DNA of 64,000 nt. Source: Halobacillus salinarum (lineage in GTDB: Bacteria; Bacillota; Bacilli; Bacillales; Halobacillaceae). Shown here piece after piece: positions 1 to 64,000 of this stretch; within the stretch, counting starts at the first letter, position 1; each line of letters opens with the position of its first letter. Position numbers and translations under genes: made by a program. The notes beneath the pieces were generated by a model. That model was not told where the DNA came from. It was given only the letters and a program-made list of their open reading frames with translations, and did no database searches. The DNA is taken from the NCBI RefSeq assembly GCF_022919095.1, contig NZ_CP095073.1, forward strand, positions 3,472,001 to 3,536,000, in the 5' to 3' direction.

Positions 1-2
1 GG

Positions 3-53
3 TATACTGTTTTATTTGATGGGGAAATTCTGCCCTATATCGATGACCATTAA
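3..53 (+). CDS. 3' end of an upstream gene (partial)
   Basis: Frame 3 from the window edge reads YTVLFDGEILPYIDDH and then stops at TAA. It looks like a genuine acidic protein C-terminus rather than random translation. The 5' part lies outside the window, so no function can be given. The next gene starts 20 bases downstream on the same strand, so the two could share a transcript. Confidence 0.3.
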   Translation, partial: YTVLFDGEILPYIDDH

Positions 54-72
54 TAAGTAAAGAAGGTATAAA

Positions 73-795
73 ATGCAAAGGACTCAACTTCTAGAAACTC
101 TCCAAATGCATAGAAACGAAATGACATCCGTTCGTCACTGGGATAATTATGCTCGAGAGAATGAGTTACCGAGCTCCTCTTCTCTCATTCGAACTTTTGG
201 TACTTGGAAACGGTTAAAAGAACTCTTATCAATAAATGACACTTCCACCTATAATAAGGAAGAATTATTGCAAATTGCTAAAAATCATCTGCGCCACTTT
301 ACTACCATTAAAGAATGGGATCGCTTTGCAAAAGAGAATTCGCTTCCGAAAGCAAAAGTTTATATATCTGTCTTTTCAAGCTGGACTCAAGTTAAAAAAG
401 AGTTAAATGTCACTCCTTATCAGAGAAAGAAGAAATATTCTTTAAATCAAATTGAAGAGATTATTAAGGTCCATAAACAACACTTAACTTCAAAAGAGAA
501 CTGGGATGCCTATGCCAAAGATCAGAAGCTTCCTTCTTATTTAACACTAATTCAATTTTATAAGTGGGAAGACATTAAAAGGCTAGCGAATCAACCTATA
601 CGGTATAACTACAGAAAAGAAGACCTGATGAAAATAGCAAAGCAGAATAAATTTGAATTCACTACCATGAACAATTGGAACAGGTACGCAAAAAAATACA
701 AACTTCCTTATGCCGCCACCTATGTAAGAAAATTTGGATCTTGGAGAAAAGCAAAACTTCAATGCATATATAGAAATCAAACAGAATCGAGGTGA
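73..795 (+). CDS. Protein of four homing-endonuclease-associated repeats
   Basis: The 240-residue protein consists almost entirely of four copies of a roughly 50-residue unit (about residues 6-50, 64-110, 125-170 and 180-232). Each copy has a conserved W-(D/N)-x-(Y/F)-A in the middle, an LP turn, and an F-(G/S/Y)-x-W near its end. This matches the homing-endonuclease-associated (HNH) repeat, a small helical unit thought to bind DNA and usually appended to HNH nucleases. No nuclease domain is present, so it is more likely a DNA-binding or architectural protein. It is basic and lies in AT-rich accessory DNA. The start follows an AAGAAGG ribosome binding site. A 36-residue membrane peptide follows 6 bases after the stop. 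Confidence 0.75.
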   Translation: MQRTQLLETLQMHRNEMTSVRHWDNYARENELPSSSSLIRTFGTWKRLKELLSINDTSTYNKEELLQIAKNHLRHFTTIKEWDRFAKENSLPKAKVYISVFSSWTQVKKELNVTPYQRKKKYSLNQIEEIIKVHKQHLTSKENWDAYAKDQKLPSYLTLIQFYKWEDIKRLANQPIRYNYRKEDLMKIAKQNKFEFTTMNNWNRYAKKYKLPYAATYVRKFGSWRKAKLQCIYRNQTESR

Positions 796-801
796 GAAAC
801 C

Positions 802-912
802 ATGTTATCTTTACTCTCTGAAAAGAAACTTCAAATATTGGATAAGATCGTAGTTATTCTAGCGATTTTCGTTACAGCAATAAGCATAGGATATCTCGTA
901 TTTAGCTCCTAA
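802..912 (+). CDS. Small single-pass membrane protein (36 aa)
   Basis: ATG at 802 follows a GAGGTGAG ribosome binding site that overlaps the end of the preceding gene. The peptide begins MLSLLSEKKLQILDK and continues with one hydrophobic segment (about residues 15-34), ending FSS. It is probably co-transcribed with the repeat protein upstream and the three-pass membrane protein downstream. Function unknown. It is called real because of the ribosome binding site, tight spacing and clean N-in charge pattern. Confidence 0.55.
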   Translation: MLSLLSEKKLQILDKIVVILAIFVTAISIGYLVFSS

Positions 913-964
913 CAATTTTACCTGTTTAGCATCCTAAAAATAATACAAAAGGAAGGTGTGTTAC

Positions 965-2059
965 ATGAATTCGTTGCTGCATTTAGCCGATTCTGCCCTA
1001 TCCTATTATAGGGGAAAACTTACTGGTTTCTGGGGCCTTGTAGGTATCTTAGGAGCATTACTAATTGCGTTTTCTTGGAAGGATGCAGTTTACCCCTCCC
1101 TAAAATTTGTTGGAATTGTAGATCTATTGGATAAATGGGGAGTTATCGCTCATGGTTCTCCAGAATTAACTGCATTTCGATTATTTATTTATGCTTTTGT
1201 ATTCTCTGTCACCTTTATGGTTATCGGAACGTTAATTGTATGTCTGTTTGTATATCTTACAGCTGCATCCCAAACAAGAGCAGGCAAAATATTTTTATAC
1301 GCTCTGTTTTACCTTTTATTTTCCCCACTCTTCACCTTATATGGCCTAATTAAGTTGGTCGAATGGGTCAAAGAAAAGAAATTTAAAAAGAATCATCCGG
1401 AGGAATATAAAGAGAAAAAAAGGTTAGAAAAAAACCAAGGGATTATAAATCTTTTGATATCCGGGGAGTGTGATGAAGGAGAAGATAATTTAATCACTCA
1501 CGAAGAAGCCTTCCAACGCTTAAATCGCTTACCTTCAATTCATGATCGTTCATACTTAATTGGAATTGGCTATGATAGAGAATGCTACCTTCTTCTTCCA
1601 AGGCCATTTGGAGTAAACATTTTAGGTACGTTAGATGAAATTCAAGTGGAACAAATTAATGTAGAGCAATACATCCCAAATCTTAATAGGTCAGATTATG
1701 GATTGCCAGTAATTGATGAACCAAACTTAATAGTTGTTTCTAAAGATAAAGAATTTTGGAAGAAAGATCGTTTTAGAAGTACACTAGATACAGTATTGGA
1801 TGATTTCGAATTTATTATAGACTGCTCTAAATTAAAGGATTTTCACACCTTTTTTAGCCGATTTTCTCAAAGTATGTCTAATCGACACTATGTACAATTA
1901 GTTCAAGATCATTACTTTAATGGAAAAAGAGAACTAATGGATAAATTTTCTCTTTCAGAATCTAAAGAACAGAGGGTTGGCATAGTTGAAGCTTTGAAAA
2001 GATACGACGTTGTCAATGAAGAAGCTATTCTACTTGTACGGGGAAACAATGAATATTAA
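965..2059 (+). CDS. Three-pass membrane protein with large cytoplasmic domain, unknown
   Basis: About 364 residues. The ATG at 965 is chosen because GGAAGGTG (951-958) sits 6 bases upstream; an in-frame GTG at 956 lies inside that ribosome binding site. Hydrophobic segments occur near residues 16-37, 67-97 and 105-128, followed by a charged lysine/glutamate stretch and about 225 soluble residues without a motif I recognise. The soluble part contains several D/E-rich segments but no nucleotide-binding or nuclease signature. It is the last gene of the short plus-strand cluster and is followed by a strong terminator-like hairpin. Function unknown. Confidence 0.75.
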   Translation: MNSLLHLADSALSYYRGKLTGFWGLVGILGALLIAFSWKDAVYPSLKFVGIVDLLDKWGVIAHGSPELTAFRLFIYAFVFSVTFMVIGTLIVCLFVYLTAASQTRAGKIFLYALFYLLFSPLFTLYGLIKLVEWVKEKKFKKNHPEEYKEKKRLEKNQGIINLLISGECDEGEDNLITHEEAFQRLNRLPSIHDRSYLIGIGYDRECYLLLPRPFGVNILGTLDEIQVEQINVEQYIPNLNRSDYGLPVIDEPNLIVVSKDKEFWKKDRFRSTLDTVLDDFEFIIDCSKLKDFHTFFSRFSQSMSNRHYVQLVQDHYFNGKRELMDKFSLSESKEQRVGIVEALKRYDVVNEEAILLVRGNNEY

Positions 2060-2119
2060 GATCTCACACGTAATTCATGATTCCACCTTTGATTCACCAT
2101 AGAATAAGATATACATATC

Positions 2120-2174
2120 ATAGTCATATTATATATAACGTATATATAATACGTATATAACCTATATATAACCC
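2120..2174. repeat. AT-rich imperfect tandem repeat
   Basis: Several degenerate copies of a TATATATAAC-like unit lie between the membrane-protein gene and the terminator hairpin. There is no coding potential. It may be a simple low-complexity spacer. Confidence 0.4.
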
Positions 2175-2184
2175 TTCTCTATAC

Positions 2185-2222
2185 AAAAGGAGGCAGTTCC
2201 AGACTTGGAACTGCCTCCTTTT
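2185..2222. terminator. Strong bidirectional terminator hairpin
   Basis: A 17-base arm at 2185-2201 (starting AAAAGGAGGCAG) pairs perfectly with 2206-2222 around a 4-base loop. T-rich flanks on either strand let it serve both the plus-strand gene ending at 2059 and the convergent minus-strand gene ending at 2273. Confidence 0.85.
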
Positions 2223-2272
2223 TATTATTTCTTATTTATGCAGAAAATTTTTCAATGGTTAAAGTCCTCCAT

Positions 2273-3571
2273 CTACTCTTCAAATTCCACCTCTTCTAAA
2301 CTGTATGGAGTTCGCGTTTTAAAGAATTTAGGAGGTAAATTTAAGTCCCTAACCCATGTGTCAAAATCACCTAACAATAGATGAGGGATTTTGGCACCTA
2401 CGATCTCATCTCTATCACTTTCACGAATGCAGAAGCCTACAATTTTACTTACCTTCCTTTTGAATCGTTGATTTTGAATGGCATCGGAAAGGTATTTTAT
2501 TCGATCTAAAATTTGGATATTATTCCGTTCTATAAACACAAACAATACCGTTTCAAAAGAGTTGTTTTTCTTATTTATAAGTTCATAAATTACATCAGCA
2601 TAGAATTCTTTTGGAACTTTATTAAAATAAATATCTGAATTGGCTACTTCCTTAAAAGTATATTCAAATAATGGGTGGATCTCATGTAACGCATACCTTG
2701 CAGCATCTAATTCAAGTTCATGAATGGGAATATTGCCGTATAAGGCGTAGTATCCTATTTCAGCTGCATCTTTTAGAAAGCTTACATATAGTTTAAAATT
2801 TGGCATATGTAGATTTCTTAGGTATAAAAATACTTTTTTCATATTGGCTAATCTCTTTACTCCATTGTTATTGTATATCCTTTGAGTCGGCATCGAATCA
2901 TCTAACAATGTGATAAGAACAGTTATATTCTTGTTGCTCATGCCCTGGGCAACTTCTATGTATTTTTTCACCTTCTCTAGCAACGTGCTCGTAGGTTCAT
3001 TTCCCGTATCTAATTCTATCATTAGAAAATTCTTATCTTTTTGGAGAATCCAATCTGGTAGAATTCTCATTTTCCTATTCTCAATAATATGGGAGTACTT
3101 ATCTGTCGGAAGAGAGATAATATTTTTCCTATCTAAAAAGATTCCCTTTGAATGAAGCAAAGTTTGTAAAACAACTTCTTGGGTGGCAATATAGTGATCA
3201 TAATTTTTAATGGAAAAGAATTGGCGGATATTAATGTTCTCCCATTGAGGCGATAAATATCCTTCTTCAATAAGGATTTTCACACCTTTTTTCCCAATCC
3301 TTACAATATTATATTCGTTTCCCCACCTTTGTTTAGCAGTTATATTTTTCGTCTCAATCACGTCTTTGTTATTCCACCTCCATAATTTCCCTCGAAAAGA
3401 ACTTGAAGATAAATTATGGTAATGAGAATAGTACAGATGTAATTGTCTAGATGTTAAAATCTTTTGCTTTGCTAAGAACGCGAGCATTTCTAACTCGAAA
3501 TTTGCCAGTTTCACTCCACTTCCGTTCTGCCCTAAGATAAAAAGATTTCTCTTGATTTCATTTTCACTCAA
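2273..3571 (-). CDS. Replication-relaxation family protein
   Basis: 432 residues. The N-terminal part (about residues 22-100) resembles a winged helix (ELEMLAFLAKQKILTSRQLH). The middle has ILPDWIL followed by FLMIELDTGNE, which fits the PD-(D/E)xK-like core of the replication-relaxation family (PF13814) of plasmids and integrative conjugative elements of Gram-positive bacteria. The molecular role of that family is not well defined; replication or mobilisation of mobile DNA is inferred. A good AAGGAGG ribosome binding site precedes the ATG. The 5' leader holds a long inverted repeat (3595-3645). The gene supports the view that this region is mobile-element DNA. Confidence 0.7.
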   Translation of the reverse strand: MSENEIKRNLFILGQNGSGVKLANFELEMLAFLAKQKILTSRQLHLYYSHYHNLSSSSFRGKLWRWNNKDVIETKNITAKQRWGNEYNIVRIGKKGVKILIEEGYLSPQWENINIRQFFSIKNYDHYIATQEVVLQTLLHSKGIFLDRKNIISLPTDKYSHIIENRKMRILPDWILQKDKNFLMIELDTGNEPTSTLLEKVKKYIEVAQGMSNKNITVLITLLDDSMPTQRIYNNNGVKRLANMKKVFLYLRNLHMPNFKLYVSFLKDAAEIGYYALYGNIPIHELELDAARYALHEIHPLFEYTFKEVANSDIYFNKVPKEFYADVIYELINKKNNSFETVLFVFIERNNIQILDRIKYLSDAIQNQRFKRKVSKIVGFCIRESDRDEIVGAKIPHLLLGDFDTWVRDLNLPPKFFKTRTPYSLEEVEFEE

Positions 3572-3594
3572 TTAATTTCCTCCTTACAAAGAAA

Positions 3595-3645
3595 ACACCC
3601 CGCAACAAAATAAAGCTATAACAAGCTTCTTTTATCGCGGGGTGT
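3595..3645 (-). promoter_or_regulatory. Long hairpin in the leader of the replication-relaxation gene
   Basis: ACACCCCGC at 3595-3603 pairs exactly with GCGGGGTGT at 3637-3645, with a second inner pairing (AAGCT/AGCTT). Read on the minus strand the stem is followed by TTTTCTTTG and then, within about 15 bases, by the ribosome binding site of the gene starting at 3571. It could act as an attenuator, or as a replication or nicking site on mobile DNA. The function is inferred only from structure and position. Confidence 0.5.
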
Positions 3646-3862
3646 CCCGTTGAAAATTATGTAATTGTTCTGATTAGTATGTATCATATCATAGTTTAAA
3701 TCTAAAGGAAATACGGTGCTGAGCTTTTTAAATGTTGGGTGTGCACCGGAATGTAGGACAGGTTTCGTAAAATGTCCTATGAAGGTAGAAAACACACTTC
3801 TACCGTATATTTGTTACTAAAATAATCAATGAAATAAACGATCTAACAGCTCTCTCATTCTC
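3646..3862. other. Intergenic AT-rich stretch
   Basis: No convincing open reading frame or RNA gene is visible. The hairpin leader of the neighbouring minus-strand gene lies at its left edge. Confidence 0.4.
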
Positions 3863-3964
3863 TTATGTTTCCAATGGTTCGATGGCTTTTCTCGAAATTT
3901 TGTCTTTATTGCATCGCGGAAAAGAACTATTCACTTTCTTTTCCTTTTTACTTTCATCACTCAT
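3863..3964 (-). CDS. Possible small protein (33 aa)
   Basis: ATG at 3964 is preceded by GAGGTGGGTT and encodes a lysine-rich peptide beginning MSDESKKEKKVNSSF and containing one cysteine. There is no hydrophobic segment and no recognised family. Support is limited to the ribosome binding site and an unbroken frame, so it may be spurious. Confidence 0.3.
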   Translation of the reverse strand: MSDESKKEKKVNSSFPRCNKDKISRKAIEPLET

Positions 3965-4101
3965 AACCCACCTCATCCTATAGAATAATCAATAATTTAA
4001 AGATGATCCTAAGAAAAAAAGGAATATCAACTAATTTTTTCTGACGAAGTACTTTTCTACTTTTTCTAACATGACCTCATGTTTTTTATCACGATGATAA
4101 A

Positions 4102-4275
4102 TTACAGGTCCTTTAGTTGATATTGCTGGTCGAGGGTATTTTTTGTTTGCTTGCCTTCCCCATGAAATTTATTACCGTAGTTAGACATCCTAGTGGATGA
4201 TCTTTTTTCTGGATTTTCAAGCAGCTTGTTCAATTTTGATACTAATCTTTCCTTAGCTTCTAGTGTAAGACCCAT
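4102..4275 (-). CDS. Small hypothetical protein (57 aa)
   Basis: The ATG at 4275 is preferred over the one at 4290 because GGAGGTGG lies between them at the right distance. The peptide starts MGLTLEAKERLVSKLNKLL, an amphipathic helix, and has a polar tail. It resembles small plasmid- or ICE-encoded proteins in character, but I do not recognise a family. Confidence 0.5.
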   Translation of the reverse strand: MGLTLEAKERLVSKLNKLLENPEKRSSTRMSNYGNKFHGEGKQTKNTLDQQYQLKDL

Positions 4276-4416
4276 CGAAGCCACCTCCATACTTTAATTT
4301 TAACATATACCTAATTTTGTCTAGACATAAAAAGAATATATTTTTCTAAAATCAAATGAAATTGAGAGCATATCTTTATATGAGATATAAGCCCTCGAAA
4401 TGTACACTCACTATTC

Positions 4417-4980
4417 TTAGTTTTTATTCAACCTTTCCAATCCTGTGTCGTTTTCAGTAACCTCAATATTCATACTCCCCAGTAATCTTTTATTTTTACT
4501 AATTTTCAATTTCCATGTTCCTACATTCGGAAATTCAACTTTACTTGTAATAAAGCCAACTGGCTTTTCAGCAATACCACTAGTACCATTTAACTTTATA
4601 ACTCCTGATTTTTCACTTGGAGGCGTTTCTATCTTACCATTCTTAAGAGCTTTAATTGTTTTCTCCAATACAATTTCTTTTTCTGAAGCTAAATGTTCTA
4701 GCTTTATTTTTACATCTTTTCCTGTATATTCTTCTTCATTTCCCCAAAAGTACAGATAAATAGGTACAGAATCATTAGTTGTTGTAGGCACATTAATCAT
4801 TCCAAAACGATGCGGAACTCCCACAAACTTACTAATATAATAAACACCGTTACTTTTATCAGTAACCATAAACGGTCTTACTCCTTCATTCCCTTTACCT
4901 TTTACACTACCAACTTCCTTAGCATTAAAGCAGCCTGCCATTAACACCACAGTGATGAAAAGGATAAAATATCTCTTCAT
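4417..4980 (-). CDS. Lipoprotein of unknown function
   Basis: Start placed at 4980, where ATG follows AGGAGGTTAGT and opens a lipoprotein signal (MKRYFILFITVVLMAGC) with the lipidated cysteine in an LMAGC lipobox. The longer upstream frame has no ribosome binding site. The mature part (about 170 residues) is predicted to be extracellular, attached to the membrane, and looks beta-rich. No catalytic motif is recognised. It stands alone on the minus strand. Confidence 0.7.
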   Translation of the reverse strand: MKRYFILFITVVLMAGCFNAKEVGSVKGKGNEGVRPFMVTDKSNGVYYISKFVGVPHRFGMINVPTTTNDSVPIYLYFWGNEEEYTGKDVKIKLEHLASEKEIVLEKTIKALKNGKIETPPSEKSGVIKLNGTSGIAEKPVGFITSKVEFPNVGTWKLKISKNKRLLGSMNIEVTENDTGLERLNKN

Positions 4981-5157
4981 ACTAACCTCCTGTAATGACT
5001 TTTTTCTTTTACTATACCTTATTTCACACAAAAAATCCTTTTTTTGGGATTTAGGGTGCTTACGTCTTATATATGTTTTACTTTTCATTAGATTCACGAT
5101 AATTATGTTTATAATTAACAGGATCGCATAATTTACCGAAATACGGTATATTACCTT

Positions 5158-5838
5158 TTATATTTCCTTGATAATATTTCCAAAGTTATCAAATGTACAT
5201 TGGTTATCAGTAACCTTCTCAATAACTTTCACCAACTGGTGTCCGTTAATTAGTTCAATTGGTTTATCGAACGTATAATTTCTTGCTTGAGAAGTAAATT
5301 CTCCTGTAGTAATGAAAAAGCCCCTTTCGGCTTTACAATCCAATACTGCACTGTGGAATTGTTGTATCTTTGGTCTTGTCACTTTTGTTTTATCATACCG
5401 TTTGCATTCCACAATCGCACTGTACTCCCCTTTCCTCAACTCAATATCTTTTCCACCGTCTCCTGTTGCCTTTGTTACTTGCGCATCGTAGCCCATTTGC
5501 GTAAACAAATCACAAATAAAGTATTCAAAGTCTAACGGTTTCATTCTCTTTAATTGTGTAAGAGTACCTTGCCTTCTCAATAAAAGTTTTCTCTTAGCAG
5601 CTTCTTCTTCAGCTTTAAGTTTATTAATCTTCTCTTCTTTTGATTTTTTGTGCATTCGAACCACATGAATCACCATGATTATAGTTATGCTAATAGTTGC
5701 AATCGTCACCCAAGCTATTCCAGATAATGATGCAAGCCAAGCAAAGAGCATTTCAATTATCATAATTAAATACAAAAACCCTGCAAGAAATAATAATATT
5801 GGAAAATAACCAAACGATATGGATCGTTTTCGTCCCAA
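5158..5838 (-). CDS. Membrane-anchored Mrr-like restriction endonuclease
   Basis: 226 residues if it starts at TTG 5838, which has GAGGTG 6 bases upstream; an alternative TTG at 5868 lacks a ribosome binding site. Two hydrophobic segments occupy the N-terminus, followed by a charged coiled-coil linker and a C-terminal Mrr/restriction_endonuc_cat domain. The PD-(D/E)xK residues are visible as GDGGKDI (Asp about 131) and VECKRY (Glu 144, Lys 146). Mrr-type enzymes cut modified or foreign DNA; membrane-tethered versions are common in Firmicutes and their targets are mostly unknown. Substrate not inferable. Confidence 0.8.
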   Translation of the reverse strand: MGRKRSISFGYFPILLFLAGFLYLIMIIEMLFAWLASLSGIAWVTIATISITIIMVIHVVRMHKKSKEEKINKLKAEEEAAKRKLLLRRQGTLTQLKRMKPLDFEYFICDLFTQMGYDAQVTKATGDGGKDIELRKGEYSAIVECKRYDKTKVTRPKIQQFHSAVLDCKAERGFFITTGEFTSQARNYTFDKPIELINGHQLVKVIEKVTDNQCTFDNFGNIIKEI

Positions 5839-5910
5839 TTGAATCACCTCAATATCAGTATGTTCCAAAAGGGAAATAAAATAAGAAGGGAATATACAAT
5901 TTTGATAAAA

Positions 5911-5939
5911 AAAGGGAACTCCTTAATGAAGTTCCCTTT
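5911..5939 (-). terminator. Intrinsic terminator
   Basis: AAAGGGAACT at 5911-5920 pairs with AGTTCCCTTT at 5930-5939. On the minus strand a long T run follows, so it terminates the small gene ending at 5975 before the nuclease gene. Confidence 0.8.
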
Positions 5940-5974
5940 GAAATATTTAAATGATTCGACTGCTTGTTAGATTT

Positions 5975-6160
5975 TTATGTCCGCGGATGAAATTCAGAAC
6001 CATCACCTAAAACACCTAAATACAAAGAAATAATTGCAAGAAGTAGAACAACAATAGCGATCACAATGAGGAAAATATGTGTATTATTATTCTGTCTTTT
6101 TTTCTTAATCTCCATTCGGTATTTCTGTTGAATTTTTTTCTTATGCTTGTCATTTTCCAT
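5975..6160 (-). CDS. Small single-pass membrane protein (61 aa)
   Basis: ATG at 6160 follows GGGAGGTAACT. The first 27 residues are very lysine-rich, followed by one membrane segment (about residues 29-50, FLIVIAIVVLLLAIISLYLG) and a short outside tail. Function unknown. It is separated from the nuclease gene downstream by a terminator. Confidence 0.6.
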   Translation of the reverse strand: MENDKHKKKIQQKYRMEIKKKRQNNNTHIFLIVIAIVVLLLAIISLYLGVLGDGSEFHPRT

Positions 6161-6193
6161 AGTTACCTCCCATCGAGAAGTTATACATGCTAA

Positions 6194-6266
6194 ACGCCCT
6201 TCTAGAAAGTGCGTTTAAAGGTTATCAAATGTGGTTCAGTTCATAGATAACTTATATGAAGGGCGT
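6194..6266. repeat. Long inverted repeat with inner stem
   Basis: ACGCCCTTC (6194-6202) pairs with GAAGGGCGT (6258-6266), and an inner TTATC/GATAA pair lies within the loop. It sits between two minus-strand genes, upstream of the small membrane protein. No T run follows on either strand, so it is not an ordinary terminator. Confidence 0.5.
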
Positions 6267-6338
6267 CTCGAAGTGATTCTTAGAGCATTGCACCTTAAAA
6301 CAAAGAGAGGTTATTTCTAGTTGAAAATTCTTGCTAGT

Positions 6339-7220
6339 TTAACTCTTATACTTCTTATCAAGAATATATTCAGTAAAATCTCCTATTTTTTCATATAGAT
6401 TTTTTTTCTTTGGAAAAATCATAAATATCTTCCGATTAGGAATTTTATTAATCCCTTCCATTGAAATTTGAGTTAGTGCTCCGTTTATAAGGTGATTCTT
6501 CGCAATGCTTTTAAGCATAAAACCGATTCCTTCTCCATCCAAAAGTAAACGTAAAGCTAATCCTGAATGATCCACTCTGTATTTAACATTCTCATGCTCT
6601 CCTATGTTGTCCCTAAACCATTCAGAAAACTCATTTCCCCAATTATAGTGAATATAAGGGAGTTCTAATAAATCTTGTTGTTTTATCCTTCCCAGTTTCT
6701 CAGCTACTCCCGGATTTCCACAAAGTAATATTTCGTCTTCCCCTATTTCCTTAAAATGAATAGTTGGAGAATGTGGCTGTTGATAGACAAAACCGACATC
6801 TATTAAGCCGTATAAAATTTTCTCAATCAATTCACTAGAATGTCCTGTAATTAATCGAATCGCAGTATCTGGATTAATTCCCTTAAATTGTTGGATATTA
6901 TTAAATATTGGAGTATCCCATATAGAGTTTAGCCCCCCAATAACAAGTCGTCTTCTATAAGTAGGTTGAATTCTTGCAAGTTCCACCCCTTCATTTATAA
7001 GATTTAATGCCTGTTCTGCGTAATTGTAAAAAGCTTTTCCGGTTTCCGTTATTTCTACGTTTCTTGTTCCTCTCACAAATAACTTTTTCCCTACTTCCTC
7101 TTCTAATTGTTTTATCCTTATTGTAATTGTAGATTGTACAACGTTCATAGTTTCAGAGGTACGAGTAAAATTTTTCGTTCTAGCTAAAGTAATAAAAGTT
7201 TCTAATTGTTCGGTATTCAT
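6339..7220 (-). CDS. LysR-family transcriptional regulator
   Basis: 293 residues, typical for the family. The N-terminal winged helix (about residues 1-60) begins MNTEQLETFITLARTKNFT; a periplasmic-binding-like effector domain follows (about 90-290). It is divergent from an MFS transporter gene 100 bases away, the classic arrangement in which the regulator controls the neighbouring promoter. A 15-bp palindrome lies in the shared intergenic region. AGGAGGAAAT precedes the ATG. The effector cannot be deduced. Confidence 0.9.
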   Translation of the reverse strand: MNTEQLETFITLARTKNFTRTSETMNVVQSTITIRIKQLEEEVGKKLFVRGTRNVEITETGKAFYNYAEQALNLINEGVELARIQPTYRRRLVIGGLNSIWDTPIFNNIQQFKGINPDTAIRLITGHSSELIEKILYGLIDVGFVYQQPHSPTIHFKEIGEDEILLCGNPGVAEKLGRIKQQDLLELPYIHYNWGNEFSEWFRDNIGEHENVKYRVDHSGLALRLLLDGEGIGFMLKSIAKNHLINGALTQISMEGINKIPNRKIFMIFPKKKNLYEKIGDFTEYILDKKYKS

Positions 7221-7270
7221 ATTTCCTCCTATTTATTTAACATTTAAATAGATATTATCATAATAATTCG

Positions 7271-7285
7271 TTTCTAAAATAGAAA
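7271..7285. promoter_or_regulatory. Palindromic candidate LysR operator
   Basis: TTTCTAAAATAGAAA is a perfect palindrome midway between the divergent lysR-type gene and MFS gene, and it contains a T-N11-A spacing typical of LysR boxes. Assignment to this regulator is inferred from position. Confidence 0.5.
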
Positions 7286-7320
7286 TTCCTCCTTTACACT
7301 TTTTCACAGGAGGTATATTA

Positions 7321-8466
7321 ATGAATAAACAGGTATTTATTATTGCAGCGTTAATATTTTTACTATCTACCGGTGGTTACATCGCTATGCCAATGTTTCC
7401 CGTTCTGACTGATGTCCATAGTATTACATTATTTCAAGCGAGTTGTTTAACCGGTGTATATATTTTCACACAAAAAATCACACCTATAGCCTTTGGCGCA
7501 GCAGGTGATCTATTTGGTTACAAAAAAATAAGCTCAATAGGTGAACTCATTAGAGGAATAGGCTTTTTATCTCTAGGGGTAACAGGGAATTTTATAGCTT
7601 TATCTATCTCTGCAGGTATTGCGGGGATCGGGGGTGGTTTAGCTGGACCATCTTTGCAAGCCCTTTTAATGAGTTCAGGAACCCCCTCTGAACGACCGAA
7701 ATTATCTTCTTTAAGAAGTAGTGCTACCAAAACTGGACTTCTTGTAGGTCCATTACTTGCTAGTGTTGTCATTTGGACAGGTTCAATAAATGTAATTTTT
7801 ATCACTGCTGGAGTTCTATATTTATTAGGAAGTATAGGTTTAATTACTTTAATAAAAGGAACTTCCCCCCAATCTCCCATCCATAAGGGGAAAGCATTCC
7901 TAGATTTTAAACAGGCTTTTCAGAATAAAAGATTTATGAGATTAATTATTTTTATGGTTTTATATTATATTTTGTTTGCCCAACTCTTTGTTTCATTACC
8001 TGACTACACAAAACAATTTACCAATCATATACAAATACTCTTTCTCATTAACGGAATAACAGGAGTTATTTTACAGTATCCTGTTGGAATTTGGTTATCT
8101 AAGACAAAAAACAGACAAATATTTGTCTTAATAGGCGTTGTTTCTTTTATATTTTGCTTTTCTATTATAGGTCTATTTCATACGTTTACTGCTTTAATCT
8201 TGGGAGTTTTTGTATTAACCATTGGGCAAATGATCATTGTTCCAATTATAGATACATCTATATCAAATTATGCAGATAATAGTGGAAATATGGGGATTTA
8301 CTTTGGAATTAGTAAAATTTCCGATGGATTAGGGAGACCCATCGGCAGTATGTTAGGAGGTATTCTGCTTCAGAATACACCAAGCATGGTTACTTGGTAT
8401 GTTTTTTCAGCGGTGGGAGTAGTAATGTTCATTTATCATGTTATATTTTTACAAAAAGCAATTTAG
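7321..8466 (+). CDS. MFS transporter, drug:H+ antiporter type
   Basis: 381 residues with about 12 hydrophobic segments. A GDLFGYKKI-type loop between helices 2 and 3 matches the major facilitator motif A region. GPLLASVV in helix 5 resembles the antiporter motif C of the DHA1 branch. AGGAGG lies 8 bases before the ATG. Regulation by the divergent LysR protein is likely. The substrate is unknown; export of a small toxic compound is the usual role of such pairs. Confidence 0.85.
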   Translation: MNKQVFIIAALIFLLSTGGYIAMPMFPVLTDVHSITLFQASCLTGVYIFTQKITPIAFGAAGDLFGYKKISSIGELIRGIGFLSLGVTGNFIALSISAGIAGIGGGLAGPSLQALLMSSGTPSERPKLSSLRSSATKTGLLVGPLLASVVIWTGSINVIFITAGVLYLLGSIGLITLIKGTSPQSPIHKGKAFLDFKQAFQNKRFMRLIIFMVLYYILFAQLFVSLPDYTKQFTNHIQILFLINGITGVILQYPVGIWLSKTKNRQIFVLIGVVSFIFCFSIIGLFHTFTALILGVFVLTIGQMIIVPIIDTSISNYADNSGNMGIYFGISKISDGLGRPIGSMLGGILLQNTPSMVTWYVFSAVGVVMFIYHVIFLQKAI

Positions 8467-8587
8467 AAAAATGTTTTATGATTGATTCATTATTAAATTA
8501 ATACAAACTAAAATTTTTAATATTAAAGAATATATTTTGAAACCTGCGAGTGGAGTTATGAGTCGTAATAAAAAGGAGGGGAAAAGG

Positions 8588-9142
8588 GTGGAAGAAATGT
8601 CATTTCAAAGGAAAGAAAATGTCCCCGATGAAGAAATGGACGATCTATTAGATGAAATTATGGATACATATTCTAGGCAAGTCTATTTATTAGCCTATTC
8701 CTATGTTAAAGACAAAGGAATGGCTGAGGATATCTCCCAGGATGTGTTTATAAAAGTGTATCGTCAATACCATCATTTCCGGGGAGACGCTGCTCTTTCC
8801 TCTTGGATCTATCGCATCACGGCCAACCGGTCCAAAGATATTTTAAGAAGGAAAAAGCTAGCTCAGTTAAAATATCCATTAAAGTATTTTGAAAAAGAGC
8901 AGCATACGGAAAGCACGGAAAAGACATATGTGAAACAAAATCAGAAGGAACGAATCTTAACAGCGGTGCTCTCTCTGCCCGTGAAATATCGGGAAGTCCT
9001 CATCCTCTACTACTTTCATGACCAGCCTATCGAACAACTAAGTGAGACATTAAACGAAAAGGAAAACACAATCAAGACAAGACTCTCAAGAGGTAGGGAG
9101 AAATTGAAATCCCATCCAATCATACGAGAGGGGTTGATTTAA
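8588..9142 (+). CDS. ECF-type RNA polymerase sigma factor
   Basis: 184 residues from GTG 8588, chosen because AAGGAGGGG (8573-8581) lies 6 bases upstream; the longer frame has no ribosome binding site. Region 2 is visible in SYVKDKGMAEDISQDVF and FRGDAALSSWIYRIT, and region 4 in LPVKYREVLILYYF with the recognition helix near NTIKTRLSRGREKLK. Group IV sigma factors redirect RNA polymerase to stress or envelope genes. The next gene begins on the base after its stop codon and encodes a membrane protein suited to be its anti-sigma factor. Confidence 0.9.
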   Translation: MEEMSFQRKENVPDEEMDDLLDEIMDTYSRQVYLLAYSYVKDKGMAEDISQDVFIKVYRQYHHFRGDAALSSWIYRITANRSKDILRRKKLAQLKYPLKYFEKEQHTESTEKTYVKQNQKERILTAVLSLPVKYREVLILYYFHDQPIEQLSETLNEKENTIKTRLSRGREKLKSHPIIREGLI

Positions 9143-10435
9143 ATGGAAGAATTATTTAAGAAGGGCAAAAAACATTATCAAGAAGATTATTACAACGAGA
9201 TCATCCACCAGCGAATTAAAAGAAGCGTGAAAGAATCCATTCAAACTAAATCAAACAAAAGAAAACGAATTGTATATGCAGCTTCAGCTGCAGTGATTTT
9301 TCTAGGAATGCTTATGGGATCAACCCTCTTTTCTCCTTCCATTTCGAATGTTATGGCTAACTTCCCGATTATTGGATCTCTATTTGATGGGGAGGAACCT
9401 GTGACAGAAATTCGGGACTATTTGAGATCAGAAAAATACAAGATCCATGCAGTAAATTCAAACATTCAACAAAAAACTTATTTCATTGAAGTGCAAGGAA
9501 GCAACGACTACTTTCAAGAAGTAAAAAATGAAATTCAAGCCAAAACCCAAACGCTGTTAAAGGATAAAGGTTTGGATGCGTATTCTGTCAAAGTAGCTCA
9601 TTACTCAGAAAAACAACCGACTACAATTCAAAAGAGTCAGGAGCTCATAAACGAAGAGAAACATATCATATCAAAACTTAATAATATGGGTTATTCCATT
9701 GGTTTAGCTTTTTATATCCCTCAATCTAAAAGCTTTCCTGTAGGGATAAGAGAAGATAAGCAGAGCTTTGATGAGAACTACTCGGCTGTTAAAGAAAAAG
9801 TTGCTGCACTTCTTGAAAAGTATCATAGAAAGGAATACAACGTAGAGGTCTTTCGGTATGTGGAAGGATCATCCATTGAAGATGTCACTTATGAGGATTG
9901 GGCATTACTGGATAAACCAGTAAGAAGCGCAAGGGTGCTCTCCAGCTATGTGGAAGAAGATCTTTCCAAAGAAAACATTCCATATAAAAGCGTTGGGCTC
10001 AATTTTCCGAATCATTCCTTAACAGTCGAAGCATGGGGATTTCAAACGGATGAAAAGATAGTCCATTCTGCGCTACCTTCAAAAATTGAAACCGTCGATT
10101 TTGGGAATTACAACGTAAACGTAAATATCTTGGATAAGGAAAAATTGGCTGAAGGCGAAAAAGCCCGTCAACTGAGCCGACCATTGGCCATTGCCCTTGC
10201 TGGACAAAAAGATTTACATGTAAAAACAATCGGGGCTTCCCTGCAGAACCAAATGTTCAATATTGTAGTTAGCACAACACTAAACTCCGAAAGCCAGGAT
10301 AAAGAGAAAGCGATCGCAGAAATAAAAGACCAGATAAATGAATTTTTAAGTTCTAAAGAAGGCAAGCAGTTTATCCAAGACAACGACTATCAAATAAAGA
10401 TAAATGATAAGAATGGACACGTCATTTTCCCTTAA
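9143..10435 (+). CDS. Membrane-bound anti-sigma-like protein (DUF4030 type)
   Basis: 430 residues. About 45 cytoplasmic residues precede one membrane segment (roughly residues 45-62), then a long extracellular part. That part contains several repeating alpha/beta units of similar layout, matching what I recall of DUF4030 proteins encoded after ECF sigma genes in Bacillus. The start codon directly abuts the sigma stop, so the two are translationally coupled. Holding the sigma factor at the membrane until an envelope signal arrives is an inference from topology and linkage. Confidence 0.7.
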   Translation: MEELFKKGKKHYQEDYYNEIIHQRIKRSVKESIQTKSNKRKRIVYAASAAVIFLGMLMGSTLFSPSISNVMANFPIIGSLFDGEEPVTEIRDYLRSEKYKIHAVNSNIQQKTYFIEVQGSNDYFQEVKNEIQAKTQTLLKDKGLDAYSVKVAHYSEKQPTTIQKSQELINEEKHIISKLNNMGYSIGLAFYIPQSKSFPVGIREDKQSFDENYSAVKEKVAALLEKYHRKEYNVEVFRYVEGSSIEDVTYEDWALLDKPVRSARVLSSYVEEDLSKENIPYKSVGLNFPNHSLTVEAWGFQTDEKIVHSALPSKIETVDFGNYNVNVNILDKEKLAEGEKARQLSRPLAIALAGQKDLHVKTIGASLQNQMFNIVVSTTLNSESQDKEKAIAEIKDQINEFLSSKEGKQFIQDNDYQIKINDKNGHVIFP

Positions 10436-10460
10436 CCGCTTTATAATGATGCAGCATACA

Positions 10461-10492
10461 AAAGAGCCTATCTTTCAAATGGTAGGCTCTTT
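10461..10492 (+). terminator. Intrinsic terminator
   Basis: AAAGAGCCTA (10461-10470) pairs with TAGGCTCTTT (10483-10492), downstream of the sigma/anti-sigma pair. Confidence 0.8.
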
Positions 10493-10603
10493 TAAATTTA
10501 TGAGTATTGTTAGGCATATTAATGACTATGTATATCAACTTTTTCAAACCAAAAGGAATGGTTAGGAATCTAAACCCTTTCATCCGCACCTATAATTTTG
10601 TCA

Positions 10604-10996
10604 TTAATAACAATTCTTCAACATATGCTTGCGTTTCTTAGTAAAGTCATTTTCATAAGCTCCTGTATTCTCATCATAGTAACTGCATTCTTGATGTATA
10701 TCTCCTGACTTCCTCATTTTTATATAACGGTATTTTTCCTCAGGTTCATCTTTGAAAACTACAATAGCAAATGTTCCTTTAACCTTTTTGGTATTAAGCT
10801 TCATATTATAATCTGCCTCAATGGATGATATATCTTTTACTTCATACCCCTTGGAAATTAAGTAATTCTTAACTTGCTTTTCCATTAGATAGTCCCGAAT
10901 AAAATTACCGTGTAATCCATCATAAATAATCAATGGAGCACCAACGATTAGCAAGATAGCACCTACCATAATTACTGCTTTTTTATAATTCATCAT
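10604..10996 (-). CDS. DUF3139-type small membrane-anchored protein
   Basis: About 130 residues. The start is placed at 10996, where TGGAGGG precedes a double ATG. One N-terminal membrane segment (KAVIMVGAILLIVGAPLIIY) is followed by an extracellular domain. That domain has a YLISKGYEVKDI segment and a KYRYIKMRKSGDIHQ strand pattern like DUF3139 proteins of Bacillus. Function unknown. Its promoter overlaps a perfect 24-bp palindrome (11017-11040), so expression is probably under a dedicated repressor. Confidence 0.65.
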   Translation of the reverse strand: MMNYKKAVIMVGAILLIVGAPLIIYDGLHGNFIRDYLMEKQVKNYLISKGYEVKDISSIEADYNMKLNTKKVKGTFAIVVFKDEPEEKYRYIKMRKSGDIHQECSYYDENTGAYENDFTKKRKHMLKNCY

Positions 10997-11016
10997 TAAT
11001 ACCCTCCACCAAGTCA

Positions 11017-11054
11017 TTTTAGTGTAATTTTACACTAAAAACAGAGGATTTCAA
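11017..11054 (-). promoter_or_regulatory. Sigma-A-like promoter overlapped by a perfect 24-bp palindrome
   Basis: On the minus strand TTGAAA (11054-11049), a 16-base spacer and TAAAAT (11032-11027) form a good promoter. The -10 lies inside TTTTAGTGTAA-TT-TTACACTAAAA (11017-11040), whose 11-base arms match exactly. An operator blocking the -10 is the natural reading. I cannot assign the repressor. Confidence 0.65.
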
Positions 11055-11076
11055 GAGCTCTCTTACTCCATTAAAA

Positions 11077-11108
11077 AAAGAGTTCTCATTCTGACATGAG
11101 AACTCTTT
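11077..11108 (-). terminator. Intrinsic terminator
   Basis: AAAGAGTTCTCAT (11077-11089) pairs perfectly with ATGAGAACTCTTT (11096-11108); on the minus strand it lies just after the stop of the small gene at 11115 and runs into T residues. Confidence 0.85.
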
Positions 11109-11114
11109 AACGTT

Positions 11115-11306
11115 TTACTTTGCCCTTTTATCACTTAATTTAGGTAATTTTGCAAGTTTATCTAAAAGTGCTTGGCTGGTTTTCACAGCATCTTGAATAC
11201 ATTTTTCACTCTCTTGTGTTGAGAATGCTGAAGTAGCTGCACCAATTCGGACGACCTCTTTTGAACGACTATTTTCTTTCATGCTTACAGCTTTAATTTC
11301 ACCCAT
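11115..11306 (-). CDS. Small hypothetical protein (63 aa)
   Basis: ATG at 11306 lies 9 bases after an AGGAGGT. The peptide starts MGEIKAVSMKENSRSKEVVR, is hydrophilic, has one cysteine, and ends in a lysine-rich tail. No family recognised. Its own terminator directly follows. Support: ribosome binding site, terminator and clean frame. Confidence 0.5.
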   Translation of the reverse strand: MGEIKAVSMKENSRSKEVVRIGAATSAFSTQESEKCIQDAVKTSQALLDKLAKLPKLSDKRAK

Positions 11307-11454
11307 TCTCCATACCTCCTATAATCGTGTAAACGAGGTCAAAAATACATACGTTTATCTATACTTATTATAGCAGGAAGCAACTGACCTTCAAAGGTCG
11401 ATACTCCACTGCGGTGCGTAAATCTCCATCTTCGATTGGCGATAGTAGTCCAAT

Positions 11455-11535
11455 CTAGTTTAAAATCAATGCTGCAGGGTCCCCCCTAAACGGCTCTTTT
11501 GTAAATGCGTTAATTAAATAATAACTGTCTTCCAC
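11455..11535 (-). pseudogene. N-terminal remnant of a PhzF-family protein
   Basis: A 26-residue frame on the minus strand reads YYLINAFTKEPFRGDPAAL, closely matching the N-terminus of PhzF/phenazine-biosynthesis-like isomerases (typical start: a hydrophobic strand, then DAFT-x-x-PF-x-GNPAAV). It ends at a stop and the rest of the roughly 260-residue protein is absent. Another uninterrupted frame just upstream (about 11540-11660) may be a fragment of a different gene. This is a gene graveyard between accessory genes. Confidence 0.55.
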
Positions 11536-11726
11536 TTCAAACACCTTCCCTTCCTATTGTCTGCTGGATTAAATATTAAACAAAAGCCCCCTTTTTTGGA
11601 AAATTCATCTTCAAGATAATAATAATTTTCTTTTACATGTACTTGAACATAAACACCTCAGGTAAATGTTCCTTCTATAATAAGCATTCATCTTCCACAT
11701 CACACAAGATATTTTTTCGAAATCTT

Positions 11727-11753
11727 TACTAAAATGGTAATTATGATATCATA
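11727..11753 (+). promoter_or_regulatory. Probable sigma-A promoter of the SDR leader
   Basis: TTTACT, a spacer of about 16 bases and TATCAT lie upstream of the structured leader. Transcription would begin near 11760, giving an untranslated leader of roughly 240 bases. Confidence 0.45.
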
Positions 11754-11759
11754 TAAGTA

Positions 11760-11962
11760 TGGAGATGTACGAAAGGAGCATGAACTTTAATGGGAGATAT
11801 CCTTTAATGGCTAAGTAATCGAATGGATTTGTTGCCCCTTTTTACAGGGGATATTATCCATTTAATTTTACACCATTATAGGATCGTTGGGTTCATGTGC
11901 TATAAACACGCCAAGCGAGTGCCTATTTTAGGTATTCGCTTTTTGTTTGGTTAACTTACATC
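11760..11962 (+). promoter_or_regulatory. Attenuator-like 5' leader of the SDR gene
   Basis: The leader contains a tiny reading frame (ATG 11780 to TAA 11818, MNFNGRYPLMAK) near a GAAAGGAG element. It then has a 12-bp terminator stem, AGCGAGTGCCTA pairing with TAGGTATTCGCT, followed by TTTTTG (about 11921-11951). GGGAGAT near 11792 can pair with ATCTCCC near 11961, offering an alternative fold. Short leader ORF plus conditional terminator is the layout of ribosome-mediated attenuators. The inducing signal is unknown. Confidence 0.5.
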
Positions 11963-12009
11963 TCCCATAGCCCTTTTCTCAACGTTTCCGTGAGGAGATG
12001 CTTTCTTTT

Positions 12010-12786
12010 ATGAAACGATTAATGAATAAGATCGCAATTGTTACTGGCGCTAGTCGAGTAAAAGGTATTGGGACTGGAATATGTCGAGAATTAGCTAAAG
12101 AAGGCGCAGACATTTTTTTTACTCATTGGTCTAATTATGATCGTGAAATGAAGTATTTTACTGATGATGATTCCAATTGGTCGAAACATCTTATTGAGGA
12201 GATTCGCAACTTTGGAGTACGATGTGAATCTATGGAATTGGATCTTTCACAACCAGATGCCCCAAAGAAACTGCTTAATGAAGTTCATGATAAACTCGGC
12301 TCTCCCTCAATTCTTGTAAATAATGCAACACATTCCGTTAACGTGGATTTTCATTCCATAAATGCAGACATTCTAGATGCTCATTATAGCGTGAATGTTA
12401 GAGGGACTTGTCTTTTGTCGGTTGAGTTTGCTCGTCATATTGAAGGGAAACATGGTGGTCGAATTATTAACATGGTGTCAGGTCAAGACAAATCACCCGA
12501 GCCTGGGAATTTGGCTTATGTAGCAACAAAAGGTGCTGTTTCTACTTTTACTAAATCAGTCGCTCTTGAATTAGCACCACTCAAAATCACGGTTAATGCC
12601 GTAGACCCGGGGCCTACTAACAGTGGATGGATGAACAGTGAATTGAGGGAAAACTTATTGCCGAAATTCCCGATGGGCCGAATTGGTGAACCTAGAGATG
12701 CTGCAAAGTTGATTGTCTTTTTAGCAAGTGAAGAATCTGAATGGATTACAGGCCAAATTATTCATTCAGATGGAGGGTTCTGGTGA
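12010..12786 (+). CDS. Short-chain dehydrogenase/reductase
   Basis: About 258 residues. The Rossmann motif TGASRVKGIG lies near the N-terminus, an NNA motif (LVNNATHS) near residue 100, and the catalytic serine in NMVSG with Tyr and Lys in AYVATKG. The C-terminus GQIIHSDGGFW is typical of FabG-like SDRs. The oxidised or reduced substrate is not inferable. Start uncertain: the ribosome binding site GAGGAG (11992-11997) is 12 bases before ATG 12010; ATG 11998 touches it and ATG 12022 is further in. The long structured leader suggests induced expression. Confidence 0.85.
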   Translation: MKRLMNKIAIVTGASRVKGIGTGICRELAKEGADIFFTHWSNYDREMKYFTDDDSNWSKHLIEEIRNFGVRCESMELDLSQPDAPKKLLNEVHDKLGSPSILVNNATHSVNVDFHSINADILDAHYSVNVRGTCLLSVEFARHIEGKHGGRIINMVSGQDKSPEPGNLAYVATKGAVSTFTKSVALELAPLKITVNAVDPGPTNSGWMNSELRENLLPKFPMGRIGEPRDAAKLIVFLASEESEWITGQIIHSDGGFW

Positions 12787-12845
12787 TTTAGCATATTAGT
12801 TGGTTACCAATTTTAATTCATACTAATAGGGTTTGATCGTTCAAT

Positions 12846-12896
12846 AAAAAGTGGCAATTGAGAACAGGCAAATAGCCTTCTAGATTGCCACTTTTT
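12846..12896 (+). terminator. Intrinsic terminator
   Basis: AAAAAGTGGCAAT (12846-12858) pairs perfectly with ATTGCCACTTTTT (12884-12896); it ends the SDR transcript. Confidence 0.85.
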
Positions 12897-12991
12897 TATC
12901 TGCGCTTAATTTAAAACTTTATTTGTTGGCGGTCCTCCATTAAGAACGGAAGTTACTTAATTAGATAACATCAGGTCATTAAAATTTATAG

Positions 12992-13135
12992 TTATATATA
13001 TTCAGCTTCAAATAATTTTTCAATCATTACATTATCTCGAAACTGAGTCTTCCACAATCCTGCCCAATACAATAAAGAGAGCAATTCCTTTGTTTCAGAA
13101 TCGCCCCATTTAACTGAAGACTTGATTTCGAGATA
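12992..13135 (-). pseudogene. C-terminal remnant of an unidentified gene
   Basis: A 47-residue frame without a start codon reads, in part, KWGDSETKELLSLLYWAGLW and ends FEAEYI. Its composition is clearly protein-like, but it is preceded in frame by a stop. I cannot name the parent family. It fits a decayed gene in the stretch between the SDR and the VOC gene. Confidence 0.4.
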
Positions 13136-13409
13136 TTAAAAGGGTTTTATACCAACGAATCGTTAAATTAATAACACATTAACCTTACCCAATCGGAGAT
13201 ATGTACACTAAATAATTTAAATACCCTTTTGTGGGATACCCCCTTGAATTCTCGCCTAGTGACGAAATACCGAGAGTATCAATTTTTCAAAAGAACAAAT
13301 CTACATTATTCTACTTTGGCATTATTTATAAAGAGCGCACTTTGGAATAAAAGCACGCCCCATTTAAACAAACAATTACGTACACAGAAAGAAAATTAAA
13401 ACACCCTTA
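13136..13409. other. Intergenic AT-rich stretch
   Basis: Frequent stops in all frames, no RNA gene recognised. It is likely decayed DNA downstream of the VOC gene. Confidence 0.4.
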
Positions 13410-13814
13410 TTATTCGTCTCTCCCCAGCATTGTATAAATTTCAATCAAGTTTCCATCTGGATCACGCAAATGTGCAATTCGAGCGCCCCACTCTGTACGT
13501 TCATGAGGCTCGTTCACAAACAAAATGTCCTTTTCACAAAGATGCTTGTAAGCCTTATCGACATCTTCCACTTTAAATTGAAATAAGAATGATGATTGTG
13601 TATCCGCATCTACAGGTTTATTTCCTTCACCGACTCCTTCAGCCATCATATTTCGTGGTAAAAGCTCAATTTTGGTTTCTCCCGTGTTAAAGAGGGCATA
13701 CTCCATGTCTTCCTCATACAGGCTAATTGGCAATTCCAGCTGATTTTTGTAAAACGAAACGCTTTTTCTAAAATCTTTGACCAAAAGTCTAATTTGCAGT
13801 AGTTTCAATTTCAT
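13410..13814 (-). CDS. VOC/glyoxalase-like protein
   Basis: 134 residues from ATG 13814 (GGAAGG just upstream); the longer frame runs back into the neighbouring regulator and lacks a start signal. The fold signature is LQIRLLVKDFRKSVSFYKNQL at the start and LRDPDGNLIEIYTML at the end. The two beta-alpha-beta-beta-beta units are those of vicinal oxygen chelate proteins, a family of lyases, dioxygenases and fosfomycin/bleomycin resistance proteins. The metal ligand Glu is present in NLIEIY. It lies directly downstream of a WYL regulator and may be its target. Confidence 0.8.
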   Translation of the reverse strand: MKLKLLQIRLLVKDFRKSVSFYKNQLELPISLYEEDMEYALFNTGETKIELLPRNMMAEGVGEGNKPVDADTQSSFLFQFKVEDVDKAYKHLCEKDILFVNEPHERTEWGARIAHLRDPDGNLIEIYTMLGRDE

Positions 13815-13908
13815 CACCTTCCAAAAAGTAAGATTGTTTGATCGAGTATTCATTCCCTTAATCTGACGACCTTGTCTTACTATAAAACAACTTGACTGAC
13901 AACTACGG

Positions 13909-14883
13909 TCAGTCAAGTTCGGATTTTTGGTGATGATGAAGTAATTTTGAAACAGTGTCAACTAATTTTTCCTTTAAAAAAGTTGGTTCTAAAACTTCAA
14001 CAGCTGTTCCATAAAGAAGCAAAAAATTTGGAACGTAAGTCGAAATGGCACTTTCATCTAGTTTAAAATAAACCCGATCTTTTGATCGTTCCACAAGAGC
14101 GTGTCCAAACAACCAGTGATCACATAGATCATTAATGGCATGCGGAGCACCTTGAATGCAAATCGTCAGTAGTTGATTCTGATTTTCCCAATCAGGTAAA
14201 AGATTTTGAAGGAAAAACTGACGACTTGAAAAACTCTCTGGCTTTTTGAATATAGCATCTGTAGTGGATAGGGATTGAATGCGATCCACTCGAAAGCTGC
14301 GTATATTACGTCGCAAATGGCAATAGGCAATGATGTACCATTTTCCATTCCAATACGTCAATCCATATGGATCAACCCGACGTTCTTTCAAGGAGGCTTG
14401 GTATCCTTTTTGATACACTATGGTGAGAGTTTTGCCATCCGCCACTGATATTTCCAAATCCTGAAGAAACGAATTCAAAGAAAAATCAGGTTTAGGACTA
14501 ATCACATCAATTCCCTTTTCGTGACGGTCAATTTCCTCTGATTGATTCGGATTTGTGTATCTTTTCAGCTTGGAAACCGCTCGATTTAATGCGTCACCGT
14601 AGGGGTAACCAGCCTCTTCCGCAAATTTGGACGCATGGACAAGTGCCTTTTGTTCCTCTATGTCAAAAAAAAGTGGAGCTTTAGTCAAGTCATGAAGCAA
14701 AGAATACCCACCGTTATGCCCGGAATCAGCTATAATTGGAACGCCGCTGGCACACAACGAATCAATGTAGCGATAGACACTTCGAATATGGATCTCAAGT
14801 TCATTCGCCAATTGTTTAGCAGTCATCCGTTTTTTCGTTTTTAGCAACCATAAAATAGCGAGCATATTATCAGCCTTGGACAT
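13909..14883 (-). CDS. WYL-domain transcriptional regulator (YafY type)
   Basis: 324 residues. An N-terminal HTH_11 domain (residues about 5-60, MLAILWLLKTKKRMTAKQLA) is followed by a WYL domain with YWNGKWYIIAYCHLR and RSFRVDRI, then a WCX C-terminal part. WYL regulators sense small ligands or nucleic acids; several control DNA repair or phage defence. Here the only close same-strand neighbour is the VOC protein. AGAGGTG lies upstream of the ATG at 14883. Confidence 0.85.
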   Translation of the reverse strand: MSKADNMLAILWLLKTKKRMTAKQLANELEIHIRSVYRYIDSLCASGVPIIADSGHNGGYSLLHDLTKAPLFFDIEEQKALVHASKFAEEAGYPYGDALNRAVSKLKRYTNPNQSEEIDRHEKGIDVISPKPDFSLNSFLQDLEISVADGKTLTIVYQKGYQASLKERRVDPYGLTYWNGKWYIIAYCHLRRNIRSFRVDRIQSLSTTDAIFKKPESFSSRQFFLQNLLPDWENQNQLLTICIQGAPHAINDLCDHWLFGHALVERSKDRVYFKLDESAISTYVPNFLLLYGTAVEVLEPTFLKEKLVDTVSKLLHHHQKSELD

Positions 14884-15392
14884 ACTACACCTCTTAAAGA
14901 CAAAATTGTAAAACTGTTTCCTTCATCATTATCTCATAAATCATAAGAGTATTTCCGTACAATCCTTCAAGAATCAAGACTATCGTGTTCATTGACAATA
15001 TAGCCTTTTCTGGATTAAACATAGTAACCTCTTACTCCAGAATGCTGCCCTATTCTGGAAGACTTGAATTCAAGATAACAATGAATTACATTCCTTTAAA
15101 AGAGCATTTTAATTCCCTCACCAGGGTAAAAACACCGACCAACATTACTTTTGCCACGTGCTATTTTCATTAATGTTAATTGAGCAAAATTTACTTGGTT
15201 TTTGTATTAATAGTTTAAATGAAAAATTCTTCCCAAATGTTGATTTACCAACCATATGTGTAAAACTATAGCGTTCTCTATTAAGCGTTTGATCATATCG
15301 GCAAACGCCTGAACTTGAAAAATCGTTTGACTTAGTTTTTTTCTTGTGCTTTAATTATACTAACGAAAACAAACTACATATTCAAAAAAGGG
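14884..15392. other. Intergenic region with three TTCTGGA/TCCAGAA elements
   Basis: No convincing gene: the short plus-strand frame at 14985-15173 has no ribosome binding site. Around 15007-15060 the motif TTCTGGA occurs twice directly and once inverted, which may be protein-binding sites. The region could contain the boundary of the replication module. Confidence 0.35.
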
Positions 15393-15449
15393 ATACCCCT
15401 AAATGATCATACGATGTCCTTCGTATGTCCATTTAGGGGTATTTTTTTG
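15393..15449 (+). terminator. Compound terminator hairpin in front of the primase gene
   Basis: ATACCCCTAAATG (15393-15405) pairs perfectly with CATTTAGGGGTAT (15430-15442), enclosing a second stem (CATACGA/TCGTATG), and is followed by seven T. It lies only 28 bases before the primase start and so would attenuate that gene unless overridden. A similar structure precedes the helicase gene. Confidence 0.7.
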
Positions 15450-15476
15450 TTCTAAATCCAAAGAGGGGAGAAGTAA

Positions 15477-16259
15477 ATGAAGAGAAAATCAATAATAAAA
15501 CACGCTCTTTATTATCGAAAAATCGGATTGTACCCCTTTCCAGTTATGGGCAAGATCCCATTGTTTAAAAATTGGAATAAAAAAATTCTCACACCCGAGG
15601 AAATCATAAATGGTTTTTATCAAGGAGGTAAGTTAATTGAGTTTTCGAATCGAACAAACATAGGGATTCTTACAGGTCACAAAGTTGATATTTTAGATAT
15701 TGACTCTACCGAGGCTTTATTGAATTTAAAGAAGAATGGAGCATTTCCTAACACACCAGTAGCAAAAACTAATCGTGGATACCATGTTTATTTTAAACAT
15801 TCCCCCCACCTTAAATCATGCAGTCCTATTTCCCAAGTAGATTTTCAAAGCACAGGGAAATTTGTGGTGGCTCCTCCATCCTTACATTCGAGTGGAAATA
15901 AGTACAAATTTATTATCCACCCCAAAGATGCAGCGTTTGCTCGATTACCAAATTGGTTGGATCAAAAAATTTCTGCTCAAATAAAAGCACAATCCCGACC
16001 CCAACAAAACGATTACAACCATGGGGAAAATGTTAACTGGTATAACTATTTTTCGAAGTATGTACTGAATATAAAGAAACAAAATTCAGATTGGTTAACT
16101 GGCTTGTGTCCTTTTCACGAGGATCATAATAACTCTTTTGCATTTAGTCCTAATCACGGTGGGTGGATCTGTTTTGCCAACTGTGGCCAAGGGAACGGGT
16201 ATCAATTTTTAGAAAAAGTAAAAAGAGATTTAATGGAGGATACAAAAAATGAAATATAA
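15477..16259 (+). CDS. Primase-polymerase with CHC2-like zinc finger
   Basis: 260 residues. The N-terminal part is an archaeo-eukaryotic prim-pol domain (PF09250). The metal-binding acidic pair is in DILDID (Asp 74, Asp 76), followed by GYHVYF with the conserved His 103 and the phosphate-binding VVAPPSLHSSG. The C-terminus adds a DnaG-type zinc finger with Cys 211, His 214, Cys 232 and Cys 236. Such proteins start replication of plasmids, phages and integrated islands. GAGGGGAGAA precedes the ATG. A helicase gene lies downstream; in many elements the two activities are fused, here they are separate. Confidence 0.85.
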   Translation: MKRKSIIKHALYYRKIGLYPFPVMGKIPLFKNWNKKILTPEEIINGFYQGGKLIEFSNRTNIGILTGHKVDILDIDSTEALLNLKKNGAFPNTPVAKTNRGYHVYFKHSPHLKSCSPISQVDFQSTGKFVVAPPSLHSSGNKYKFIIHPKDAAFARLPNWLDQKISAQIKAQSRPQQNDYNHGENVNWYNYFSKYVLNIKKQNSDWLTGLCPFHEDHNNSFAFSPNHGGWICFANCGQGNGYQFLEKVKRDLMEDTKNEI

Positions 16260-16426
16260 ACATAATGAGACCCAGCATACATTAGAATATAATGCTTTCT
16301 TTGAATTCTCATTGCGGCAATTAAGAGAAATACGAAAGGGATGAGGCAATCCAAAGTTTGGTTATGGATACTCAAACCAAGCAGTTAGATGCCATACTTA
16401 GAAAAACATCACGGGTAATCACGTGA
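16249..16426 (+). pseudogene. Small gene with probable one-base frameshift
   Basis: ATG 16249 overlaps the primase stop and has a perfect GGAGG 11 bases upstream. Frame one encodes 31 residues and stops at TGA 16342-16344. From about 16340 the +1 frame continues with clear protein character (DEAIQSLVMDTQTKQLDAIL) to TGA 16424-16426. Removing one G from the GGG at 16338-16340 would join both into a polypeptide of about 58 residues. Either a real frameshift mutation or a sequence error; function unknown. Confidence 0.5.
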
Positions 16427-16721
16427 TTATTTTATCGTTATTATTATCTAACTTATCAAGTAGTTTATGAATTTTGTTTTCGTAATAGACTACTTCATAC
16501 TTATCCGTGGCAGCTAACATTTTCTCTTTTAAATCTTTATAGAGCAAGAGATCATCTTGTTTCATCTTCTTTATAATAGATTGATTTTCACTTTTTTGGC
16601 CATCTAACAAGTGGCTCAAATTATTGTAATTAAATTGGACCTCTTCCAATGATCTGGATCTTAACATTGAGTCTTTATATTGGTTGAATAGATCCTTGTT
16701 TTTCTTATTCATTTGAACCAT
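16419..16721 (-). CDS. Small coiled-coil protein (100 aa)
   Basis: Start at 16721, where AGGAGGCG precedes ATG; the longer frame is unsupported. The sequence is almost wholly helical, rich in Lys, Asn and Glu with leucine heptads (SLEEVQFNYNNLSHLL, YYENKIHKLLDKL). It is the only minus-strand gene in the replication module and converges with the frameshifted small gene. No family recognised; a regulatory or partner-binding role is possible. Confidence 0.55.
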   Translation of the reverse strand: MVQMNKKNKDLFNQYKDSMLRSRSLEEVQFNYNNLSHLLDGQKSENQSIIKKMKQDDLLLYKDLKEKMLAATDKYEVVYYENKIHKLLDKLDNNNDKIIT

Positions 16722-16775
16722 AGAGTTTCGCCTCCTAGTATGAATATCTATTATTATATCATTACACGGATGCAA

Positions 16776-16914
16776 TTTTGGAATGAATTCCTAATAATTG
16801 CGGGATCAATTGGCTTTCAAACTGTTGCCTAAATCCACCTATATCATATTCAACTATGGGTATTAGTTTAATCTCTACAGAGTTCAAGTTATCAAATTAA
16901 ATAATAAAGGGCAT
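16776..16914. other. Divergent intergenic region
   Basis: AT-rich, no frame of note. It must contain the promoter of the minus-strand coiled-coil gene and probably one for the helicase leader, but I see no unambiguous -35/-10 pair. Confidence 0.35.
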
Positions 16915-16966
16915 AACCCCAAAGTATTCTTACGTTTAATGTGCGTAGGTTAACTTTGGGTTTTTT
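16915..16966 (+). terminator. Compound terminator hairpin upstream of the helicase gene
   Basis: AACCCCAAAGT (16915-16925) pairs with ACTTTGGGTT (16953-16962) with one bulged C, encloses an inner TACG/CGTA stem, and is followed by six T. It shares its architecture with the hairpin at 15393. Some 180 bases separate it from the helicase start. Confidence 0.65.
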
Positions 16967-17149
16967 ATATCTAATAAGAAGGGAGGCTTGGTAGATTAAA
17001 CTAAACTTTGTTCAAAATACACTTTGCCCTATGAAATATTAACTACGCCCCTTCCAGTAAATTAATCTAATTGCTTTTACATTATAAGTGATTTTATGGA
17101 ATCTCTTACAAGGGGAAAATTAATTAAACCAATGTAAGGAGTTTATCTT

Positions 17150-18574
17150 GTGCCCACAGACAATCCAAAACAACAAGCGATTCTGGCTTTTAAATTAGTA
17201 GAAAAACATTCCAAACTAATAAAAAGCGAAACAGAAGAGATTTTCGTCATTAACAATCAGCTTAATAATTTTGTACCTCTAAGAAGTACATCATTTAAGA
17301 ATTGGTTAATGTACATGTTCAATCAAGAGAATAATTCATTCCTTGAAGTAAATGCATTAAATCAAACATTAAATCAATTAGAAGCCCTATACAGCTTCAA
17401 ATTAACTGAACGGCATAGCATTGCAAGCAGAGTTGGACACCACGACAATAAGATCTATATTAACTTAAATGATGAAGAAGGTAATAAGATAGAGATATCA
17501 ACTTCAGGGTGGAAAGTCACTAGGAACTCCCCTTTAATCTTTCAGATGGATAACAATAATTCATCCATGCCTCTCCCTAAAGGGAGAAATCCTAAAGATT
17601 TATTAAGATTGAGACATTATTTAGGTTTGGATGAAAAAGAATTTATGCTGGTCATATCTTTCTTACTTTCCGTATATATGCCTACAGATAAATATCCTGT
17701 CTTATACTTTCAAGGTGGAGAAAGCACGGCTAAGACATTTAGGACAAAGTTAATAAAACTACTTTTGGATCCTTCAAAAACAACTGAACTTACGATTCCT
17801 AAAAGTGAACAGAACTTATTTGCTCAGGCTAGAGGACAACATTTAGTAACATTTGACAATGTTAGTCAAATAAGTCGGAATCAGGCAGACTGGCTGTGCA
17901 AATTGTCTACTACGAGTAGTTTTTCAACCCGCAAGCTATTCTCTGACTTAGAGGGGGTCTACTATAGTTTAGTAAGACCTATTGTTCTCAACAGTATCGA
18001 AGAACTTACCGATAAGAATGATTTACTTAGTCGAATGATTTACATTAAACTTCCCAAGCTTAAAGATTTAAAAAGTTCTTCCGAATTAATGAAATCATTA
18101 AATGAAGAAACTCCCTATATTTTAGGCGGATTATTTTCTATACTCTCTCATGCCTTAAAAAAATTCCCTTCTAGTGAGATAAAAACTTCATCTCGGTTTA
18201 TTGACTTTATCAGATGGATAACTTGCTGCGAAGAACAATTAGGGTTACCAAGTAACTACTTCAACACACTCATCCAAGAAAATAATGAGTTTAAAGTTGA
18301 GGACGCTATGGAAAAAAATATTTTTCTTCAGCTTCTAATAGAGATAATTGAGAAAAGTCCCAATCCGTTAGTAACTACTCCAACCCAATTATTCAATGAT
18401 TTAAAAGATTTATACCAAAAGAAGTATGGAGAAAAAGATTTCAAAATTATCCAATCCATAGTTAATTTAAAAGATAAAATTGTGCGTAATGAAAAAATGT
18501 TGAATTCTTTAGGAATCAGTTTTAGCTATAAACGAAAGGCAATTCAAAGAACTTACATTTTCACCAAAGATTAA
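17150..18574 (+). CDS. SF3-like AAA+ replicative helicase of a mobile element
   Basis: 474 residues, GTG start with TAAGGAG 8 bases upstream. The ATPase core holds a Walker A-like GGESTAKT (residues 189-196), a Walker B-like LVTFDN (about 231-236), a sensor asparagine in VLNSIEE and an arginine in NDLLSRMIYIKL. The order fits superfamily 3/D5-type helicases found with prim-pol primases in plasmids and islands. The N-terminal 150 residues are not recognised. It probably unwinds the origin for the primase encoded upstream; iterons follow directly. Confidence 0.7.
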   Translation: MPTDNPKQQAILAFKLVEKHSKLIKSETEEIFVINNQLNNFVPLRSTSFKNWLMYMFNQENNSFLEVNALNQTLNQLEALYSFKLTERHSIASRVGHHDNKIYINLNDEEGNKIEISTSGWKVTRNSPLIFQMDNNNSSMPLPKGRNPKDLLRLRHYLGLDEKEFMLVISFLLSVYMPTDKYPVLYFQGGESTAKTFRTKLIKLLLDPSKTTELTIPKSEQNLFAQARGQHLVTFDNVSQISRNQADWLCKLSTTSSFSTRKLFSDLEGVYYSLVRPIVLNSIEELTDKNDLLSRMIYIKLPKLKDLKSSSELMKSLNEETPYILGGLFSILSHALKKFPSSEIKTSSRFIDFIRWITCCEEQLGLPSNYFNTLIQENNEFKVEDAMEKNIFLQLLIEIIEKSPNPLVTTPTQLFNDLKDLYQKKYGEKDFKIIQSIVNLKDKIVRNEKMLNSLGISFSYKRKAIQRTYIFTKD

Positions 18575-18579
18575 ATTAA

Positions 18580-18610
18580 CAGCTATGACAGCCATGACAG
18601 CTATGACAGC
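18580..18610. repeat. 9-bp iterons (CAGCTATGA)
   Basis: CAGCTATGA, CAGCCATGA, CAGCTATGA and a partial CAGC follow head to tail directly after the helicase stop codon. Short tandem iterons beside a replication gene are typical origin elements. The spacer from here to the excisionase-like gene is open in the helicase frame. Confidence 0.6.
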
Positions 18611-18655
18611 TTAATCGTTTCCTATTACTTATATAAAAAATCAAAGGAGCCACTA

Positions 18656-18847
18656 ATGAATAACTTAAGTAATTATCCAGACGTGCTAGACGTTTCCGAT
18701 ATCCAAGAGATCTTATCAATTGGAAGAAGGCAAGCCTATAATTTAGCGAATTCAGGAGAATTTCATGTTGTACGAGTAGGAGCGAGAATTAAGGTCTCTA
18801 AAAAAATATTTATCAGTTGGTTAAATGGAGAGACACCTAGCATTTAA
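18656..18847 (+). CDS. Excisionase/AlpA-like HTH protein (63 aa)
   Basis: The protein reads DVSDIQEILSIGRRQAYNLA and ends VSKKIFISWLNGE, the winged-helix pattern of helix_turn_helix_17/excisionase proteins. AAAGGAG precedes the ATG. Position immediately upstream of the integrase and downstream of the replication genes indicates a recombination directionality factor, possibly also a transcription regulator. Confidence 0.8.
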   Translation: MNNLSNYPDVLDVSDIQEILSIGRRQAYNLANSGEFHVVRVGARIKVSKKIFISWLNGETPSI

Positions 18848-18874
18848 TTGATGTAAAACCTACCAGGCTAAAAA

Positions 18875-18966
18875 TTGACATGGTCTATTCTTAAACATAC
18901 GATTGAGATATGGCAAACACTGCTGCATCTCAATCGTTTCATGAGAGGTGTAGTAATTTACTACAC
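18875..18966 (+). promoter_or_regulatory. Integrase promoter region with two palindromes
   Basis: TTGACA (18875-18880), a 17-base spacer and TACGAT (18898-18903) form a promoter. The -10 lies in ACGATTGAGAT (18899-18909), which pairs exactly with ATCTCAATCGT (18927-18937). GTGTAGTAA-T-TTACTACAC (18948-18966) is a second perfect palindrome. Both are plausible operators, or the first may be a weak attenuator, for the integrase gene. Confidence 0.55.
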
Positions 18967-19000
18967 ATTCTCCAATACGTAATTTATGGAGGTTGTGTGA

Positions 19001-20113
19001 ATGAAAGGATCTGTAAAAAAAGATGGTTCTACCTGGTACTACGTAGTCTCATTAGGAAAGAAACCGAACGGCAGATTAAATCAGAAGAAAAAAAGAGGTT
19101 TTAAGACCAAAAGGGAAGCCACTCAAGCTTTAAATGAAGTAATTGCACAATATAATAAAGGTCTATATATCGAGCCATCCAAAATGCTATATAAAGAATT
19201 TTTAACCTTATGGCTTGATGATAAAAAAATGAACGTCCAAACATCCACCTTTGAATCGTACAGACTTCTTGTTGATGTGCATATCTCCCCTTTTCTTGGT
19301 CATATTGGTTTATCAAAACTAAACCCAATGATGATTAATAACTTTTACAGTTTCTTATCTAATGAAAAAGGCTTATCAGGTACAACAATCCAAAGAATCC
19401 ATACGCTCGTTAAAGACTCGTTAAAGAAAACCGTAGAATGGGAGCTTCTTATTAAAAACCCTACAGAAAACATTAAGCGACCAAAAGCTTCAAAAAATGA
19501 GGTCACCGTCTGGACCATTGATCAGGTTCATAAATTTCTAAATGTTGCTGAAAGTGATCCTTTATTCATGGCATTCCATTTAGCCATCGCAACAGGAATG
19601 CGTCAAGGTGAAATACTTGGGGTTAGATGGACAGATTTAGATTGGGACAAAAAATTAATAATGATTAGACAAACGTTATCTCATGACGGGAAAGAGTTAA
19701 AATCTGGAGCGAAATCAAAGTCCGGAAAACGTACCATTACCCTCCCCGATGAGACAATACATTTGCTCAAAAAGCATAAGGGAAAAATGGATAACTCTCG
19801 ATCTCTCATTGAAGATATTTACAATGACCATAATCTAATTGTTTGCACAGAATTAGGCAGCCCTATTAATCCCAGTAATTTAACTCGTACTTTCAAAAGG
19901 CTTACTGACAAAGCGAACTTGAATAAGATCCGATTTCACGATTTGCGCCACACTCACGCAACGATCTTGCTATTACAAAACGTAAATCCTAAAGTAGTAT
20001 CTGAACGCCTTGGGCATTCCGATGTTCGATTAACATTAGATACCTATAGTCATTTACTACCTAACATGCAAAGAGAAGCAGCTGACAAAATACATGAGGC
20101 TCTTTTTAACTAA
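19001..20113 (+). CDS. int: Tyrosine integrase (Tn916/phage type)
   Basis: 370 residues with the usual layout: N-terminal Arm DNA-binding domain (residues about 1-50), SAM-like core-binding domain (about 60-160) and catalytic domain. Catalytic residues visible are Arg 201 (ATGMRQGE), His 313 and Arg 316 (HDLRHTH), His 339 (LGHSD) and Tyr 349 (DTYSHL). GGAGG lies upstream of the ATG. The gene ends about 135 bases from the 3' end of a tRNA-Ala gene, which is the probable attachment site. It should integrate and, with the upstream HTH protein, excise the element. Confidence 0.95.
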   Translation: MKGSVKKDGSTWYYVVSLGKKPNGRLNQKKKRGFKTKREATQALNEVIAQYNKGLYIEPSKMLYKEFLTLWLDDKKMNVQTSTFESYRLLVDVHISPFLGHIGLSKLNPMMINNFYSFLSNEKGLSGTTIQRIHTLVKDSLKKTVEWELLIKNPTENIKRPKASKNEVTVWTIDQVHKFLNVAESDPLFMAFHLAIATGMRQGEILGVRWTDLDWDKKLIMIRQTLSHDGKELKSGAKSKSGKRTITLPDETIHLLKKHKGKMDNSRSLIEDIYNDHNLIVCTELGSPINPSNLTRTFKRLTDKANLNKIRFHDLRHTHATILLLQNVNPKVVSERLGHSDVRLTLDTYSHLLPNMQREAADKIHEALFN

Positions 20114-20215
20114 AACCAAGTCAAAAAAGTGTAAAATTTTAATTCATGACCAATTCATGACCAAAATAGAATATTCACCTGTTTTTGACGATGGAAACTT
20201 ATTCAGAAAATAAAA

Positions 20216-20240
20216 GAAACCCTTATATATCAAGGGTTTC
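20216..20240. terminator. Terminator between integrase and tRNA
   Basis: GAAACCCTT (20216-20224) pairs with AAGGGTTTC (20232-20240). On the minus strand it lies just after the tRNA 3' end, and it may also end integrase transcripts. Confidence 0.7.
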
Positions 20241-20247
20241 CGGGTAG

Positions 20248-20320
20248 TGGAGCATAGCGGGCTCGAACCGCTGACCTCTACACTGCCAGTGTAGCGCTCT
20301 CCCAGCTGAGCTAATGCCCC
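20248..20320 (-). tRNA. tRNA-Ala (anticodon GGC)
   Basis: The 73-base minus-strand sequence folds into a cloverleaf. The acceptor GGGGCAT pairs with ATGCTCC and includes the G3:U70 pair that identifies alanine tRNAs. D stem GCTC/GAGC, anticodon stem CTACA/TGTAG with loop CTGGCAG (anticodon GGC), T stem AGCGG/CCGCT. The discriminator is A. The next three bases are CTA rather than an encoded CCA, so the end must be added after transcription, or it was changed by integration. The gene is the likely insertion target of the integrase-bearing element. Confidence 0.95.
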
Positions 20321-20345
20321 GTATATAAATGATGCGACAAGAAAA

Positions 20346-20374
20346 ATTATACCTTCATCCCCCTATGATTGCAA
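20346..20374 (-). promoter_or_regulatory. Promoter of the tRNA-Ala gene
   Basis: On the minus strand TTGCAA (20374-20369), a 17-base spacer and a perfect TATAAT (20351-20346) lie about 25 bases before the tRNA 5' end. Confidence 0.8.
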
Positions 20375-20456
20375 TACTTTTCCTGCTAGTTTTTCAGGAT
20401 AATTATTAAGTCTATAAGACGAAAATAAAGTAATTCTCTCCTTAGTGAGTTCGTAA

Positions 20457-20494
20457 AAAACCGTTCAATCTCTTTAGAGAGGTTGAACGGTTTT
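20457..20494 (-). terminator. Intrinsic terminator
   Basis: AAAACCGTTCAA pairs with TTGAACGGTTTT, with the stem extended by CTCT/AGAG, directly after the stop codon of the PLD-family gene. Confidence 0.85.
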
Positions 20495-20496
20495 GA

Positions 20497-21087
20497 CTAG
20501 GCGGATTTTTCTTCAGGCTGAGCGAGGTAATTGCTGAACTGGATGCTGTCATTCCACATGCTGTCGAATTTCTTCGTCCACTCTTCCGCCATTTCCTTGT
20601 CTTTAATTACGAGCATGACTTCATCGTTTTTCTCTTCGGCGGTGTAGGTGAAATTATAGGATCCTGAGGTGGTTAGACGTTTATCTGAAATCGTGATCTT
20701 CAAATGCATGAGACCGTTATGATCGTTCACTTTGACGGGAATGCCTGCTTCCATCAGTTTCTCTACATTTTCTTTTTGTCTCGGAATATCCCTTGTCTGG
20801 TTCCTGTCGGTGATGACGCGGACGTTCACGCCTCTTTTAGTGGCTTTGCAGATATGAGCGGCGATTTCTTTTTCAGTAAAGGTAAAAATGGCAACATCTA
20901 GTGACTCCTTGGATTTATCAATAACCTCGATCAGCTTTTCCTTAGGCGACTTGCTGGACTTTGAGAACACATACTTAATTTTGTTCGGTTCTAAGACGAC
21001 GGTTTTCTCTTTTTTTGTGAAAACATAGACGCCGTAAGACATCGATCCAAGGATAAGGGCTGCGGCCGCTCCTGTAAACAACTCCAT
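20497..21087 (-). CDS. Membrane-anchored PLD-family nuclease-like protein
   Basis: 196 residues. An N-terminal membrane segment (about residues 4-23) is followed by a single phospholipase D-like domain with one HKD motif: His 128, Lys 130, Asp 135 and then the GSYNFT segment. One HKD per chain means it should act as a dimer, like Nuc endonucleases. The active domain probably faces outward or stays tethered at the membrane. Substrate (nucleic acid or phospholipid) not inferable. GGAGG upstream of the ATG. Confidence 0.8.
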   Translation of the reverse strand: MELFTGAAAALILGSMSYGVYVFTKKEKTVVLEPNKIKYVFSKSSKSPKEKLIEVIDKSKESLDVAIFTFTEKEIAAHICKATKRGVNVRVITDRNQTRDIPRQKENVEKLMEAGIPVKVNDHNGLMHLKITISDKRLTTSGSYNFTYTAEEKNDEVMLVIKDKEMAEEWTKKFDSMWNDSIQFSNYLAQPEEKSA

Positions 21088-21281
21088 TTGTCCATTCCTC
21101 CTTTGAAGTAGTTATGTATATGCCCTGTACGTTTTGTCCCATTCGCTATTTATATGAAAAAGCAATTCAGCTTTCGAAATAGTGCTGCTTGGATCGCGTG
21201 AAAATGTTGTTTCCTTTAAATTCAATCCCCTGCTTTCCCATGCTAAAATGAAAGCAGACTACGATTTATGAGGAGGAACTT

Positions 21282-21725
21282 ATGGAAGAAAAATTAGTCC
21301 AAGTCCAAAACGTATATTCCCGGCTCATTCAAGCATGGAATGACCGACATGCAGAAGGAATGGCTGAGTTGTTTTCCGAAGACGGTGAAATGATCGGGTT
21401 TGACGGCAGTCAGGAATTTGGGACGGCAGCCATTCTCAAACATTTAACCCCCATTTTTGACACTCATCCTACTCCTCCGTTTGTGACGAAAATAAAAGAG
21501 GTGAAATTCTTAAGTGCGGACGTTGCCCTAGTTCGAGCGATCGCTGGCATGATTCCTCCAGGCGAAAAAGGACTCAATCCAGATTTCCACACCCACCATA
21601 CACTGGTCGCAGTTTATGAGGAGGGCCGCTTTCAAATTGAATTGTTCCAAAATACTCCAGCTCAGTTTCATGGCCGCCCAGAACTCGTAAACCAAATGAC
21701 GGAAGAATTAAATAAAGAAGACTAA
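21282..21725 (+). CDS. SnoaL/DUF4440-like protein (SgcJ/EcaC family)
   Basis: 147 residues beginning MEEKLVQVQNVYSRLIQAW. The cone-shaped alpha+beta (NTF2-like) fold is indicated by YSRLIQAWNDRHAEGMAELF at the front and a C-terminal FHTHHTLVAVY strand. Proteins of this family are named oxidoreductases in databases, but most have no shown activity. GAGGAGG precedes the ATG, and a terminator follows. It appears to be a monocistronic gene. Confidence 0.75.
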   Translation: MEEKLVQVQNVYSRLIQAWNDRHAEGMAELFSEDGEMIGFDGSQEFGTAAILKHLTPIFDTHPTPPFVTKIKEVKFLSADVALVRAIAGMIPPGEKGLNPDFHTHHTLVAVYEEGRFQIELFQNTPAQFHGRPELVNQMTEELNKED

Positions 21726-21739
21726 CCATCAATCCTCCC

Positions 21740-21766
21740 CCCTTGCTTTCGTAGCAAGGGTTTTTT
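21740..21766 (+). terminator. Intrinsic terminator
   Basis: CCCTTGCT (21740-21747) pairs with AGCAAGGG (21753-21760), followed by six T. Confidence 0.9.
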
Positions 21767-21809
21767 ATTGTAGGCAGAAACATATTTTATCATCAATAAC
21801 ATTATGCCA

Positions 21810-21838
21810 TTTACAATAGTGTGTGTCATACAGTATAA
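21810..21838 (+). promoter_or_regulatory. Promoter of the PadR cluster
   Basis: TTTACA, 16 bases and a perfect TATAAT lie about 20 bases before the padR-type start. No PadR-type ATGT/ACAT palindrome is obvious beside it. Confidence 0.6.
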
Positions 21839-21858
21839 TACATACAGGAGCTGATGAA

Positions 21859-22218
21859 ATGAGCGATGTAAACGAACACGTAGATAAACTGTTGCAGGAA
21901 TTACGTAGAGGTACGATCACCATTGGGGTGCTTAGCCAGCTTTCAGACCCGCATTATGGATATTCCCTCGTAACCACCTTAAAATCAAAGGGCATTGAGG
22001 TAGAACCAGGGACGCTTTACCCTTTACTCCGCAGACTTGAAAAGCAAGGACTGCTTAAGAGCCAGTGGGATACAAACGAATCACGGCCAAGGAAATATTA
22101 TTTGCTGAGTGAAATTGGTAAAGAGGTATATGAACGGTTGTGTGATGAGTGGAAGACGATAGCTTCAAGCATGGAAGGGTTAATAAATGAGGAGGAGAAC
22201 GAATATGGAGATGATTGA
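21859..22218 (+). CDS. PadR-family transcriptional regulator
   Basis: 119 residues from ATG 21859 (GGAG 9 bases upstream; the earlier GTG lies in the promoter). The winged helix reads ITIGVLSQLSDPHYGYSLV and VEPGTLYPLLRRLEKQGLL, the hallmark of PadR proteins. The following membrane gene starts inside its last codons, so the pair is coupled. In Firmicutes, PadR genes next to HAAS/DUF1700 membrane proteins usually repress their own operon in response to envelope signals. Confidence 0.9.
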   Translation: MSDVNEHVDKLLQELRRGTITIGVLSQLSDPHYGYSLVTTLKSKGIEVEPGTLYPLLRRLEKQGLLKSQWDTNESRPRKYYLLSEIGKEVYERLCDEWKTIASSMEGLINEEENEYGDD

Positions 22219-23212
22219 GAGGTATATTTATTCGGTCATGCGCAGACTGCCACAGTCCCAACGGTCGGATATTGGAGAGGAATTACGGAGTTTAATAGAA
22301 GATATGCTTCTGGAGAGAGGTACGGACCAGAACCCGAGCGAAAAAGATGTGGAAGCCGTTCTGCTGGAGCTTGGTCCTCCTCATGAACTTGCTTTAAAAT
22401 ATGGCGGACAGCGCAGATACCTCATCAGCCCGGAGTTGTTTTATTTTTATCAAATCATATTGAAAATTGTACTCGTTTCCGCACTTGTAGGGCTTAGCAG
22501 CGTTTTTATCATTGAAGCCATTATTAATCCCATGGACATTCTCAGCTACTTTGTCGACTACATCGTTTCCTTGGTTCAAGTTGGGCCGCAGGCATTTGCG
22601 TGGGTGACGCTTGCTTTTGCCTTAATGGAGTACAAGGGTATCGTTCCTGACGAACTGAAGAAAGAACGAAGCCAGGAATGGTCGCCGTCTCAGCTGCCAG
22701 CGGTCCCGGATCGAAAAAAACAAATCAAAAAAGGCGAAACGATTTTTGGAATTATCGTTTCAGTATTCGTTCTTATTTTTGTCATCCAGTCCAACGATTT
22801 TATAGGATTGCCTGTTTTTGCAAATGATCAGCTGGTTACCATCGTACCTTTTTTCAACCTCGAGCATTATTCAAGCTTCCTGGTCCTTATCATCATCATC
22901 ATTGGACTTGGCATTCTTAAAGAGTGTGTCAAGCTGCTCATAGGAAAATGGACGAAAAAGTTAGCCGCCTCCCTTCTCCTCATTAATCTGGTTATACTTG
23001 TTCTCGGAGTATTTTTGCTTCAGTATGGAGGATTGTGGAATCCGGAATTTCTTCAGCAGTTTTCTGATGCAGCTGGATTCAAAATTGGCAGTGAGGCTTA
23101 TGCTGCAGCCAAGACTATTTGGCAGCAAGCAAAGCTGGGAGTGCTTGTCGTTTTTATCGCAACCGTCATCATCGAAACAGCAGCTGCTTATTTCAAAGCC
23201 TATCGCAAATAA
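22205..23212 (+). CDS. HAAS-domain multi-pass membrane protein
   Basis: About 335 residues from ATG 22205 (GGAGGAG upstream, inside the end of padR). The N-terminal helical HAAS domain reads MIERYIYSVMRRLPQSQR and LLELGPPHELALKY. Six or so membrane segments follow, in two groups separated by a charged linker (around residues 155-180). HAAS domains occur in predicted membrane sensors and enzymes paired with PadR regulators. Role: signal perception upstream of PadR, inferred from linkage. Confidence 0.8.
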   Translation: MEMIERYIYSVMRRLPQSQRSDIGEELRSLIEDMLLERGTDQNPSEKDVEAVLLELGPPHELALKYGGQRRYLISPELFYFYQIILKIVLVSALVGLSSVFIIEAIINPMDILSYFVDYIVSLVQVGPQAFAWVTLAFALMEYKGIVPDELKKERSQEWSPSQLPAVPDRKKQIKKGETIFGIIVSVFVLIFVIQSNDFIGLPVFANDQLVTIVPFFNLEHYSSFLVLIIIIIGLGILKECVKLLIGKWTKKLAASLLLINLVILVLGVFLLQYGGLWNPEFLQQFSDAAGFKIGSEAYAAAKTIWQQAKLGVLVVFIATVIIETAAAYFKAYRK

Positions 23213-23270
23213 AGAGTTTGAAACTTCCCCTTTCTATCTCGTATGAATAAGAGACAGGAGGGGGTTATTT

Positions 23271-23693
23271 ATGAAATATCCATCTAAGCAGGATTTGTGG
23301 CTTGGGTTACTGCTCTGGGTTAGTTTAATTAGTTGTATCGTCAGCGTTATTTACGGTTTAATTACAGAGTGGCTGGGGTTGTGGGGCAGTCTCTTCATCA
23401 TTTTAATTGGAATTGGAATCCCTGGCTTTATCAGCTGGATGATGTTAACCACCTATTATGTATTAACAGACGAGGCACTGGTGATCCGCTTCGGGCCGTT
23501 CCGTAAAGCAGTTCCGTTTTCTGCTGTGACCTCTATCCGGAAAACAACAAACCCACTTTCCGCTCCAGCTCTTTCGCTTAAGCGCATTGAAATTCTCACA
23601 GGAACTAGCATGGCGTTAATCTCACCAAAGGACAGGGATGCCTTCATCCTTCTATTGAAAGAACGCTGCCCGCAGGCAACGATTAAAGACTAG
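23271..23693 (+). CDS. Bacterial PH-domain membrane protein
   Basis: 140 residues. Two membrane segments (about residues 10-30 and 36-60) are followed by a small bacterial PH domain: YYVLTDEALVIRFGPFRKAV, then FSAVTSIRKT and a C-terminal helix with FILLLKERCP. This is the YyaB/bPH type. GGAGG precedes the ATG and only 58 bases separate it from the HAAS gene, so it may be part of the PadR cluster. Confidence 0.75.
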   Translation: MKYPSKQDLWLGLLLWVSLISCIVSVIYGLITEWLGLWGSLFIILIGIGIPGFISWMMLTTYYVLTDEALVIRFGPFRKAVPFSAVTSIRKTTNPLSAPALSLKRIEILTGTSMALISPKDRDAFILLLKERCPQATIKD

Positions 23694-23705
23694 CGAGGCG
23701 TTATT

Positions 23706-23855
23706 TCATTTGCTGTGGCTGTTTGATTTATCTTCTATTTCACCTTTCTCTGATTTCAATTTCTTATTATATAGAGAAACGGCCCATAGAAAGCCAATGC
23801 CGACAAAGAAGATGCCAAGTCCGGCAAAAAAGATACCAATGTAAACTAAACCCAT
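23706..23855 (-). CDS. Small single-pass membrane protein (49 aa)
   Basis: Start at 23855 because GGAGGTG lies upstream; the longer frame is unsupported. One long hydrophobic glycine-rich segment (GIFFAGLGIFFVGIGFLWAV) and a charged serine/lysine tail. Family unknown, but such proteins are common in Bacillaceae. Confidence 0.6.
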   Translation of the reverse strand: MGLVYIGIFFAGLGIFFVGIGFLWAVSLYNKKLKSEKGEIEDKSNSHSK

Positions 23856-23941
23856 ATTATACACCTCCGAACCGTTCAAACTATCTTCTATTATAACGGA
23901 ACTACAAATCTTCTGTTTACTTCTTTCGATAGAATAAAAAA

Positions 23942-23971
23942 ACAGACCAGCTTTTCTATCATCTGGTCTGT
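23942..23971. terminator. Hairpin terminator
   Basis: ACAGACCAG (23942-23950) pairs with CTGGTCTGT (23963-23971). It lies upstream of the small membrane gene and downstream of the DJ-1-type gene on the minus strand. Confidence 0.7.
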
Positions 23972-24014
23972 CCATTTAATTGAAACGAAGCCAGTTGCAA
24001 GGCTTATTTCAATG

Positions 24015-24584
24015 TTAAGAGTTGACTTTCGTACCTTTCACCTGCTTGACGAATTCTTTCATGATTGCCGGGAGGTCTGGCCAGGCATGGCCGGAGACGA
24101 GGTTTTCATCGACATAGTCCATTTCATCCATGTAGTGCGCACCAATACTTTCCACTTCCGGTTTACATGCGGAATATGCGGTCAGCTTGCGTCCTTTTAC
24201 TACATCCGCAATCGTTGTCAGTACGAGGCTGCCGTGGCACATGACAGCAATCGGTTTGTCTGCTTCAAAGAAGTGCGCGACAATGCCGGGCAAATGCTCG
24301 TCCATGCGAATGTGTTCAGGGGCACGTCCTCCTGGAATAATCAAGGCATCATATTCGTTCGGATTGACATCGGCAAACTGCTTGTTGGCATCCACCATAT
24401 AGCCTCTTTTTTCAGTGTACGTTTCCCAATCCTCGAAGTCATGTATCACGGTGTTTAGCTTTTTCTGATGAGGAGCTGCGATATCGACTTCGAAACCTTC
24501 CTCCTGACAGCGGAAATAAGGATAATAGACTTCCAGGGCTTCGACTGCATCACCGGTAACGATTAAAACCTTTTTGGCAGACAT
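24015..24584 (-). CDS. DJ-1/PfpI-family protein (class I glutamine amidotransferase-like)
   Basis: 189 residues from ATG 24584 (GAGGAGG 8 bases upstream). The nucleophile elbow is AVMCHGSL, preceded by the conserved acidic residue in LIIPGGRAPEHIR. N-terminus KKVLIVTGDAVEALEVYYP is typical. The family includes stress-induced deglycase/chaperone/protease-like proteins; the exact activity here cannot be told. It is immediately downstream of the trp operon terminator. Confidence 0.85.
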   Translation of the reverse strand: MSAKKVLIVTGDAVEALEVYYPYFRCQEEGFEVDIAAPHQKKLNTVIHDFEDWETYTEKRGYMVDANKQFADVNPNEYDALIIPGGRAPEHIRMDEHLPGIVAHFFEADKPIAVMCHGSLVLTTIADVVKGRKLTAYSACKPEVESIGAHYMDEMDYVDENLVSGHAWPDLPAIMKEFVKQVKGTKVNS

Positions 24585-24679
24585 TAGTGAATCCTCCTCT
24601 TTCATTTTCTAAAAGCACATAAAATCCACAGTACTGCTCTTCCCTTATTTATCCAGATTCAATCCTTAAATTTTAAAAA

Positions 24680-24703
24680 AACCGCCTCCTGAAGAGACGG
24701 TTA
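24680..24703 (-). terminator. Terminator of the trp operon
   Basis: AACCGCCTC (24680-24688) pairs with GAGACGGTT (24694-24702). On the minus strand the stem begins within the trpG stop codon and ends in seven T. Confidence 0.9.
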
Positions 24704-25285
24704 TCGAATGAGAGCTTTTGCACGCTGAGTGATTAAGTTTCTTATAAGCTTTTTGCCATCATTAGTCCCTATGGATTCGGGATGAAACTGAACGCCTTCT
24801 ATCGGGTAATCTAAATGACGAAGGCCCATAATTTCACCTTCTATCGTCGCTGAGCTTATTTCAAAACACTCTGGGAGGTCTTCTAATGTAACGATCAGCG
24901 AATGATAGCGCATTGCTTCCATCGGATTGTTTAATCCGCTGTAAATCCCCGCTCCATCATGATGAATTTCTGAAGATTTGCCGTGCATCAGCTTGTCAGC
25001 ACGCACGACTTTACCGCCAAAGCTTTGGGCGATTGCCTGATGACCAAGGCAGACGCCAAACATAGGGATTCTGCCTTTAAAGTAGGGGATGACTTCCATC
25101 GTGACCCCTGTTTCATCCGGAGAACAAGGGCCGGGCGATAAAAAGATCAGCGCTGGATCAAGCTCTTCGATTTCTTCCAGAGTTACTTCATCATTTCTTC
25201 TGACAACAATTTCCTCACCTAATTCACCTAGATACTGGACTAAATTGTACGTAAATGAGTCATAATGGTCGATCATGTAAATCAT
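24701..25285 (-). CDS. trpG: Anthranilate synthase component II (glutamine amidotransferase)
   Basis: 194 residues. It releases ammonia from glutamine for anthranilate synthase and possibly also for p-aminobenzoate synthesis. Motifs: LSPGPCSPDETG (oxyanion region), nucleophile Cys in GVCLGHQAIAQSFGG, catalytic His-Glu in GVQFHPESI. It is the last gene of the operon, 34 bases after trpA. In B. subtilis trpG sits in the folate operon instead. The ribosome binding site lies within five GAG triplets spaced by two bases, the signature of TRAP translational repression. Confidence 0.93.
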   Translation of the reverse strand: MIYMIDHYDSFTYNLVQYLGELGEEIVVRRNDEVTLEEIEELDPALIFLSPGPCSPDETGVTMEVIPYFKGRIPMFGVCLGHQAIAQSFGGKVVRADKLMHGKSSEIHHDGAGIYSGLNNPMEAMRYHSLIVTLEDLPECFEISSATIEGEIMGLRHLDYPIEGVQFHPESIGTNDGKKLIRNLITQRAKALIR

Positions 25286-25308
25286 CTCTGCTCAACTCCT
25301 CTCTGCTC
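25286..25308 (-). promoter_or_regulatory. Candidate TRAP site over the trpG ribosome binding site
   Basis: Read as mRNA there are five GAG triplets, each separated by exactly two bases (plus-strand CTC at 25306, 25301, 25296, 25291 and 25286), and the last directly precedes the ATG. The ribosome binding site AGAGGAG is inside the array. Tryptophan-activated TRAP binds such arrays and blocks ribosomes. Fewer perfect repeats than the usual 9-11 are seen; weaker CAG triplets lie upstream. Confidence 0.8.
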
Positions 25309-25319
25309 TTGCTGCTGGC

Positions 25320-26117
25320 TTACTTTACGAGTTCATGAAGCTCCTTCGTGAATCGGTCTAAAGCAGCTGTTTGTTCTTTTTCCAGTCCATCCAGTTCATT
25401 CTCGATCAGGCGGATGATTTTACTGCCGATTATGACGCCGTCCGCATGCCCCCGCACAAGCTTGACGTGTTCATTCGTCGATATTCCAAACCCAACGGCC
25501 ACAGGCACAGGACTGTATTCTTTTACTTTTTCAATGAACGTTAACACTTCCTTAGACATTTCATTACGTTCACCGGTAACGCCAAGTGTGGATACACAGT
25601 AAAGGAAACCCTTCGCTTTTTCTGCGATTCTCTGAATCCGCTGATCAGAATTCGGAGCAACGAGTGAAATAAATTCTACATCATTCTCTTCTGCCTGCTT
25701 GCGGAAGTCTTCGCTTTCTTCGAATGGCAGATCCGGTACAAGTACTCCTTCTGCCCCATTTTCACTGAGCATAGCAAAGAATTCATCGTGGCCAAGCTGC
25801 ATGACAGGATTGTAATAGGTGAATATGACAACAGGGATCTCTACTCCGCGCTTTCTTAATTGGGGAACAAGTTCGATCGCTTTTCTCAGTGACATTCCTG
25901 AGTCAAGCGCGCGCTTGGCAGCTCGCTGAATGGTAGGTCCGTCGGCAAGCGGATCAGAATAGGGTACTCCTAGTTCTAAAACATCGGCTCCTGCTTCTTG
26001 TAGACGGAGGGCGAATTCAATCGTTAATTCCGGTGTTGGATCTCCCGCTACGACAAAAGGAATAAATAAGTCTTTGGTCTTCGTAAGCTTCCCTTGGAAA
26101 GAAGTTTTCGTAATCAT
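25320..26117 (-). CDS. trpA: Tryptophan synthase alpha subunit
   Basis: 265 residues from ATG 26117, just after the trpB stop; the longer frame has no start signal. It cleaves indole-3-glycerol phosphate to indole and glyceraldehyde 3-phosphate. Catalytic Glu in LELGVPYSDPLADGP with the catalytic Asp of that loop, and the phosphate-binding VGFGIS and GVIIGSKI. GAGGAGGTC upstream overlaps the end of trpB. Confidence 0.97.
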   Translation of the reverse strand: MITKTSFQGKLTKTKDLFIPFVVAGDPTPELTIEFALRLQEAGADVLELGVPYSDPLADGPTIQRAAKRALDSGMSLRKAIELVPQLRKRGVEIPVVIFTYYNPVMQLGHDEFFAMLSENGAEGVLVPDLPFEESEDFRKQAEENDVEFISLVAPNSDQRIQRIAEKAKGFLYCVSTLGVTGERNEMSKEVLTFIEKVKEYSPVPVAVGFGISTNEHVKLVRGHADGVIIGSKIIRLIENELDGLEKEQTAALDRFTKELHELVK

Positions 26118-26118
26118 C

Positions 26119-27312
26119 CTAGACCTCCTCCTCAAGCCGCTGCATGAGTGTTGCCATATCTTTATCGCCACGGCCGGATAAATTAATTAATATCGTATCC
26201 TCTTTGTCCATTCCGCCAGCTTCCTTAAAAGCCTGGGCAAGTGCATGAGCACTTTCAATGGCAGGAATGATGCCTTCGGTTTCCGTCAAAAGCTTCAATG
26301 CATCAAGTGCTTCCTGATCAGTGACCGCCTCATAACGGACGCGTTTCGATTGAAACAACTGGGCATGCTCAGGTCCAATACCTGGATAATCAAGTCCGGC
26401 AGAAATGGAATAGGGCTCGGTAATCTGGCCGTTTTCATCCTGCATTAAATAAGTAAGGGAACCATGAATCACTCCCGGCGTACCTTTACTTAACGTCGCT
26501 GCGTGTTCAGGTGTGTCGATTCCTTTTCCAGCAGCTTCTACTCCAACCAGCTCCGCATCGTCTTCTAAAAACGGATAGAACATTCCCATCGCATTGCTTC
26601 CACCACCGACACAGGCGTAAATCCGGTTAGGCAGGCGGTCTTCGACTTCGAGGAACTGTCGTTTGGATTCATCTCCGATGACGCGTTGAAAGTTACGGAC
26701 CATTTTCGGATATGGGTGGGGCCCCACGACAGAACCGATTAAATAAAAGTGGTCCTCACAGTTGGCTACCCAATAGCGGATCGCTTCATTAGTGGCATCT
26801 TTTAAGGTACCGTTCCCGCTGGAGACAGGAATCACTTCCGCCCCGAGCAGCTTCATACGGAAGACATTCAATTCCTGACGGCGGATGTCCTCCTCGCCCA
26901 TAAATACTTTGCACGCAAGGCCAAACTTGGCTGCTACTGTGGCGGATGCCACTCCATGCTGACCGGCGCCGGTTTCTGCGATGATTTTTTCCTTGCCCAT
27001 TCGTTTGGCTAAGAGAGCCTGACCGATCGCATTGTTCAATTTATGGGCTCCTGTATGATTTAAGTCTTCTCTTTTCAAATAGATTTTTGCACCATCTAAT
27101 TGCTTCGTCAGTTGACCGGCAAAGGAAAGCGCCGTCGGACGTCCACCATATTCCTCAAGAACGTGATGGTATTCTTCAATAAATTGCGGGTCATCCATCG
27201 CTTCATTAAGGGCATCTTCCAGCTCCTGCAGCGGTCCCATGAGTGTCTCCGGGACGTATTTTCCTCCAAAATCTCCAAATCTTCCTTTCACATCAGGAAA
27301 CACTTGTAACAT
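26119..27312 (-). CDS. trpB: Tryptophan synthase beta subunit
   Basis: 397 residues, normal length. It condenses indole with serine using pyridoxal phosphate. The PLP lysine is in [15 protein letters not shown], the phosphate-binding glycine loop in GGGSNAMG, and the catalytic Glu in ETGAGQHG. It overlaps trpF by 20 bases. Confidence 0.98.
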
Positions 27313-27952
27313 GGCGGTCCACCTCTTTCATGATTGCTTGAATCTTCGCTAAATCCTTTTCTTCATTTGTTTCTATGCCGCTCGAAATATCGATCCCTTC
27401 CGGCTGGTAATCCATTAACTTCCCAATATTACCGGGATTAATTCCGCCAGCAACGAGAAAAGGAACATCCTGGTACTGAGCTAAAGAGCGGTATTGAGGA
27501 ACGGCCTTCCAATCAAAAGCGACCCCTGTGCCTCCTGAAGCTCCATTTACTTTAGAGTCAATCACATAGCCATCCGCTACGCCTTGAAACACATACATCT
27601 GCTTTAACCCATTATCCTGGTGATGAATCACTTTCCATATAGGGAGACCAAACGTTTCCTTCAGCTTTAAAATCTCCGAAACCGTTTCATTGCCATGAAG
27701 CTGAATGACATCCAGCGGCACAAACGTAAGGACCTCTTCTATTTCTTCAATGGTCGGCTCTTTAAATACACCAACAAGCTTCTGCGCTGGACGTACGTGC
27801 TTCAACCACTGGCCCACCTTTTCCGGGCGGACATACCTCTTAGTCTGACGCACAAAAATGAATCCCAGGTGTGAGGCACTGGCCGAGCTGCTTTTAACAA
27901 GATCACTGAGGGAGCGGTTGCCGCACAGCTTGACTACTGGTTCCTTAATCAT
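27293..27952 (-). CDS. trpF: Phosphoribosylanthranilate isomerase
   Basis: 219 residues. It converts phosphoribosylanthranilate to the enol-carboxyphenylaminodeoxyribulose phosphate. Catalytic Cys is in VKLCGNRS and the catalytic Asp in [10 protein letters not shown], with phosphate-binding VAGGINPGN. Its ATG overlaps the trpC stop (ATGA). The N-terminal VKLCG is shifted from the usual VKICG. Confidence 0.95.
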
Positions 27953-28710
27953 ACCCTCACCCCGTTCATTAACGTGTTTACGGCTTGACCAATATGATCC
28001 TGCTTAATTAGAGATTCTCCGACGAGCACCGCATCTGCTCCATAACTGACAACCTGCTGGAGGTCATCATAGGTAAAGATTCCACTTTCTGATACGAGCA
28101 GCGATTCTTTTGGTGCAAGCTTCGCCATGCGTTCGGTTTGCTCAAGCTTCGTTTCAAACGTATGAAGATCACGATTGTTAATACCGAGAATTTGGGGAGT
28201 AAATTCCTTTAATACTCCTTCAAGCGTCTCCTCACTGTGCACCTCCACAAGTACTTCAAGACCAAGCTCTTCCGCTTGTAAATACAGCTCATGAAGCTTC
28301 TTCGGTTCCAGAGCTTCACCGATAAGCAGGATGGCATCGGCACCAATATAAGAACTTTCAATCACTTGCAATGCATCTATGATGAAGTCTTTACGCATAA
28401 CGGGGACTCTCACCACTTTCTTAATGTCCGTCAAAAAATCGCGATGACCCTGAAAAAAGTGCTGGTCAGTCAGGACAGAAATGGCTTGCACGCCAGCTTT
28501 ATCATAATCGTGACCAATCTTTACCGGGTTAAAGTCCTCGCGGATAATCCCCTTCGATGGAGAAGCTTTTTTCACCTCCGCAATCAGGCCGGCTGAATAA
28601 GGAGAATTCTGCAGGGAGTTCTTGAAAGAAACGTGCTCGGCCGGCTGTTCTTCGGGTAGATAAAGTTGTTCGATTTCCTGTTTTTTGATAGCTAGGATCG
28701 TTTCAAGCAT
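27949..28710 (-). CDS. trpC: Indole-3-glycerol phosphate synthase
   Basis: 253 residues. Conserved [11 protein letters not shown], the catalytic lysine in [19 protein letters not shown] and VSESGI are all present. It closes the indole ring in the pathway. Overlaps trpD by 8 bases and trpF by 4, indicating translational coupling. Confidence 0.97.
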
Positions 28711-29725
28711 ATTGGCGATTCTCCTTTGCTACGGTGATGGTATAGAAATACTGTTTCACTGTGCCGGATTTGAGGGCTTTCGTTACTTCTTCTACCCCTT
28801 CTTTTAGATCTTTCACTTTGCCTGCCACATAGAGGCCTGCTGCAGCATTCATTGTGACAATCGCTGTGGCACTTTCATTGGCTGTACCTTCTATGATTTG
28901 CTTAATAATGGCTGCACTTTCTTCTGTGCGCGTGATTTGAATGTCTTCAAGCTTGCCGGTTTTTAAACCTACGTCCTCAGGTGTAAGAGTGAAACGGCGG
29001 ATTTCTCCGTCCTTAAGCTCGACAAGGTCGGTGGTCCCTGTCACTGTAATTTCATCCAGTCCGTCTCTTCCCGTGGCTAACAATACATGCTTCGAGCCAA
29101 TCTTATGAAGTGTTTCTGCCATTTTTTCTGCATAAGCTGTATCATAAATGCCGATCAGCTGACGCTTTGCATTAGCAGGATTAGCCATAGGTCCAAGTAA
29201 ATTGAACACCGTTCTAAACCCAAGTTCCTGACGGGCAGGACCTGCATGTTTCATCGCTTGATGATAAAGCGGGGCAAACATGAAGGTCATGCCATTTTCC
29301 TCTAATGCTTTCATTCCTTGCTCAGGTGTCGTGTCGATTGGTACTCCAAGCGTCTCTAACACATCTGCACTGCCACTTTTCGAGGATACTTTACGATTCC
29401 CATGCTTAGCTACTTTTACACCCATGGCTGCAAGTACGATGGAAACGGCTGTAGAAATATTAAAGGTTGACGCTCCGTCTCCCCCGGTTCCACACGTATC
29501 CACAATTCGATCATCTTCTATGCTGAGCTTCGTCATATTTGCTCTCATTGCCTGGACAAACCCGGTCATTTCCTCCACCGTTTCTCCGCGGTACCTAAGC
29601 ACACTAAGCATGCTCATTAACTGCCCCGTGGTGACCTTGCCTTTCATAATCGTATCCATTATTTCATAAGCTTCCTGTTCGGTTAAAGTTTCTCCAGCTA
29701 CGACTTTGCTCAACGTTTGTTTCAT
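28703..29725 (-). CDS. trpD: Anthranilate phosphoribosyltransferase
   Basis: 340 residues. It adds the ribose phosphate from PRPP to anthranilate. PRPP-binding [27 protein letters not shown] and the substrate-binding GPMANPANA are intact. The ATG overlaps the end of the downstream-shifted trpE frame (ATGA at 29725-29722), which shows where trpE is meant to end. Confidence 0.97.
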
Positions 29726-31229
29726 TTCGTCTCCACTCCTTCTCGGCTCTGCTCAAATACCTGCTCTGCTAATTGAATAGTTCTTTTCAAGGCACTGGCT
29801 TTATTAATGGTTTCCTGAAACTCAGCTTCCGGGTCGGAATCTGCTACAATTCCCGCTCCGGCTTGGATGTAAACTTGGTTATTGATGAGTGTCATCGTCC
29901 GTATCGTAATGCAGGAGTCGATGTTTCCATCAAAGCCTAAATAGACAATGCCCCCCCATATAGCTGACGCGGCGTTGGTTCCAGTTCTCTTAGAATTTGC
30001 ATTGCTCTGACTTTCGGCGCCCCGGACAAAGTACCCGCGGGATAGGAGGCAATTAAAGCATCAATCGGTGACACGCCCTCCTTCAAAGTCCCTGTGACCT
30101 TGCTGATGATGTGCATCACTTTGGAGAAACGGCCGATGGTCATATATTCCGGGACCTGCACCGATCCGAACTTGGCAACACGCCCGATATCATTCCGCGC
30201 GAGATCGACGAGCATGCGGTGCTCCGCCTGTTCCTTCTCATCAGCCAGCAGATCCTCTTCAAGCGCAAGGTCTTCTTCCTCGGTTTTCCCTCGTTTGCGT
30301 GTGCCTGCAATCGGATGAATCTCAAGCTGTCCTTCCTGAACTTCAAGTAACCGCTCAGGCGAACTGCCGATTACTTCAAGCCCCTGGAATTTCAAATAAA
30401 ACATATAAGGGGATGGATTGACTTTTCTCAGCACGCGATAAAGCTGAAACCCTGTGCAGTTCGTGGAGGACTGAAACCTTTGCGAGAGTACGGCTTGAAA
30501 AATGTCCCCTGCGCGGATATATTCTTTAATCTTCTCCACATCAGCTTTGTATTTGTCTGGTTCATAGTTACTCTTTAATTGAAAATCCTTTGCTTCTCCC
30601 TGTTCATTTCCAAGCATCAGATCAGGTAGAAAGCTATGATGAGTCAGCCTTCTTTTTACTTCCTTAATCCGCTTCATCGAGTTCTCAAACTCTGTATCAA
30701 GCTCAGTTTCTTCATTCAGCCTTGAAAAAGAAAGAATCGTAGTTTCTTTTGTTTTATGGTGATAGGCAATTAATGTCTGGCAAAATAATAAATGATAATT
30801 GGATAAGTTCAAATCGTCTTCCACAGCTCTCGGGACAGGTTCATAATCAGATATGGCATCATAACTGATATATCCGACGCCGCCGCCTTTAAAAGGAAGT
30901 GGAACTTCCGCTTCTTTTACTTGCAGGACGTCTACGACTTTTTGGAAAGCTGCTTTTAACGAGGCTTCCTCCTGCTTTTCTTTCGTATGAAAGTCATGGA
31001 TCACAAAAGGCTCCCCTTCTTGCTTGATCTCAATCATCGGATCAAGACCGATGAACGAGTAATTGGACCAGGGGGATTCAGGATCCTGACTTTCAAGCAT
31101 ATATACAGCTTCCTCCTGAAGGGCGTGAAACATGTGAATAGGTGTTAAAGTATCGGTAAAAAAGGATTGTGTTACAGGAATGGTACGGTAATGATCAGCA
31201 TCCCGTACAAAATTCTGATATGTGGTCAT
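29722..31229 (-). pseudogene. trpE: Anthranilate synthase component I, frameshifted near the 3' end
   Basis: Without the shift it would be about 502 residues. Conserved N-terminal LLES (VYMLESQDPESPWSNYSFIGLDP), HPIAGTRKRG and ASYPAGTLSGAPKVRAM are present. The first frame reaches RQLYGGAL and stops at 29937. Adding one base near the run of seven G (plus-strand C at 29951-29957) restores YLGFDGN, AGAGIVADSDP and a stop at 29722 overlapping the trpD start. The family has GGAI at this point, which an extra A would give exactly. Either a recent mutation causing tryptophan auxotrophy, a frameshift resolved by slippage, or a sequence error. Confidence 0.9.
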
Positions 31230-31238
31230 AGGCTCACC

Positions 31239-31259
31239 TCTCCATATTGGGTATGGAGA
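31239..31259 (-). promoter_or_regulatory. Hairpin holding part of the trpE ribosome binding site
   Basis: In the mRNA TCTCCATA pairs with TATGGAGA around a 5-base loop (plus-strand 31252-31259 with 31239-31246). The second arm includes the GGAG part of the GGAGAGGTG ribosome binding site. In B. subtilis TRAP binding lets a similar hairpin hide the trpE ribosome binding site; the same role is inferred. Confidence 0.65.
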
Positions 31260-31353
31260 ATGAGACGTTGAGGTGTATCTAAGGGGGATGAAAAAAAGTT
31301 ATGCGAAACCGGCTAAGGCGATTAGACAGCTCCTTCGTCCGTCGTTCCCTAAG

Positions 31354-31419
31354 CTCACTATGCTCTGCTCATCCTCTTCCTCAACTCTGCTTCTCTCATT
31401 CTCTTACTATACTAGTCTC
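31354..31419 (-). promoter_or_regulatory. TRAP binding site in the trp leader
   Basis: Read as mRNA, about twelve GAG or UAG triplets (one AAG) follow each other at spacings of mostly 2-3 bases. Plus-strand CTC/CTA occur at 31417, 31412, 31407, 31401, 31395, 31385, 31380, 31374, 31368, 31363, 31358 and 31354. This is the signature of the 11-subunit tryptophan-activated RNA-binding protein. It lies within the trpE leader, about 125 bases before the start. Confidence 0.93.
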
Positions 31420-31436
31420 TACACTTTCAAACAGTG

Positions 31437-31465
31437 TATAAAATTCACACAATATTGTCAACCAT
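31437..31465 (-). promoter_or_regulatory. trpEp: trp operon promoter
   Basis: On the minus strand TTGACA is followed after 15-17 bases by a TATACACT -10 region, placing the transcript start shortly before the TRAP triplets. Confidence 0.7.
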
Positions 31466-31573
31466 CTGCCCAGTGTATCATTTCTTCTTACCAGCCTGGT
31501 GAAATATTTGTGAGCAGACGGGTAAGGGTATAGAATAAGGAATAATGATGGCTACAAAAAAGGAGAGATTCTT

Positions 31574-32344
31574 ATGAAACCAACCGCATTAATCACTGGT
31601 GCTTCCGGCGGGATTGGATACGAATTAGCTCATTTATTTGCCAAAGCAGGCTACAATTTAATTATTGTTGCCAGATCTGAAGACAAACTTATTGCTCTTA
31701 AGAATGAACTACATGACCATCCGGTTACTGTCATCGCCCAGGACCTTTCTAAAACAGGAGGTGCAGAGAAGCTTTACAATCGAGTGAAAGAACTCGGCCA
31801 TACCGTTCAAGTTCTTGTTAATAACGCCGGTTTTGGACTGAATGGCAAGTTTGACGAACTTCCTCTTGCTGAACAGCAGCAAATGCTGCAAGTAAATGTC
31901 GCTTCTCTCACTGAATTAACCCACCTGTTCCTGCCTGACATTAAAGCTGCCCCGCTTTTTGACATCCCTAAGGGCATCCTCAATGTGGCGAGTACCGCTG
32001 CTTTCCAGCCCGGACCAAGAATGGCAGTTTATTATGCTTCAAAAGCTTATGTTCTTTCTTTTTCAGAAGCGCTCGTTGAGGAATTGCAAGGTACCGGGGT
32101 AACTGTGACAACCTTGTGCCCTGGAGCTACGGAAACAAACTTTTTCAAGCGGGCAAACGCAGAAAATACGAAATTAGTAAACACGACGATGTCTGCTGAA
32201 GCAGTAGCAAAATCCGGATTCCTTGGATTTGTGAAAGGAAAGAGAGTAGTTATCCCAGGGACACTTAACCAAACCCTTTCCATAGCAGCAAAGGTCATGC
32301 CAAGATCGTTTTCTGCCAAGCTTGCCCACTACGTCGATAAATAA
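31574..32344 (+). CDS. Short-chain dehydrogenase (DltE/YqjQ-like)
   Basis: 256 residues. TGASGGIGYELA cofactor loop, NNAGFG, serine in NVASTAAF and YYASKAYV active site, all typical of classical NAD(P)-dependent SDRs of the DltE branch. GGAGAG precedes the ATG. Substrate unknown. A strong terminator follows, so it is monocistronic. Confidence 0.85.
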   Translation: MKPTALITGASGGIGYELAHLFAKAGYNLIIVARSEDKLIALKNELHDHPVTVIAQDLSKTGGAEKLYNRVKELGHTVQVLVNNAGFGLNGKFDELPLAEQQQMLQVNVASLTELTHLFLPDIKAAPLFDIPKGILNVASTAAFQPGPRMAVYYASKAYVLSFSEALVEELQGTGVTVTTLCPGATETNFFKRANAENTKLVNTTMSAEAVAKSGFLGFVKGKRVVIPGTLNQTLSIAAKVMPRSFSAKLAHYVDK

Positions 32345-32354
32345 GCATGATAAA

Positions 32355-32384
32355 GAAAGCCCCTGGCATTGGCCAGGGGCTTTC
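32355..32384. terminator. Bidirectional terminator
   Basis: GAAAGCCCCTGGC (32355-32367) pairs perfectly with GCCAGGGGCTTTC (32372-32384) between convergent genes. Confidence 0.9.
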
Positions 32385-32386
32385 GA

Positions 32387-32806
32387 TTAGGAGTTCACTC
32401 TTCCTGCATGCATTTCTTCCGCTGATTTGCGGAAACCGTAAAAAGGGCGGAAACCCTTCTTAGCATAATACTCTTGCGAAGAACTGGCAGCCAGCATCTC
32501 CACTCGTGTTCGAGGATAACATTCATGTGCCGCCTGAATGAGTTGTTCGCAAATCCCTTGATTGCGATAATCCTCACGAACCAAAACCTCACAAATAAAC
32601 AAGGTTACGAGTCCATCAGTCAGACCACGCAGATAGCCGATGATTTCTTCTCCATCGGTTGCTATAAGAGCGGGTTCAGAATTGATCCACGAATACAATG
32701 TGTCCTGTGCCCGATCCACAAGACCATTCCATTCTTCTTTTTCATTAAGCTGTTGGATGGCAGAAAAATCACTTTCTTGAAATGAACGGATGTTAACAGT
32801 TCCCAT
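32387..32806 (-). CDS. GNAT-family N-acetyltransferase
   Basis: 139 residues. The acetyl-CoA binding motif A is VREDYRNQGICEQLIQAA, followed by ASSSQEYYAKKGFRPFYGF. Substrate unknown. AAGGAAG lies before the ATG. Confidence 0.85.
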   Translation of the reverse strand: MGTVNIRSFQESDFSAIQQLNEKEEWNGLVDRAQDTLYSWINSEPALIATDGEEIIGYLRGLTDGLVTLFICEVLVREDYRNQGICEQLIQAAHECYPRTRVEMLAASSSQEYYAKKGFRPFYGFRKSAEEMHAGRVNS

Positions 32807-33093
32807 GATATCTTCCTTTCCTCATGTTGTTGATCTGATTTCCAAATGAAGTGTATCAATTCACTCTTATGACTTGGGCATTCTTCGTCAGTTTTATCTC
32901 TACGGTTCTTACGTCGTTGAATCCCTCTTATTATACTACGAGTGAGCTAGATAAATAGTTTCAGATTTTATTAATTTTTTGCAACATCTTTCTCACTAAC
33001 TGGTTTCCCCAATGAATTCAGCCTTAATCCGTAATATTTATGCTAAAATATGGTGGTGGCTTCCCTTTAATGTTTTGTAAGGAGAGACGATAG

Positions 33094-33564
33094 ATGAAGA
33101 CAAAACTATTATTCCTGGCGACCCTGCTTTTGCTTGCGGGGTGTTCATCCGATAACTTATCCCTAAAGGATTTAAAAGAAGCATATCCTGACAAAGTCGC
33201 TGCTCCTTTACAATCCCTTTCCAAAGAGGAACAGGATGTTGCAGGCTTCCCGGAAGAGCTTCCGTTTACTCCAAAGTCGGTAAAAGCTTCAGTAGACAAC
33301 AAACAAGTAAGGATGCATTACCAAAAGAGTGAGGAAGAGAAAGTAATGGTTCGGTCGATCTTTCAGCCAGATGATATTATTCAGGAGTCTGAACTCCAGA
33401 TCCCTCTAAATTCAGGCGCTGTAGCTGGTGTTCAGGAAAAAGAGGACTATGTATTTGTCGAATGGTATAACAGTGAGGATGACGTTCTCTATCAGCTTGA
33501 GTATACCAGCAGTAAGAAAGAAGACCGGACGAAACGGGCGATTGATATTGCCAATTCGATTTAA
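33094..33564 (+). CDS. Lipoprotein of unknown function
   Basis: 156 residues. Signal peptide with lipobox LLAGCSSD, then a domain with several beta strands (VRMHYQKSEEEKVMVRSIF, YVFVEWYNSEDDVLYQLEY). Resembles small Bacillaceae cell-surface lipoproteins; no motif of known function. AAGGAGAG lies 10 bases before the ATG. Confidence 0.75.
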   Translation: MKTKLLFLATLLLLAGCSSDNLSLKDLKEAYPDKVAAPLQSLSKEEQDVAGFPEELPFTPKSVKASVDNKQVRMHYQKSEEEKVMVRSIFQPDDIIQESELQIPLNSGAVAGVQEKEDYVFVEWYNSEDDVLYQLEYTSSKKEDRTKRAIDIANSI

Positions 33565-33613
33565 ATGAAGTGAAAAAGCATTCCATTCTGTATGACAAAT
33601 CGGATAGTGCAGA

Positions 33614-33655
33614 AATAAAAGGATGGGGTTGAAAATTAAATCCCATTCTTTTATT
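33614..33655 (+). terminator. Intrinsic terminator
   Basis: AATAAAAGGATGGG (33614-33627) pairs with CCCATTCTTTTATT (33642-33655). Confidence 0.75.
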
Positions 33656-33801
33656 ATGCTTTTTTTGTGAAATACAATTTGCTTCATGGGTCTTATTCAA
33701 TCGAAAAAATGTTAAAAATGATAGGGCATAGGCACCTGGTACAGGGCAGTAACATACAATACGTATCGTCTTAAGAAGTTATTGAGGAGATGAACGAACC
33801 C

Positions 33802-34248
33802 ATGTATTACAATTATATGCCTTACTGGCCCGGATCTTATCCAGCCGTCCAGCAGGACTACCGTCAGATGCCCCATCCTATTCTTCTTTCAGCTATTCAA
33901 CGATCACCCAATCAAATTGAACTCGTTTATGACCAGCCTGTAGACTTACAATCGGCAACAAATGTTTCGAACTACTGGATCCGAAATAATTTAGACAGAC
34001 CCGCAGATATTGCCACTCTTGGAAGAAATGATATGATGCTTCTCCCAACGAACAGCCTCACTCCCAATATGGCAATGATTACACCTATGGATAATTCAAA
34101 GCAGAGGTTCATTCTAGCTTTCAATGTCAACGCCACACCAGGAGTGCAGTATACGGTGATCCCCTGCTTCGTTAATCTTGAAGGGAGAACAGGGTATGGC
34201 GGGGATAATCTATCTCCAAGAAGCGAAAATATTTTCACAGCCCAATGA
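33802..34248 (+). CDS. Hypothetical protein (148 aa)
   Basis: Start at the ATG of MYYNYMPYWPG, 12 bases after GAGGAG; an ATG at 33790 touches that site. The N-terminal 25 residues are rich in Tyr, Pro and Gln, like spore-coat or surface proteins. The rest looks like a small beta-sandwich of the SbsA Ig-like type (LLSAIQRSPNQIELVYDQPV, FILAFNVNATPGVQYTV). Family assignment is tentative; no enzyme motif. Confidence 0.65.
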   Translation: MYYNYMPYWPGSYPAVQQDYRQMPHPILLSAIQRSPNQIELVYDQPVDLQSATNVSNYWIRNNLDRPADIATLGRNDMMLLPTNSLTPNMAMITPMDNSKQRFILAFNVNATPGVQYTVIPCFVNLEGRTGYGGDNLSPRSENIFTAQ

Positions 34249-34369
34249 ATGAGTTAAAGCTCCACTAGTCCTGTTTACAAAAATGGGCTGCTTGAAGTCT
34301 CTGTTAGGTGGAGAAAAAGGCAGAACGGCCCCCTGTTCATGCCAGTAATGGAGTAAACCAACATAAAAA

Positions 34370-34411
34370 AACAGTTCAATATTGAGGCTCCTGACTCAAC
34401 ACTGAACTGTT
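34370..34411 (-). terminator. Terminator of the MscS gene
   Basis: AACAGTTCA (34370-34378) pairs with TGAACTGTT (34403-34411) with an inner TTGAG/CTCAA stem; it lies after the MscS stop on the minus strand. Confidence 0.8.
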
Positions 34412-34416
34412 TTCTT

Positions 34417-35508
34417 CTATTCTTTTCCTGAAAGCTCCTTTATTATTTTATGGTCGATGCTTCTCACGTGCAAATCACGCTGTGGAAAAGGAATTTCAAT
34501 AGAGTTTTCCCGAAAGATGGCATCGATGCGGAAATTAAGGTTACTGCGAATTCTAATCATATGCTCGGGGTCTGAAATCCAAACAAATAATTCAAAGTTC
34601 AGAGAAGAATCTCCAAATTCTTTAAAATTGACGAATGGTGCCGGCTCTATTTTTACCGTCGGTGAATCAGCCGCTTCCTGTTCGGCTGCCTGCAGCAATA
34701 CCTTCCGGACGAGCGGAACGTCACTTCCATAAGCAACGCCGACCGGAATAACCAAACGGATCACCTTGTCACTGTAGGATCGGTTGACTACATGCTCTTC
34801 AAGAAAGTAGGAGTTAGGAACGATAATGTGCTCATTGTCGAGCGTTTTTATAACCGTTGCCCGCATATTAATCCGTTCTACGTCTCCAATGATTTCATCG
34901 ACAACCACCCGGTCCCCTACTTTGATCGGGCGCTCAAACAAAAGAATGATTCCTGAAATAAAATTTGAAGCAATATTTTGCATACCAAACCCTAGTCCAA
35001 CTCCTACAATACCTGCGAATACGGTCAAGGCACTTAATTCAAATCCCACCGTAGAAAGACTAATCATAATGGCAATAATCATGATAAGGTAATGAAACGC
35101 TTTATCCAATGTAAATTGAATCCCCTGGTCCAGTTCATAACGCTGGTACACGCCGGGGAAAAGGTAGCTTCTTACAAGGAGAGATATTCGGTTCGTCAAG
35201 GAAATAATCAAAAAAGCAATGACCAATAAAAAGATGGAAACAGGCTCTGAACCGATGTTAAAAACAGACTGGAACATCCACCCTGTACTCCTGAAATGAA
35301 ACAGCGTAAACACGAGGATTCCATAAAGGGAAAGCCAATTTACGAGGCTGTGCAGCATTTGATAGACTCTCGTTTTCCTGTTGCTTTTCTTTGAGCTTTC
35401 GCGTTTAAAAAACAGGACGAAAATCCAGCGGGCGATTAGAATGATCATCACCCAAATGAAATAGGTGGAAATGGACGCCACCCAAAGGGGACCAGGTATA
35501 TCCAACAT
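34417..35508 (-). CDS. Small-conductance mechanosensitive channel (MscS family)
   Basis: 363 residues. Five or so membrane segments; the pore helix region reads LTVFAGIVGVGLGFGMQNIASNFISGIILLFE with the glycine/alanine packing of MscS TM3. A beta domain follows (RPIKVGDRVVVDEIIGDVERI) and an alpha/beta cage (VPNSYFLEEHVVNRSYSD). It opens under membrane tension to release osmolytes after hypo-osmotic shock, apt for a halotolerant host. CAAAGGAG precedes the ATG; it is probably co-transcribed with the helicase upstream. Confidence 0.93.
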   Translation of the reverse strand: MLDIPGPLWVASISTYFIWVMIILIARWIFVLFFKRESSKKSNRKTRVYQMLHSLVNWLSLYGILVFTLFHFRSTGWMFQSVFNIGSEPVSIFLLVIAFLIISLTNRISLLVRSYLFPGVYQRYELDQGIQFTLDKAFHYLIMIIAIMISLSTVGFELSALTVFAGIVGVGLGFGMQNIASNFISGIILLFERPIKVGDRVVVDEIIGDVERINMRATVIKTLDNEHIIVPNSYFLEEHVVNRSYSDKVIRLVIPVGVAYGSDVPLVRKVLLQAAEQEAADSPTVKIEPAPFVNFKEFGDSSLNFELFVWISDPEHMIRIRSNLNFRIDAIFRENSIEIPFPQRDLHVRSIDHKIIKELSGKE

Positions 35509-35519
35509 TGACCACTCCT

Positions 35520-37682
35520 TTACGACTTCTCTATCTTCTCAAGTTTTTTAAAATTCCTGCTGATCGGCCTCGGTGCCTTTAATTGGTCAAAGAAAATCAA
35601 GTACGTGTTCTTTTTCCAGTCAATATCCTCAATGGTTCCGGCTCCAAAGACAGGATGTTTTACTCTTACTCCTTTTTTGTACCCCTCCATTTGTTCCATT
35701 TCCTTTACATGATAGGAAGAACGAATAAATTCTCTCGCTTCCTCTAGTAAAGCGGGGTCAATGTCGCCCACTTGGTTGTATAAATTTTCATCGACTTCAA
35801 ATATGAAACGGGAAGGGTATTTCTTCAAACCGCCATGTTGAAAACCTTCCGATTCCGTTAAGTAAAGCTCTTTTTCAGCACGGGTTACGGCTACATAAGC
35901 AAGCCGTCGTTCTTCTTCCAAAGCCCGTTCTTTCCGCTGTCTCAAAGCCCGTACGTTAGGCAGTATATTTTCCGTCATCCCTACAACAAACACGTAAGGA
36001 AATTCAAGTCCTTTGGCTGTATGAATGGTCATCATCTTCACGGACTCCTGCTGATGATCACGATCATCATCTGTATAAAGCGAGATCATCTGCAAATATT
36101 CTTCAAGAGAAAGCTCCTCTCCCAGGGATTGTTCGTAAAGCACAATGGAATGCAGAAGCTCAGATAAATGATCAAGTCTATCCTGATCTCCATCTTCCCG
36201 AATATAGGCTTCATAGCCTGTTCGCTGTAAAGCTTCCTGCAGCAATTCAGAAATCGACCCTTCCTCACTCCGCTCTTTTAACGTTTCTATGGATTGGATA
36301 AAGTCTTTGGCCCCTGTATTTCTGAGGTGAGGATGTTCCGCATATTTCTTTAACGTTTCATATAAACTTAACCCATCCCTTTCGGCTGTTTCGCGTAAAA
36401 ACTTCATGCGTTTTTTTCCTATCTGTCTTTTCGGCACATTGACAATTCTCATAAAAGAAAGATCGTCCCCCACAGCCACCATGCGCAGATGAGCGAGGGC
36501 ATCCTTAATCTCTTTGCGGTCAAAAAATTTAAAACCACCGAAAATCGTATATTCAATATTTTCATGGATGAGTTCCTGTTCAATAAATCGGGAAAGATAA
36601 TTGGCTCGATACATCACCGCGATTTCCTTTAACGACACACCTTCCTTATCTATGAGCTCCTTTATTCTCTGCACGACCCACTTCGCTTCTTTCAACTCGT
36701 CTTTCCCGTGGTAATGAACCACTTTTAATCCATGAGGATTTTCGGTAACCATATCTTTATCAACACGGAAATAATTGTTTTGAATCAAGGAATTTCCCAG
36801 TGAAAGAATCTCGGGCGTTGAGCGGTAATTTCGATTTAGAAAGATCGTCTGTGTGTCCTTAAAATAACTTTCAAAATCAACCATATATTTCGGATCAGCT
36901 CCCCGCCATTCATAAATCGTCTGATCAGGGTCACCTACAACAAACAGGTTGCCGTGTTTCTCTGCAAGCATCTTCACCAGTTCAAACTGTTTTAAGCTGC
37001 TGTCTTGAAACTCGTCTACTTGGATGTAAAACAATCGCTCCTGCCATTTTTCGAGCACTTCCTTATATTGGTCAAACAATACAAAAGTAAAGTTCAGCAG
37101 GTCGTCAAAATCCAGGCCGAACACCCGCTTTTGTTTTTTTAAATACCGTTGGATAATTTGGCTGTCCAAATCACCAGTCTCCTCAGCCACGGGCATTTCC
37201 CCTCTCATGACCAGCTGGTGAACATAATGCGTATTTCCTTTCAGCATACCCAGTTTATCCAGGATCCTCTTAAAGGTTTTGTCGTTCATCTTTAATTCCA
37301 TGTCCTCAAAAATTTCTCTTAAAAGGATCTTCTGATCTTCCACATCGAGAATGGTGAAGTTTTTTGGATAAAAGAGCCGATGGATATCCTCACGCAGCAC
37401 CCTTACACAAAAACCGTGATAGGTCGTGATAAAACCGGTATCCTGCTCCCCGCCAATCAGTTTTTTCACACGCCGCTTCATCTCATTTGCTGCTTTATTC
37501 GTAAAGGTCACTGACAGGATGTTTGAAGGTTCTACTCCGAGTTCGTCCACAATATAAGCATAGCGGTGGGTTAAAGCACGCGTTTTTCCAGAACCCGCCC
37601 CTGCAATTACACGTATATATCCTTCTGTTGAGGCAGCAGCTTCCTGCTGAGCCTCATTTAAACCGTTCAACAGTTCTTCCAT
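35520..37682 (-). CDS. UvrD/Rep-family ATP-dependent DNA helicase
   Basis: 720 residues from ATG 37682 (TAGGAG 8 bases upstream; the GTG at 37691 overlaps it). Helicase motifs in order: Q motif LNEAQQEAA, Walker A AGAGSGKT, Ia SVTFTNKAANEM, II VDEFQDSS, III GDPDQTIYEWRGAD, IV NYRSTPEI, V MTIHTAKGLEFPYVFVVG, VI VAVTRAEKELYL. It is a superfamily 1A 3'-5' helicase. The length and C-terminal KRVKHPVFGAGTI-like tail (GVRVKHPVFGAGTIEDI) resemble the YjcD/PcrA group. Likely role: DNA repair or replication fork clearing. Confidence 0.95.
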   Translation of the reverse strand: MEELLNGLNEAQQEAAASTEGYIRVIAGAGSGKTRALTHRYAYIVDELGVEPSNILSVTFTNKAANEMKRRVKKLIGGEQDTGFITTYHGFCVRVLREDIHRLFYPKNFTILDVEDQKILLREIFEDMELKMNDKTFKRILDKLGMLKGNTHYVHQLVMRGEMPVAEETGDLDSQIIQRYLKKQKRVFGLDFDDLLNFTFVLFDQYKEVLEKWQERLFYIQVDEFQDSSLKQFELVKMLAEKHGNLFVVGDPDQTIYEWRGADPKYMVDFESYFKDTQTIFLNRNYRSTPEILSLGNSLIQNNYFRVDKDMVTENPHGLKVVHYHGKDELKEAKWVVQRIKELIDKEGVSLKEIAVMYRANYLSRFIEQELIHENIEYTIFGGFKFFDRKEIKDALAHLRMVAVGDDLSFMRIVNVPKRQIGKKRMKFLRETAERDGLSLYETLKKYAEHPHLRNTGAKDFIQSIETLKERSEEGSISELLQEALQRTGYEAYIREDGDQDRLDHLSELLHSIVLYEQSLGEELSLEEYLQMISLYTDDDRDHQQESVKMMTIHTAKGLEFPYVFVVGMTENILPNVRALRQRKERALEEERRLAYVAVTRAEKELYLTESEGFQHGGLKKYPSRFIFEVDENLYNQVGDIDPALLEEAREFIRSSYHVKEMEQMEGYKKGVRVKHPVFGAGTIEDIDWKKNTYLIFFDQLKAPRPISRNFKKLEKIEKS

Positions 37683-37785
37683 ACTTTCCACTCCTAAAAG
37701 AACGTTTGTTTGTATGTATTATAGCACAGGTATTAGGGGATTTTGAGGATTGCAGGATGAATCAACGTTGCAATAACATAGAAAA

Positions 37786-37812
37786 ACCTGAAGGAAATGG
37801 TTACCTTCAGGT
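37786..37812 (-). terminator. Intrinsic terminator
   Basis: ACCTGAAGG (37786-37794) pairs with CCTTCAGGT (37804-37812), right after the stop of the small gene at 37817, followed on the minus strand by five T. Confidence 0.85.
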
Positions 37813-37816
37813 GATT

Positions 37817-38038
37817 TCAGGCTTTTTCAACGCCTTTTGCAAGCGGCTGAATCGCTTTGTTAATCCGTTCCACTTGTTTGAAATTGCCGATACTATCAAA
37901 CTCAATGGCCAAAACATCTCCAGGCACAGCAAAAGCTACAAGCCTCTCCTTTAAAACAGATAGTTCATTATTCAGATTATCTTCCTGGATTAATATCGCA
38001 TAAGCTCCTTCATAACGATCTAATTTGTACTTATTCAC
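37817..38038 (-). CDS. DUF3006-type small protein
   Basis: 73 residues from GTG 38038 (AGGAGGAG upstream). The pattern YKLDRYEGAYAILIQED at the start and AFAVPGDVLAIEFD matches DUF3006, small Firmicutes proteins of unknown function. Its own terminator follows, so it is a single-gene transcript. Confidence 0.65.
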   Translation of the reverse strand: MNKYKLDRYEGAYAILIQEDNLNNELSVLKERLVAFAVPGDVLAIEFDSIGNFKQVERINKAIQPLAKGVEKA

Positions 38039-38183
38039 CTAAAGGTCTCCTCCTCATTTATTAAAGACACGATGTACAAATAGGAATTTATTAATTCTGC
38101 TACTATACCTATAACCCTATTAACCTTTGTTTAAACATGTCGAAAAACAGGTGAGGAACAGGAATAATCCTCTGATTTACCTC

Positions 38184-38231
38184 TGGACAAGGAAATCATT
38201 CCATGTTACATTAAGACTAACGAACGTTAGT
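38184..38231 (+). promoter_or_regulatory. Promoter and operator of the tetR-smr operon
   Basis: TGGACA, 17 bases and TACATT form a plausible promoter. Just downstream lies ACTAACG-AA-CGTTAGT (38216-38231), a perfect palindrome at the expected transcription start, about 26 bases before the tetR-type ATG. Autorepression by the encoded TetR protein is the natural inference. Confidence 0.75.
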
Positions 38232-38257
38232 TAGTCAACCGAATGGTGGGGATGCCT

Positions 38258-38848
38258 ATGACAAGAGAATCCATTATTGCTGCAGGGTTAAAGTGTTTTG
38301 CCCTATATGGGTACCAGCACACTTCCCTTGCAAATATTGCAGACGAAGTTGGAATTAAGAAGCCGTCGCTTTACAATCATTTCGATAGTAAAGAGGCTAT
38401 TTTTTTAGGGGTTTTGGAGGACGTGTCAAAACGGGAAATGGAATATTTAGATTCTATCACCACACTTTCTGCCAATAACTCCATACAGGACCGTTTACAC
38501 CAATTATATGATTTATATATCAAGCACATGTCTAATTCAATGGAAGGGCTATTCTTTAAACGGGTCACCTTTTTTCCACCAGAGGAGTTTACAGAAGAGA
38601 TCAAACAGGTGTTTCTAAAGGTGGAGAATGAAATGACGAAATTGATTCGTCCAGTCATTGAACAAGGGAAAAAGGATCGGGTGGTGCGGCCGTTACCTAC
38701 AGAAACCCTCACTTCTTCCTTTTATACTCTTCTTGACGGACTGTTTCTTGAAGAAAATTTTTACGACAAGGACGTATTTGAAAAAAGACAATCAGCAAGC
38801 TGGGAAATCTTCTGGTTAGGCATTAAGCATCCAGAATTGGAGGAATGA
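38258..38848 (+). CDS. TetR-family repressor of the SMR exporter pair
   Basis: About 196 residues from ATG 38258 (GGTGGGG upstream). The helix-turn-helix is AAGLKCFALYGYQHTSLANIADEVGIKKPSLYNHF. The variable C-terminal part would bind the inducer. The gene overlaps the first SMR gene, and a palindromic operator lies upstream. The arrangement is that of B. subtilis yvdT-yvdS-yvdR. Confidence 0.9.
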   Translation: MTRESIIAAGLKCFALYGYQHTSLANIADEVGIKKPSLYNHFDSKEAIFLGVLEDVSKREMEYLDSITTLSANNSIQDRLHQLYDLYIKHMSNSMEGLFFKRVTFFPPEEFTEEIKQVFLKVENEMTKLIRPVIEQGKKDRVVRPLPTETLTSSFYTLLDGLFLEENFYDKDVFEKRQSASWEIFWLGIKHPELEE

Positions 38849-38850
38849 TT

Positions 38851-39192
38851 ATGGCCTGGGTGTATTTATTACTTGGAGCTGGGTTTGAGATAGGCTGGGC
38901 AATAGGACTGAAGCTGTCTGAAGGGTTTTCCCAGCCTATCCCCTCTATATTGACCGTTATTTGCTTATTCATCAGCTTTTACTTTTTTACAAAATCATTG
39001 CGCAGAATTGAAATTGGCACCGGTTATGCAATTTTCACTGGAATCGGGGCTGCGGGCACGGCAATTATTGATATGGCATTCCTAGGCGACGAAGCGGGCG
39101 CTGGGAAGGTCTTTTTTATTGGAATTTTGGTCTTTGGCATCATCGGCTTAAAGCTTGCCGATGAGCGCTCTGCCAATGCAGAAGTGGAATAG
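38851..39192 (+). CDS. SMR-family exporter subunit A
   Basis: 113 residues, four membrane helices. ATG 38851 is chosen because GGAGG lies 7 bases before it. The essential Glu in helix 1 is in GAGFEIGWAIGLKLSEGF, a pattern closer to guanidinium-exporting Gdx proteins than to QacC types. GTGYAIFTGIGAAGT is the second conserved helix. It probably forms a heterodimer with the protein encoded 12 bases downstream. Confidence 0.88.
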   Translation: MAWVYLLLGAGFEIGWAIGLKLSEGFSQPIPSILTVICLFISFYFFTKSLRRIEIGTGYAIFTGIGAAGTAIIDMAFLGDEAGAGKVFFIGILVFGIIGLKLADERSANAEVE

Positions 39193-39204
39193 GAGGTGTG
39201 CCGC

Positions 39205-39519
39205 ATGGCATGGGTATTTTTAATAGCAGCAGGCGTAAGTGAAATGATCGCCATGTACTTCCTTAAGTTATCTGAAGGATTTCGATTTATTAAAACAACG
39301 ATTTTATCAATTTGTTCGTTTGGCATCAGCTTCTATCTTCTTTCTTTAGCGTTAAAAGAGATTTCTATCGGCACCTCATACAGTATATGGACGGGGATTG
39401 GGGCGATAGGAACAGTGCTTGTCGGAATCGTCATATTTAAAGAAAATGCCAACCGAAAAAAATTAATATTTATTGGATGCATCCTTGTTGGGGTCGTCGG
39501 CTTAAAGCTTGTTTCATAA
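39205..39519 (+). CDS. SMR-family exporter subunit B
   Basis: 104 residues from ATG 39205 (AGGAGGTG upstream). Four helices, conserved Glu in AAGVSEMIAMYFLKLSEGF and SYSIWTGIGAIGT. Paired unequal SMR subunits (YvdR/YvdS, YkkC/YkkD, EbrA/EbrB types) usually insert in opposite orientations and export cations such as guanidinium or quaternary ammonium compounds. No guanidine riboswitch is seen; a TetR operator replaces it. Confidence 0.88.
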   Translation: MAWVFLIAAGVSEMIAMYFLKLSEGFRFIKTTILSICSFGISFYLLSLALKEISIGTSYSIWTGIGAIGTVLVGIVIFKENANRKKLIFIGCILVGVVGLKLVS

Positions 39520-39698
39520 AGTGAAGTTAGCCATTGAAATCGTCTATTAAAATAGATAAAATATAATAGGAAAAATTTTACGAATAGATGTTCAAAGCTT
39601 TACCTGATTTTTTTCAACATTTTTCTGCATTTTTTGCAGGGGTGAATGCCAGGCTTGCCGTCTATATAGTAAAGAAGAAAATGATGGAGGCTTAAGTA

Positions 39699-39818
39699 AT
39701 GAGAAAGTTATTATTTGCTATTCTTTTGTTGATCGTGATCAGCTTTGGCTATGTAGGTTATACGAATATGGACAGCGGACTTAACTCCCCTGATTCAGAA
39801 CAAATGGATCAGTATTAA
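39699..39818 (+). CDS. Small secreted or membrane peptide (39 aa)
   Basis: ATG 39699 lies 8 bases after GGAGG. The peptide starts MRKLLFAILLLIVISFGYVG and has a polar, acidic tail ending DQY. A terminator follows 5 bases later, which together with the ribosome binding site makes this a convincing tiny gene. Function unknown. Confidence 0.65.
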   Translation: MRKLLFAILLLIVISFGYVGYTNMDSGLNSPDSEQMDQY

Positions 39819-39823
39819 TTAAA

Positions 39824-39855
39824 AACCCCTTTGCCGGATGGCGAAGGGGTTTTTA
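39824..39855 (+). terminator. Intrinsic terminator
   Basis: AACCCCTTTGCC pairs with GGCGAAGGGGTT around a 4-base loop, followed by T residues. Confidence 0.9.
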
Positions 39856-39856
39856 T

Positions 39857-40252
39857 TCTGGTTTAAAAGCTTTTGTTTTGCAGTCCTCCCTTTCATGTCT
39901 ATACTGAAATTTCCTTCATCAAAAAACAGGATAATATCGTAATTCTGTCGGTTATACCTTTTTTCATATTCAAATGTTCATCATTATTAAATAAATTCTA
40001 AACTCAACTATCTAAACTTTTTGTTAAACTGTCACAATTTGTCATATAATATTTCTTTATAAAGAACGTGTTGACTATTATAGTAGTTTGGTTGATAATA
40101 TTGGTAATGATAAACAAATGCATGAGTAAAAGCATTTATCGTAAGTTGTTTCATGAGACTATCCTTTATAAAGAACATTAATCTCTCAAACTTTATTTCG
40201 TTTTGCTCTATTCATATTTTTTACCATTTATTATTAATTGGAGGCTGCCAAT
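39857..40252. other. AT-rich region with a 13-bp direct repeat
   Basis: No gene seen. CTTTATAAAGAAC occurs at 40055-40067 and again at 40164-40176; its first ten bases are a palindrome. The copies may be binding sites controlling the small gene at 40253. Confidence 0.45.
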
Positions 40253-40396
40253 ATGTTTAAAAAAATTAAATTTTTCTTCGGCCGTATCCGCTGCGCCATC
40301 AATGGATACCACAAGATCGATGTCGTTACCCGCCGTTGTATGCGTTGTGGTAAATACCGTCCCAGCGAGTATGAATCGTTATCCAATGATCGTTAG
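40253..40396 (+). CDS. Small cysteine-containing basic protein (47 aa)
   Basis: ATG 40253 follows TTGGAGG. The peptide starts MFKKIKFFFGRIRCAI, contains RRCMRCGKYRP and ends with an acidic/serine tail. C-x2-C plus an earlier Cys suggests a half zinc ribbon. Its long AT-rich upstream region with direct repeats suggests regulated expression. Family unknown. Confidence 0.6.
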   Translation: MFKKIKFFFGRIRCAINGYHKIDVVTRRCMRCGKYRPSEYESLSNDR

Positions 40397-40479
40397 TCTC
40401 ATTTTGTAAAATTACACATATTTCGCCACTCCTCGCATAGCCATAGAAATGTAGTGCAAAACTCTTGAAGGAGGGTGTG

Positions 40480-40806
40480 ATGATTTTGTGTTCAGATGAG
40501 AAAAATCATCAAAAATGCCAGGAGTGCAGTGCTCATAAAGAGGATGGCTTCGTTAAAGAAGCAGCAAAAGAGGCTAACAAATTTGTCAGTAATACCGTGG
40601 ATACGTCAGGAAAAGTCATCAAATCGGTTACTGGTGAAGGCGGGCTAATTGGCAAGACCGTCGATTCTTCCGGAAAAATAGTGAAGAAAGCATCGGAAAA
40701 AGGCACAGAAGCCATTGGAAAAACCGTTGATACCTCTTCGAAAGTATTCAAACACTTATCACAAAAAGCTTTTCAACGAAATAAAGAAGATAACAGCAAT
40801 AAATAA
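40480..40806 (+). CDS. Small repeat protein (108 aa)
   Basis: ATG 40480 follows AAGGAGGG. The N-terminus has a CSDEKNHQKCQEC cluster (three Cys, one His). The rest contains three imperfect copies of a unit like GKTVDTSGKVIK at about residues 37-48, 56-67 and 77-88, giving an amphipathic, apolipoprotein-like helix. Function unknown; a terminator follows. Confidence 0.65.
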   Translation: MILCSDEKNHQKCQECSAHKEDGFVKEAAKEANKFVSNTVDTSGKVIKSVTGEGGLIGKTVDSSGKIVKKASEKGTEAIGKTVDTSSKVFKHLSQKAFQRNKEDNSNK

Positions 40807-40808
40807 AT

Positions 40809-40844
40809 GATAGAACGCCGCCTATCCCAGGGCGGCGTTCTATC
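40809..40844. terminator. Intrinsic terminator
   Basis: GATAGAACGCCGCC (40809-40822) pairs perfectly with GGCGGCGTTCTATC (40831-40844). Confidence 0.9.
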
Positions 40845-40979
40845 ATTTTATAAACATTGCCTTCTATTTTTCTGCAGTCCATTCCCTCCTCCCTGCCCTC
40901 ACAAACAAATAGCTTTAAAAACATCTCCGTTTACGTAATAATGTTAAAATAGAAATCCTTTTTTTAAGGAGTGTCCACT

Positions 40980-41654
40980 ATGTTAGAAAAGGAAACTCAA
41001 GTATTAGTCATATTCCCCCATCCAGATGATGAAGCATTCGGGGTATCAGGAACCATTGCCTCACATAGAAAGCAAGGTACACCGGTTACTTATGCCTGCT
41101 TAACACTTGGCGAAATGGGAAGGAATTTAGGGAAACCTCCCTTTGCAACCAGAGAGTCCCTTCCTGATATCCGCCGCAATGAATTACAGAAAGCAGCCAA
41201 AGCGATGGGAATTAACGATTTACGTATGATGGGGTTACGTGATAAAACGTTGGAATTTGAAGATGACGAAAAGCTTACTCGGATCGTACGGGACTTAATC
41301 AATGAGCTTAATCCTTCATTGATCATCAGTTTTTACCCAGGTTATGCCGTACACCCGGACCATGAAGCAACTGCACGAGCGGTTGTTAGAGCACTCCAGG
41401 AAATCGATCCATCCAATAGACCAAAACTTCATGCACTTGCATTCGCAAGAGATACCGAAGAAAATCTAGGTGAACCTGATGTCGTAAACGATATCCGTGA
41501 TGTCCAGGAAGAAAAATTGAATGCCATGAGAGCTCACATATCTCAAACCGCCCGAATGCTAGAAATGCTCGATGAAGGAATAAAGACAAATGATCCCGAG
41601 GCTATGAAGTGGGTAACCAATGAACGTTTTTATACGTATGAATGGGAAGCTTGA
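40980..41654 (+). CDS. bshB2: Bacillithiol biosynthesis deacetylase BshB2
   Basis: About 224 residues from ATG 40980 (TAAGGAG upstream). LmbE/PIG-L family zinc hydrolase: metal-binding FPHPDDEAFG (His, Asp, Asp) and the distant VHPDHEATA. It removes acetyl from GlcNAc-malate or acts on bacillithiol conjugates. The GEMGRNLGKPPFATRESLP stretch is typical of the BshB2/YojG branch. A terminator follows. Confidence 0.9.
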   Translation: MLEKETQVLVIFPHPDDEAFGVSGTIASHRKQGTPVTYACLTLGEMGRNLGKPPFATRESLPDIRRNELQKAAKAMGINDLRMMGLRDKTLEFEDDEKLTRIVRDLINELNPSLIISFYPGYAVHPDHEATARAVVRALQEIDPSNRPKLHALAFARDTEENLGEPDVVNDIRDVQEEKLNAMRAHISQTARMLEMLDEGIKTNDPEAMKWVTNERFYTYEWEA

Positions 41655-41656
41655 CC

Positions 41657-41684
41657 CTGTCCGTCATTCACGGACAGTTTTTTT
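41657..41684 (+). terminator. Intrinsic terminator
   Basis: CTGTCCGT (41657-41664) pairs with ACGGACAG (41670-41677), followed by seven T. Confidence 0.92.
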
Positions 41685-41816
41685 ATGGAACATGAAGGGT
41701 AATTAAAAAATAGAAAATTTCAGAATTTGTACAAATGAATAGCCCGGTCGGGTCATAGTGAAAAGGCTTTAGTCATGCTATTCTTATCAGTGGAGCAATT
41801 GTATAAAAGGAGTGTT

Positions 41817-42596
41817 ATGATGAAGCAGTTTATTATGCCGGGGTTATTTACTGTTCTCCTTCTCCTGCTCGCTGCCTGTGGTTCCCAGGAAGTGAAGGAT
41901 CAGACGGGTGATACTGATGAAGGAGCAGTTACAAAGCCTCATGTTGAGGTCAAATTCGACGAAGAACCTCTTCCTGTAAATAAAGAAACAACTATTCAGG
42001 CAATCGTCACTCAGGATGGCGAAGAAGTGACCGATGCGGAAAAAGTGGAATTTGAAATTTGGAAAAAATCTGACGGGCAGGACACCTCAGAGATGATCGA
42101 GGCTGAGAACCAGGGAAATGGCGCCTATGCAATTACTTACTCTTTTGACTCAGAAGGTACTTATAAAGTATACGCCCACACTACTGCTAATGATGTCCAC
42201 GTTATGCCGCTCGTAGAAGTGGAAGTTGGAAAAGAGCATGGAAAAAAAGGGAATACTGAGGAAGAGCATTCGGATGATCATAAGCATTCAGAAGGAAAAG
42301 AATATACCGTTCATTTTATGAACGATGCCGAATTTAAAACAGGCAAACCCTCACAGCTGACGGCACATATCAAGCATGGTGAGAAACCATTTACTGGAGC
42401 ACAGGTCAGATTTGAAATCAGTTCTTATCAAATGGACAAACACGAATACGTGGACGCGAAGGAAGACGAAGATGGTGAATACACTGGCACATATACCTTC
42501 CCTTCTGCAGGGGACTATACTGTTAAAGTGCACTACGAAAAACCAAAGGAAGACATTCATGGTCATCAGGAAAGTCAAGTGAATGTGAGGAAATAA
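41817..42596 (+). CDS. Lipoprotein with two YtkA-like domains
   Basis: About 259 residues from ATG 41817 (AAAGGAG upstream; a second ATG follows at once). Lipobox LLAACGSQ. Two Ig-like YtkA/FixH-type domains follow (about residues 35-135 and 160-255), each ending in a GTYKVYAHT or GDYTVKVHY strand. They are joined by an acidic, His-rich linker (HSDDHKHSEGK) that could bind metal. Related proteins are linked to copper or respiratory oxidase handling; that role is not shown here. Confidence 0.8.
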   Translation: MMKQFIMPGLFTVLLLLLAACGSQEVKDQTGDTDEGAVTKPHVEVKFDEEPLPVNKETTIQAIVTQDGEEVTDAEKVEFEIWKKSDGQDTSEMIEAENQGNGAYAITYSFDSEGTYKVYAHTTANDVHVMPLVEVEVGKEHGKKGNTEEEHSDDHKHSEGKEYTVHFMNDAEFKTGKPSQLTAHIKHGEKPFTGAQVRFEISSYQMDKHEYVDAKEDEDGEYTGTYTFPSAGDYTVKVHYEKPKEDIHGHQESQVNVRK

Positions 42597-42624
42597 TAAG
42601 ATCGATTATGATTAGTTATAACGT

Positions 42625-42654
42625 AAAGGAACTTCGACGAATCGAAGTTCCTTT
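42625..42654 (+). terminator. Intrinsic terminator
   Basis: AAAGGAACTTCG (42625-42636) pairs perfectly with CGAAGTTCCTTT (42643-42654). Confidence 0.88.
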
Positions 42655-42772
42655 ATAATTTATTAGCAAATGACCGCTTTCAAATAAAGCCTTCTCAAAT
42701 GTTGATGAAGCAATAGATGCGACTGTTTTCTGCTTATCTACGAACTCTACCATGTGATACATTGATAACAAA

Positions 42773-42807
42773 AAAGCTTCAAAAACCCTCAGGGCTTTTG
42801 AAGCTTT
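42773..42807 (-). terminator. Terminator of typA
   Basis: AAAGCTTCAAAA pairs with TTTTGAAGCTTT, stem continued by CCCT/AGGG, 8 bases after the typA stop on the minus strand. Confidence 0.88.
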
Positions 42808-42814
42808 CGCTTTA

Positions 42815-44656
42815 TTAAACGTCAGCATTTTGCAGTTTTTTCTTTTTCGCTGCTTTTTCACGTTCGTTTTTATTCAGATATTTTTTGCGCAACCGTACAT
42901 TTTCCGGAGTTACTTCACAATACTCGTCATCATCTAAATACTCGATGGCTTCTTCAAGAGTCAGTTTACGCGTTTTCTTAATAGTTGTTGTTGTGTCTTT
43001 TGTTGCGGAACGGACGTTAGTCAGGTGTTTCTCTTTCGTAATGTTTACGGTCAGATCATTTTCACGGTTGTGTTCCCCGACGATCATCCCTTCATAAACT
43101 TCTGTTCCAGGCTCAACAAAGATAGTACCCCGATCCTCAAGATTCATAATGCCGTAAGTGGAAGCTTTTCCTTTATCAAGAGATACGAGTACTCCTTGGC
43201 GACGTCCGCCTACTTGACCTTTTGTTAACGGAGCATAGCCGTCAAACGTGTGGTTAAGGATCCCATATCCGCGGGTCTGGGTCATAAACTCAGTCGAATA
43301 ACCGATTAATCCCCGGGAAGGCACGAGAAACTCAAGACGTACCTGGCCGTTTCCATCATTGACCATGTCCTGCATTTCACCTTTTCGGTACCCAATGGAT
43401 TCCATGACCGCACCTTGATATTCTTCAGGGGTATCAATTTGAACTCTTTCGACCGGTTCACATGTGACACCGTCGATTTCTTTAATGATTACTTTTGGCT
43501 TGGAAAGCTGCAGTTCAAACCCTTCTCTTCTCATATTTTCAACAAGAATAGAAAGGTGTAATTCTCCACGTCCAGATACAGTGAATGCATCTGGAGAATC
43601 CGTCGGATCCACACGAAGACTCACATCGGTTTCCAACTGCGTCATCAGACGTTCTTCAATTTGACGTGAAGTAACATACTTTCCTTCACGGCCAGCGAAT
43701 GGGCTGTTATTAACGAGGAAGGTCATTTGCAGCGTCGGTTCATCAATACGTGGAATTTCCATTGCTTCCTGATGATCCGGTGAGCAGACCGTTTCTCCTA
43801 CGTTAATGTCTTCTAAACCAGCAATCGCAATAATATCTCCAGCTTTTGCTTCATCAATTTCAATCCGCTTCAAGCCAATAAATCCAAATAGCTTCGTGAT
43901 CCGGAACTTCTTCACGAAACCGTCTTTTTTCATTAAGGAAACCTGCTGACCCACTTTAATAGTACCGTTAAATACTCGTCCAATGCCGACACGACCTAAA
44001 TAATCATTGTAATCGAGCAATGTCACCTGAAACTGAAGTGGATCCTCTTTCGTATCTACAGGTGCAGGAATGTTGTTCATGATCAGCTTAAAGATCGGAT
44101 CCATGGTTTTCTGCTGGTCTTCAGGCTCATCTCCTGAAGTACCATTTAAAGCTGAGGCATACACGACAGGGAATTCCAGCTGTTCATCGTCAGCTCCGAG
44201 CTCGATAAATAAGTCGAGGACTTCATCCACAACTTCATCCGGACGCGCATTCGGACGGTCGATTTTGTTTAATACCACTACTGGAGTCAGCTTTTGTTCG
44301 AGAGCCTTCTTTAAAACAAAACGCGTCTGAGGCATACAGCCTTCATAAGCGTCGACAACTAATAAAACACCGTCTACCATTTTCAGGATACGTTCAACTT
44401 CCCCGCCGAAGTCCGCGTGTCCTGGAGTATCAAGGATATTAATTCGAGAATCGTTATAATTGATGGCGGTATTTTTAGCTAGGATTGTAATGCCGCGCTC
44501 TTTTTCCAAATCATTGGAATCCATAGCGCGCTCGTCCACGTGTTCATTTTCACGGAAAGTACCAGAGTAATGGAGCATCTGGTCTACCAATGTTGTTTTT
44601 CCGTGGTCAACGTGTGCGATGATCGCAATGTTGCGAATATCATTTCTGTGTTGCAT
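42815..44656 (-). CDS. typA: Ribosome-associated GTPase TypA/BipA
   Basis: 613 residues from ATG 44656 (AGAGGTGTG upstream; GTG 44665 overlaps that site). G motifs: AHVDHGKTT (G1), RGITI (G2), [12 protein letters not shown] (G3), NKIDRP (G4) and the G5 SALNG. Elongation-factor-like domains and the BipA-specific C-terminus follow. It assists 50S assembly and growth under cold or stress conditions. Confidence 0.97.
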
Positions 44657-44857
44657 ATAGCACACACCTCTTTCGAATTACAAATTATTTCAACTTATCT
44701 AGTATAACATAATAACAAGTTTATCAACACTTTTGGTCCCTTTTTACACGATCTTAATGTAATTTAAACATATCTCTAGTTTTCGTAAGCCCTTTCCCCT
44801 ATGAATGAAAGGCATTACAATAGAGAAAAGTACAGAATGGAAGAAGGAAAATGCAAT

Positions 44858-45667
44858 ATGTCCTATCAGCAAATAAAATGGGCAATCGTGATTGCACCCG
44901 CACTGATTATCGGCATCTGGGAATATGTCCGCCACGAGTGGCTTCTCACTTTTTTATCTATGAATGCCGGAAACTGGCTCTCCCCCGTAATCGTGCTCGC
45001 AGTAACCTTTCTTGTGAATCAGCGGCTGTTCCTTCTATTGGAAAAGAACCAGGTAGAACTGGAAGAAGAAAAAACGAAGCAGACCATTTTAAGAGAACGC
45101 CAGGCCATCTCCAGGGAGCTCCACGATTCAATCTCCCAATCCCTTTTCTTATTATCGGTCAAAACACAGACAATCCAAACGGAGGAAAAAGAAAAACTTG
45201 ATAAAATCAACAGGATCCTGGATGATATCCATGCCAATGTAAGAGATTCAATTAACCAGTTACGAACCCCGGATTTCCGCCAGTGGAGAGATGCCTTAAA
45301 TGACTTAAAAGAACTGCTTTGGAGGGAACTTCCGCATGTGGATTGGGAGCAGCAGTGGACGCTTGACGAACAAGAATTTTCATTGGAGGAAAAAATACAA
45401 CTTTACAGTATTTTAAGAGAAGCATGTATGAACATTATTAAACATGCCCGGCAAGTAACCCTTGTTAATGTCACGTCTTTTAAAGATAAACAGGTGAACT
45501 ACATTAAAGTTGTGGATGATGGCGTAGAATGGCGCAGTCCACATTCACCTAACGAGCGCTACGGTCTGGAGATTATGAAAGAGCGTGCGCTTCATCTCGG
45601 ATGGGAATTGCAGTTACAGCGTAAAGATGAACGGACCGTTCTGCAATTGAAGCAAAAGGAGCAATGA
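44858..45667 (+). CDS. Sensor histidine kinase (HisKA_3 type)
   Basis: About 269 residues from ATG 44858; ATG 44837 is possible. Two membrane segments at the N-terminus (about residues 6-25 and 40-60), a short coiled coil, then the phosphoacceptor helix ERQAISRELHDSISQSLF. The ATPase domain is short: an N box in REACMNIIKHA and D-box DDGVEW are visible, but the G2 box is only ERYGLEIMKERA. There is almost no extracellular loop, as in intramembrane-sensing kinases. Its response regulator follows after 3 bases. Confidence 0.9.
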   Translation: MSYQQIKWAIVIAPALIIGIWEYVRHEWLLTFLSMNAGNWLSPVIVLAVTFLVNQRLFLLLEKNQVELEEEKTKQTILRERQAISRELHDSISQSLFLLSVKTQTIQTEEKEKLDKINRILDDIHANVRDSINQLRTPDFRQWRDALNDLKELLWRELPHVDWEQQWTLDEQEFSLEEKIQLYSILREACMNIIKHARQVTLVNVTSFKDKQVNYIKVVDDGVEWRSPHSPNERYGLEIMKERALHLGWELQLQRKDERTVLQLKQKEQ

Positions 45668-45670
45668 AGC

Positions 45671-46300
45671 ATGACAACTTATAAAGTATTAATTGCCGAT
45701 GACCACGAGCATGCGCGGGAAGCCATTCGGGACATCCTCTCTGCTTCTTCGTCCTGTGAAATTATTGGTGAAGCCGTCAATGGAATAGAGGCCGTAAACT
45801 TGGCAGAGCAATTGCATCCGGATTTGATTTTAATGGATATTCATATGCCGGAATGCAACGGCCTTCAAGCTACACGTACGATTAAGCAGAAGCTTCCAGA
45901 GAGTAAAATCATTATTTTAACCGTGTCCGAAGATAGTACCCATTTATTTGAAGCCTTAAAAGAAGGAGCTCAGGGGTATCTTTTAAAAAATACCCGTCCT
46001 AATGAATGGGATGCTTACATAGAAGCTGTGTTGGACGGACGAAGGATTTCAAAAGCGTTTATTGACGATACGCTTTCTAAACTTATGGGTTCGGAGCCTA
46101 AGGAAAAGCCTCCACTTTCCAGCCGTGAAATTGAAGTCATGAAGCTGGCAGCTTCTGGGGCGACGAACAAAGAAATATCTTCGCAGCTTCATATTACGGA
46201 AAATACCGTAAAGAATCATTTAAAAAGCGTATTGAGAAAATTAAACATCAAAAATAGGGTAGAATTGGCGCGGGTCGCTTATGAAAGCAAGTGGCTGTAA
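45671..46300 (+). CDS. NarL/FixJ-family response regulator
   Basis: 209 residues. Receiver domain with acidic pocket IADDHEHA, phosphorylated Asp in LILMDIHMPE, Thr in ILTVSED and Lys in GYLLKNT. C-terminal LuxR-type helix-turn-helix LSSREIEVMKLAASGATNKEI. It works with the kinase upstream; its target genes are unknown. Confidence 0.93.
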   Translation: MTTYKVLIADDHEHAREAIRDILSASSSCEIIGEAVNGIEAVNLAEQLHPDLILMDIHMPECNGLQATRTIKQKLPESKIIILTVSEDSTHLFEALKEGAQGYLLKNTRPNEWDAYIEAVLDGRRISKAFIDDTLSKLMGSEPKEKPPLSSREIEVMKLAASGATNKEISSQLHITENTVKNHLKSVLRKLNIKNRVELARVAYESKWL

Positions 46301-46326
46301 ATCGGATAGAAAGTTAAGGTGAATGC

Positions 46327-47253
46327 ATGTTACAGACAACAAGAAAAGGGGAATGGTTTGAAATCATTGTCCCTGCTAAATGGGATGGATCAACTGTAGA
46401 ACAAGTACTAAGGAACAAATGGAATGTGCCACGCAAGCTGCTGCATAAATTCAGATCCACTAGAGGTGTGACGTTAAATAACGAAATTCCTCATTGGAAG
46501 ACCCATACAGTCCATGACGGAGATATCCTCCGGATACGGCTGTTTGAACCGCAGCCCTTGGAGGTCGTTCCGGCTTACATGGACATCGATGTCGTTTTTG
46601 AAGATGATCATCTGCTTGTCGTAAATAAGCCCGCCGGCATCGGCACCCACCCGAATACACCCGAGAATACAAGTACGTTGGTCAATGGTGTTGCTTTTTA
46701 TTTTCAATCCAATGGAATAGAAGCAACCCCAAAATATGTGCACAGGCTGGATCGAGATACGTCCGGAGCCCTTTTATTTGCAAAACATGACCTGGCGATT
46801 GCGACGCTTGGCAATCAATTAAAAAAGCGGGAAATCAAGCGCACCTACTTAGCCTGGGTAGAAGGGAAAGTAAAGACAAAACAAGGGACAATCTGCGAAC
46901 CGATAGGGAAAGACCGCCATCACCCTGTAAGAAGAAGAGTCTCAAAGACCGGGCAGGAAGCGGAGACTGATTATGAAGTCATCGAATATAATCCTGAGCG
47001 GAAGGCAACCCTTCTGAAGCTTCAGCTTAAAACAGGACGAACCCACCAAATCAGAGTGCATTTGAGCTATATCGGACATCCCCTGATGGGAGACGATCTT
47101 TATGGAGGAAAAGCAAAAATCAGTCATAAACAGGCCCTTCATGCAGCAAAACTCACCTTTGTCCATCCTTTTACCGAAGAAGAAGTGACATGCTATGCTC
47201 ACGCTGATTCTGAAATTAAATTGTTTACAGAATCGCAGATCCTTCAAGTATGA
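46327..47253 (+). CDS. RluA-family pseudouridine synthase
   Basis: 308 residues. An N-terminal S4-like domain (about 10-80), then the catalytic domain with the active Asp in YVHRLDRDTSGALLFAK and the GRTHQIRVHLSYIGHPLMGD motif. It changes uridines in rRNA or tRNA; the exact site cannot be told from sequence. AAGGTG precedes the ATG. Confidence 0.92.
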   Translation: MLQTTRKGEWFEIIVPAKWDGSTVEQVLRNKWNVPRKLLHKFRSTRGVTLNNEIPHWKTHTVHDGDILRIRLFEPQPLEVVPAYMDIDVVFEDDHLLVVNKPAGIGTHPNTPENTSTLVNGVAFYFQSNGIEATPKYVHRLDRDTSGALLFAKHDLAIATLGNQLKKREIKRTYLAWVEGKVKTKQGTICEPIGKDRHHPVRRRVSKTGQEAETDYEVIEYNPERKATLLKLQLKTGRTHQIRVHLSYIGHPLMGDDLYGGKAKISHKQALHAAKLTFVHPFTEEEVTCYAHADSEIKLFTESQILQV

Positions 47254-47257
47254 GACG

Positions 47258-47286
47258 TCCGGAGAGTTACTTCTCCGGATTTTTTA
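47258..47286 (+). terminator. Intrinsic terminator
   Basis: TCCGGAGA pairs with TTCTCCGGA and is followed by six T; it overlaps the end of the convergent gene. Confidence 0.85.
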
Positions 47287-47751
47287 TGGCTTCAAGCTTT
47301 CCCCTATCCTTTTGAGATTAACCGCCCTTATTGTGAGGAACTTCCGCATGTAACGTTCCAAAAAAAGCTTATCAGCTAGTTTTCCAATATGCCCAAAAGG
47401 AGATTCAAATTGGAGAATATCAATCATTTTTGTACCTTCTCCCTTTTGTTCAAATAAATGGACATGAGTGAATGAGCGAAAGGCGCCTTTCACCATGACA
47501 TCCACAAATTGGTAAGGGCGGTTCATCGATTGGATAAGTGAGGTTAATGTCTGTGTCACACCAAGATGACGGGCACGCCAAGTTACCATCTCCCCCGCTT
47601 CAATAAGTCCTTCCCTTCTTCCTGCAATCGGCTTTTCCTTAGTCTGAGGGACTGTGAACGGATGAAGCCCGATATTCCTGGCAAGGTCAAAGCATTCCTC
47701 AACCGGAACATTTATCCAAACTGACATTTTTATTATAGGAATAAAAGGCAC
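47284..47751 (-). CDS. SRPBCC-family (START-like) protein
   Basis: Up to 155 residues. SVWINVPVEECFDLARNIGLH at the front and MIDILQFESPFGHIGKLADKLFLERYM near the end are typical of polyketide cyclase/SRPBCC lipid- or ligand-binding proteins. The start is doubtful: GTG 47751 lies inside the AGGAGGTG ribosome binding site, ATG 47727 is about 17 bases further, and rare ATT codons lie between. Four bases separate it from the upstream kinase-like gene. Confidence 0.8.
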   Translation of the reverse strand: MPFIPIIKMSVWINVPVEECFDLARNIGLHPFTVPQTKEKPIAGRREGLIEAGEMVTWRARHLGVTQTLTSLIQSMNRPYQFVDVMVKGAFRSFTHVHLFEQKGEGTKMIDILQFESPFGHIGKLADKLFLERYMRKFLTIRAVNLKRIGESLKP

Positions 47752-47754
47752 CTC

Positions 47755-48699
47755 CTACGCATATATGGTCTGCTCAATCAACCGATTCAAATCCTTGAAG
47801 CGGTTGGGTGCAGGATGTTCCAAGTTTAACATGCTGCATAAACCTAGTAAGTCTACCAGACGTGCGATTTCCTTCCACTCTTCTGGTAAATAGATACCGG
47901 AATCTCTCAGTCCGCTGATCAACCCTCTTTCACAAGCCTGATACTCTGGAAAGTTCTCATAACGAATAAAATTTCCTATATCTACATAAATCGAACCCGA
48001 AAACGCAAATTCCCAGTCAAGTACTGCTGTTACACTATTCGTATCCCCTAGTAAGTTCAGCCCGTTAAAATCTCCATGTACAAGAGCGGGACCGGAATCG
48101 TCTAATTTCAACAGCTCCACTTGGCGTGAAGCATAGCTGATGATACGGCTCTGTAATTCCGGTCCGATCCATAACTTTACCTTATCCTGTAGAAAACTTT
48201 CCAAAAGCTGCCTATAACTTTCCGCTTCCAGATGAAAAGGTTCTTCCACCTTCAGGGCTGCATCAAAAAAACCGCTGTTTTCAAAAGAAATGTTCCTAAA
48301 CCTTGCCAGAAGCTCACCCGCTGAGTAGCCCAGGCGTTCATTTGACTGGTTATCGCCTTGATAAAATAAATGTTTCAATTGCTTTCCTTCTTTCCACTCC
48401 ATCAGCCCGGCCCAATTCTCCCCTATTTGAAAGATTGTAAAGAAAGAGGGAACTTCAGGAACATCCCTTAAAAGGCTGTGAAGCTGTCTTTCCATTGTTA
48501 ACCGATCCTTATTGCTGGTTACCCGGATTACTAGAGGAGGAGATTTATGAAATTGTAATTTATAATTGCTGTGACTTAGCCCTCCTGTAAGCTCTTCTAT
48601 CATGAGGACTTCCCTTCCGGTTTCTTCCCTTACTTTCTCGGTAATTTCTTCCACCGGAATGGACGGCTTTACCTTTACACGTTCCCAGTTTTCCTTCAT
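47755..48699 (-). CDS. Aminoglycoside phosphotransferase/choline kinase-like protein
   Basis: 314 residues. The catalytic loop is VHGDFNGLNLL (HGDxxxxN) and the metal-binding site VLDWEFA. The N-lobe contains IEELTGGLSHSNYKL, as in choline and thiamine kinases. Substrate unknown; drug resistance should not be assumed. It pairs with the SRPBCC gene. Confidence 0.85.
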   Translation of the reverse strand: MKENWERVKVKPSIPVEEITEKVREETGREVLMIEELTGGLSHSNYKLQFHKSPPLVIRVTSNKDRLTMERQLHSLLRDVPEVPSFFTIFQIGENWAGLMEWKEGKQLKHLFYQGDNQSNERLGYSAGELLARFRNISFENSGFFDAALKVEEPFHLEAESYRQLLESFLQDKVKLWIGPELQSRIISYASRQVELLKLDDSGPALVHGDFNGLNLLGDTNSVTAVLDWEFAFSGSIYVDIGNFIRYENFPEYQACERGLISGLRDSGIYLPEEWKEIARLVDLLGLCSMLNLEHPAPNRFKDLNRLIEQTIYA

Positions 48700-48781
48700 C
48701 TTTCCACGTCCTTTCCAAAAAGATTACTAGTCTTATTATACAAAACCTGCTAATAATAAGTAGATTATTAATAGCAGGGTC

Positions 48782-48837
48782 TTTACTTGAGAAGGATTAT
48801 CAGTATAATGGATTACAGATATTGAAAATCATTATCA
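48782..48837 (+). promoter_or_regulatory. Fur-controlled promoter of the efe operon
   Basis: TTTACT, 16 bases and TATAAT form the promoter. TGAAAATCATTATCA (48823-48837) follows and matches the Bacillus Fur box TGATAATNATTATCA at all but one position. It overlaps the expected transcription start, so iron-loaded Fur should shut the operon. Confidence 0.88.
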
Positions 48838-48857
48838 TTTGGAAGGGAATTTTACAT

Positions 48858-49733
48858 ATGTATTTTTCAAAAGTTACAACAATTACTTTATTACTGCCAG
48901 TCCTGTTATTTGCCGGCTGCAGCTCAGATCAATCCGGTGAAGCAGAAGAAAAAGATTCAGCAGATCAAACAACTGAACAGACGGATGCAGGCAGCACCAC
49001 CGCTCAGAAGAAATTAGATGAGGCTGTAGAAGCGTATCGTCAGTATGGGCTCTCTCAAACAGATACATTTGTTGAAGATACATCTAAGTTTGTCGATGCT
49101 GTCAAAGCAGGCAATTTGGAGAAAGCAAAGCAATTATATCCTAAGGCCCGTATGCCTTATGAGCGGATTGAACCAATTGCTGAAGCCCTCGGAGATTTAG
49201 ACCCTAAGATCGATGCGCGTGAAGGCGATGTTCCAAAAGATGAATGGACCGGCTACCACAAGATCGAGAAAATCCTGTGGGAGGATAATACGACCGATGG
49301 AGCTGAAAAATACGCGGAGCAGCTATTAAATGATGTGAAATCCCTGCGAGCAAAGATTGAGCTTGCCGAAGTATCTCCTCAAACGCTCGTAACAGGTTCC
49401 GTAGATTTGTTAAATGAAGTATCTTCCTCTAAGATCACCGGCGAGGAGGAGCGGTATTCCCACACTGATCTGTACGACTTTGCAGCTAATGTCGACGGCT
49501 CCAAAAAAATAGTAGAATTACTCAATCCAGTAATAAAAGAAAAGGACGAGGAACTCGCCTCTACTCTTGAGAAGCGATTTGATGAAGTCTATGAAGCTTT
49601 GAACCAGTATAAAAAAGGGGACGGTTACGTATCGTACACAGATCTTTCAGATAAGGATACTCAAAAGCTAAGCAAGTCAATCGATGCACTTGCCGAACCT
49701 TTATCTCAAATCGGGATTGTACTTGAAAAATAA
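48858..49733 (+). CDS. efeO: EfeO-type lipoprotein, iron-binding component
   Basis: About 291 residues from ATG 48858. Lipobox LLFAGCSSD followed by an acidic linker and an M75 peptidase-like (imelysin) domain. AEVSPQTLVTGSVDLLNEV and HTDLYDFAANVDGS are typical, and HKIEKIL supplies the HxxE metal-binding pattern. It hands ferrous iron to EfeB/EfeU outside the membrane. First gene of the operon. Confidence 0.92.
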   Translation: MYFSKVTTITLLLPVLLFAGCSSDQSGEAEEKDSADQTTEQTDAGSTTAQKKLDEAVEAYRQYGLSQTDTFVEDTSKFVDAVKAGNLEKAKQLYPKARMPYERIEPIAEALGDLDPKIDAREGDVPKDEWTGYHKIEKILWEDNTTDGAEKYAEQLLNDVKSLRAKIELAEVSPQTLVTGSVDLLNEVSSSKITGEEERYSHTDLYDFAANVDGSKKIVELLNPVIKEKDEELASTLEKRFDEVYEALNQYKKGDGYVSYTDLSDKDTQKLSKSIDALAEPLSQIGIVLEK

Positions 49734-49803
49734 CAGCCCCCTGCCGCTGGATGATTCATCTAGCGGCTTTCCCTCGTTTATCATCAGGAAAGGAATGGAC
49801 AAT

Positions 49804-51069
49804 ATGAAAGATGATCATACACCTCATTCAAAGAAAATCACCCGCAGAGAAATGCTCTACAGGACAGGTGCCGGCGGGCTGGGATTGCTGATCGGCGCAA
49901 GCGGCGTTGGTTCGATCACTGCACTTGGTAAAACGTCTAGCGAGAAACCAGCTGCTGCAGAGAATCAAATCCCCTTTTATGGAAAGCACCAGGCAGGCAT
50001 TATGACTAAACAGCAGACGTATGTGTACCTGATTTCAATGGACATTACAACAAATAAGTTAGCCGATATCCGTGACTTATTCAAAGAATGGACGGTTGCT
50101 TCTGAGAAAATGGCCATGGGAAACCTGATCGGTGATTATTCCGACAATCTTTATATCCCCCCTGAAGATACCGGAGAAGCTACAGGGTTATCAGCTTCAA
50201 GAATTACCTTTACTTATGGATTCGGAAGCAGTTTTTTTGAAAAAGAAGGCTCCGACCGATTTGGCCTGGCTGCCAAAAAACCAAATCAGCTCCAAGCTCT
50301 CCCCTCCTTTCCTGGAGATGAAATTGAAAAGGAATGGACCGGTGGAGACCTTTGTGTGCAAGTATGTGCGGATGATCAGCAGGTCGCTTTTCATGCGATC
50401 AGGAATCTGCTCAGGATCGGCCGTGGTATTGTAACCCTCCGGTGGATGCAATCGGGCTTTCTTCGGAGTCAGCAGTCAGGAAAAAAGGACAGTACTCCTA
50501 GAAACTTATTTGGATTTAAGGATGGTACGGTGAATCCAAATACAGAAGAAGACTTTAACAATATTGTGTGGTCAAACGGCGCAGAAGCATCCTGGATGAA
50601 GAATGGCAGCTACATGGTCATGCGCCGCATTCGTATGCTGTTGGAAGTATGGGACCGCACTCATTTAAAGGACCAGCAAGCGACCTTCGGCAGAGAGAAG
50701 GTCTCCGGGGCACCATTAGGACAGGAAAAAGAATTTGACGACGTCAAATTAGATAAGAAAGATAGTGACGGCAAGCCCGCTATACCCATGGACGCTCATG
50801 TAAGGCTGGGACGAGGCGACGGATCACAGAAGATATTACGCCGCTCGTATTCTTATTCAAGTGAAATGGATCCTGCACGGGCCCAATTGGATGCAGGTCT
50901 TTTGTTTTTATGTTTTCAGAAAGATCCATTCAAACAATTTGTCCCTATTCAGAAACGCATGGCACAATCGGATCACTTAAATGAATATATCCGGCATATT
51001 GGATCAGCTGTTTTTGCCTGCCCAGGAGGAACGAAGAAAGGTGGATACATCGGCGATTCACTATTTTAA
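49804..51069 (+). CDS. efeB: EfeB DyP-type haem peroxidase (Tat-exported)
   Basis: About 421 residues from ATG 49804. A twin-arginine signal (KKITRREMLYRTGAGGLGLLIGA) marks export in folded form. The DyP motif GFKDGTVNP and the haem region MDAHVRLGRG are present. In the Efe system it oxidises ferrous iron or acts on haem so that the permease can import iron. Needs a Tat system elsewhere in the genome. Confidence 0.93.
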   Translation: MKDDHTPHSKKITRREMLYRTGAGGLGLLIGASGVGSITALGKTSSEKPAAAENQIPFYGKHQAGIMTKQQTYVYLISMDITTNKLADIRDLFKEWTVASEKMAMGNLIGDYSDNLYIPPEDTGEATGLSASRITFTYGFGSSFFEKEGSDRFGLAAKKPNQLQALPSFPGDEIEKEWTGGDLCVQVCADDQQVAFHAIRNLLRIGRGIVTLRWMQSGFLRSQQSGKKDSTPRNLFGFKDGTVNPNTEEDFNNIVWSNGAEASWMKNGSYMVMRRIRMLLEVWDRTHLKDQQATFGREKVSGAPLGQEKEFDDVKLDKKDSDGKPAIPMDAHVRLGRGDGSQKILRRSYSYSSEMDPARAQLDAGLLFLCFQKDPFKQFVPIQKRMAQSDHLNEYIRHIGSAVFACPGGTKKGGYIGDSLF

Positions 51070-51098
51070 TTCAAGCACCATCTGAAAGGATGAACACA

Positions 51099-52883
51099 AT
51101 GGATATAAAGAAACGGAGCCTGCTATCTTTCTTCACCCTGATTTTCCTCCTTACGGTATTTAGTCATTCAAATTCTGGGTATGCTGAGGAAAGCCCCGGA
51201 GAATCGGATCTAATGCCGGCTGTAGGAGACGCGCTGGTTGAAGTAAGGAGTGAAGACTATGAAACTCTTAAACAAACACTTCTTGCTTATGAAAAAGCTT
51301 GGGAAAATACTGAACGCAGGCAGGACATGAAAGACAAAGCATCACAGATTTCAAAACAATTGGAAGCTTCTCAGAAGCTCTTAGAGGAAAAACCTGTACC
51401 TCAAAAAAAGCTGTATGATTCGATTGTTAGTTTAGCAAGATCAACCGATGACTATTTAAATGCCGCTTCAAAAAGTGATACGAGTGTAGATAAAGAGTCC
51501 GTGCTTGGACTCATTAAGAGTCTGGATCAAATCCAAGCTCAGATTGAGCAGGATCATTTCAGCAAAGCACAGACTCTAAATCAGTCCTTTGTAAAAGAAT
51601 GGACAGCACTGGAAAAACCGATTAGAGAAACAAATGTGGGCGCATATGGAACCATAGAAACTAAAATGAGTATGGTCCGGGTCGCTTTAAATAAAACCCC
51701 TGTACAAAAACAACAAGCAGCCGATGCAGTTTCTGAGCTTAGACAGACCATTCAAGACTATACAGACGGAAAATTAGATAATAATGCCAAAACAAATAAA
51801 GAAGTCTCGCTGACTGGCCTGATCGATACATTGGGACAAGTTGAAACGTCCATAGGAAATCAGCAATATGACCAGGCGGCTGCCCAAATGGAAGATTTCA
51901 TTCAATTTTGGCCGCAAGTAGAGGGAAAAGTTCTCACTAAATCCCAAAGCACTTATAATCAAACTGAAAACACGATGACAAAGGTTTTGACCATTCTAAG
52001 TTCACAAAATCCTGATGACTCAGAAGCGATAGAGTTAATTCGTGAAATGAGGTCAGATCTTGAGCCCTATGCTGAAGAAAGCAGTTATTCTGCCTGGGAT
52101 GCTTTTTTTATTCTATTTCGTGAAGGGATGGAAGCCATCTTAATTATTGCGACCCTCCTCGCCTATTTAAGAAGAACCGGAAATCACAATAAACAAGTAT
52201 GGGTTTGGAGCGGCCTCGGGATTGGTCTTTTATTAAGTGCAGGATTGGCTGTAGTGTTGACGCTTGCCTTCGCCGGTATGCAGGCAGGAACTAACCGGGA
52301 GATGATTGAAGGTATTACCGGTATCATCGCAGTTATTATGATGATTACGGTCGGGGCTTGGCTGCATAAACAATCAAATGTATTAGCTTGGAACCAATAT
52401 GTAAATCAACAGCTGCAAAAGGTGATGAAAACAGGTGCAAGCTGGATGCTGGCTCTTGTAACCTTCGTTGCCATCTTCCGAGAAGGAGCAGAAACAATCC
52501 TATTTTATTTAGGAATGGCACCTTCTATCAAGCTCTCTTCTTTACTAGCCGGCATGGGCGGAGCCTTGCTCGTGCTTCTTATCATCGGCTTTCTTTTAAT
52601 AAAATTAAGCGTGCGCATCCCTATTCGGCCATTCTTTCTTGCAGCGAGCCTGCTTATTTACTTTATTGCTTTAAAATTTACAGGAGTCAGCATACATGCT
52701 CTGCAAATCACAGACCTCCTCCCTGTACATCCGCTTACTACAATAGGCAGCATCGACTTGATTGGTTTTTACCCTACTTGGGAAACTGCCTTAGGACAGC
52801 TGATTCTACTGATAATAATTGTTTCCCAATTCTTAAGATCCCAACGGAGGAAACGCCAGTCCAAATCTGAGCTTGCTTCATAA
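51099..52883 (+). CDS. efeU: EfeU/FTR1-family high-affinity iron permease
   Basis: 594 residues. A signal peptide and a large extracellular helical domain (about residues 30-330) precede seven membrane segments. The two iron-translocating REGxE motifs are FREGMEAIL (helix 1) and FREGAETIL (helix 4). The ATG at 51099 fits GAAAGG upstream. Gene order O-B-U differs from B. subtilis (U-O-B). Confidence 0.93.
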   Translation: MDIKKRSLLSFFTLIFLLTVFSHSNSGYAEESPGESDLMPAVGDALVEVRSEDYETLKQTLLAYEKAWENTERRQDMKDKASQISKQLEASQKLLEEKPVPQKKLYDSIVSLARSTDDYLNAASKSDTSVDKESVLGLIKSLDQIQAQIEQDHFSKAQTLNQSFVKEWTALEKPIRETNVGAYGTIETKMSMVRVALNKTPVQKQQAADAVSELRQTIQDYTDGKLDNNAKTNKEVSLTGLIDTLGQVETSIGNQQYDQAAAQMEDFIQFWPQVEGKVLTKSQSTYNQTENTMTKVLTILSSQNPDDSEAIELIREMRSDLEPYAEESSYSAWDAFFILFREGMEAILIIATLLAYLRRTGNHNKQVWVWSGLGIGLLLSAGLAVVLTLAFAGMQAGTNREMIEGITGIIAVIMMITVGAWLHKQSNVLAWNQYVNQQLQKVMKTGASWMLALVTFVAIFREGAETILFYLGMAPSIKLSSLLAGMGGALLVLLIIGFLLIKLSVRIPIRPFFLAASLLIYFIALKFTGVSIHALQITDLLPVHPLTTIGSIDLIGFYPTWETALGQLILLIIIVSQFLRSQRRKRQSKSELAS

Positions 52884-52934
52884 GGAAATAGATGGAAACG
52901 ACCTTGGAATGTCCAACGCTAAGGTCAAACGATA

Positions 52935-52993
52935 AAAATCCGAACTACTCTGCTCCATGCCTCAACGGGATGCGCAGAATAGTTCGGATTTTT
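52935..52993. terminator. Terminator of the efe operon
   Basis: AAAATCCGAACTA (52935-52947) pairs with TAGTTCGGATTTT (52980-52992), with inner CTG/CAG pairing, between convergent genes. Confidence 0.85.
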
Positions 52994-53020
52994 GGATTTG
53001 AAACACTTCTGTCCAGACTC

Positions 53021-53344
53021 TTATTGTTCTTTTACCATTTGCTCATACATCTGATCATATTTTTTTGCACAATCTAAATCCAGCTCGGTCAGCCCTTTTG
53101 CATTCCAAGAAGTCAGCTTCATCGTGACCCTTTTATAATCAATGCTGATAAAAGGGTGGTGTTGAATTTCTTCAGAATACTCCGCGACTTGATTCACAAA
53201 CTGGACCCCGGTTAAAAATTCTTTAAAGCGATACCGCTTTACAATGAATTTTTCATCTTCCAGTTTCCATCCATTAAGCTCAGCTACCCTCTGCTCTTTT
53301 TCTTCCTCAGGAATACGTGTTTCCACTAGCTTCTCCCCTTTCAT
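53021..53344 (-). CDS. Pterin-4a-carbinolamine dehydratase
   Basis: 107 residues. The active-site pattern EIQHHPFISIDYKRVTMKLT followed by GLTELDLDCA is that of PCD/DCoH. The enzyme recycles pterin in phenylalanine hydroxylation or acts in related cofactor pathways. The ATG directly follows the pepF stop, so the two form an operon. Confidence 0.93.
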   Translation of the reverse strand: MKGEKLVETRIPEEEKEQRVAELNGWKLEDEKFIVKRYRFKEFLTGVQFVNQVAEYSEEIQHHPFISIDYKRVTMKLTSWNAKGLTELDLDCAKKYDQMYEQMVKEQ

Positions 53345-55123
53345 TTAAGAACTTAACTTCATAAACTCTTCAAGATCCTTAAGCCCAAGTTCCAGGGCAT
53401 GTTCCCAGAAATCCGGTTTCGTCAAATCAACATCTAAATGCTTTTCAGCAAGCTCTTCTACCGTCATTCTTCCTGTATCCTGAAGCAAGGAGATGTAATC
53501 TTCTTCAAAGCTTTGACCTTCTTGTTTCGCTTTTGCATAGATGCCTAAACTGAACAAGTAGCCAAAGGTATAAGGAAAGTTGTAAAATGGTACATCTGTA
53601 ATGTGAAAGTGGAGTTTTGAAGCCCAAAAGGACGGATCATACTCCTCCAGCGTCTCTAAATAAGCTTCTTTCTGAGCTTCGATCATCAGCTCATTCAAAC
53701 GGTCCGCCGGAAGTACTCCACTCTTTCGCTCTTCATAAAACTTCGTTTCAAATAAGAATCTTGCGTGAATGTTCATAAAGAAAGCCACACTTCTTTGGAC
53801 TTTATCTTCAAGAAGAACGAGTTTCTCTTCTTCAGTCTTCGCTTTTTCTACGGCTGCATCAGCCACGATCATTTCAGCAAAGGTGGACGCTGTCTCCGCG
53901 ACATTCATAGCATAGCCTTGATTTAGAATGGCCATATCATTCATCACGTGCTGATGGTAAGCGTGACCTAGTTCATGAGCTAAAGTAGCCACATTGGAAG
54001 GTGTGCCTGAGTAGGTCATAAAGATTCTCGTCTCTTTACTGTCCGGGAAGCTCGTACAAAAACCCCCCGGCCTTTTACCTGCCCGGTCCTCCGCTTCGAT
54101 CCATCTCTTTTCAAAAGCCATTTCCGCAAATTCTGCCATTTTAGGGCTGAATTGCCTGAACTGGTCGATGATGAATTGAGCTCCTTCCGTATAGCTCATC
54201 GTTTCTTCAGCTGACCCAATAGGAGCCTCTACATCAAAAAAGCTGAGCTGATCAATATCAAGAAGCTTTGCTTTTCTTTCCAAGTACTTCACGTAATGCG
54301 ACTTATATTTCTTAATCGTATCCCACATGGTCGTGAGCGTCTCTTCGCTCATTCTGTTCATTTCCAGCGGCTCTTTTAATAAGTTCGTCCACTCTCTTCG
54401 TGCATACATTTGCAGACGAAAGCCGGACATATGATTAAGGGTTTCACTAAATAAGTCTTCCTTCTTTCCCCACGCCTCCTGGAGCTTGTTAAAAACTTCT
54501 TTTCGTACATGGCGGTCAGAGGAACTCAGCTTATTCGCTGCCTGACCGACCGAAAGCTCTTCTCCATTCACATTTATACTCATCTGGCCGACGAGGGCAT
54601 CGTACATCTGCTCCCATCCATGGTAACCATCCACTGCTAAATCATTAATGAGTGCTTCCTTCTCTGCATCAAGCTTGTCCATGGCCAGCTGTCTTCGTTC
54701 ATTCAAAACGAACGCCACATGATTAAAGGGTTGACTGGTTAACAATGCTTTCCAAACCTCTTCTTTAATTTGTACAAGCTTTTGATCAAACTGAGTCAAT
54801 ATGTTTTCAAAGCGCGCCCCGAGTTCACTCCGTTTAGACATTAAGATATTGGCTTTTCGATCAGACACGTCTTGAGCCGTTAAACAGCTCACGTAGGCAC
54901 CAAACTCTCCTAGTCTTTTCGTAATTTCCTGCATTACATGAATGATTTCTTCCATGGAGTCAGGAGGCTCCGCTTGCTTAGGAGGAAGAAAAGCTTCGAC
55001 CATCATCTGCAGTGTTCGGATTTCTTCCTCCGTTTTTTCAATGTATTTATGTAGCTGCTGAGAGGCACTCCCTCCTTCAAAAATCGCATCTAAATCCCAC
55101 ACAGGCTTGAATTGCTGCATCAT
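53345..55123 (-). CDS. pepF: Oligoendopeptidase F (M3 family)
   Basis: 592 residues. Zinc-binding HELGHAYHQH with the third ligand Glu in MNVAETASTFAEM about 25 residues later. N-terminal oligoendopeptidase domain QFKPVWDLDAIFEGG. It degrades short intracellular peptides. AAAGGGGAA precedes the double ATG. Confidence 0.95.
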   Translation of the reverse strand: MMQQFKPVWDLDAIFEGGSASQQLHKYIEKTEEEIRTLQMMVEAFLPPKQAEPPDSMEEIIHVMQEITKRLGEFGAYVSCLTAQDVSDRKANILMSKRSELGARFENILTQFDQKLVQIKEEVWKALLTSQPFNHVAFVLNERRQLAMDKLDAEKEALINDLAVDGYHGWEQMYDALVGQMSINVNGEELSVGQAANKLSSSDRHVRKEVFNKLQEAWGKKEDLFSETLNHMSGFRLQMYARREWTNLLKEPLEMNRMSEETLTTMWDTIKKYKSHYVKYLERKAKLLDIDQLSFFDVEAPIGSAEETMSYTEGAQFIIDQFRQFSPKMAEFAEMAFEKRWIEAEDRAGKRPGGFCTSFPDSKETRIFMTYSGTPSNVATLAHELGHAYHQHVMNDMAILNQGYAMNVAETASTFAEMIVADAAVEKAKTEEEKLVLLEDKVQRSVAFFMNIHARFLFETKFYEERKSGVLPADRLNELMIEAQKEAYLETLEEYDPSFWASKLHFHITDVPFYNFPYTFGYLFSLGIYAKAKQEGQSFEEDYISLLQDTGRMTVEELAEKHLDVDLTKPDFWEHALELGLKDLEEFMKLSS

Positions 55124-55322
55124 TTTTCCCCTTTCTGTTGAAGAGACAATTGTATTTCTTTGATTAACCGATACTAATCTTATTATATCAAAATATTCTT
55201 ATAATAAATAACAGCTCCTTACCCCCAGGATTTCAGAATGTTAGAATAAATAACAAATAGATTGCTTTTTAATAGGAACTTTGTTAATTTCTATTACAAC
55301 CTTGAGCAAAAGGGGGAAACGT

Positions 55323-55676
55323 ATGCGTTATCGTCGTCAGGAAACTCTGCGCTATGAATTTCAAGAACCTGTCCCTGCCCATTTCAAAATAATCAAGGTA
55401 AAACATACCCCGTTGAATTCCTCAGAAGGACCTTGCACGATCGTGGATCTCAGCACTGGTGGACTCAAAATAGCTTCTCCTCTCCGCATCCCTATGAGAG
55501 ATAATCTACAATTATTAATTCGGACTACGATCGCAAATATTCAGCTTCAATTTGCTGCCAAAGTGATCTGGACGAAAAAATTAAATGGGTCTTATCACTA
55601 TGGCCTAGGTTTTATTGATGACCACCACGAGGAAATTAAAGAGGTTTTAAAGAAATACCGCAACCCTAAAAGTTAA
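55323..55676 (+). CDS. PilZ-domain protein (c-di-GMP receptor candidate)
   Basis: 117 residues from ATG 55323 (AAAGGGGG upstream). The two c-di-GMP-binding elements are visible: RYRRQETLRYEF (RxxxR) and IVDLSTGGLKI (D/NxSxxG). Compact single-domain form as in motility or biofilm effectors. No partner gene nearby. Confidence 0.85.
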   Translation: MRYRRQETLRYEFQEPVPAHFKIIKVKHTPLNSSEGPCTIVDLSTGGLKIASPLRIPMRDNLQLLIRTTIANIQLQFAAKVIWTKKLNGSYHYGLGFIDDHHEEIKEVLKKYRNPKS

Positions 55677-55855
55677 CGGCTTCATTGTTAATGTTTACTT
55701 GGGTACCTGCTCAGAATTAAGATTATAGACGGCACCTGACAGCGTCCTCTACGATATGAAATAAAAACGATCATCTTACTAGTCACCCATACGAACCATA
55801 CATGATAGAGAAAAGATTCACATAGGATCACCATTAATAAAAAGGGGATGGAACG

Positions 55856-57634
55856 ATGTCCATATCACAAACTCAAAGAAAAATACTGGCAGCCACTGCT
55901 ATGGGAAAACAAACAGCAGAATTGATTATCAAAAACGGCACCCTCGTTAATGTCCACACAAATGAACAATTCCCCCATACGGATATTGCTGTTACAGCAG
56001 GCTGCATTGCTTATATTGGTGATGCTGACCACCTTAACGGAGAAGAAACAAAAGTAATAGAAGCGAATGGCAGATATATAACTCCCGGCTTAATCGATGG
56101 ACATATGCACGTAGAAAGTACGATGATGTCTGTCAAAGAATTTGCAAAAGCTGCCATTCGCCAAGGGACCACGACTATTTTCATGGACCCCCATGAGATT
56201 GCCAACGTTTTTGGTTTGGAAGGAGTAAAGTGGATGCACGAGGAGGGGCAGCAGCTTCCTCTAAGAGTGTTTACGACCATTCCTTCCTGTGTTCCGGCTA
56301 CTTCACACTTGGAGGATTCCGGAGCAGAATTAACGGTGGAGCACATAAAAGAAGGACTGCAATGGGAAAATACAGCTGGCCTTGGCGAAGTCATGAACTT
56401 TCCCGGCGTCATTCATGGAGATGAAAAAATGGCCGGCGAAATTGATGCTACGATTCAGCAAGGGAAAACAGTAACCGGGCATATGCCTGCCGAAGACCCC
56501 TGCATGCTTCAGGCTTATATCGCCTCCGGAGTCACGTCCTGTCACGAGACGGTTACAAGAGAGCAGGCATTGGAAAAACTGAGACTCGGGATGCATGTGA
56601 TGATACGGGAAGGTTCGGCCTGGCAGGACGTTAAGCAGCTTGCGCCGGTGATAACTGAAGACCATATGCCAACTGATCATATGTCTCTTATCACCGATGA
56701 TGTATATCCGCAGACCCTTATTCAAAAAGGACATTTAAACCATGTGGTCAGACGTGCTATTGAAGAAGGCATTTCCCCTTTCACTGCCTTAAAACTGGCC
56801 ACCATCAACATTGCAAATTATTTTAATTATGGAGATACTCTCGGAAGCATCGCTCCCGGGAAGTATGCCGATATCTTATTAATGGACAGCTTGGAAGAAA
56901 TGAAGCCATCCACTGTAGTCATTAACGGCGAAGTCGTATTTGATGACGGTGATTACCAGGTCCCATTTCCAGCTTATGAATACCCGCTTAAAGCTAAGCA
57001 ATCGGTTCATATTAAACACAAGCTGACAGCTGAAGATTTTATGCCGGCATCAAAAAAATCTGGAAAAACAAGCGTGCAAGTGATTGAGGTTATCGAAAAT
57101 AACGCCAGAACCGTTAAAAATCAAGCAGAGCTTCCTGTTGAGGATGGTGTTATTCAAGCTGACCCCGATCAGGACATCATTCGTCTCTCCTGCATTGACC
57201 GCCACCACAGTTCAGGGCAGACTTCACATGGCTTTACGAAAGGATTTCATTTGAAACGCGGTGCCGTAGCCTCTACTGTCGCTCACGATAGTCATAACTT
57301 AATTGTCATGGGTGTATCGGAAACAGATATGGCTGTTGCAGCGAACCTGCTTGCTGAGCAAGGAGGAGGAATGGCTGCTGTGATGGATGGCAAAGTGATC
57401 GCTAACGTACCCATGCCCATTGCCGGTCTCATGTCCGATCAGCCTTTGGAAACTGTAGCTCATCAAGTGGAAAAATTAGATGCAGCTTGGAAAGAACTAG
57501 GTTGCACGATTCATGCACCTTTTATGACGTTTTCCTTAATTGCCCTTCCCGTTATCCCATCGCTGCGAATTACCAATCGTGGGATTGCTGACGTCGATGC
57601 ATTCCAGCTGACGCCTTTAGAAATCAACGAATGA
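55856..57634 (+). CDS. ade: Adenine deaminase
   Basis: 592 residues, the usual length. Amidohydrolase metal motifs GLIDGHMHVEST and FMDPHEIANV, with SCHETVTREQ and a catalytic HDSHNLIVMG. It converts adenine to hypoxanthine. GGGGATGGAACG precedes the ATG. No purine riboswitch seen upstream. Confidence 0.95.
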   Translation: MSISQTQRKILAATAMGKQTAELIIKNGTLVNVHTNEQFPHTDIAVTAGCIAYIGDADHLNGEETKVIEANGRYITPGLIDGHMHVESTMMSVKEFAKAAIRQGTTTIFMDPHEIANVFGLEGVKWMHEEGQQLPLRVFTTIPSCVPATSHLEDSGAELTVEHIKEGLQWENTAGLGEVMNFPGVIHGDEKMAGEIDATIQQGKTVTGHMPAEDPCMLQAYIASGVTSCHETVTREQALEKLRLGMHVMIREGSAWQDVKQLAPVITEDHMPTDHMSLITDDVYPQTLIQKGHLNHVVRRAIEEGISPFTALKLATINIANYFNYGDTLGSIAPGKYADILLMDSLEEMKPSTVVINGEVVFDDGDYQVPFPAYEYPLKAKQSVHIKHKLTAEDFMPASKKSGKTSVQVIEVIENNARTVKNQAELPVEDGVIQADPDQDIIRLSCIDRHHSSGQTSHGFTKGFHLKRGAVASTVAHDSHNLIVMGVSETDMAVAANLLAEQGGGMAAVMDGKVIANVPMPIAGLMSDQPLETVAHQVEKLDAAWKELGCTIHAPFMTFSLIALPVIPSLRITNRGIADVDAFQLTPLEINE

Positions 57635-57664
57635 ATGAGTAGACAGTAAATAAACACACCCTAT

Positions 57665-57750
57665 CCTTCCCTTTCCGCGGACGAGCGCCCGATCGAAACC
57701 CACGCTCGGTGATCTCGGCTCACTCGTTCTTCCGCAGGAGTGGAAGGGAC
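57665..57750. repeat. Bacillaceae-type palindromic intergenic repeat
   Basis: Starts CCTTCCCTTTCCGCGGACGA and ends with CTCGTTCTTCCGCAGGAGTG plus GGAAGGG; the two ends are complementary. From memory, similar CCGCGG...CCGCAGGAG elements occur in many copies in Bacillaceae genomes. It abuts the transposase remnant. Confidence 0.6.
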
Positions 57751-58070
57751 CTCGCTCTTTGGTATGTCTTTAAAGACAGAAAAAGACTCGCCTTCACCTC
57801 GCTCACCCTAGCTGGATGAAGGAGAGTCTTTTTCATGTTCTGACAGGCAGCTGTCAACAGCGCCTGTTCCTTTACTCTTTCTTTTCCACGCAAACGGCAA
57901 TAGCGCAGCCCATGCCGTTCTTTTGAATCTGCGAAGCTACGCTCCACTTTCTCTTTTCTCACTCTATAAATCCGTTTTCCCGGTATCAATCCCCACTCTT
58001 CGGATCGTTCTTACTCCCTTTCACTTCTTTGGTTTTCTGGCACAAGTTCTTCCATTGTTACGATTTCCAT
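57720..58070 (-). mobile_element. Internally deleted IS1182-family transposase
   Basis: The N-terminal start (MEIVTMEELVPENQ, from 58070) is followed, after a stop codon in the same frame, by EEWGLIPGKRIYRVRKEK and ADSKERHGLRYCRLRG, the C-terminal part of IS1182 transposases. The central DDE region is missing, so it is inactive. The hairpin at about 57779-57833 (AAAAAGACTC/GAGTCTTTTT) lies at its 3' end. Confidence 0.8.
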
Positions 58071-58103
58071 TTTTGTCGTTCTTTTCTTGATTGAAACCAA
58101 AAA

Positions 58104-58133
58104 TCAGGCTGCCGAGACTTCTCGACAGCCTGA
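58104..58133 (-). terminator. Terminator of the mtl operon
   Basis: TCAGGCTGCCGAG (58104-58116) pairs with CTCGACAGCCTGA (58121-58133) with one mismatch; on the minus strand five T follow. Confidence 0.85.
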
Positions 58134-58160
58134 CAACCTATATACAGGAGGCTTTTTCTG

Positions 58161-59294
58161 TTATGCAAGCTGTTTTAACTTTTCTTCTACTACTTGAACA
58201 AGCGGAGCTTCATCACTTAATTCGGCAATTTCTTTAAATGCGCCTAATCGTCCCAGTTGACCTGCCTTTTCTTCAAGCTTTACAGCCTCCTCGTCTGCCT
58301 CGTTTGAATAGAACAAAGCAGCCGCGATCACTTCAGCTAAATAATCGGGAGATTTTCCAGTCCATTTCATATACTCAGAAGCCGGGCGTACGAGACGATC
58401 TTTTGGCCCAAGCTTCCTAATTGGGCCGCGCCCGACACGGGTTACCTCATCGGAAAGATCCGGGTTTAGGAACCTCCCAATAATCGTGTCAATATACTTC
58501 TGGTGTTCATCAGGAGTAAAGCCGTATTTCTCAATGAGCACTGCTCCTGATTCCTTTAAAGCACCGTTTACTTTAGTAAGAATATCTTGATCGTCCATTG
58601 CCTGCTTAATCGTTTTGTGTCCTTTATAGCGGCCGAGATAGGCAGCTGCCGCATGTCCCGTGTTTACGGTGAAGAGTTTTCTCTCAATATAAGGAGTCAA
58701 ATCTTCAACAAGAGTCATCCCTTCAACTTTTGGCTCCTGCCCTTTAATATGCGCCGTCTCTACAACCCATTCAAAATAAGGCTCCACTTTAACGGTTAAT
58801 AAATCAGCATGGCTCTGGTCAGGGACGATCCGGTCCACAGCAGCATTAGGAAATCCGACATTCGATTGAATCGTACTTGCTTCTGCTTCATCCGCATGAT
58901 CAAGAACGTACGATTTCAGTTGTTCACTTCCGCCAATCATGTTTTCACAAGCTATGACATTGACTTCCTCACTGCGCAGAGCTAGACCATCTTTTAAAAG
59001 CGGAGCAATGATCGACAAGATAGCCGGACCAACTGCTGTGGTAATTAGATCCGCTTCCGTAATAGCCTTGATCACCGCTTCTTTTTCCTTACTGCTGTTG
59101 ATTCCGGATACATCACTCACTTGAATGGAATCATCGCTGCCGGCAAGTTGGACTTCATACGTACCTTTGTCATTTATTGCTTGAATTAATGCATCATTCA
59201 CATCCACGAAAGTCGTATGGTAACCTGCTTTCGTTAAAAGAGCTCCAATAAAACCTCTGCCTATATTTCCTGCACCAAAATGAACAGCCTTCAT
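58161..59294 (-). CDS. mtlD: Mannitol-1-phosphate 5-dehydrogenase
   Basis: 377 residues. NAD-binding HFGAGNIGRGFIG at the N-terminus, and the catalytic region ERKLFTVNTGHAAAAYLG. It oxidises mannitol 1-phosphate to fructose 6-phosphate. The ATG adjoins the mtlF stop, so they are translated together. Confidence 0.97.
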   Translation of the reverse strand: MKAVHFGAGNIGRGFIGALLTKAGYHTTFVDVNDALIQAINDKGTYEVQLAGSDDSIQVSDVSGINSSKEKEAVIKAITEADLITTAVGPAILSIIAPLLKDGLALRSEEVNVIACENMIGGSEQLKSYVLDHADEAEASTIQSNVGFPNAAVDRIVPDQSHADLLTVKVEPYFEWVVETAHIKGQEPKVEGMTLVEDLTPYIERKLFTVNTGHAAAAYLGRYKGHKTIKQAMDDQDILTKVNGALKESGAVLIEKYGFTPDEHQKYIDTIIGRFLNPDLSDEVTRVGRGPIRKLGPKDRLVRPASEYMKWTGKSPDYLAEVIAAALFYSNEADEEAVKLEEKAGQLGRLGAFKEIAELSDEAPLVQVVEEKLKQLA

Positions 59295-59732
59295 TTAGTT
59301 CACCTCATTGAATAAAGAAAGGATTTCTTCTTTTGAATCGGCATTTAATATCGTGTCAATGTTTTCTTCTTCGGAGCATACAATCGCAATTTGAGAAAGG
59401 ATTTCTAAATGTTCGTTTCCTTTTCCTGCAATTCCAATCAGCAATTTTACGATATTTCCTCCTCCAAAATCTACACCATCTGGAACGGTGACTACAGCAA
59501 GACCCGTTTCTAAAACATCCTTCTTAGCTGCCTCTGTTCCGTGGGGGATCGCGACGTAATTTCCCATATAAGTGGAAGTGACTTCTTCACGTTCAAGCAT
59601 TTCTCCGATATACTCATCATTCACATACCCTTGATCACGAAGCATTGCGCCAACATAACGGATGGCTTCCTCTTTGGATGAAAAATCGGCTCCAAGTTCA
59701 ATCGTTTTTGCAGTTAAAATGTTTTCAGACAT
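59295..59732 (-). CDS. mtlF: PTS mannitol-specific EIIA
   Basis: 145 residues. The phosphorylated His is in YVAIPHGTEAAKK. It passes phosphate from HPr to the IIB domains of MtlA. 17 bases after mtlR, directly before mtlD. Confidence 0.95.
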   Translation of the reverse strand: MSENILTAKTIELGADFSSKEEAIRYVGAMLRDQGYVNDEYIGEMLEREEVTSTYMGNYVAIPHGTEAAKKDVLETGLAVVTVPDGVDFGGGNIVKLLIGIAGKGNEHLEILSQIAIVCSEEENIDTILNADSKEEILSLFNEVN

Positions 59733-59749
59733 GATTCATTCTCCTCTTC

Positions 59750-61852
59750 TTATGATGATAGATTATTTTTAATAAATTGATGAAGCTGATTAGAAATGTA
59801 CCTGGTAATGCTCTCATCTTCATGAGATTCAAGTATTTCCAAACTCGCTGGGTCTTCGACAAGAATAGAACTTAAATAGCTCAGCACTTCAAGAGCTTCT
59901 TTAGATGCATCCTCTGGTGCAAGCATGACGATTATCGTATTCACAGGCATCATCTCTCCATCCATTCCTTTTGTGCTAATGGGAGCGGAAAGAGTCAGCA
60001 CTGAAAAAGAAACATTTGAAATATCAGGCCTCCTCGTATGGAATAAAGCAACCCCGGTTCCGGGGATACCAAGACCACCGATTTTTTCCCTTTCTAGTAA
60101 TGCGTAAAAAACAGAATCAGCATCACGGAGTGCACCTTTCTCTGCCAGGTTCCTGCATGCAAATCTTAAGACGTCTTCTTTGTTCCCTTGCGGCACTTCT
60201 ACAACTTGTAAAAAACGCAGCAATTCACTTACTGTTTCCGCGTACTTTTGAATCTTAGAGACAGACTGCTGAATGGTCTGCAGCGTTTGATCACTGGATT
60301 CAGAGATGGTCTCATTCTCAAGTTTTTTCATCCGGCCTGTTATCTTGACACGGCGAAGTGCGTGCTGAAGACGGTGGACATCGGCTGTTGGCAGCATCGG
60401 ATTCACGAGTACATAATTTTCCTGATCGGCTAGCGGAACTGTCGAAACCATCAGGTCATAGTCATCCACATCAATCTTTTCTAAATCAAACAATGATTGA
60501 TGATCGACTTCCTGGATTTCCGGAAATTGCTGCTTTAATTTTGCTGCTAGAATTTTTGCCGTTCCAATCCCGCTTGAACAGACAACCATTACATTAAAGG
60601 CTTGCGCTTCCGACATATTTAACATAGCAGAAGCAAAGTGCATGACTAAATAAGCTGTCTCTTCTTTAGGAAAGACCAGAGAAGGAAAGATTGCAGCTAC
60701 TGCACGCTCAAGCATTTCAAATAACTCAGGATAGTCTTGTTCGATTTGAGCGGTTAAAGGGTTCTGAATATCCATATTATGCTGGATCCGGTACAAACTT
60801 GGTTTTAGGTGGACAACTAAATCATTTAACAGCTGATTGGATTGGTGAAGATTTTGGTTCAGCTCCTGAGAAGCAAATTCAATCAGCTGTTTGGCTTTAA
60901 AAGCTACGCTTAAACTACTGTCTTCTAGAGGGAGACTTTGGTCATACCGCACTTTAGCTCCCATCAGGTGCATCGTAATATATCCCGTTTCAGCTTCAGG
61001 GATTTCGAGTTCAAATATTTCCTCCAGCTGGTCGATCAGTTGGCCGGCTACTTCAAATTCTCTTGTTGACCTGAGCCTGGCTAAATATTCTTCTTCCATA
61101 CGAATGTATTCCCCTTGCTGCAACCGTTCAATCGCAAGTGACAAGTGAATGACTAAGGCAATATAAGCGCTGTCAGCTAAATGGTAAGTCAAGACAGGGC
61201 GAATGGATTCAATGGTTTGTTCGATTCTTGCAATGGTCTCCCTATTAACAAGCCCAAGCAGATGATCAGACACTGTGTCTACTGTAGCCGAGGACGACCC
61301 TTGAATTTGTTCCCTTAACAGCTTTAAAAAATCCAGTTCGTTCAGGTGCTGCATAATTAAATAGCTGATTGCTTCACGAATATTTGCTTCTTTCCCCTGA
61401 ATTTCGACCCCGTATCCGCGTCTCCGGACCAAATCCAGCTGAAAACCAGTCAAATCCTCTTCAATTTTATCCAAATCATGACTAATTGTTGCGACAGTTA
61501 CCCCAAGCTCGGTTCCTAAGGTCATTAACTTTACTGGTTCGCGTGCCTCGAGCAGCCTTGATAATATGAGAACATGCCGCTCTTCAGGGGTATAATCCAC
61601 CGCCCTCTGATCACTTATGGCTTCTTTAAGATGGTTCCGGTCTTCTTCAGAACCTATAATAGCAAGACCGCTTCCCGTCTTCTTTTTAAGTGTTAACCCG
61701 TGGGTCTCCAGCACTTGCTCTACGCCTTTAAGATCTCTATGGACCGTTCTTGCACTTACATCCAATTTATCTGCAATTTGCTTTATCGGTACATCATATT
61801 GGGATTCCAGTAGTAATTCGATTACTTTTCTTTCCCTGGCTGGAATATACAT
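59750..61852 (-). CDS. mtlR: Mannitol operon transcriptional activator
   Basis: 700 residues. N-terminal HTH_11 (ERKVIELLLESQYDVPIKQIADKL) and a second HTH/Mga segment, two PRD domains (about 190-400), a IIB-Gat-like domain with cysteine in VVCSSGIGTAKIL, and a C-terminal IIA-Mtl-like domain. Activity should be set by phosphorylation through the PTS. Lies between mtlA and mtlF, as in Geobacillus. Confidence 0.95.
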   Translation of the reverse strand: MYIPARERKVIELLLESQYDVPIKQIADKLDVSARTVHRDLKGVEQVLETHGLTLKKKTGSGLAIIGSEEDRNHLKEAISDQRAVDYTPEERHVLILSRLLEAREPVKLMTLGTELGVTVATISHDLDKIEEDLTGFQLDLVRRRGYGVEIQGKEANIREAISYLIMQHLNELDFLKLLREQIQGSSSATVDTVSDHLLGLVNRETIARIEQTIESIRPVLTYHLADSAYIALVIHLSLAIERLQQGEYIRMEEEYLARLRSTREFEVAGQLIDQLEEIFELEIPEAETGYITMHLMGAKVRYDQSLPLEDSSLSVAFKAKQLIEFASQELNQNLHQSNQLLNDLVVHLKPSLYRIQHNMDIQNPLTAQIEQDYPELFEMLERAVAAIFPSLVFPKEETAYLVMHFASAMLNMSEAQAFNVMVVCSSGIGTAKILAAKLKQQFPEIQEVDHQSLFDLEKIDVDDYDLMVSTVPLADQENYVLVNPMLPTADVHRLQHALRRVKITGRMKKLENETISESSDQTLQTIQQSVSKIQKYAETVSELLRFLQVVEVPQGNKEDVLRFACRNLAEKGALRDADSVFYALLEREKIGGLGIPGTGVALFHTRRPDISNVSFSVLTLSAPISTKGMDGEMMPVNTIIVMLAPEDASKEALEVLSYLSSILVEDPASLEILESHEDESITRYISNQLHQFIKNNLSS

Positions 61853-61994
61853 CCTATCCCTCCCTTCTTCCGTACATCACGTCCATTAATACCTTGCTAC
61901 TATCATCGTACTGCTCCTTTTTAAGCAAAACAATAGAGAGATAATGCATTTTAGGCACACAAGATGATGACAACATTTAATAACTTGACGCAAA

Positions 61995-62020
61995 AAGAGC
62001 CTGAATGATTTCAGGCTCTT
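61995..62020 (-). terminator. Terminator between mtlA and mtlR
   Basis: AAGAGCCTGA (61995-62004) pairs with TCAGGCTCTT (62011-62020), followed on the minus strand by T residues. Some reading through would be needed for a single operon. Confidence 0.8.
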
Positions 62021-62033
62021 CTTAGATGACTAC

Positions 62034-63833
62034 TTATTTTTTCAATTCTTCAACAAGCTCATCATACTTCGGGCTGTTGAGAAAGTTATCAACGGAAATG
62101 TGGTGCGCACTTGGAACCTTCTGTCTCGCCCGTTCTGTTAAATCTTTATGGGTAATCACAATATCTACATCTGATGGCAGATCATTAATAGACATATTGG
62201 TGACATCAATATCAATGCCTGCTTTCTTAAATTTATTTTTAAGAAGGGATGATCCCATTGCACTTGAGCCCATACCAGCGTCACAGGCAAAGATGATTTT
62301 GTCTACATCTTTTGCGTCTACGGAAGGAACTTCTTCTGTATTTTGTTCTGCTGTCTCTGAAGTCTCACGTTTCAATTCTTCCACCAGTTCGTCATATTTC
62401 GGGCTGTTGAGGAAGTTCTCAACAGAAATATGGTGGGCACTTGGAACCTTCTGCATTGCCCGTTCTGTTAAATCCTTATGGGTAATGACAATATCCACAT
62501 CGGATGGCAGATCATTGATGGACATATTCGTTACATCAATATCAATGTCTGCTTTCTTAAATTTGTTTTTGAGTAGAGAAGCCCCCATCGCACTTGAGCC
62601 CATACCAGCGTCACAGGCAAAGATAATTTTATCTACATCTTTTACGTCCACGGAAGGAATTTCTTCCGTATTTCGTTCTACCGCTGATGAATCTGCAGCT
62701 TTCTCTTCGCTGCTCTCTCCACCAAGCTGTCCGGACACACGGCTTTTCTTCCCTTTCATTTGTTCCATTTGAGCGGTAGCCGCTGACAAATCAGATTCTT
62801 CTTCCTGTTTAGAGGAGCGCAGAATAATTGAAGCGATGATAAATGAAACTGCCGTTGCGATTAACACTCCCAGGATGACTCCTACGTAATTGCCTTTAGG
62901 AGTTAATAGCAGCAGCGCAATGATACTGCCGGGTGATGGTGTAGAGGAGAGTCCTGCCCCGAATGCAACAAACGTAGCTGTACCTGCCACACCACCTGCC
63001 ATCGCTGCCAAAATAAGAAGCGGCTTAGATAAAATATAAGGGAAATAAATTTCATGAATACCGCCAAGGAACTGGATAATGGCTGCGCCTGGCGCCGTTT
63101 GTCTGGAAACGCCTTTTCCAAAGAACATGAAAGCAAGCAGAATTCCAAAGCCAGGGCCTGGGTTTGGTTCAAGCAGGAATAGAACGGACTTTCCAACTTC
63201 ATTAGCCTGATCTACAGCAAGCGGACTTAAGATTCCATGGTTAATTGCGTTATTTAAGAACAGCACCTTCGCAGGTTCTATAAATATATTAACTAATGGC
63301 AGCAGTCCTGCATTAATCAGGAATTTAACGCCTGCTCCGAGAATTGTCGTAATTCCTTCTACAACCGGACCGACAAGATAGAAACCTACAACAGCAAGAA
63401 TGGCTGCCCCTATTCCTGCCGAGAAGTTATTGACCAGCATTTCAAATCCTGATCTTATTTTATCTTCAAAGAACTTATCAATGCCTTTTATGGCAAAACC
63501 GGCAAGCGGCCCCATGATCATGGCACCGAGGAACATTGGCGTGTCTGCCTGTCCGACGATAACCCCCATGACAGCAGTTGCTGCCACGACTCCTCCTCGT
63601 AATCCATGAATTAGACGACCACCGGTAAAAGCAATTAATAAAGGCAGTAAGTAAAAGATCATTGGATCGACTAATTTAGCTAGATCTTCGTTAGGCGTCC
63701 AGCCATCAGGAATAAATAATGCCGTAATCAGCCCCCAGGCAATAAATGCCGCAATATTCGGCATGATCATGCTGCTCAGGAAGCTGCCAAACTTCTGTAC
63801 GCGGGCTCTTGCTCCCGCTTTTTGTTCAGCCAT
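62034..63833 (-). CDS. mtlA: PTS mannitol transporter EIICB with duplicated IIB domain
   Basis: 599 residues, whereas the family's IICB form is about 470-480. The IIC domain (residues 1-340) has the membrane segments and the GGIHEIYFPYI motif. Then two IIB domains occur with a period of exactly 110 residues (about 388-497 and 498-599). Both have the phosphorylated cysteine in FACDAGMGSSAMG (Cys 407 and Cys 517). About six residues differ across 100 aligned positions, while most of the roughly 35 base differences I counted are silent. Both copies appear to be kept functional. Confidence 0.95.
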   Translation of the reverse strand: MAEQKAGARARVQKFGSFLSSMIMPNIAAFIAWGLITALFIPDGWTPNEDLAKLVDPMIFYLLPLLIAFTGGRLIHGLRGGVVAATAVMGVIVGQADTPMFLGAMIMGPLAGFAIKGIDKFFEDKIRSGFEMLVNNFSAGIGAAILAVVGFYLVGPVVEGITTILGAGVKFLINAGLLPLVNIFIEPAKVLFLNNAINHGILSPLAVDQANEVGKSVLFLLEPNPGPGFGILLAFMFFGKGVSRQTAPGAAIIQFLGGIHEIYFPYILSKPLLILAAMAGGVAGTATFVAFGAGLSSTPSPGSIIALLLLTPKGNYVGVILGVLIATAVSFIIASIILRSSKQEEESDLSAATAQMEQMKGKKSRVSGQLGGESSEEKAADSSAVERNTEEIPSVDVKDVDKIIFACDAGMGSSAMGASLLKNKFKKADIDIDVTNMSINDLPSDVDIVITHKDLTERAMQKVPSAHHISVENFLNSPKYDELVEELKRETSETAEQNTEEVPSVDAKDVDKIIFACDAGMGSSAMGSSLLKNKFKKAGIDIDVTNMSINDLPSDVDIVITHKDLTERARQKVPSAHHISVDNFLNSPKYDELVEELKK

Positions 63834-63882
63834 TTAAATTTCCTCCTTTAATATTTCAATTCGATTGGCTTGTACATTCATT

Positions 63883-63896
63883 TTAAAGCGGTTACA
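63883..63896 (-). promoter_or_regulatory. Candidate cre (CcpA) site before mtlA
   Basis: On the minus strand TGTAACCGCTTTAA fits TGWAANCGNTNWCA except at one position. It lies about 50 bases upstream of mtlA, downstream of a weak CTGACA/TATTGA promoter. Catabolite repression of mannitol genes by CcpA is usual in Bacillaceae. Confidence 0.5.
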
Positions 63897-64000
63897 GCTG
63901 TCTATTCAATAAAATCTAAATGCATGTTTGTCAGCTGGATTGTTGACATCATTTAAATAGCCTATTATTTTACATATATTTGGATGTTTTGTAACAAAAA

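Follow-up and report, generated by a model that had tools for sequence, protein, structure and literature searches.

A candidate TRAP-binding site on trpG within the trp operon of Halobacillus salinarum and its relatives

We identified a row of five GAG triplets over the ribosome-binding site of trpG, the last gene of the trp operon in a 64,000-nucleotide stretch of the Halobacillus salinarum genome (hereafter the window), and a further array over the ribosome-binding site of trpD in the same operon. Taking three statements together, we consider it highly probable that the trpG array is a ribosome-binding-site-type TRAP site, that the trpD array is another, and that trpG moved here from the folate operon. 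The GAG rows would then very probably let TRAP block translation inside an operon that is already controlled at its start. Most of what is known about TRAP, a textbook RNA regulator, comes from a single species, and TRAP is not known to use more than one binding site per transcript. In B. subtilis, trpG lies in the folate operon and serves both folate and tryptophan synthesis; a TRAP site on the gene in that operon is said to have been described by Babitzke in 1994, Yang in 1995 and Du in 1997. According to three papers (PMC13170310, PMC4347634, PMC11255114), TRAP that has bound tryptophan keeps ribosomes from binding at trpG, trpP and ycbK, and changes the fold of the trp leader, with trpE attenuated and its Shine-Dalgarno sequence hidden.

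The operon lies on the minus strand of the window in the order trpE (from 31229), trpD, trpC, trpF, trpB, trpA and trpG (to 24701), with a G/UAG array in the leader, which agrees with the first-pass annotation in placing trpG last in a trp operon that has its own leader site. We measured arrays as chains, a chain being the longest run of G/UAG triplets with spacers of two or three bases, counted for trpG within 70 bases upstream of the gene. The features of the operon are:

31433-31461, minus strand: sigma-70-like promoter (TTGACA-17-TACACT) ahead of the leader, by consensus match alone (15 such sites against 11.0 in shuffles)
31349-31414, minus strand: G/UAG-rich stretch of the trp leader, with a chain of 8 (spacers of 1-4) or 6 (spacers of 2-3)
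31233-31264, minus strand: predicted hairpin enclosing the trpE Shine-Dalgarno sequence, 3' of the leader array (fold, -16.0 kcal/mol)
29937-31229, minus strand: trpE frame, 430 aa, with an early end in the present assembly
29731-29771, minus strand: proposed further TRAP site covering the trpD ribosome-binding site, made of seven G/UAG triplets (one long spacer) and lying within the 3' end of trpE
28703-29725, minus strand: trpD
25320-28710, minus strand: trpC, trpF, trpB and trpA; across the family, chains at the starts of these genes stay at 3 or below
25309-25321, minus strand: weaker CAG and AAG triplets that extend the trpG array to seven NAG (spacers of 2-4) and overlap the trpA stop
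25286-25308, minus strand: proposed TRAP site of five GAGs set two bases apart, which covers the trpG ribosome-binding site up to the ATG
24701-25285, minus strand: trpG (194 aa), the final gene of the operon, for the glutamine amidotransferase subunit of anthranilate synthase
24680-24702, minus strand: terminator-like hairpin at the end of trpG, by consensus match alone (9 such sites against 8.0 in shuffles)

No Rfam family, T-boxes included, matched at gathering scores between positions 24000 and 32500 of the window, or in two loci of the family (L117 and L109), which speaks against a T-box-controlled trp operon. At 29937-29965 (minus strand), the trpE frame of the window stops right after a run of seven Gs, about 190 bases before trpD. 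The frame is open to the trpD start in 41 of the 42 family loci checked (all but L097), so intact copies occur in the family; the early stop reflects either misassembly of the G run or a trpE that is truly broken.

Read from 25308 to 25286 on the minus strand, the proposed trpG site is GAG-CA-GAG-AG-GAG-TT-GAG-CA-GAG, followed directly by the trpG ATG. This bears out the earlier description of five GAGs at two-base spacing running over the ribosome-binding site to the start codon. The array sits within the 34-base gap between the trpA stop codon (25322-25320) and the trpG ATG, and comprises five G/UAG triplets, or seven triplets if all NAG with spacers of 2-4 bases are counted. The exact five-GAG pattern occurs once in the window, where allowing one mismatch adds only the overlapping copy, and gave no match in 100 dinucleotide shuffles of the window; a backwards search is void as a control for this pattern, which is its own reverse. 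Predicted folds of the trpG and trpD regions do not exceed those of shuffles in stability (z = 1.05 and 0.74, respectively), but the trpG fold draws some of the GAGs as paired. Across the whole H. salinarum genome we found two exact matches, one at trpG and the other at trpP (G000:C1:3190357-3190379, locus L002), where the array ends one base before the ATG in the same layout. In B. subtilis, TRAP is known to act on trpP (PMC11255114). With five GAGs at each gene, either both sites work with five or both are weak.

A search for mtrB, the gene for TRAP, had been proposed as a check on the site. We found mtrB in the H. salinarum genome, in all 44 genomes of the family and in 140 of the 150 genomes searched. 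Aligned to the solved TRAP structure 1c9s, with a numbering shift of two that we infer for the 1c9s chain, MtrB keeps E36, K37, K56 and R58, the residues listed as RNA contacts in PMC4027176. The same paper gives seven or more G/UAG triplets for stable TRAP binding, and a review describes TRAP sites as 9-11 NAG triplets (PMC4347634). Set against these values, the window's trpG array has five G/UAG triplets, below seven, and seven NAG; its trpD array has seven G/UAG triplets with spacers of 2-9 bases. A search for anti-TRAP gave no match in the H. salinarum genome, with a profile family that also matches three non-Bacillus control genomes.

We next consider the family as a whole, a set of 44 genomes of about 172 Mb (summed from rounded sizes). 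trpG directly follows trpA in all 44, and each has a chain of at least 3 at trpG, so the array is not lost in relatives with the same operon, a comparison suggested by the first-pass annotation. Only four genomes stay at a chain of 3; in 40 the chain is 4 or longer, and in 29 it is 5 or longer. Dinucleotide shuffles attain a chain of 5 in 24 of 8800 cases. The exact five-GAG pattern has 19 matches in 18 of the 44 genomes, 18 of them at trpG and one at trpP, and the arrays of the other 26 genomes are looser. At the starts of trpA (44 loci), trpB (43), trpC (42) and trpF (42) in the same loci, the chain never exceeds 3. One relative has trpA split into two matches (G032:C1:3910393-3911186), with trpG next as usual.

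We aligned the 44 trpG upstream regions on the Shine-Dalgarno GAG and compared them column by column. For the three inner triplets, A and G are conserved in 98-100% of genomes; for the two outer triplets the figure is 91-95%. First bases are freer: those of the two upstream triplets are G or U in 34 and 40 of the 44 genomes, the outermost upstream triplet begins with A or C in 10, and the last triplet begins with A in 5. Among the eight spacer columns, four vary widely, one varies moderately (75%) and three are conserved. The conserved three are the AG ahead of the core GAG, which belongs to the Shine-Dalgarno sequence, and a C that follows the fourth triplet; two of the spacer columns equal the triplets in conservation. 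Column conservation thus follows the grammar of a TRAP site in large part, and the C after the fourth triplet is something a TRAP site has no need of. Because these genomes are related, the counts do not represent independent events; a stronger argument comes from how far spacers and first bases have diverged.

The same columns bear on a rival explanation, in which the GAG row is a strong purine-rich Shine-Dalgarno region that no regulator recognizes. One of the GAGs is indeed part of the AGGAG core, and this core with its preceding AG is the most conserved part of the alignment. The conserved pattern, however, extends from about 10 bases before the core GAG to 12 bases after it with a five-base period, and the trpA, trpB, trpC and trpF starts of the same operons show no such pattern.

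A further contrast comes from folate-type trpG genes, for which we collected 69 trpG starts from other families in which trpG does not adjoin trpA; a pabB match is present in 66 of the 69 stretches, and for the other three (L190, L206 and L208) the folate-type label is not shown. Genomes were scored as having two TrpGs if they held two matches to the window TrpG at E = 1e-35 or better. Where mtrB occurs with a single TrpG (46 genomes), the chain at the folate-type trpG averages 3.07; it is at least 3 in 30 of these genomes and 2 or less in 16. In genomes with mtrB and two TrpGs, the chain at the folate-type trpG is 0 or 1 in 17 of 17. Genomes lacking mtrB have a chain of 2 or less in six of six, five of which have two TrpGs (chain 0-2). 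Three of the two-TrpG genomes with mtrB have a trp operon in the order trpEGDCFBA, preceded by two T-boxes, and the trpG of this operon lacks an array. Arrays therefore tend to mark the trpG copy that serves tryptophan in TRAP-type operons, a trend not predicted if the GAG row is only a Shine-Dalgarno region. Taking together the other starts of the operon, the column period and this folate-type contrast (0 or 1 in 17 of 17 with mtrB, 0-2 in five of five without), we judged a plain Shine-Dalgarno region very unlikely as the explanation. The array is not universal among single-TrpG genomes with mtrB, and its shortness in 16 of the 46 counts against the TRAP reading.

The three genes with no pabB match ahead (family f16) are each the single trpG of their genome and carry G/UAG triplets; they are perhaps a third gene arrangement.

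The first-pass annotation had suggested that a shared need for TrpG in folate synthesis might explain the site, and had proposed looking for a separate pabA. We located pabA beside pabB at about 789.6 kb of G000:C1, away from the trp operon, and rejected an amphibolic trpG/pabA shared with folate synthesis on account of this separate pair; the missing array at folate-type trpG genes of two-TrpG genomes also speaks against the suggestion. Behind pabA-pabB lies what we take to be a pabC-like gene, going by sub-threshold matches to NCBIfam 'hypothetical' models and its position. At L218:4239-5962, in the H. salinarum genome near 790 kb, separate frames encode pabB (368 aa) and the pabC-like part (184 aa); in the relative G036 they form one frame of 579 aa.

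The trpD array extends the pattern to a second start codon within the operon. Of the 43 family loci retrieved, L138 stops short of trpD; the other 42 all carry a chain of 5 or 6 at the trpD start. The window, counted separately, has a chain of 5, or 7 allowing one long spacer. A search of the 44 genomes with a pattern derived from the trpD sites gave 43 matches, 40 at the trpE/trpD junction, three in the trp leader and none elsewhere; given how the pattern was derived, the junction matches are expected, and the weight of the result rests on the absence elsewhere. Run backwards, the pattern gave 39 matches, of which 35 lie within trp loci, divided between the region upstream of trpD (19) and the leader (16), because a GAG row fits the reversed pattern too, and about four lie elsewhere. 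We also read 40 loci from other families, 37 of which hold trpE. The trpD chain never passes 4 in these: L247, L259 and L267 account for two chains of 3 and one of 4, and the other 37 loci have 2 or less. G074, a genome of another family, has a trpD chain of 5. L143 and L144 (family f2), which also have trpG behind trpA, have trpD chains of 5 and 4, with an uncertain trpD start codon.

This array lies in the coding sequence of trpE, and could be a by-product of the C-terminal protein sequence of TrpE, whose tail (..AE-x-x-FE-x-S/R-x-EGVE..) is conserved. We resampled synonymous codons in 42 trpE tails including that of the window, holding the Shine-Dalgarno codons fixed and leaving out L097, which has a stop in the tail frame. 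The observed trpD chains had a median P of 0.0145 per genome with a maximum of 0.058, so that one genome alone is not decisive. We counted tail sites by codon position, so that tails shifted by one codon fall outside the counts; at the three array sites glutamate is always encoded by GAG (38 of 38, 39 of 39 and 42 of 42), but the non-array glutamate of the tail is GAA in 41 of 42, and upstream in the same trpE frames GAA is the commoner codon (157, against 95 GAG). Each of the 36 serines at tail site -8 is encoded by AGC or AGT, although TCN is commoner upstream (222 against 66). We read the resampling and codon results as good, though not conclusive, support for selection acting on the RNA at the trpD array. 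With the rarity of long trpD chains in other families also against it, we regard a by-product of the protein sequence as unlikely.

Both arrays also bear on the idea that the trpG array is a remnant, carried along when trpG moved and no longer bound by TRAP. Such a remnant would fit with triplets fewer than the 9-11 NAG of TRAP sites, an exact form retained in a minority of genomes and an operon already under leader control. It fits poorly with AG dinucleotides kept in 91-100% of the 44 genomes while four spacer columns diverged, with a spacing stricter than in the folate-type trpG of single-TrpG genomes (mean chain 4.70 against 3.07), and with a trpD array of 5-6 in the family that is unmatched in the 40 other-family loci. 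We consider this explanation highly improbable, and prefer a trpG array that TRAP still binds.

To ask where the trp-operon trpG came from, we compared folate loci. In a synteny reading of eight named relatives, out of 80 loci, folP follows trpG in all eight, cysK precedes it in seven (the exception being L029) and a pabB match precedes it in seven (the exception being L036). In the H. salinarum genome cysK adjoins folP, with folB and folK behind, and pabB-trpG is absent between them. Family folP loci were available from 30 of the 44 genomes: cysK lies 112-436 bases away in 28, and the stretches of L277 and L282 (the latter only 2303 bases long) contain no cysK. Within about 1.5 kb on either side of folP, none of these 30 loci has a match to trpG, pabA or pabB.

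We then built a TrpG tree from 70 of 142 sequences, taking every fourth family row and every second folate row and flagging long branches. The family's trp-operon TrpGs form a clade with that of G074 (100/99), and this clade joins folate-operon TrpGs (83/91) at a weak fork (80/69); the PabAs of three family genomes lie far off on long branches. These data fit a relocation in which trpG, under TRAP control, left the folate operon and settled at the end of the trp operon, while a different PabA assumed the role in folate synthesis. Root and direction of this move are inferred. The earlier suggestion of an evolutionary step between the two gene arrangements thus gains from the missing pabB-trpG between cysK and folP and from the folate-type grouping, and stays tied to the weak fork. 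Among the matches listed, trpG directly follows trpA in at least eight further genomes of four other families; the TrpG copies of families f36, f2 and f17 fall outside the family's trp-operon clade, so the placement may have arisen more than once. In L145 and L146 (f17) and L140-L142 (f36), trpG sits right behind trpA with G/UAG triplets and encodes a TrpG of other lineages, and these are possibly independent moves of trpG.

These comparisons suggest the following model. With tryptophan present, the MtrB ring would bind the GAGs between the trpA stop and the trpG start and keep ribosomes off the trpG Shine-Dalgarno sequence and start codon, so that TrpG translation would drop even on messages that have passed leader control. 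The array in the end of trpE would block trpD in the same way. The operon would thus hold three TRAP sites, in the leader (acting on trpE and read-through), at trpD and at trpG, and TRAP most likely represses leader/trpE, trpD and trpG separately. The first-pass annotation had proposed that tryptophan acts twice on trpG; the leader and trpG arrays agree with this, and the trpD array, which it had missed, makes control at the leader, trpD and trpG possible. Against the TRAP reading, the trpD array sits where ribosomes terminating on trpE are expected to strip TRAP from the message. Ribosomes finishing trpE should indeed clear TRAP at trpD, and the site would matter once trpE translation is down. 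At trpG only the 34-base gap would be free of trpA ribosomes, perhaps the reason for a short and strict array. In the folate operon trpG would already have been under TRAP control before it moved, and folate synthesis would now be served by the separate PabA. We lean, by a modest degree, towards a broader version of this model: a three-site operon in which tryptophan shuts off anthranilate synthase and the enzyme after it cistron by cistron, in which trpG and its site moved as one regulatory module and the internal sites are short to fit between ribosomes.

Among the closest known systems is trpG of the B. subtilis folate operon, which shares with our case the gene, the position at the ribosome-binding site, the G/UAG triplets and mtrB in the genome. 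Unlike that gene, trpG here is the seventh gene of the trp operon, stands behind a leader site as well and is accompanied by a separate PabA, and its array has five strict GAGs (seven NAG) rather than 9-11 NAG. B. subtilis trpP (yhaG) has a site of the same ribosome-binding-site type, and the trpP of H. salinarum has the same two-base layout of five GAGs as trpG; trpP differs in lying outside the trp operon, with no leader site of that operon ahead of it. The trp leader resembles that of B. subtilis in its G/UAG-rich array and in the predicted hairpin over the trpE Shine-Dalgarno sequence. Control of trpD in B. subtilis runs through coupling to trpE, whereas here trpD carries a separate array. 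PMC13170310 counts trpD of B. subtilis among the translational targets. The tandem T-box trpEGDCFBA operons of related families (L223-L225) likewise have trpG inside the trp operon of a genome with mtrB, but there trpG lies between trpE and trpD behind two T-boxes and has no array.

In a literature search that covered titles, the starts of abstracts and some passages, with most subscription papers outside its coverage, we found no description of a TRAP site on trpG within a trp operon and, in the same scope, none of an array on trpD. TRAP control of trpG is known; its placement in the trp operon and the trpD array were not found in the literature searched. Candidate internal sites throughout a family offer a natural test of cistron-level control added to a leader, of the minimum number of triplets in a TRAP site and of how a regulatory site travels with its gene when operons are rebuilt. 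Our comparison suggests that the array follows the gene's job: it tends to occur on the trpG copy with a role in tryptophan synthesis, and is absent from the folate-type copy when there is a second TrpG.

Elsewhere in the window, translations show a tyrosine-recombinase-like integrase at 19001-20113 (plus strand), with replication-like genes upstream and neighbours from about 15 kb. This region near the trp operon looks like an integrated element.
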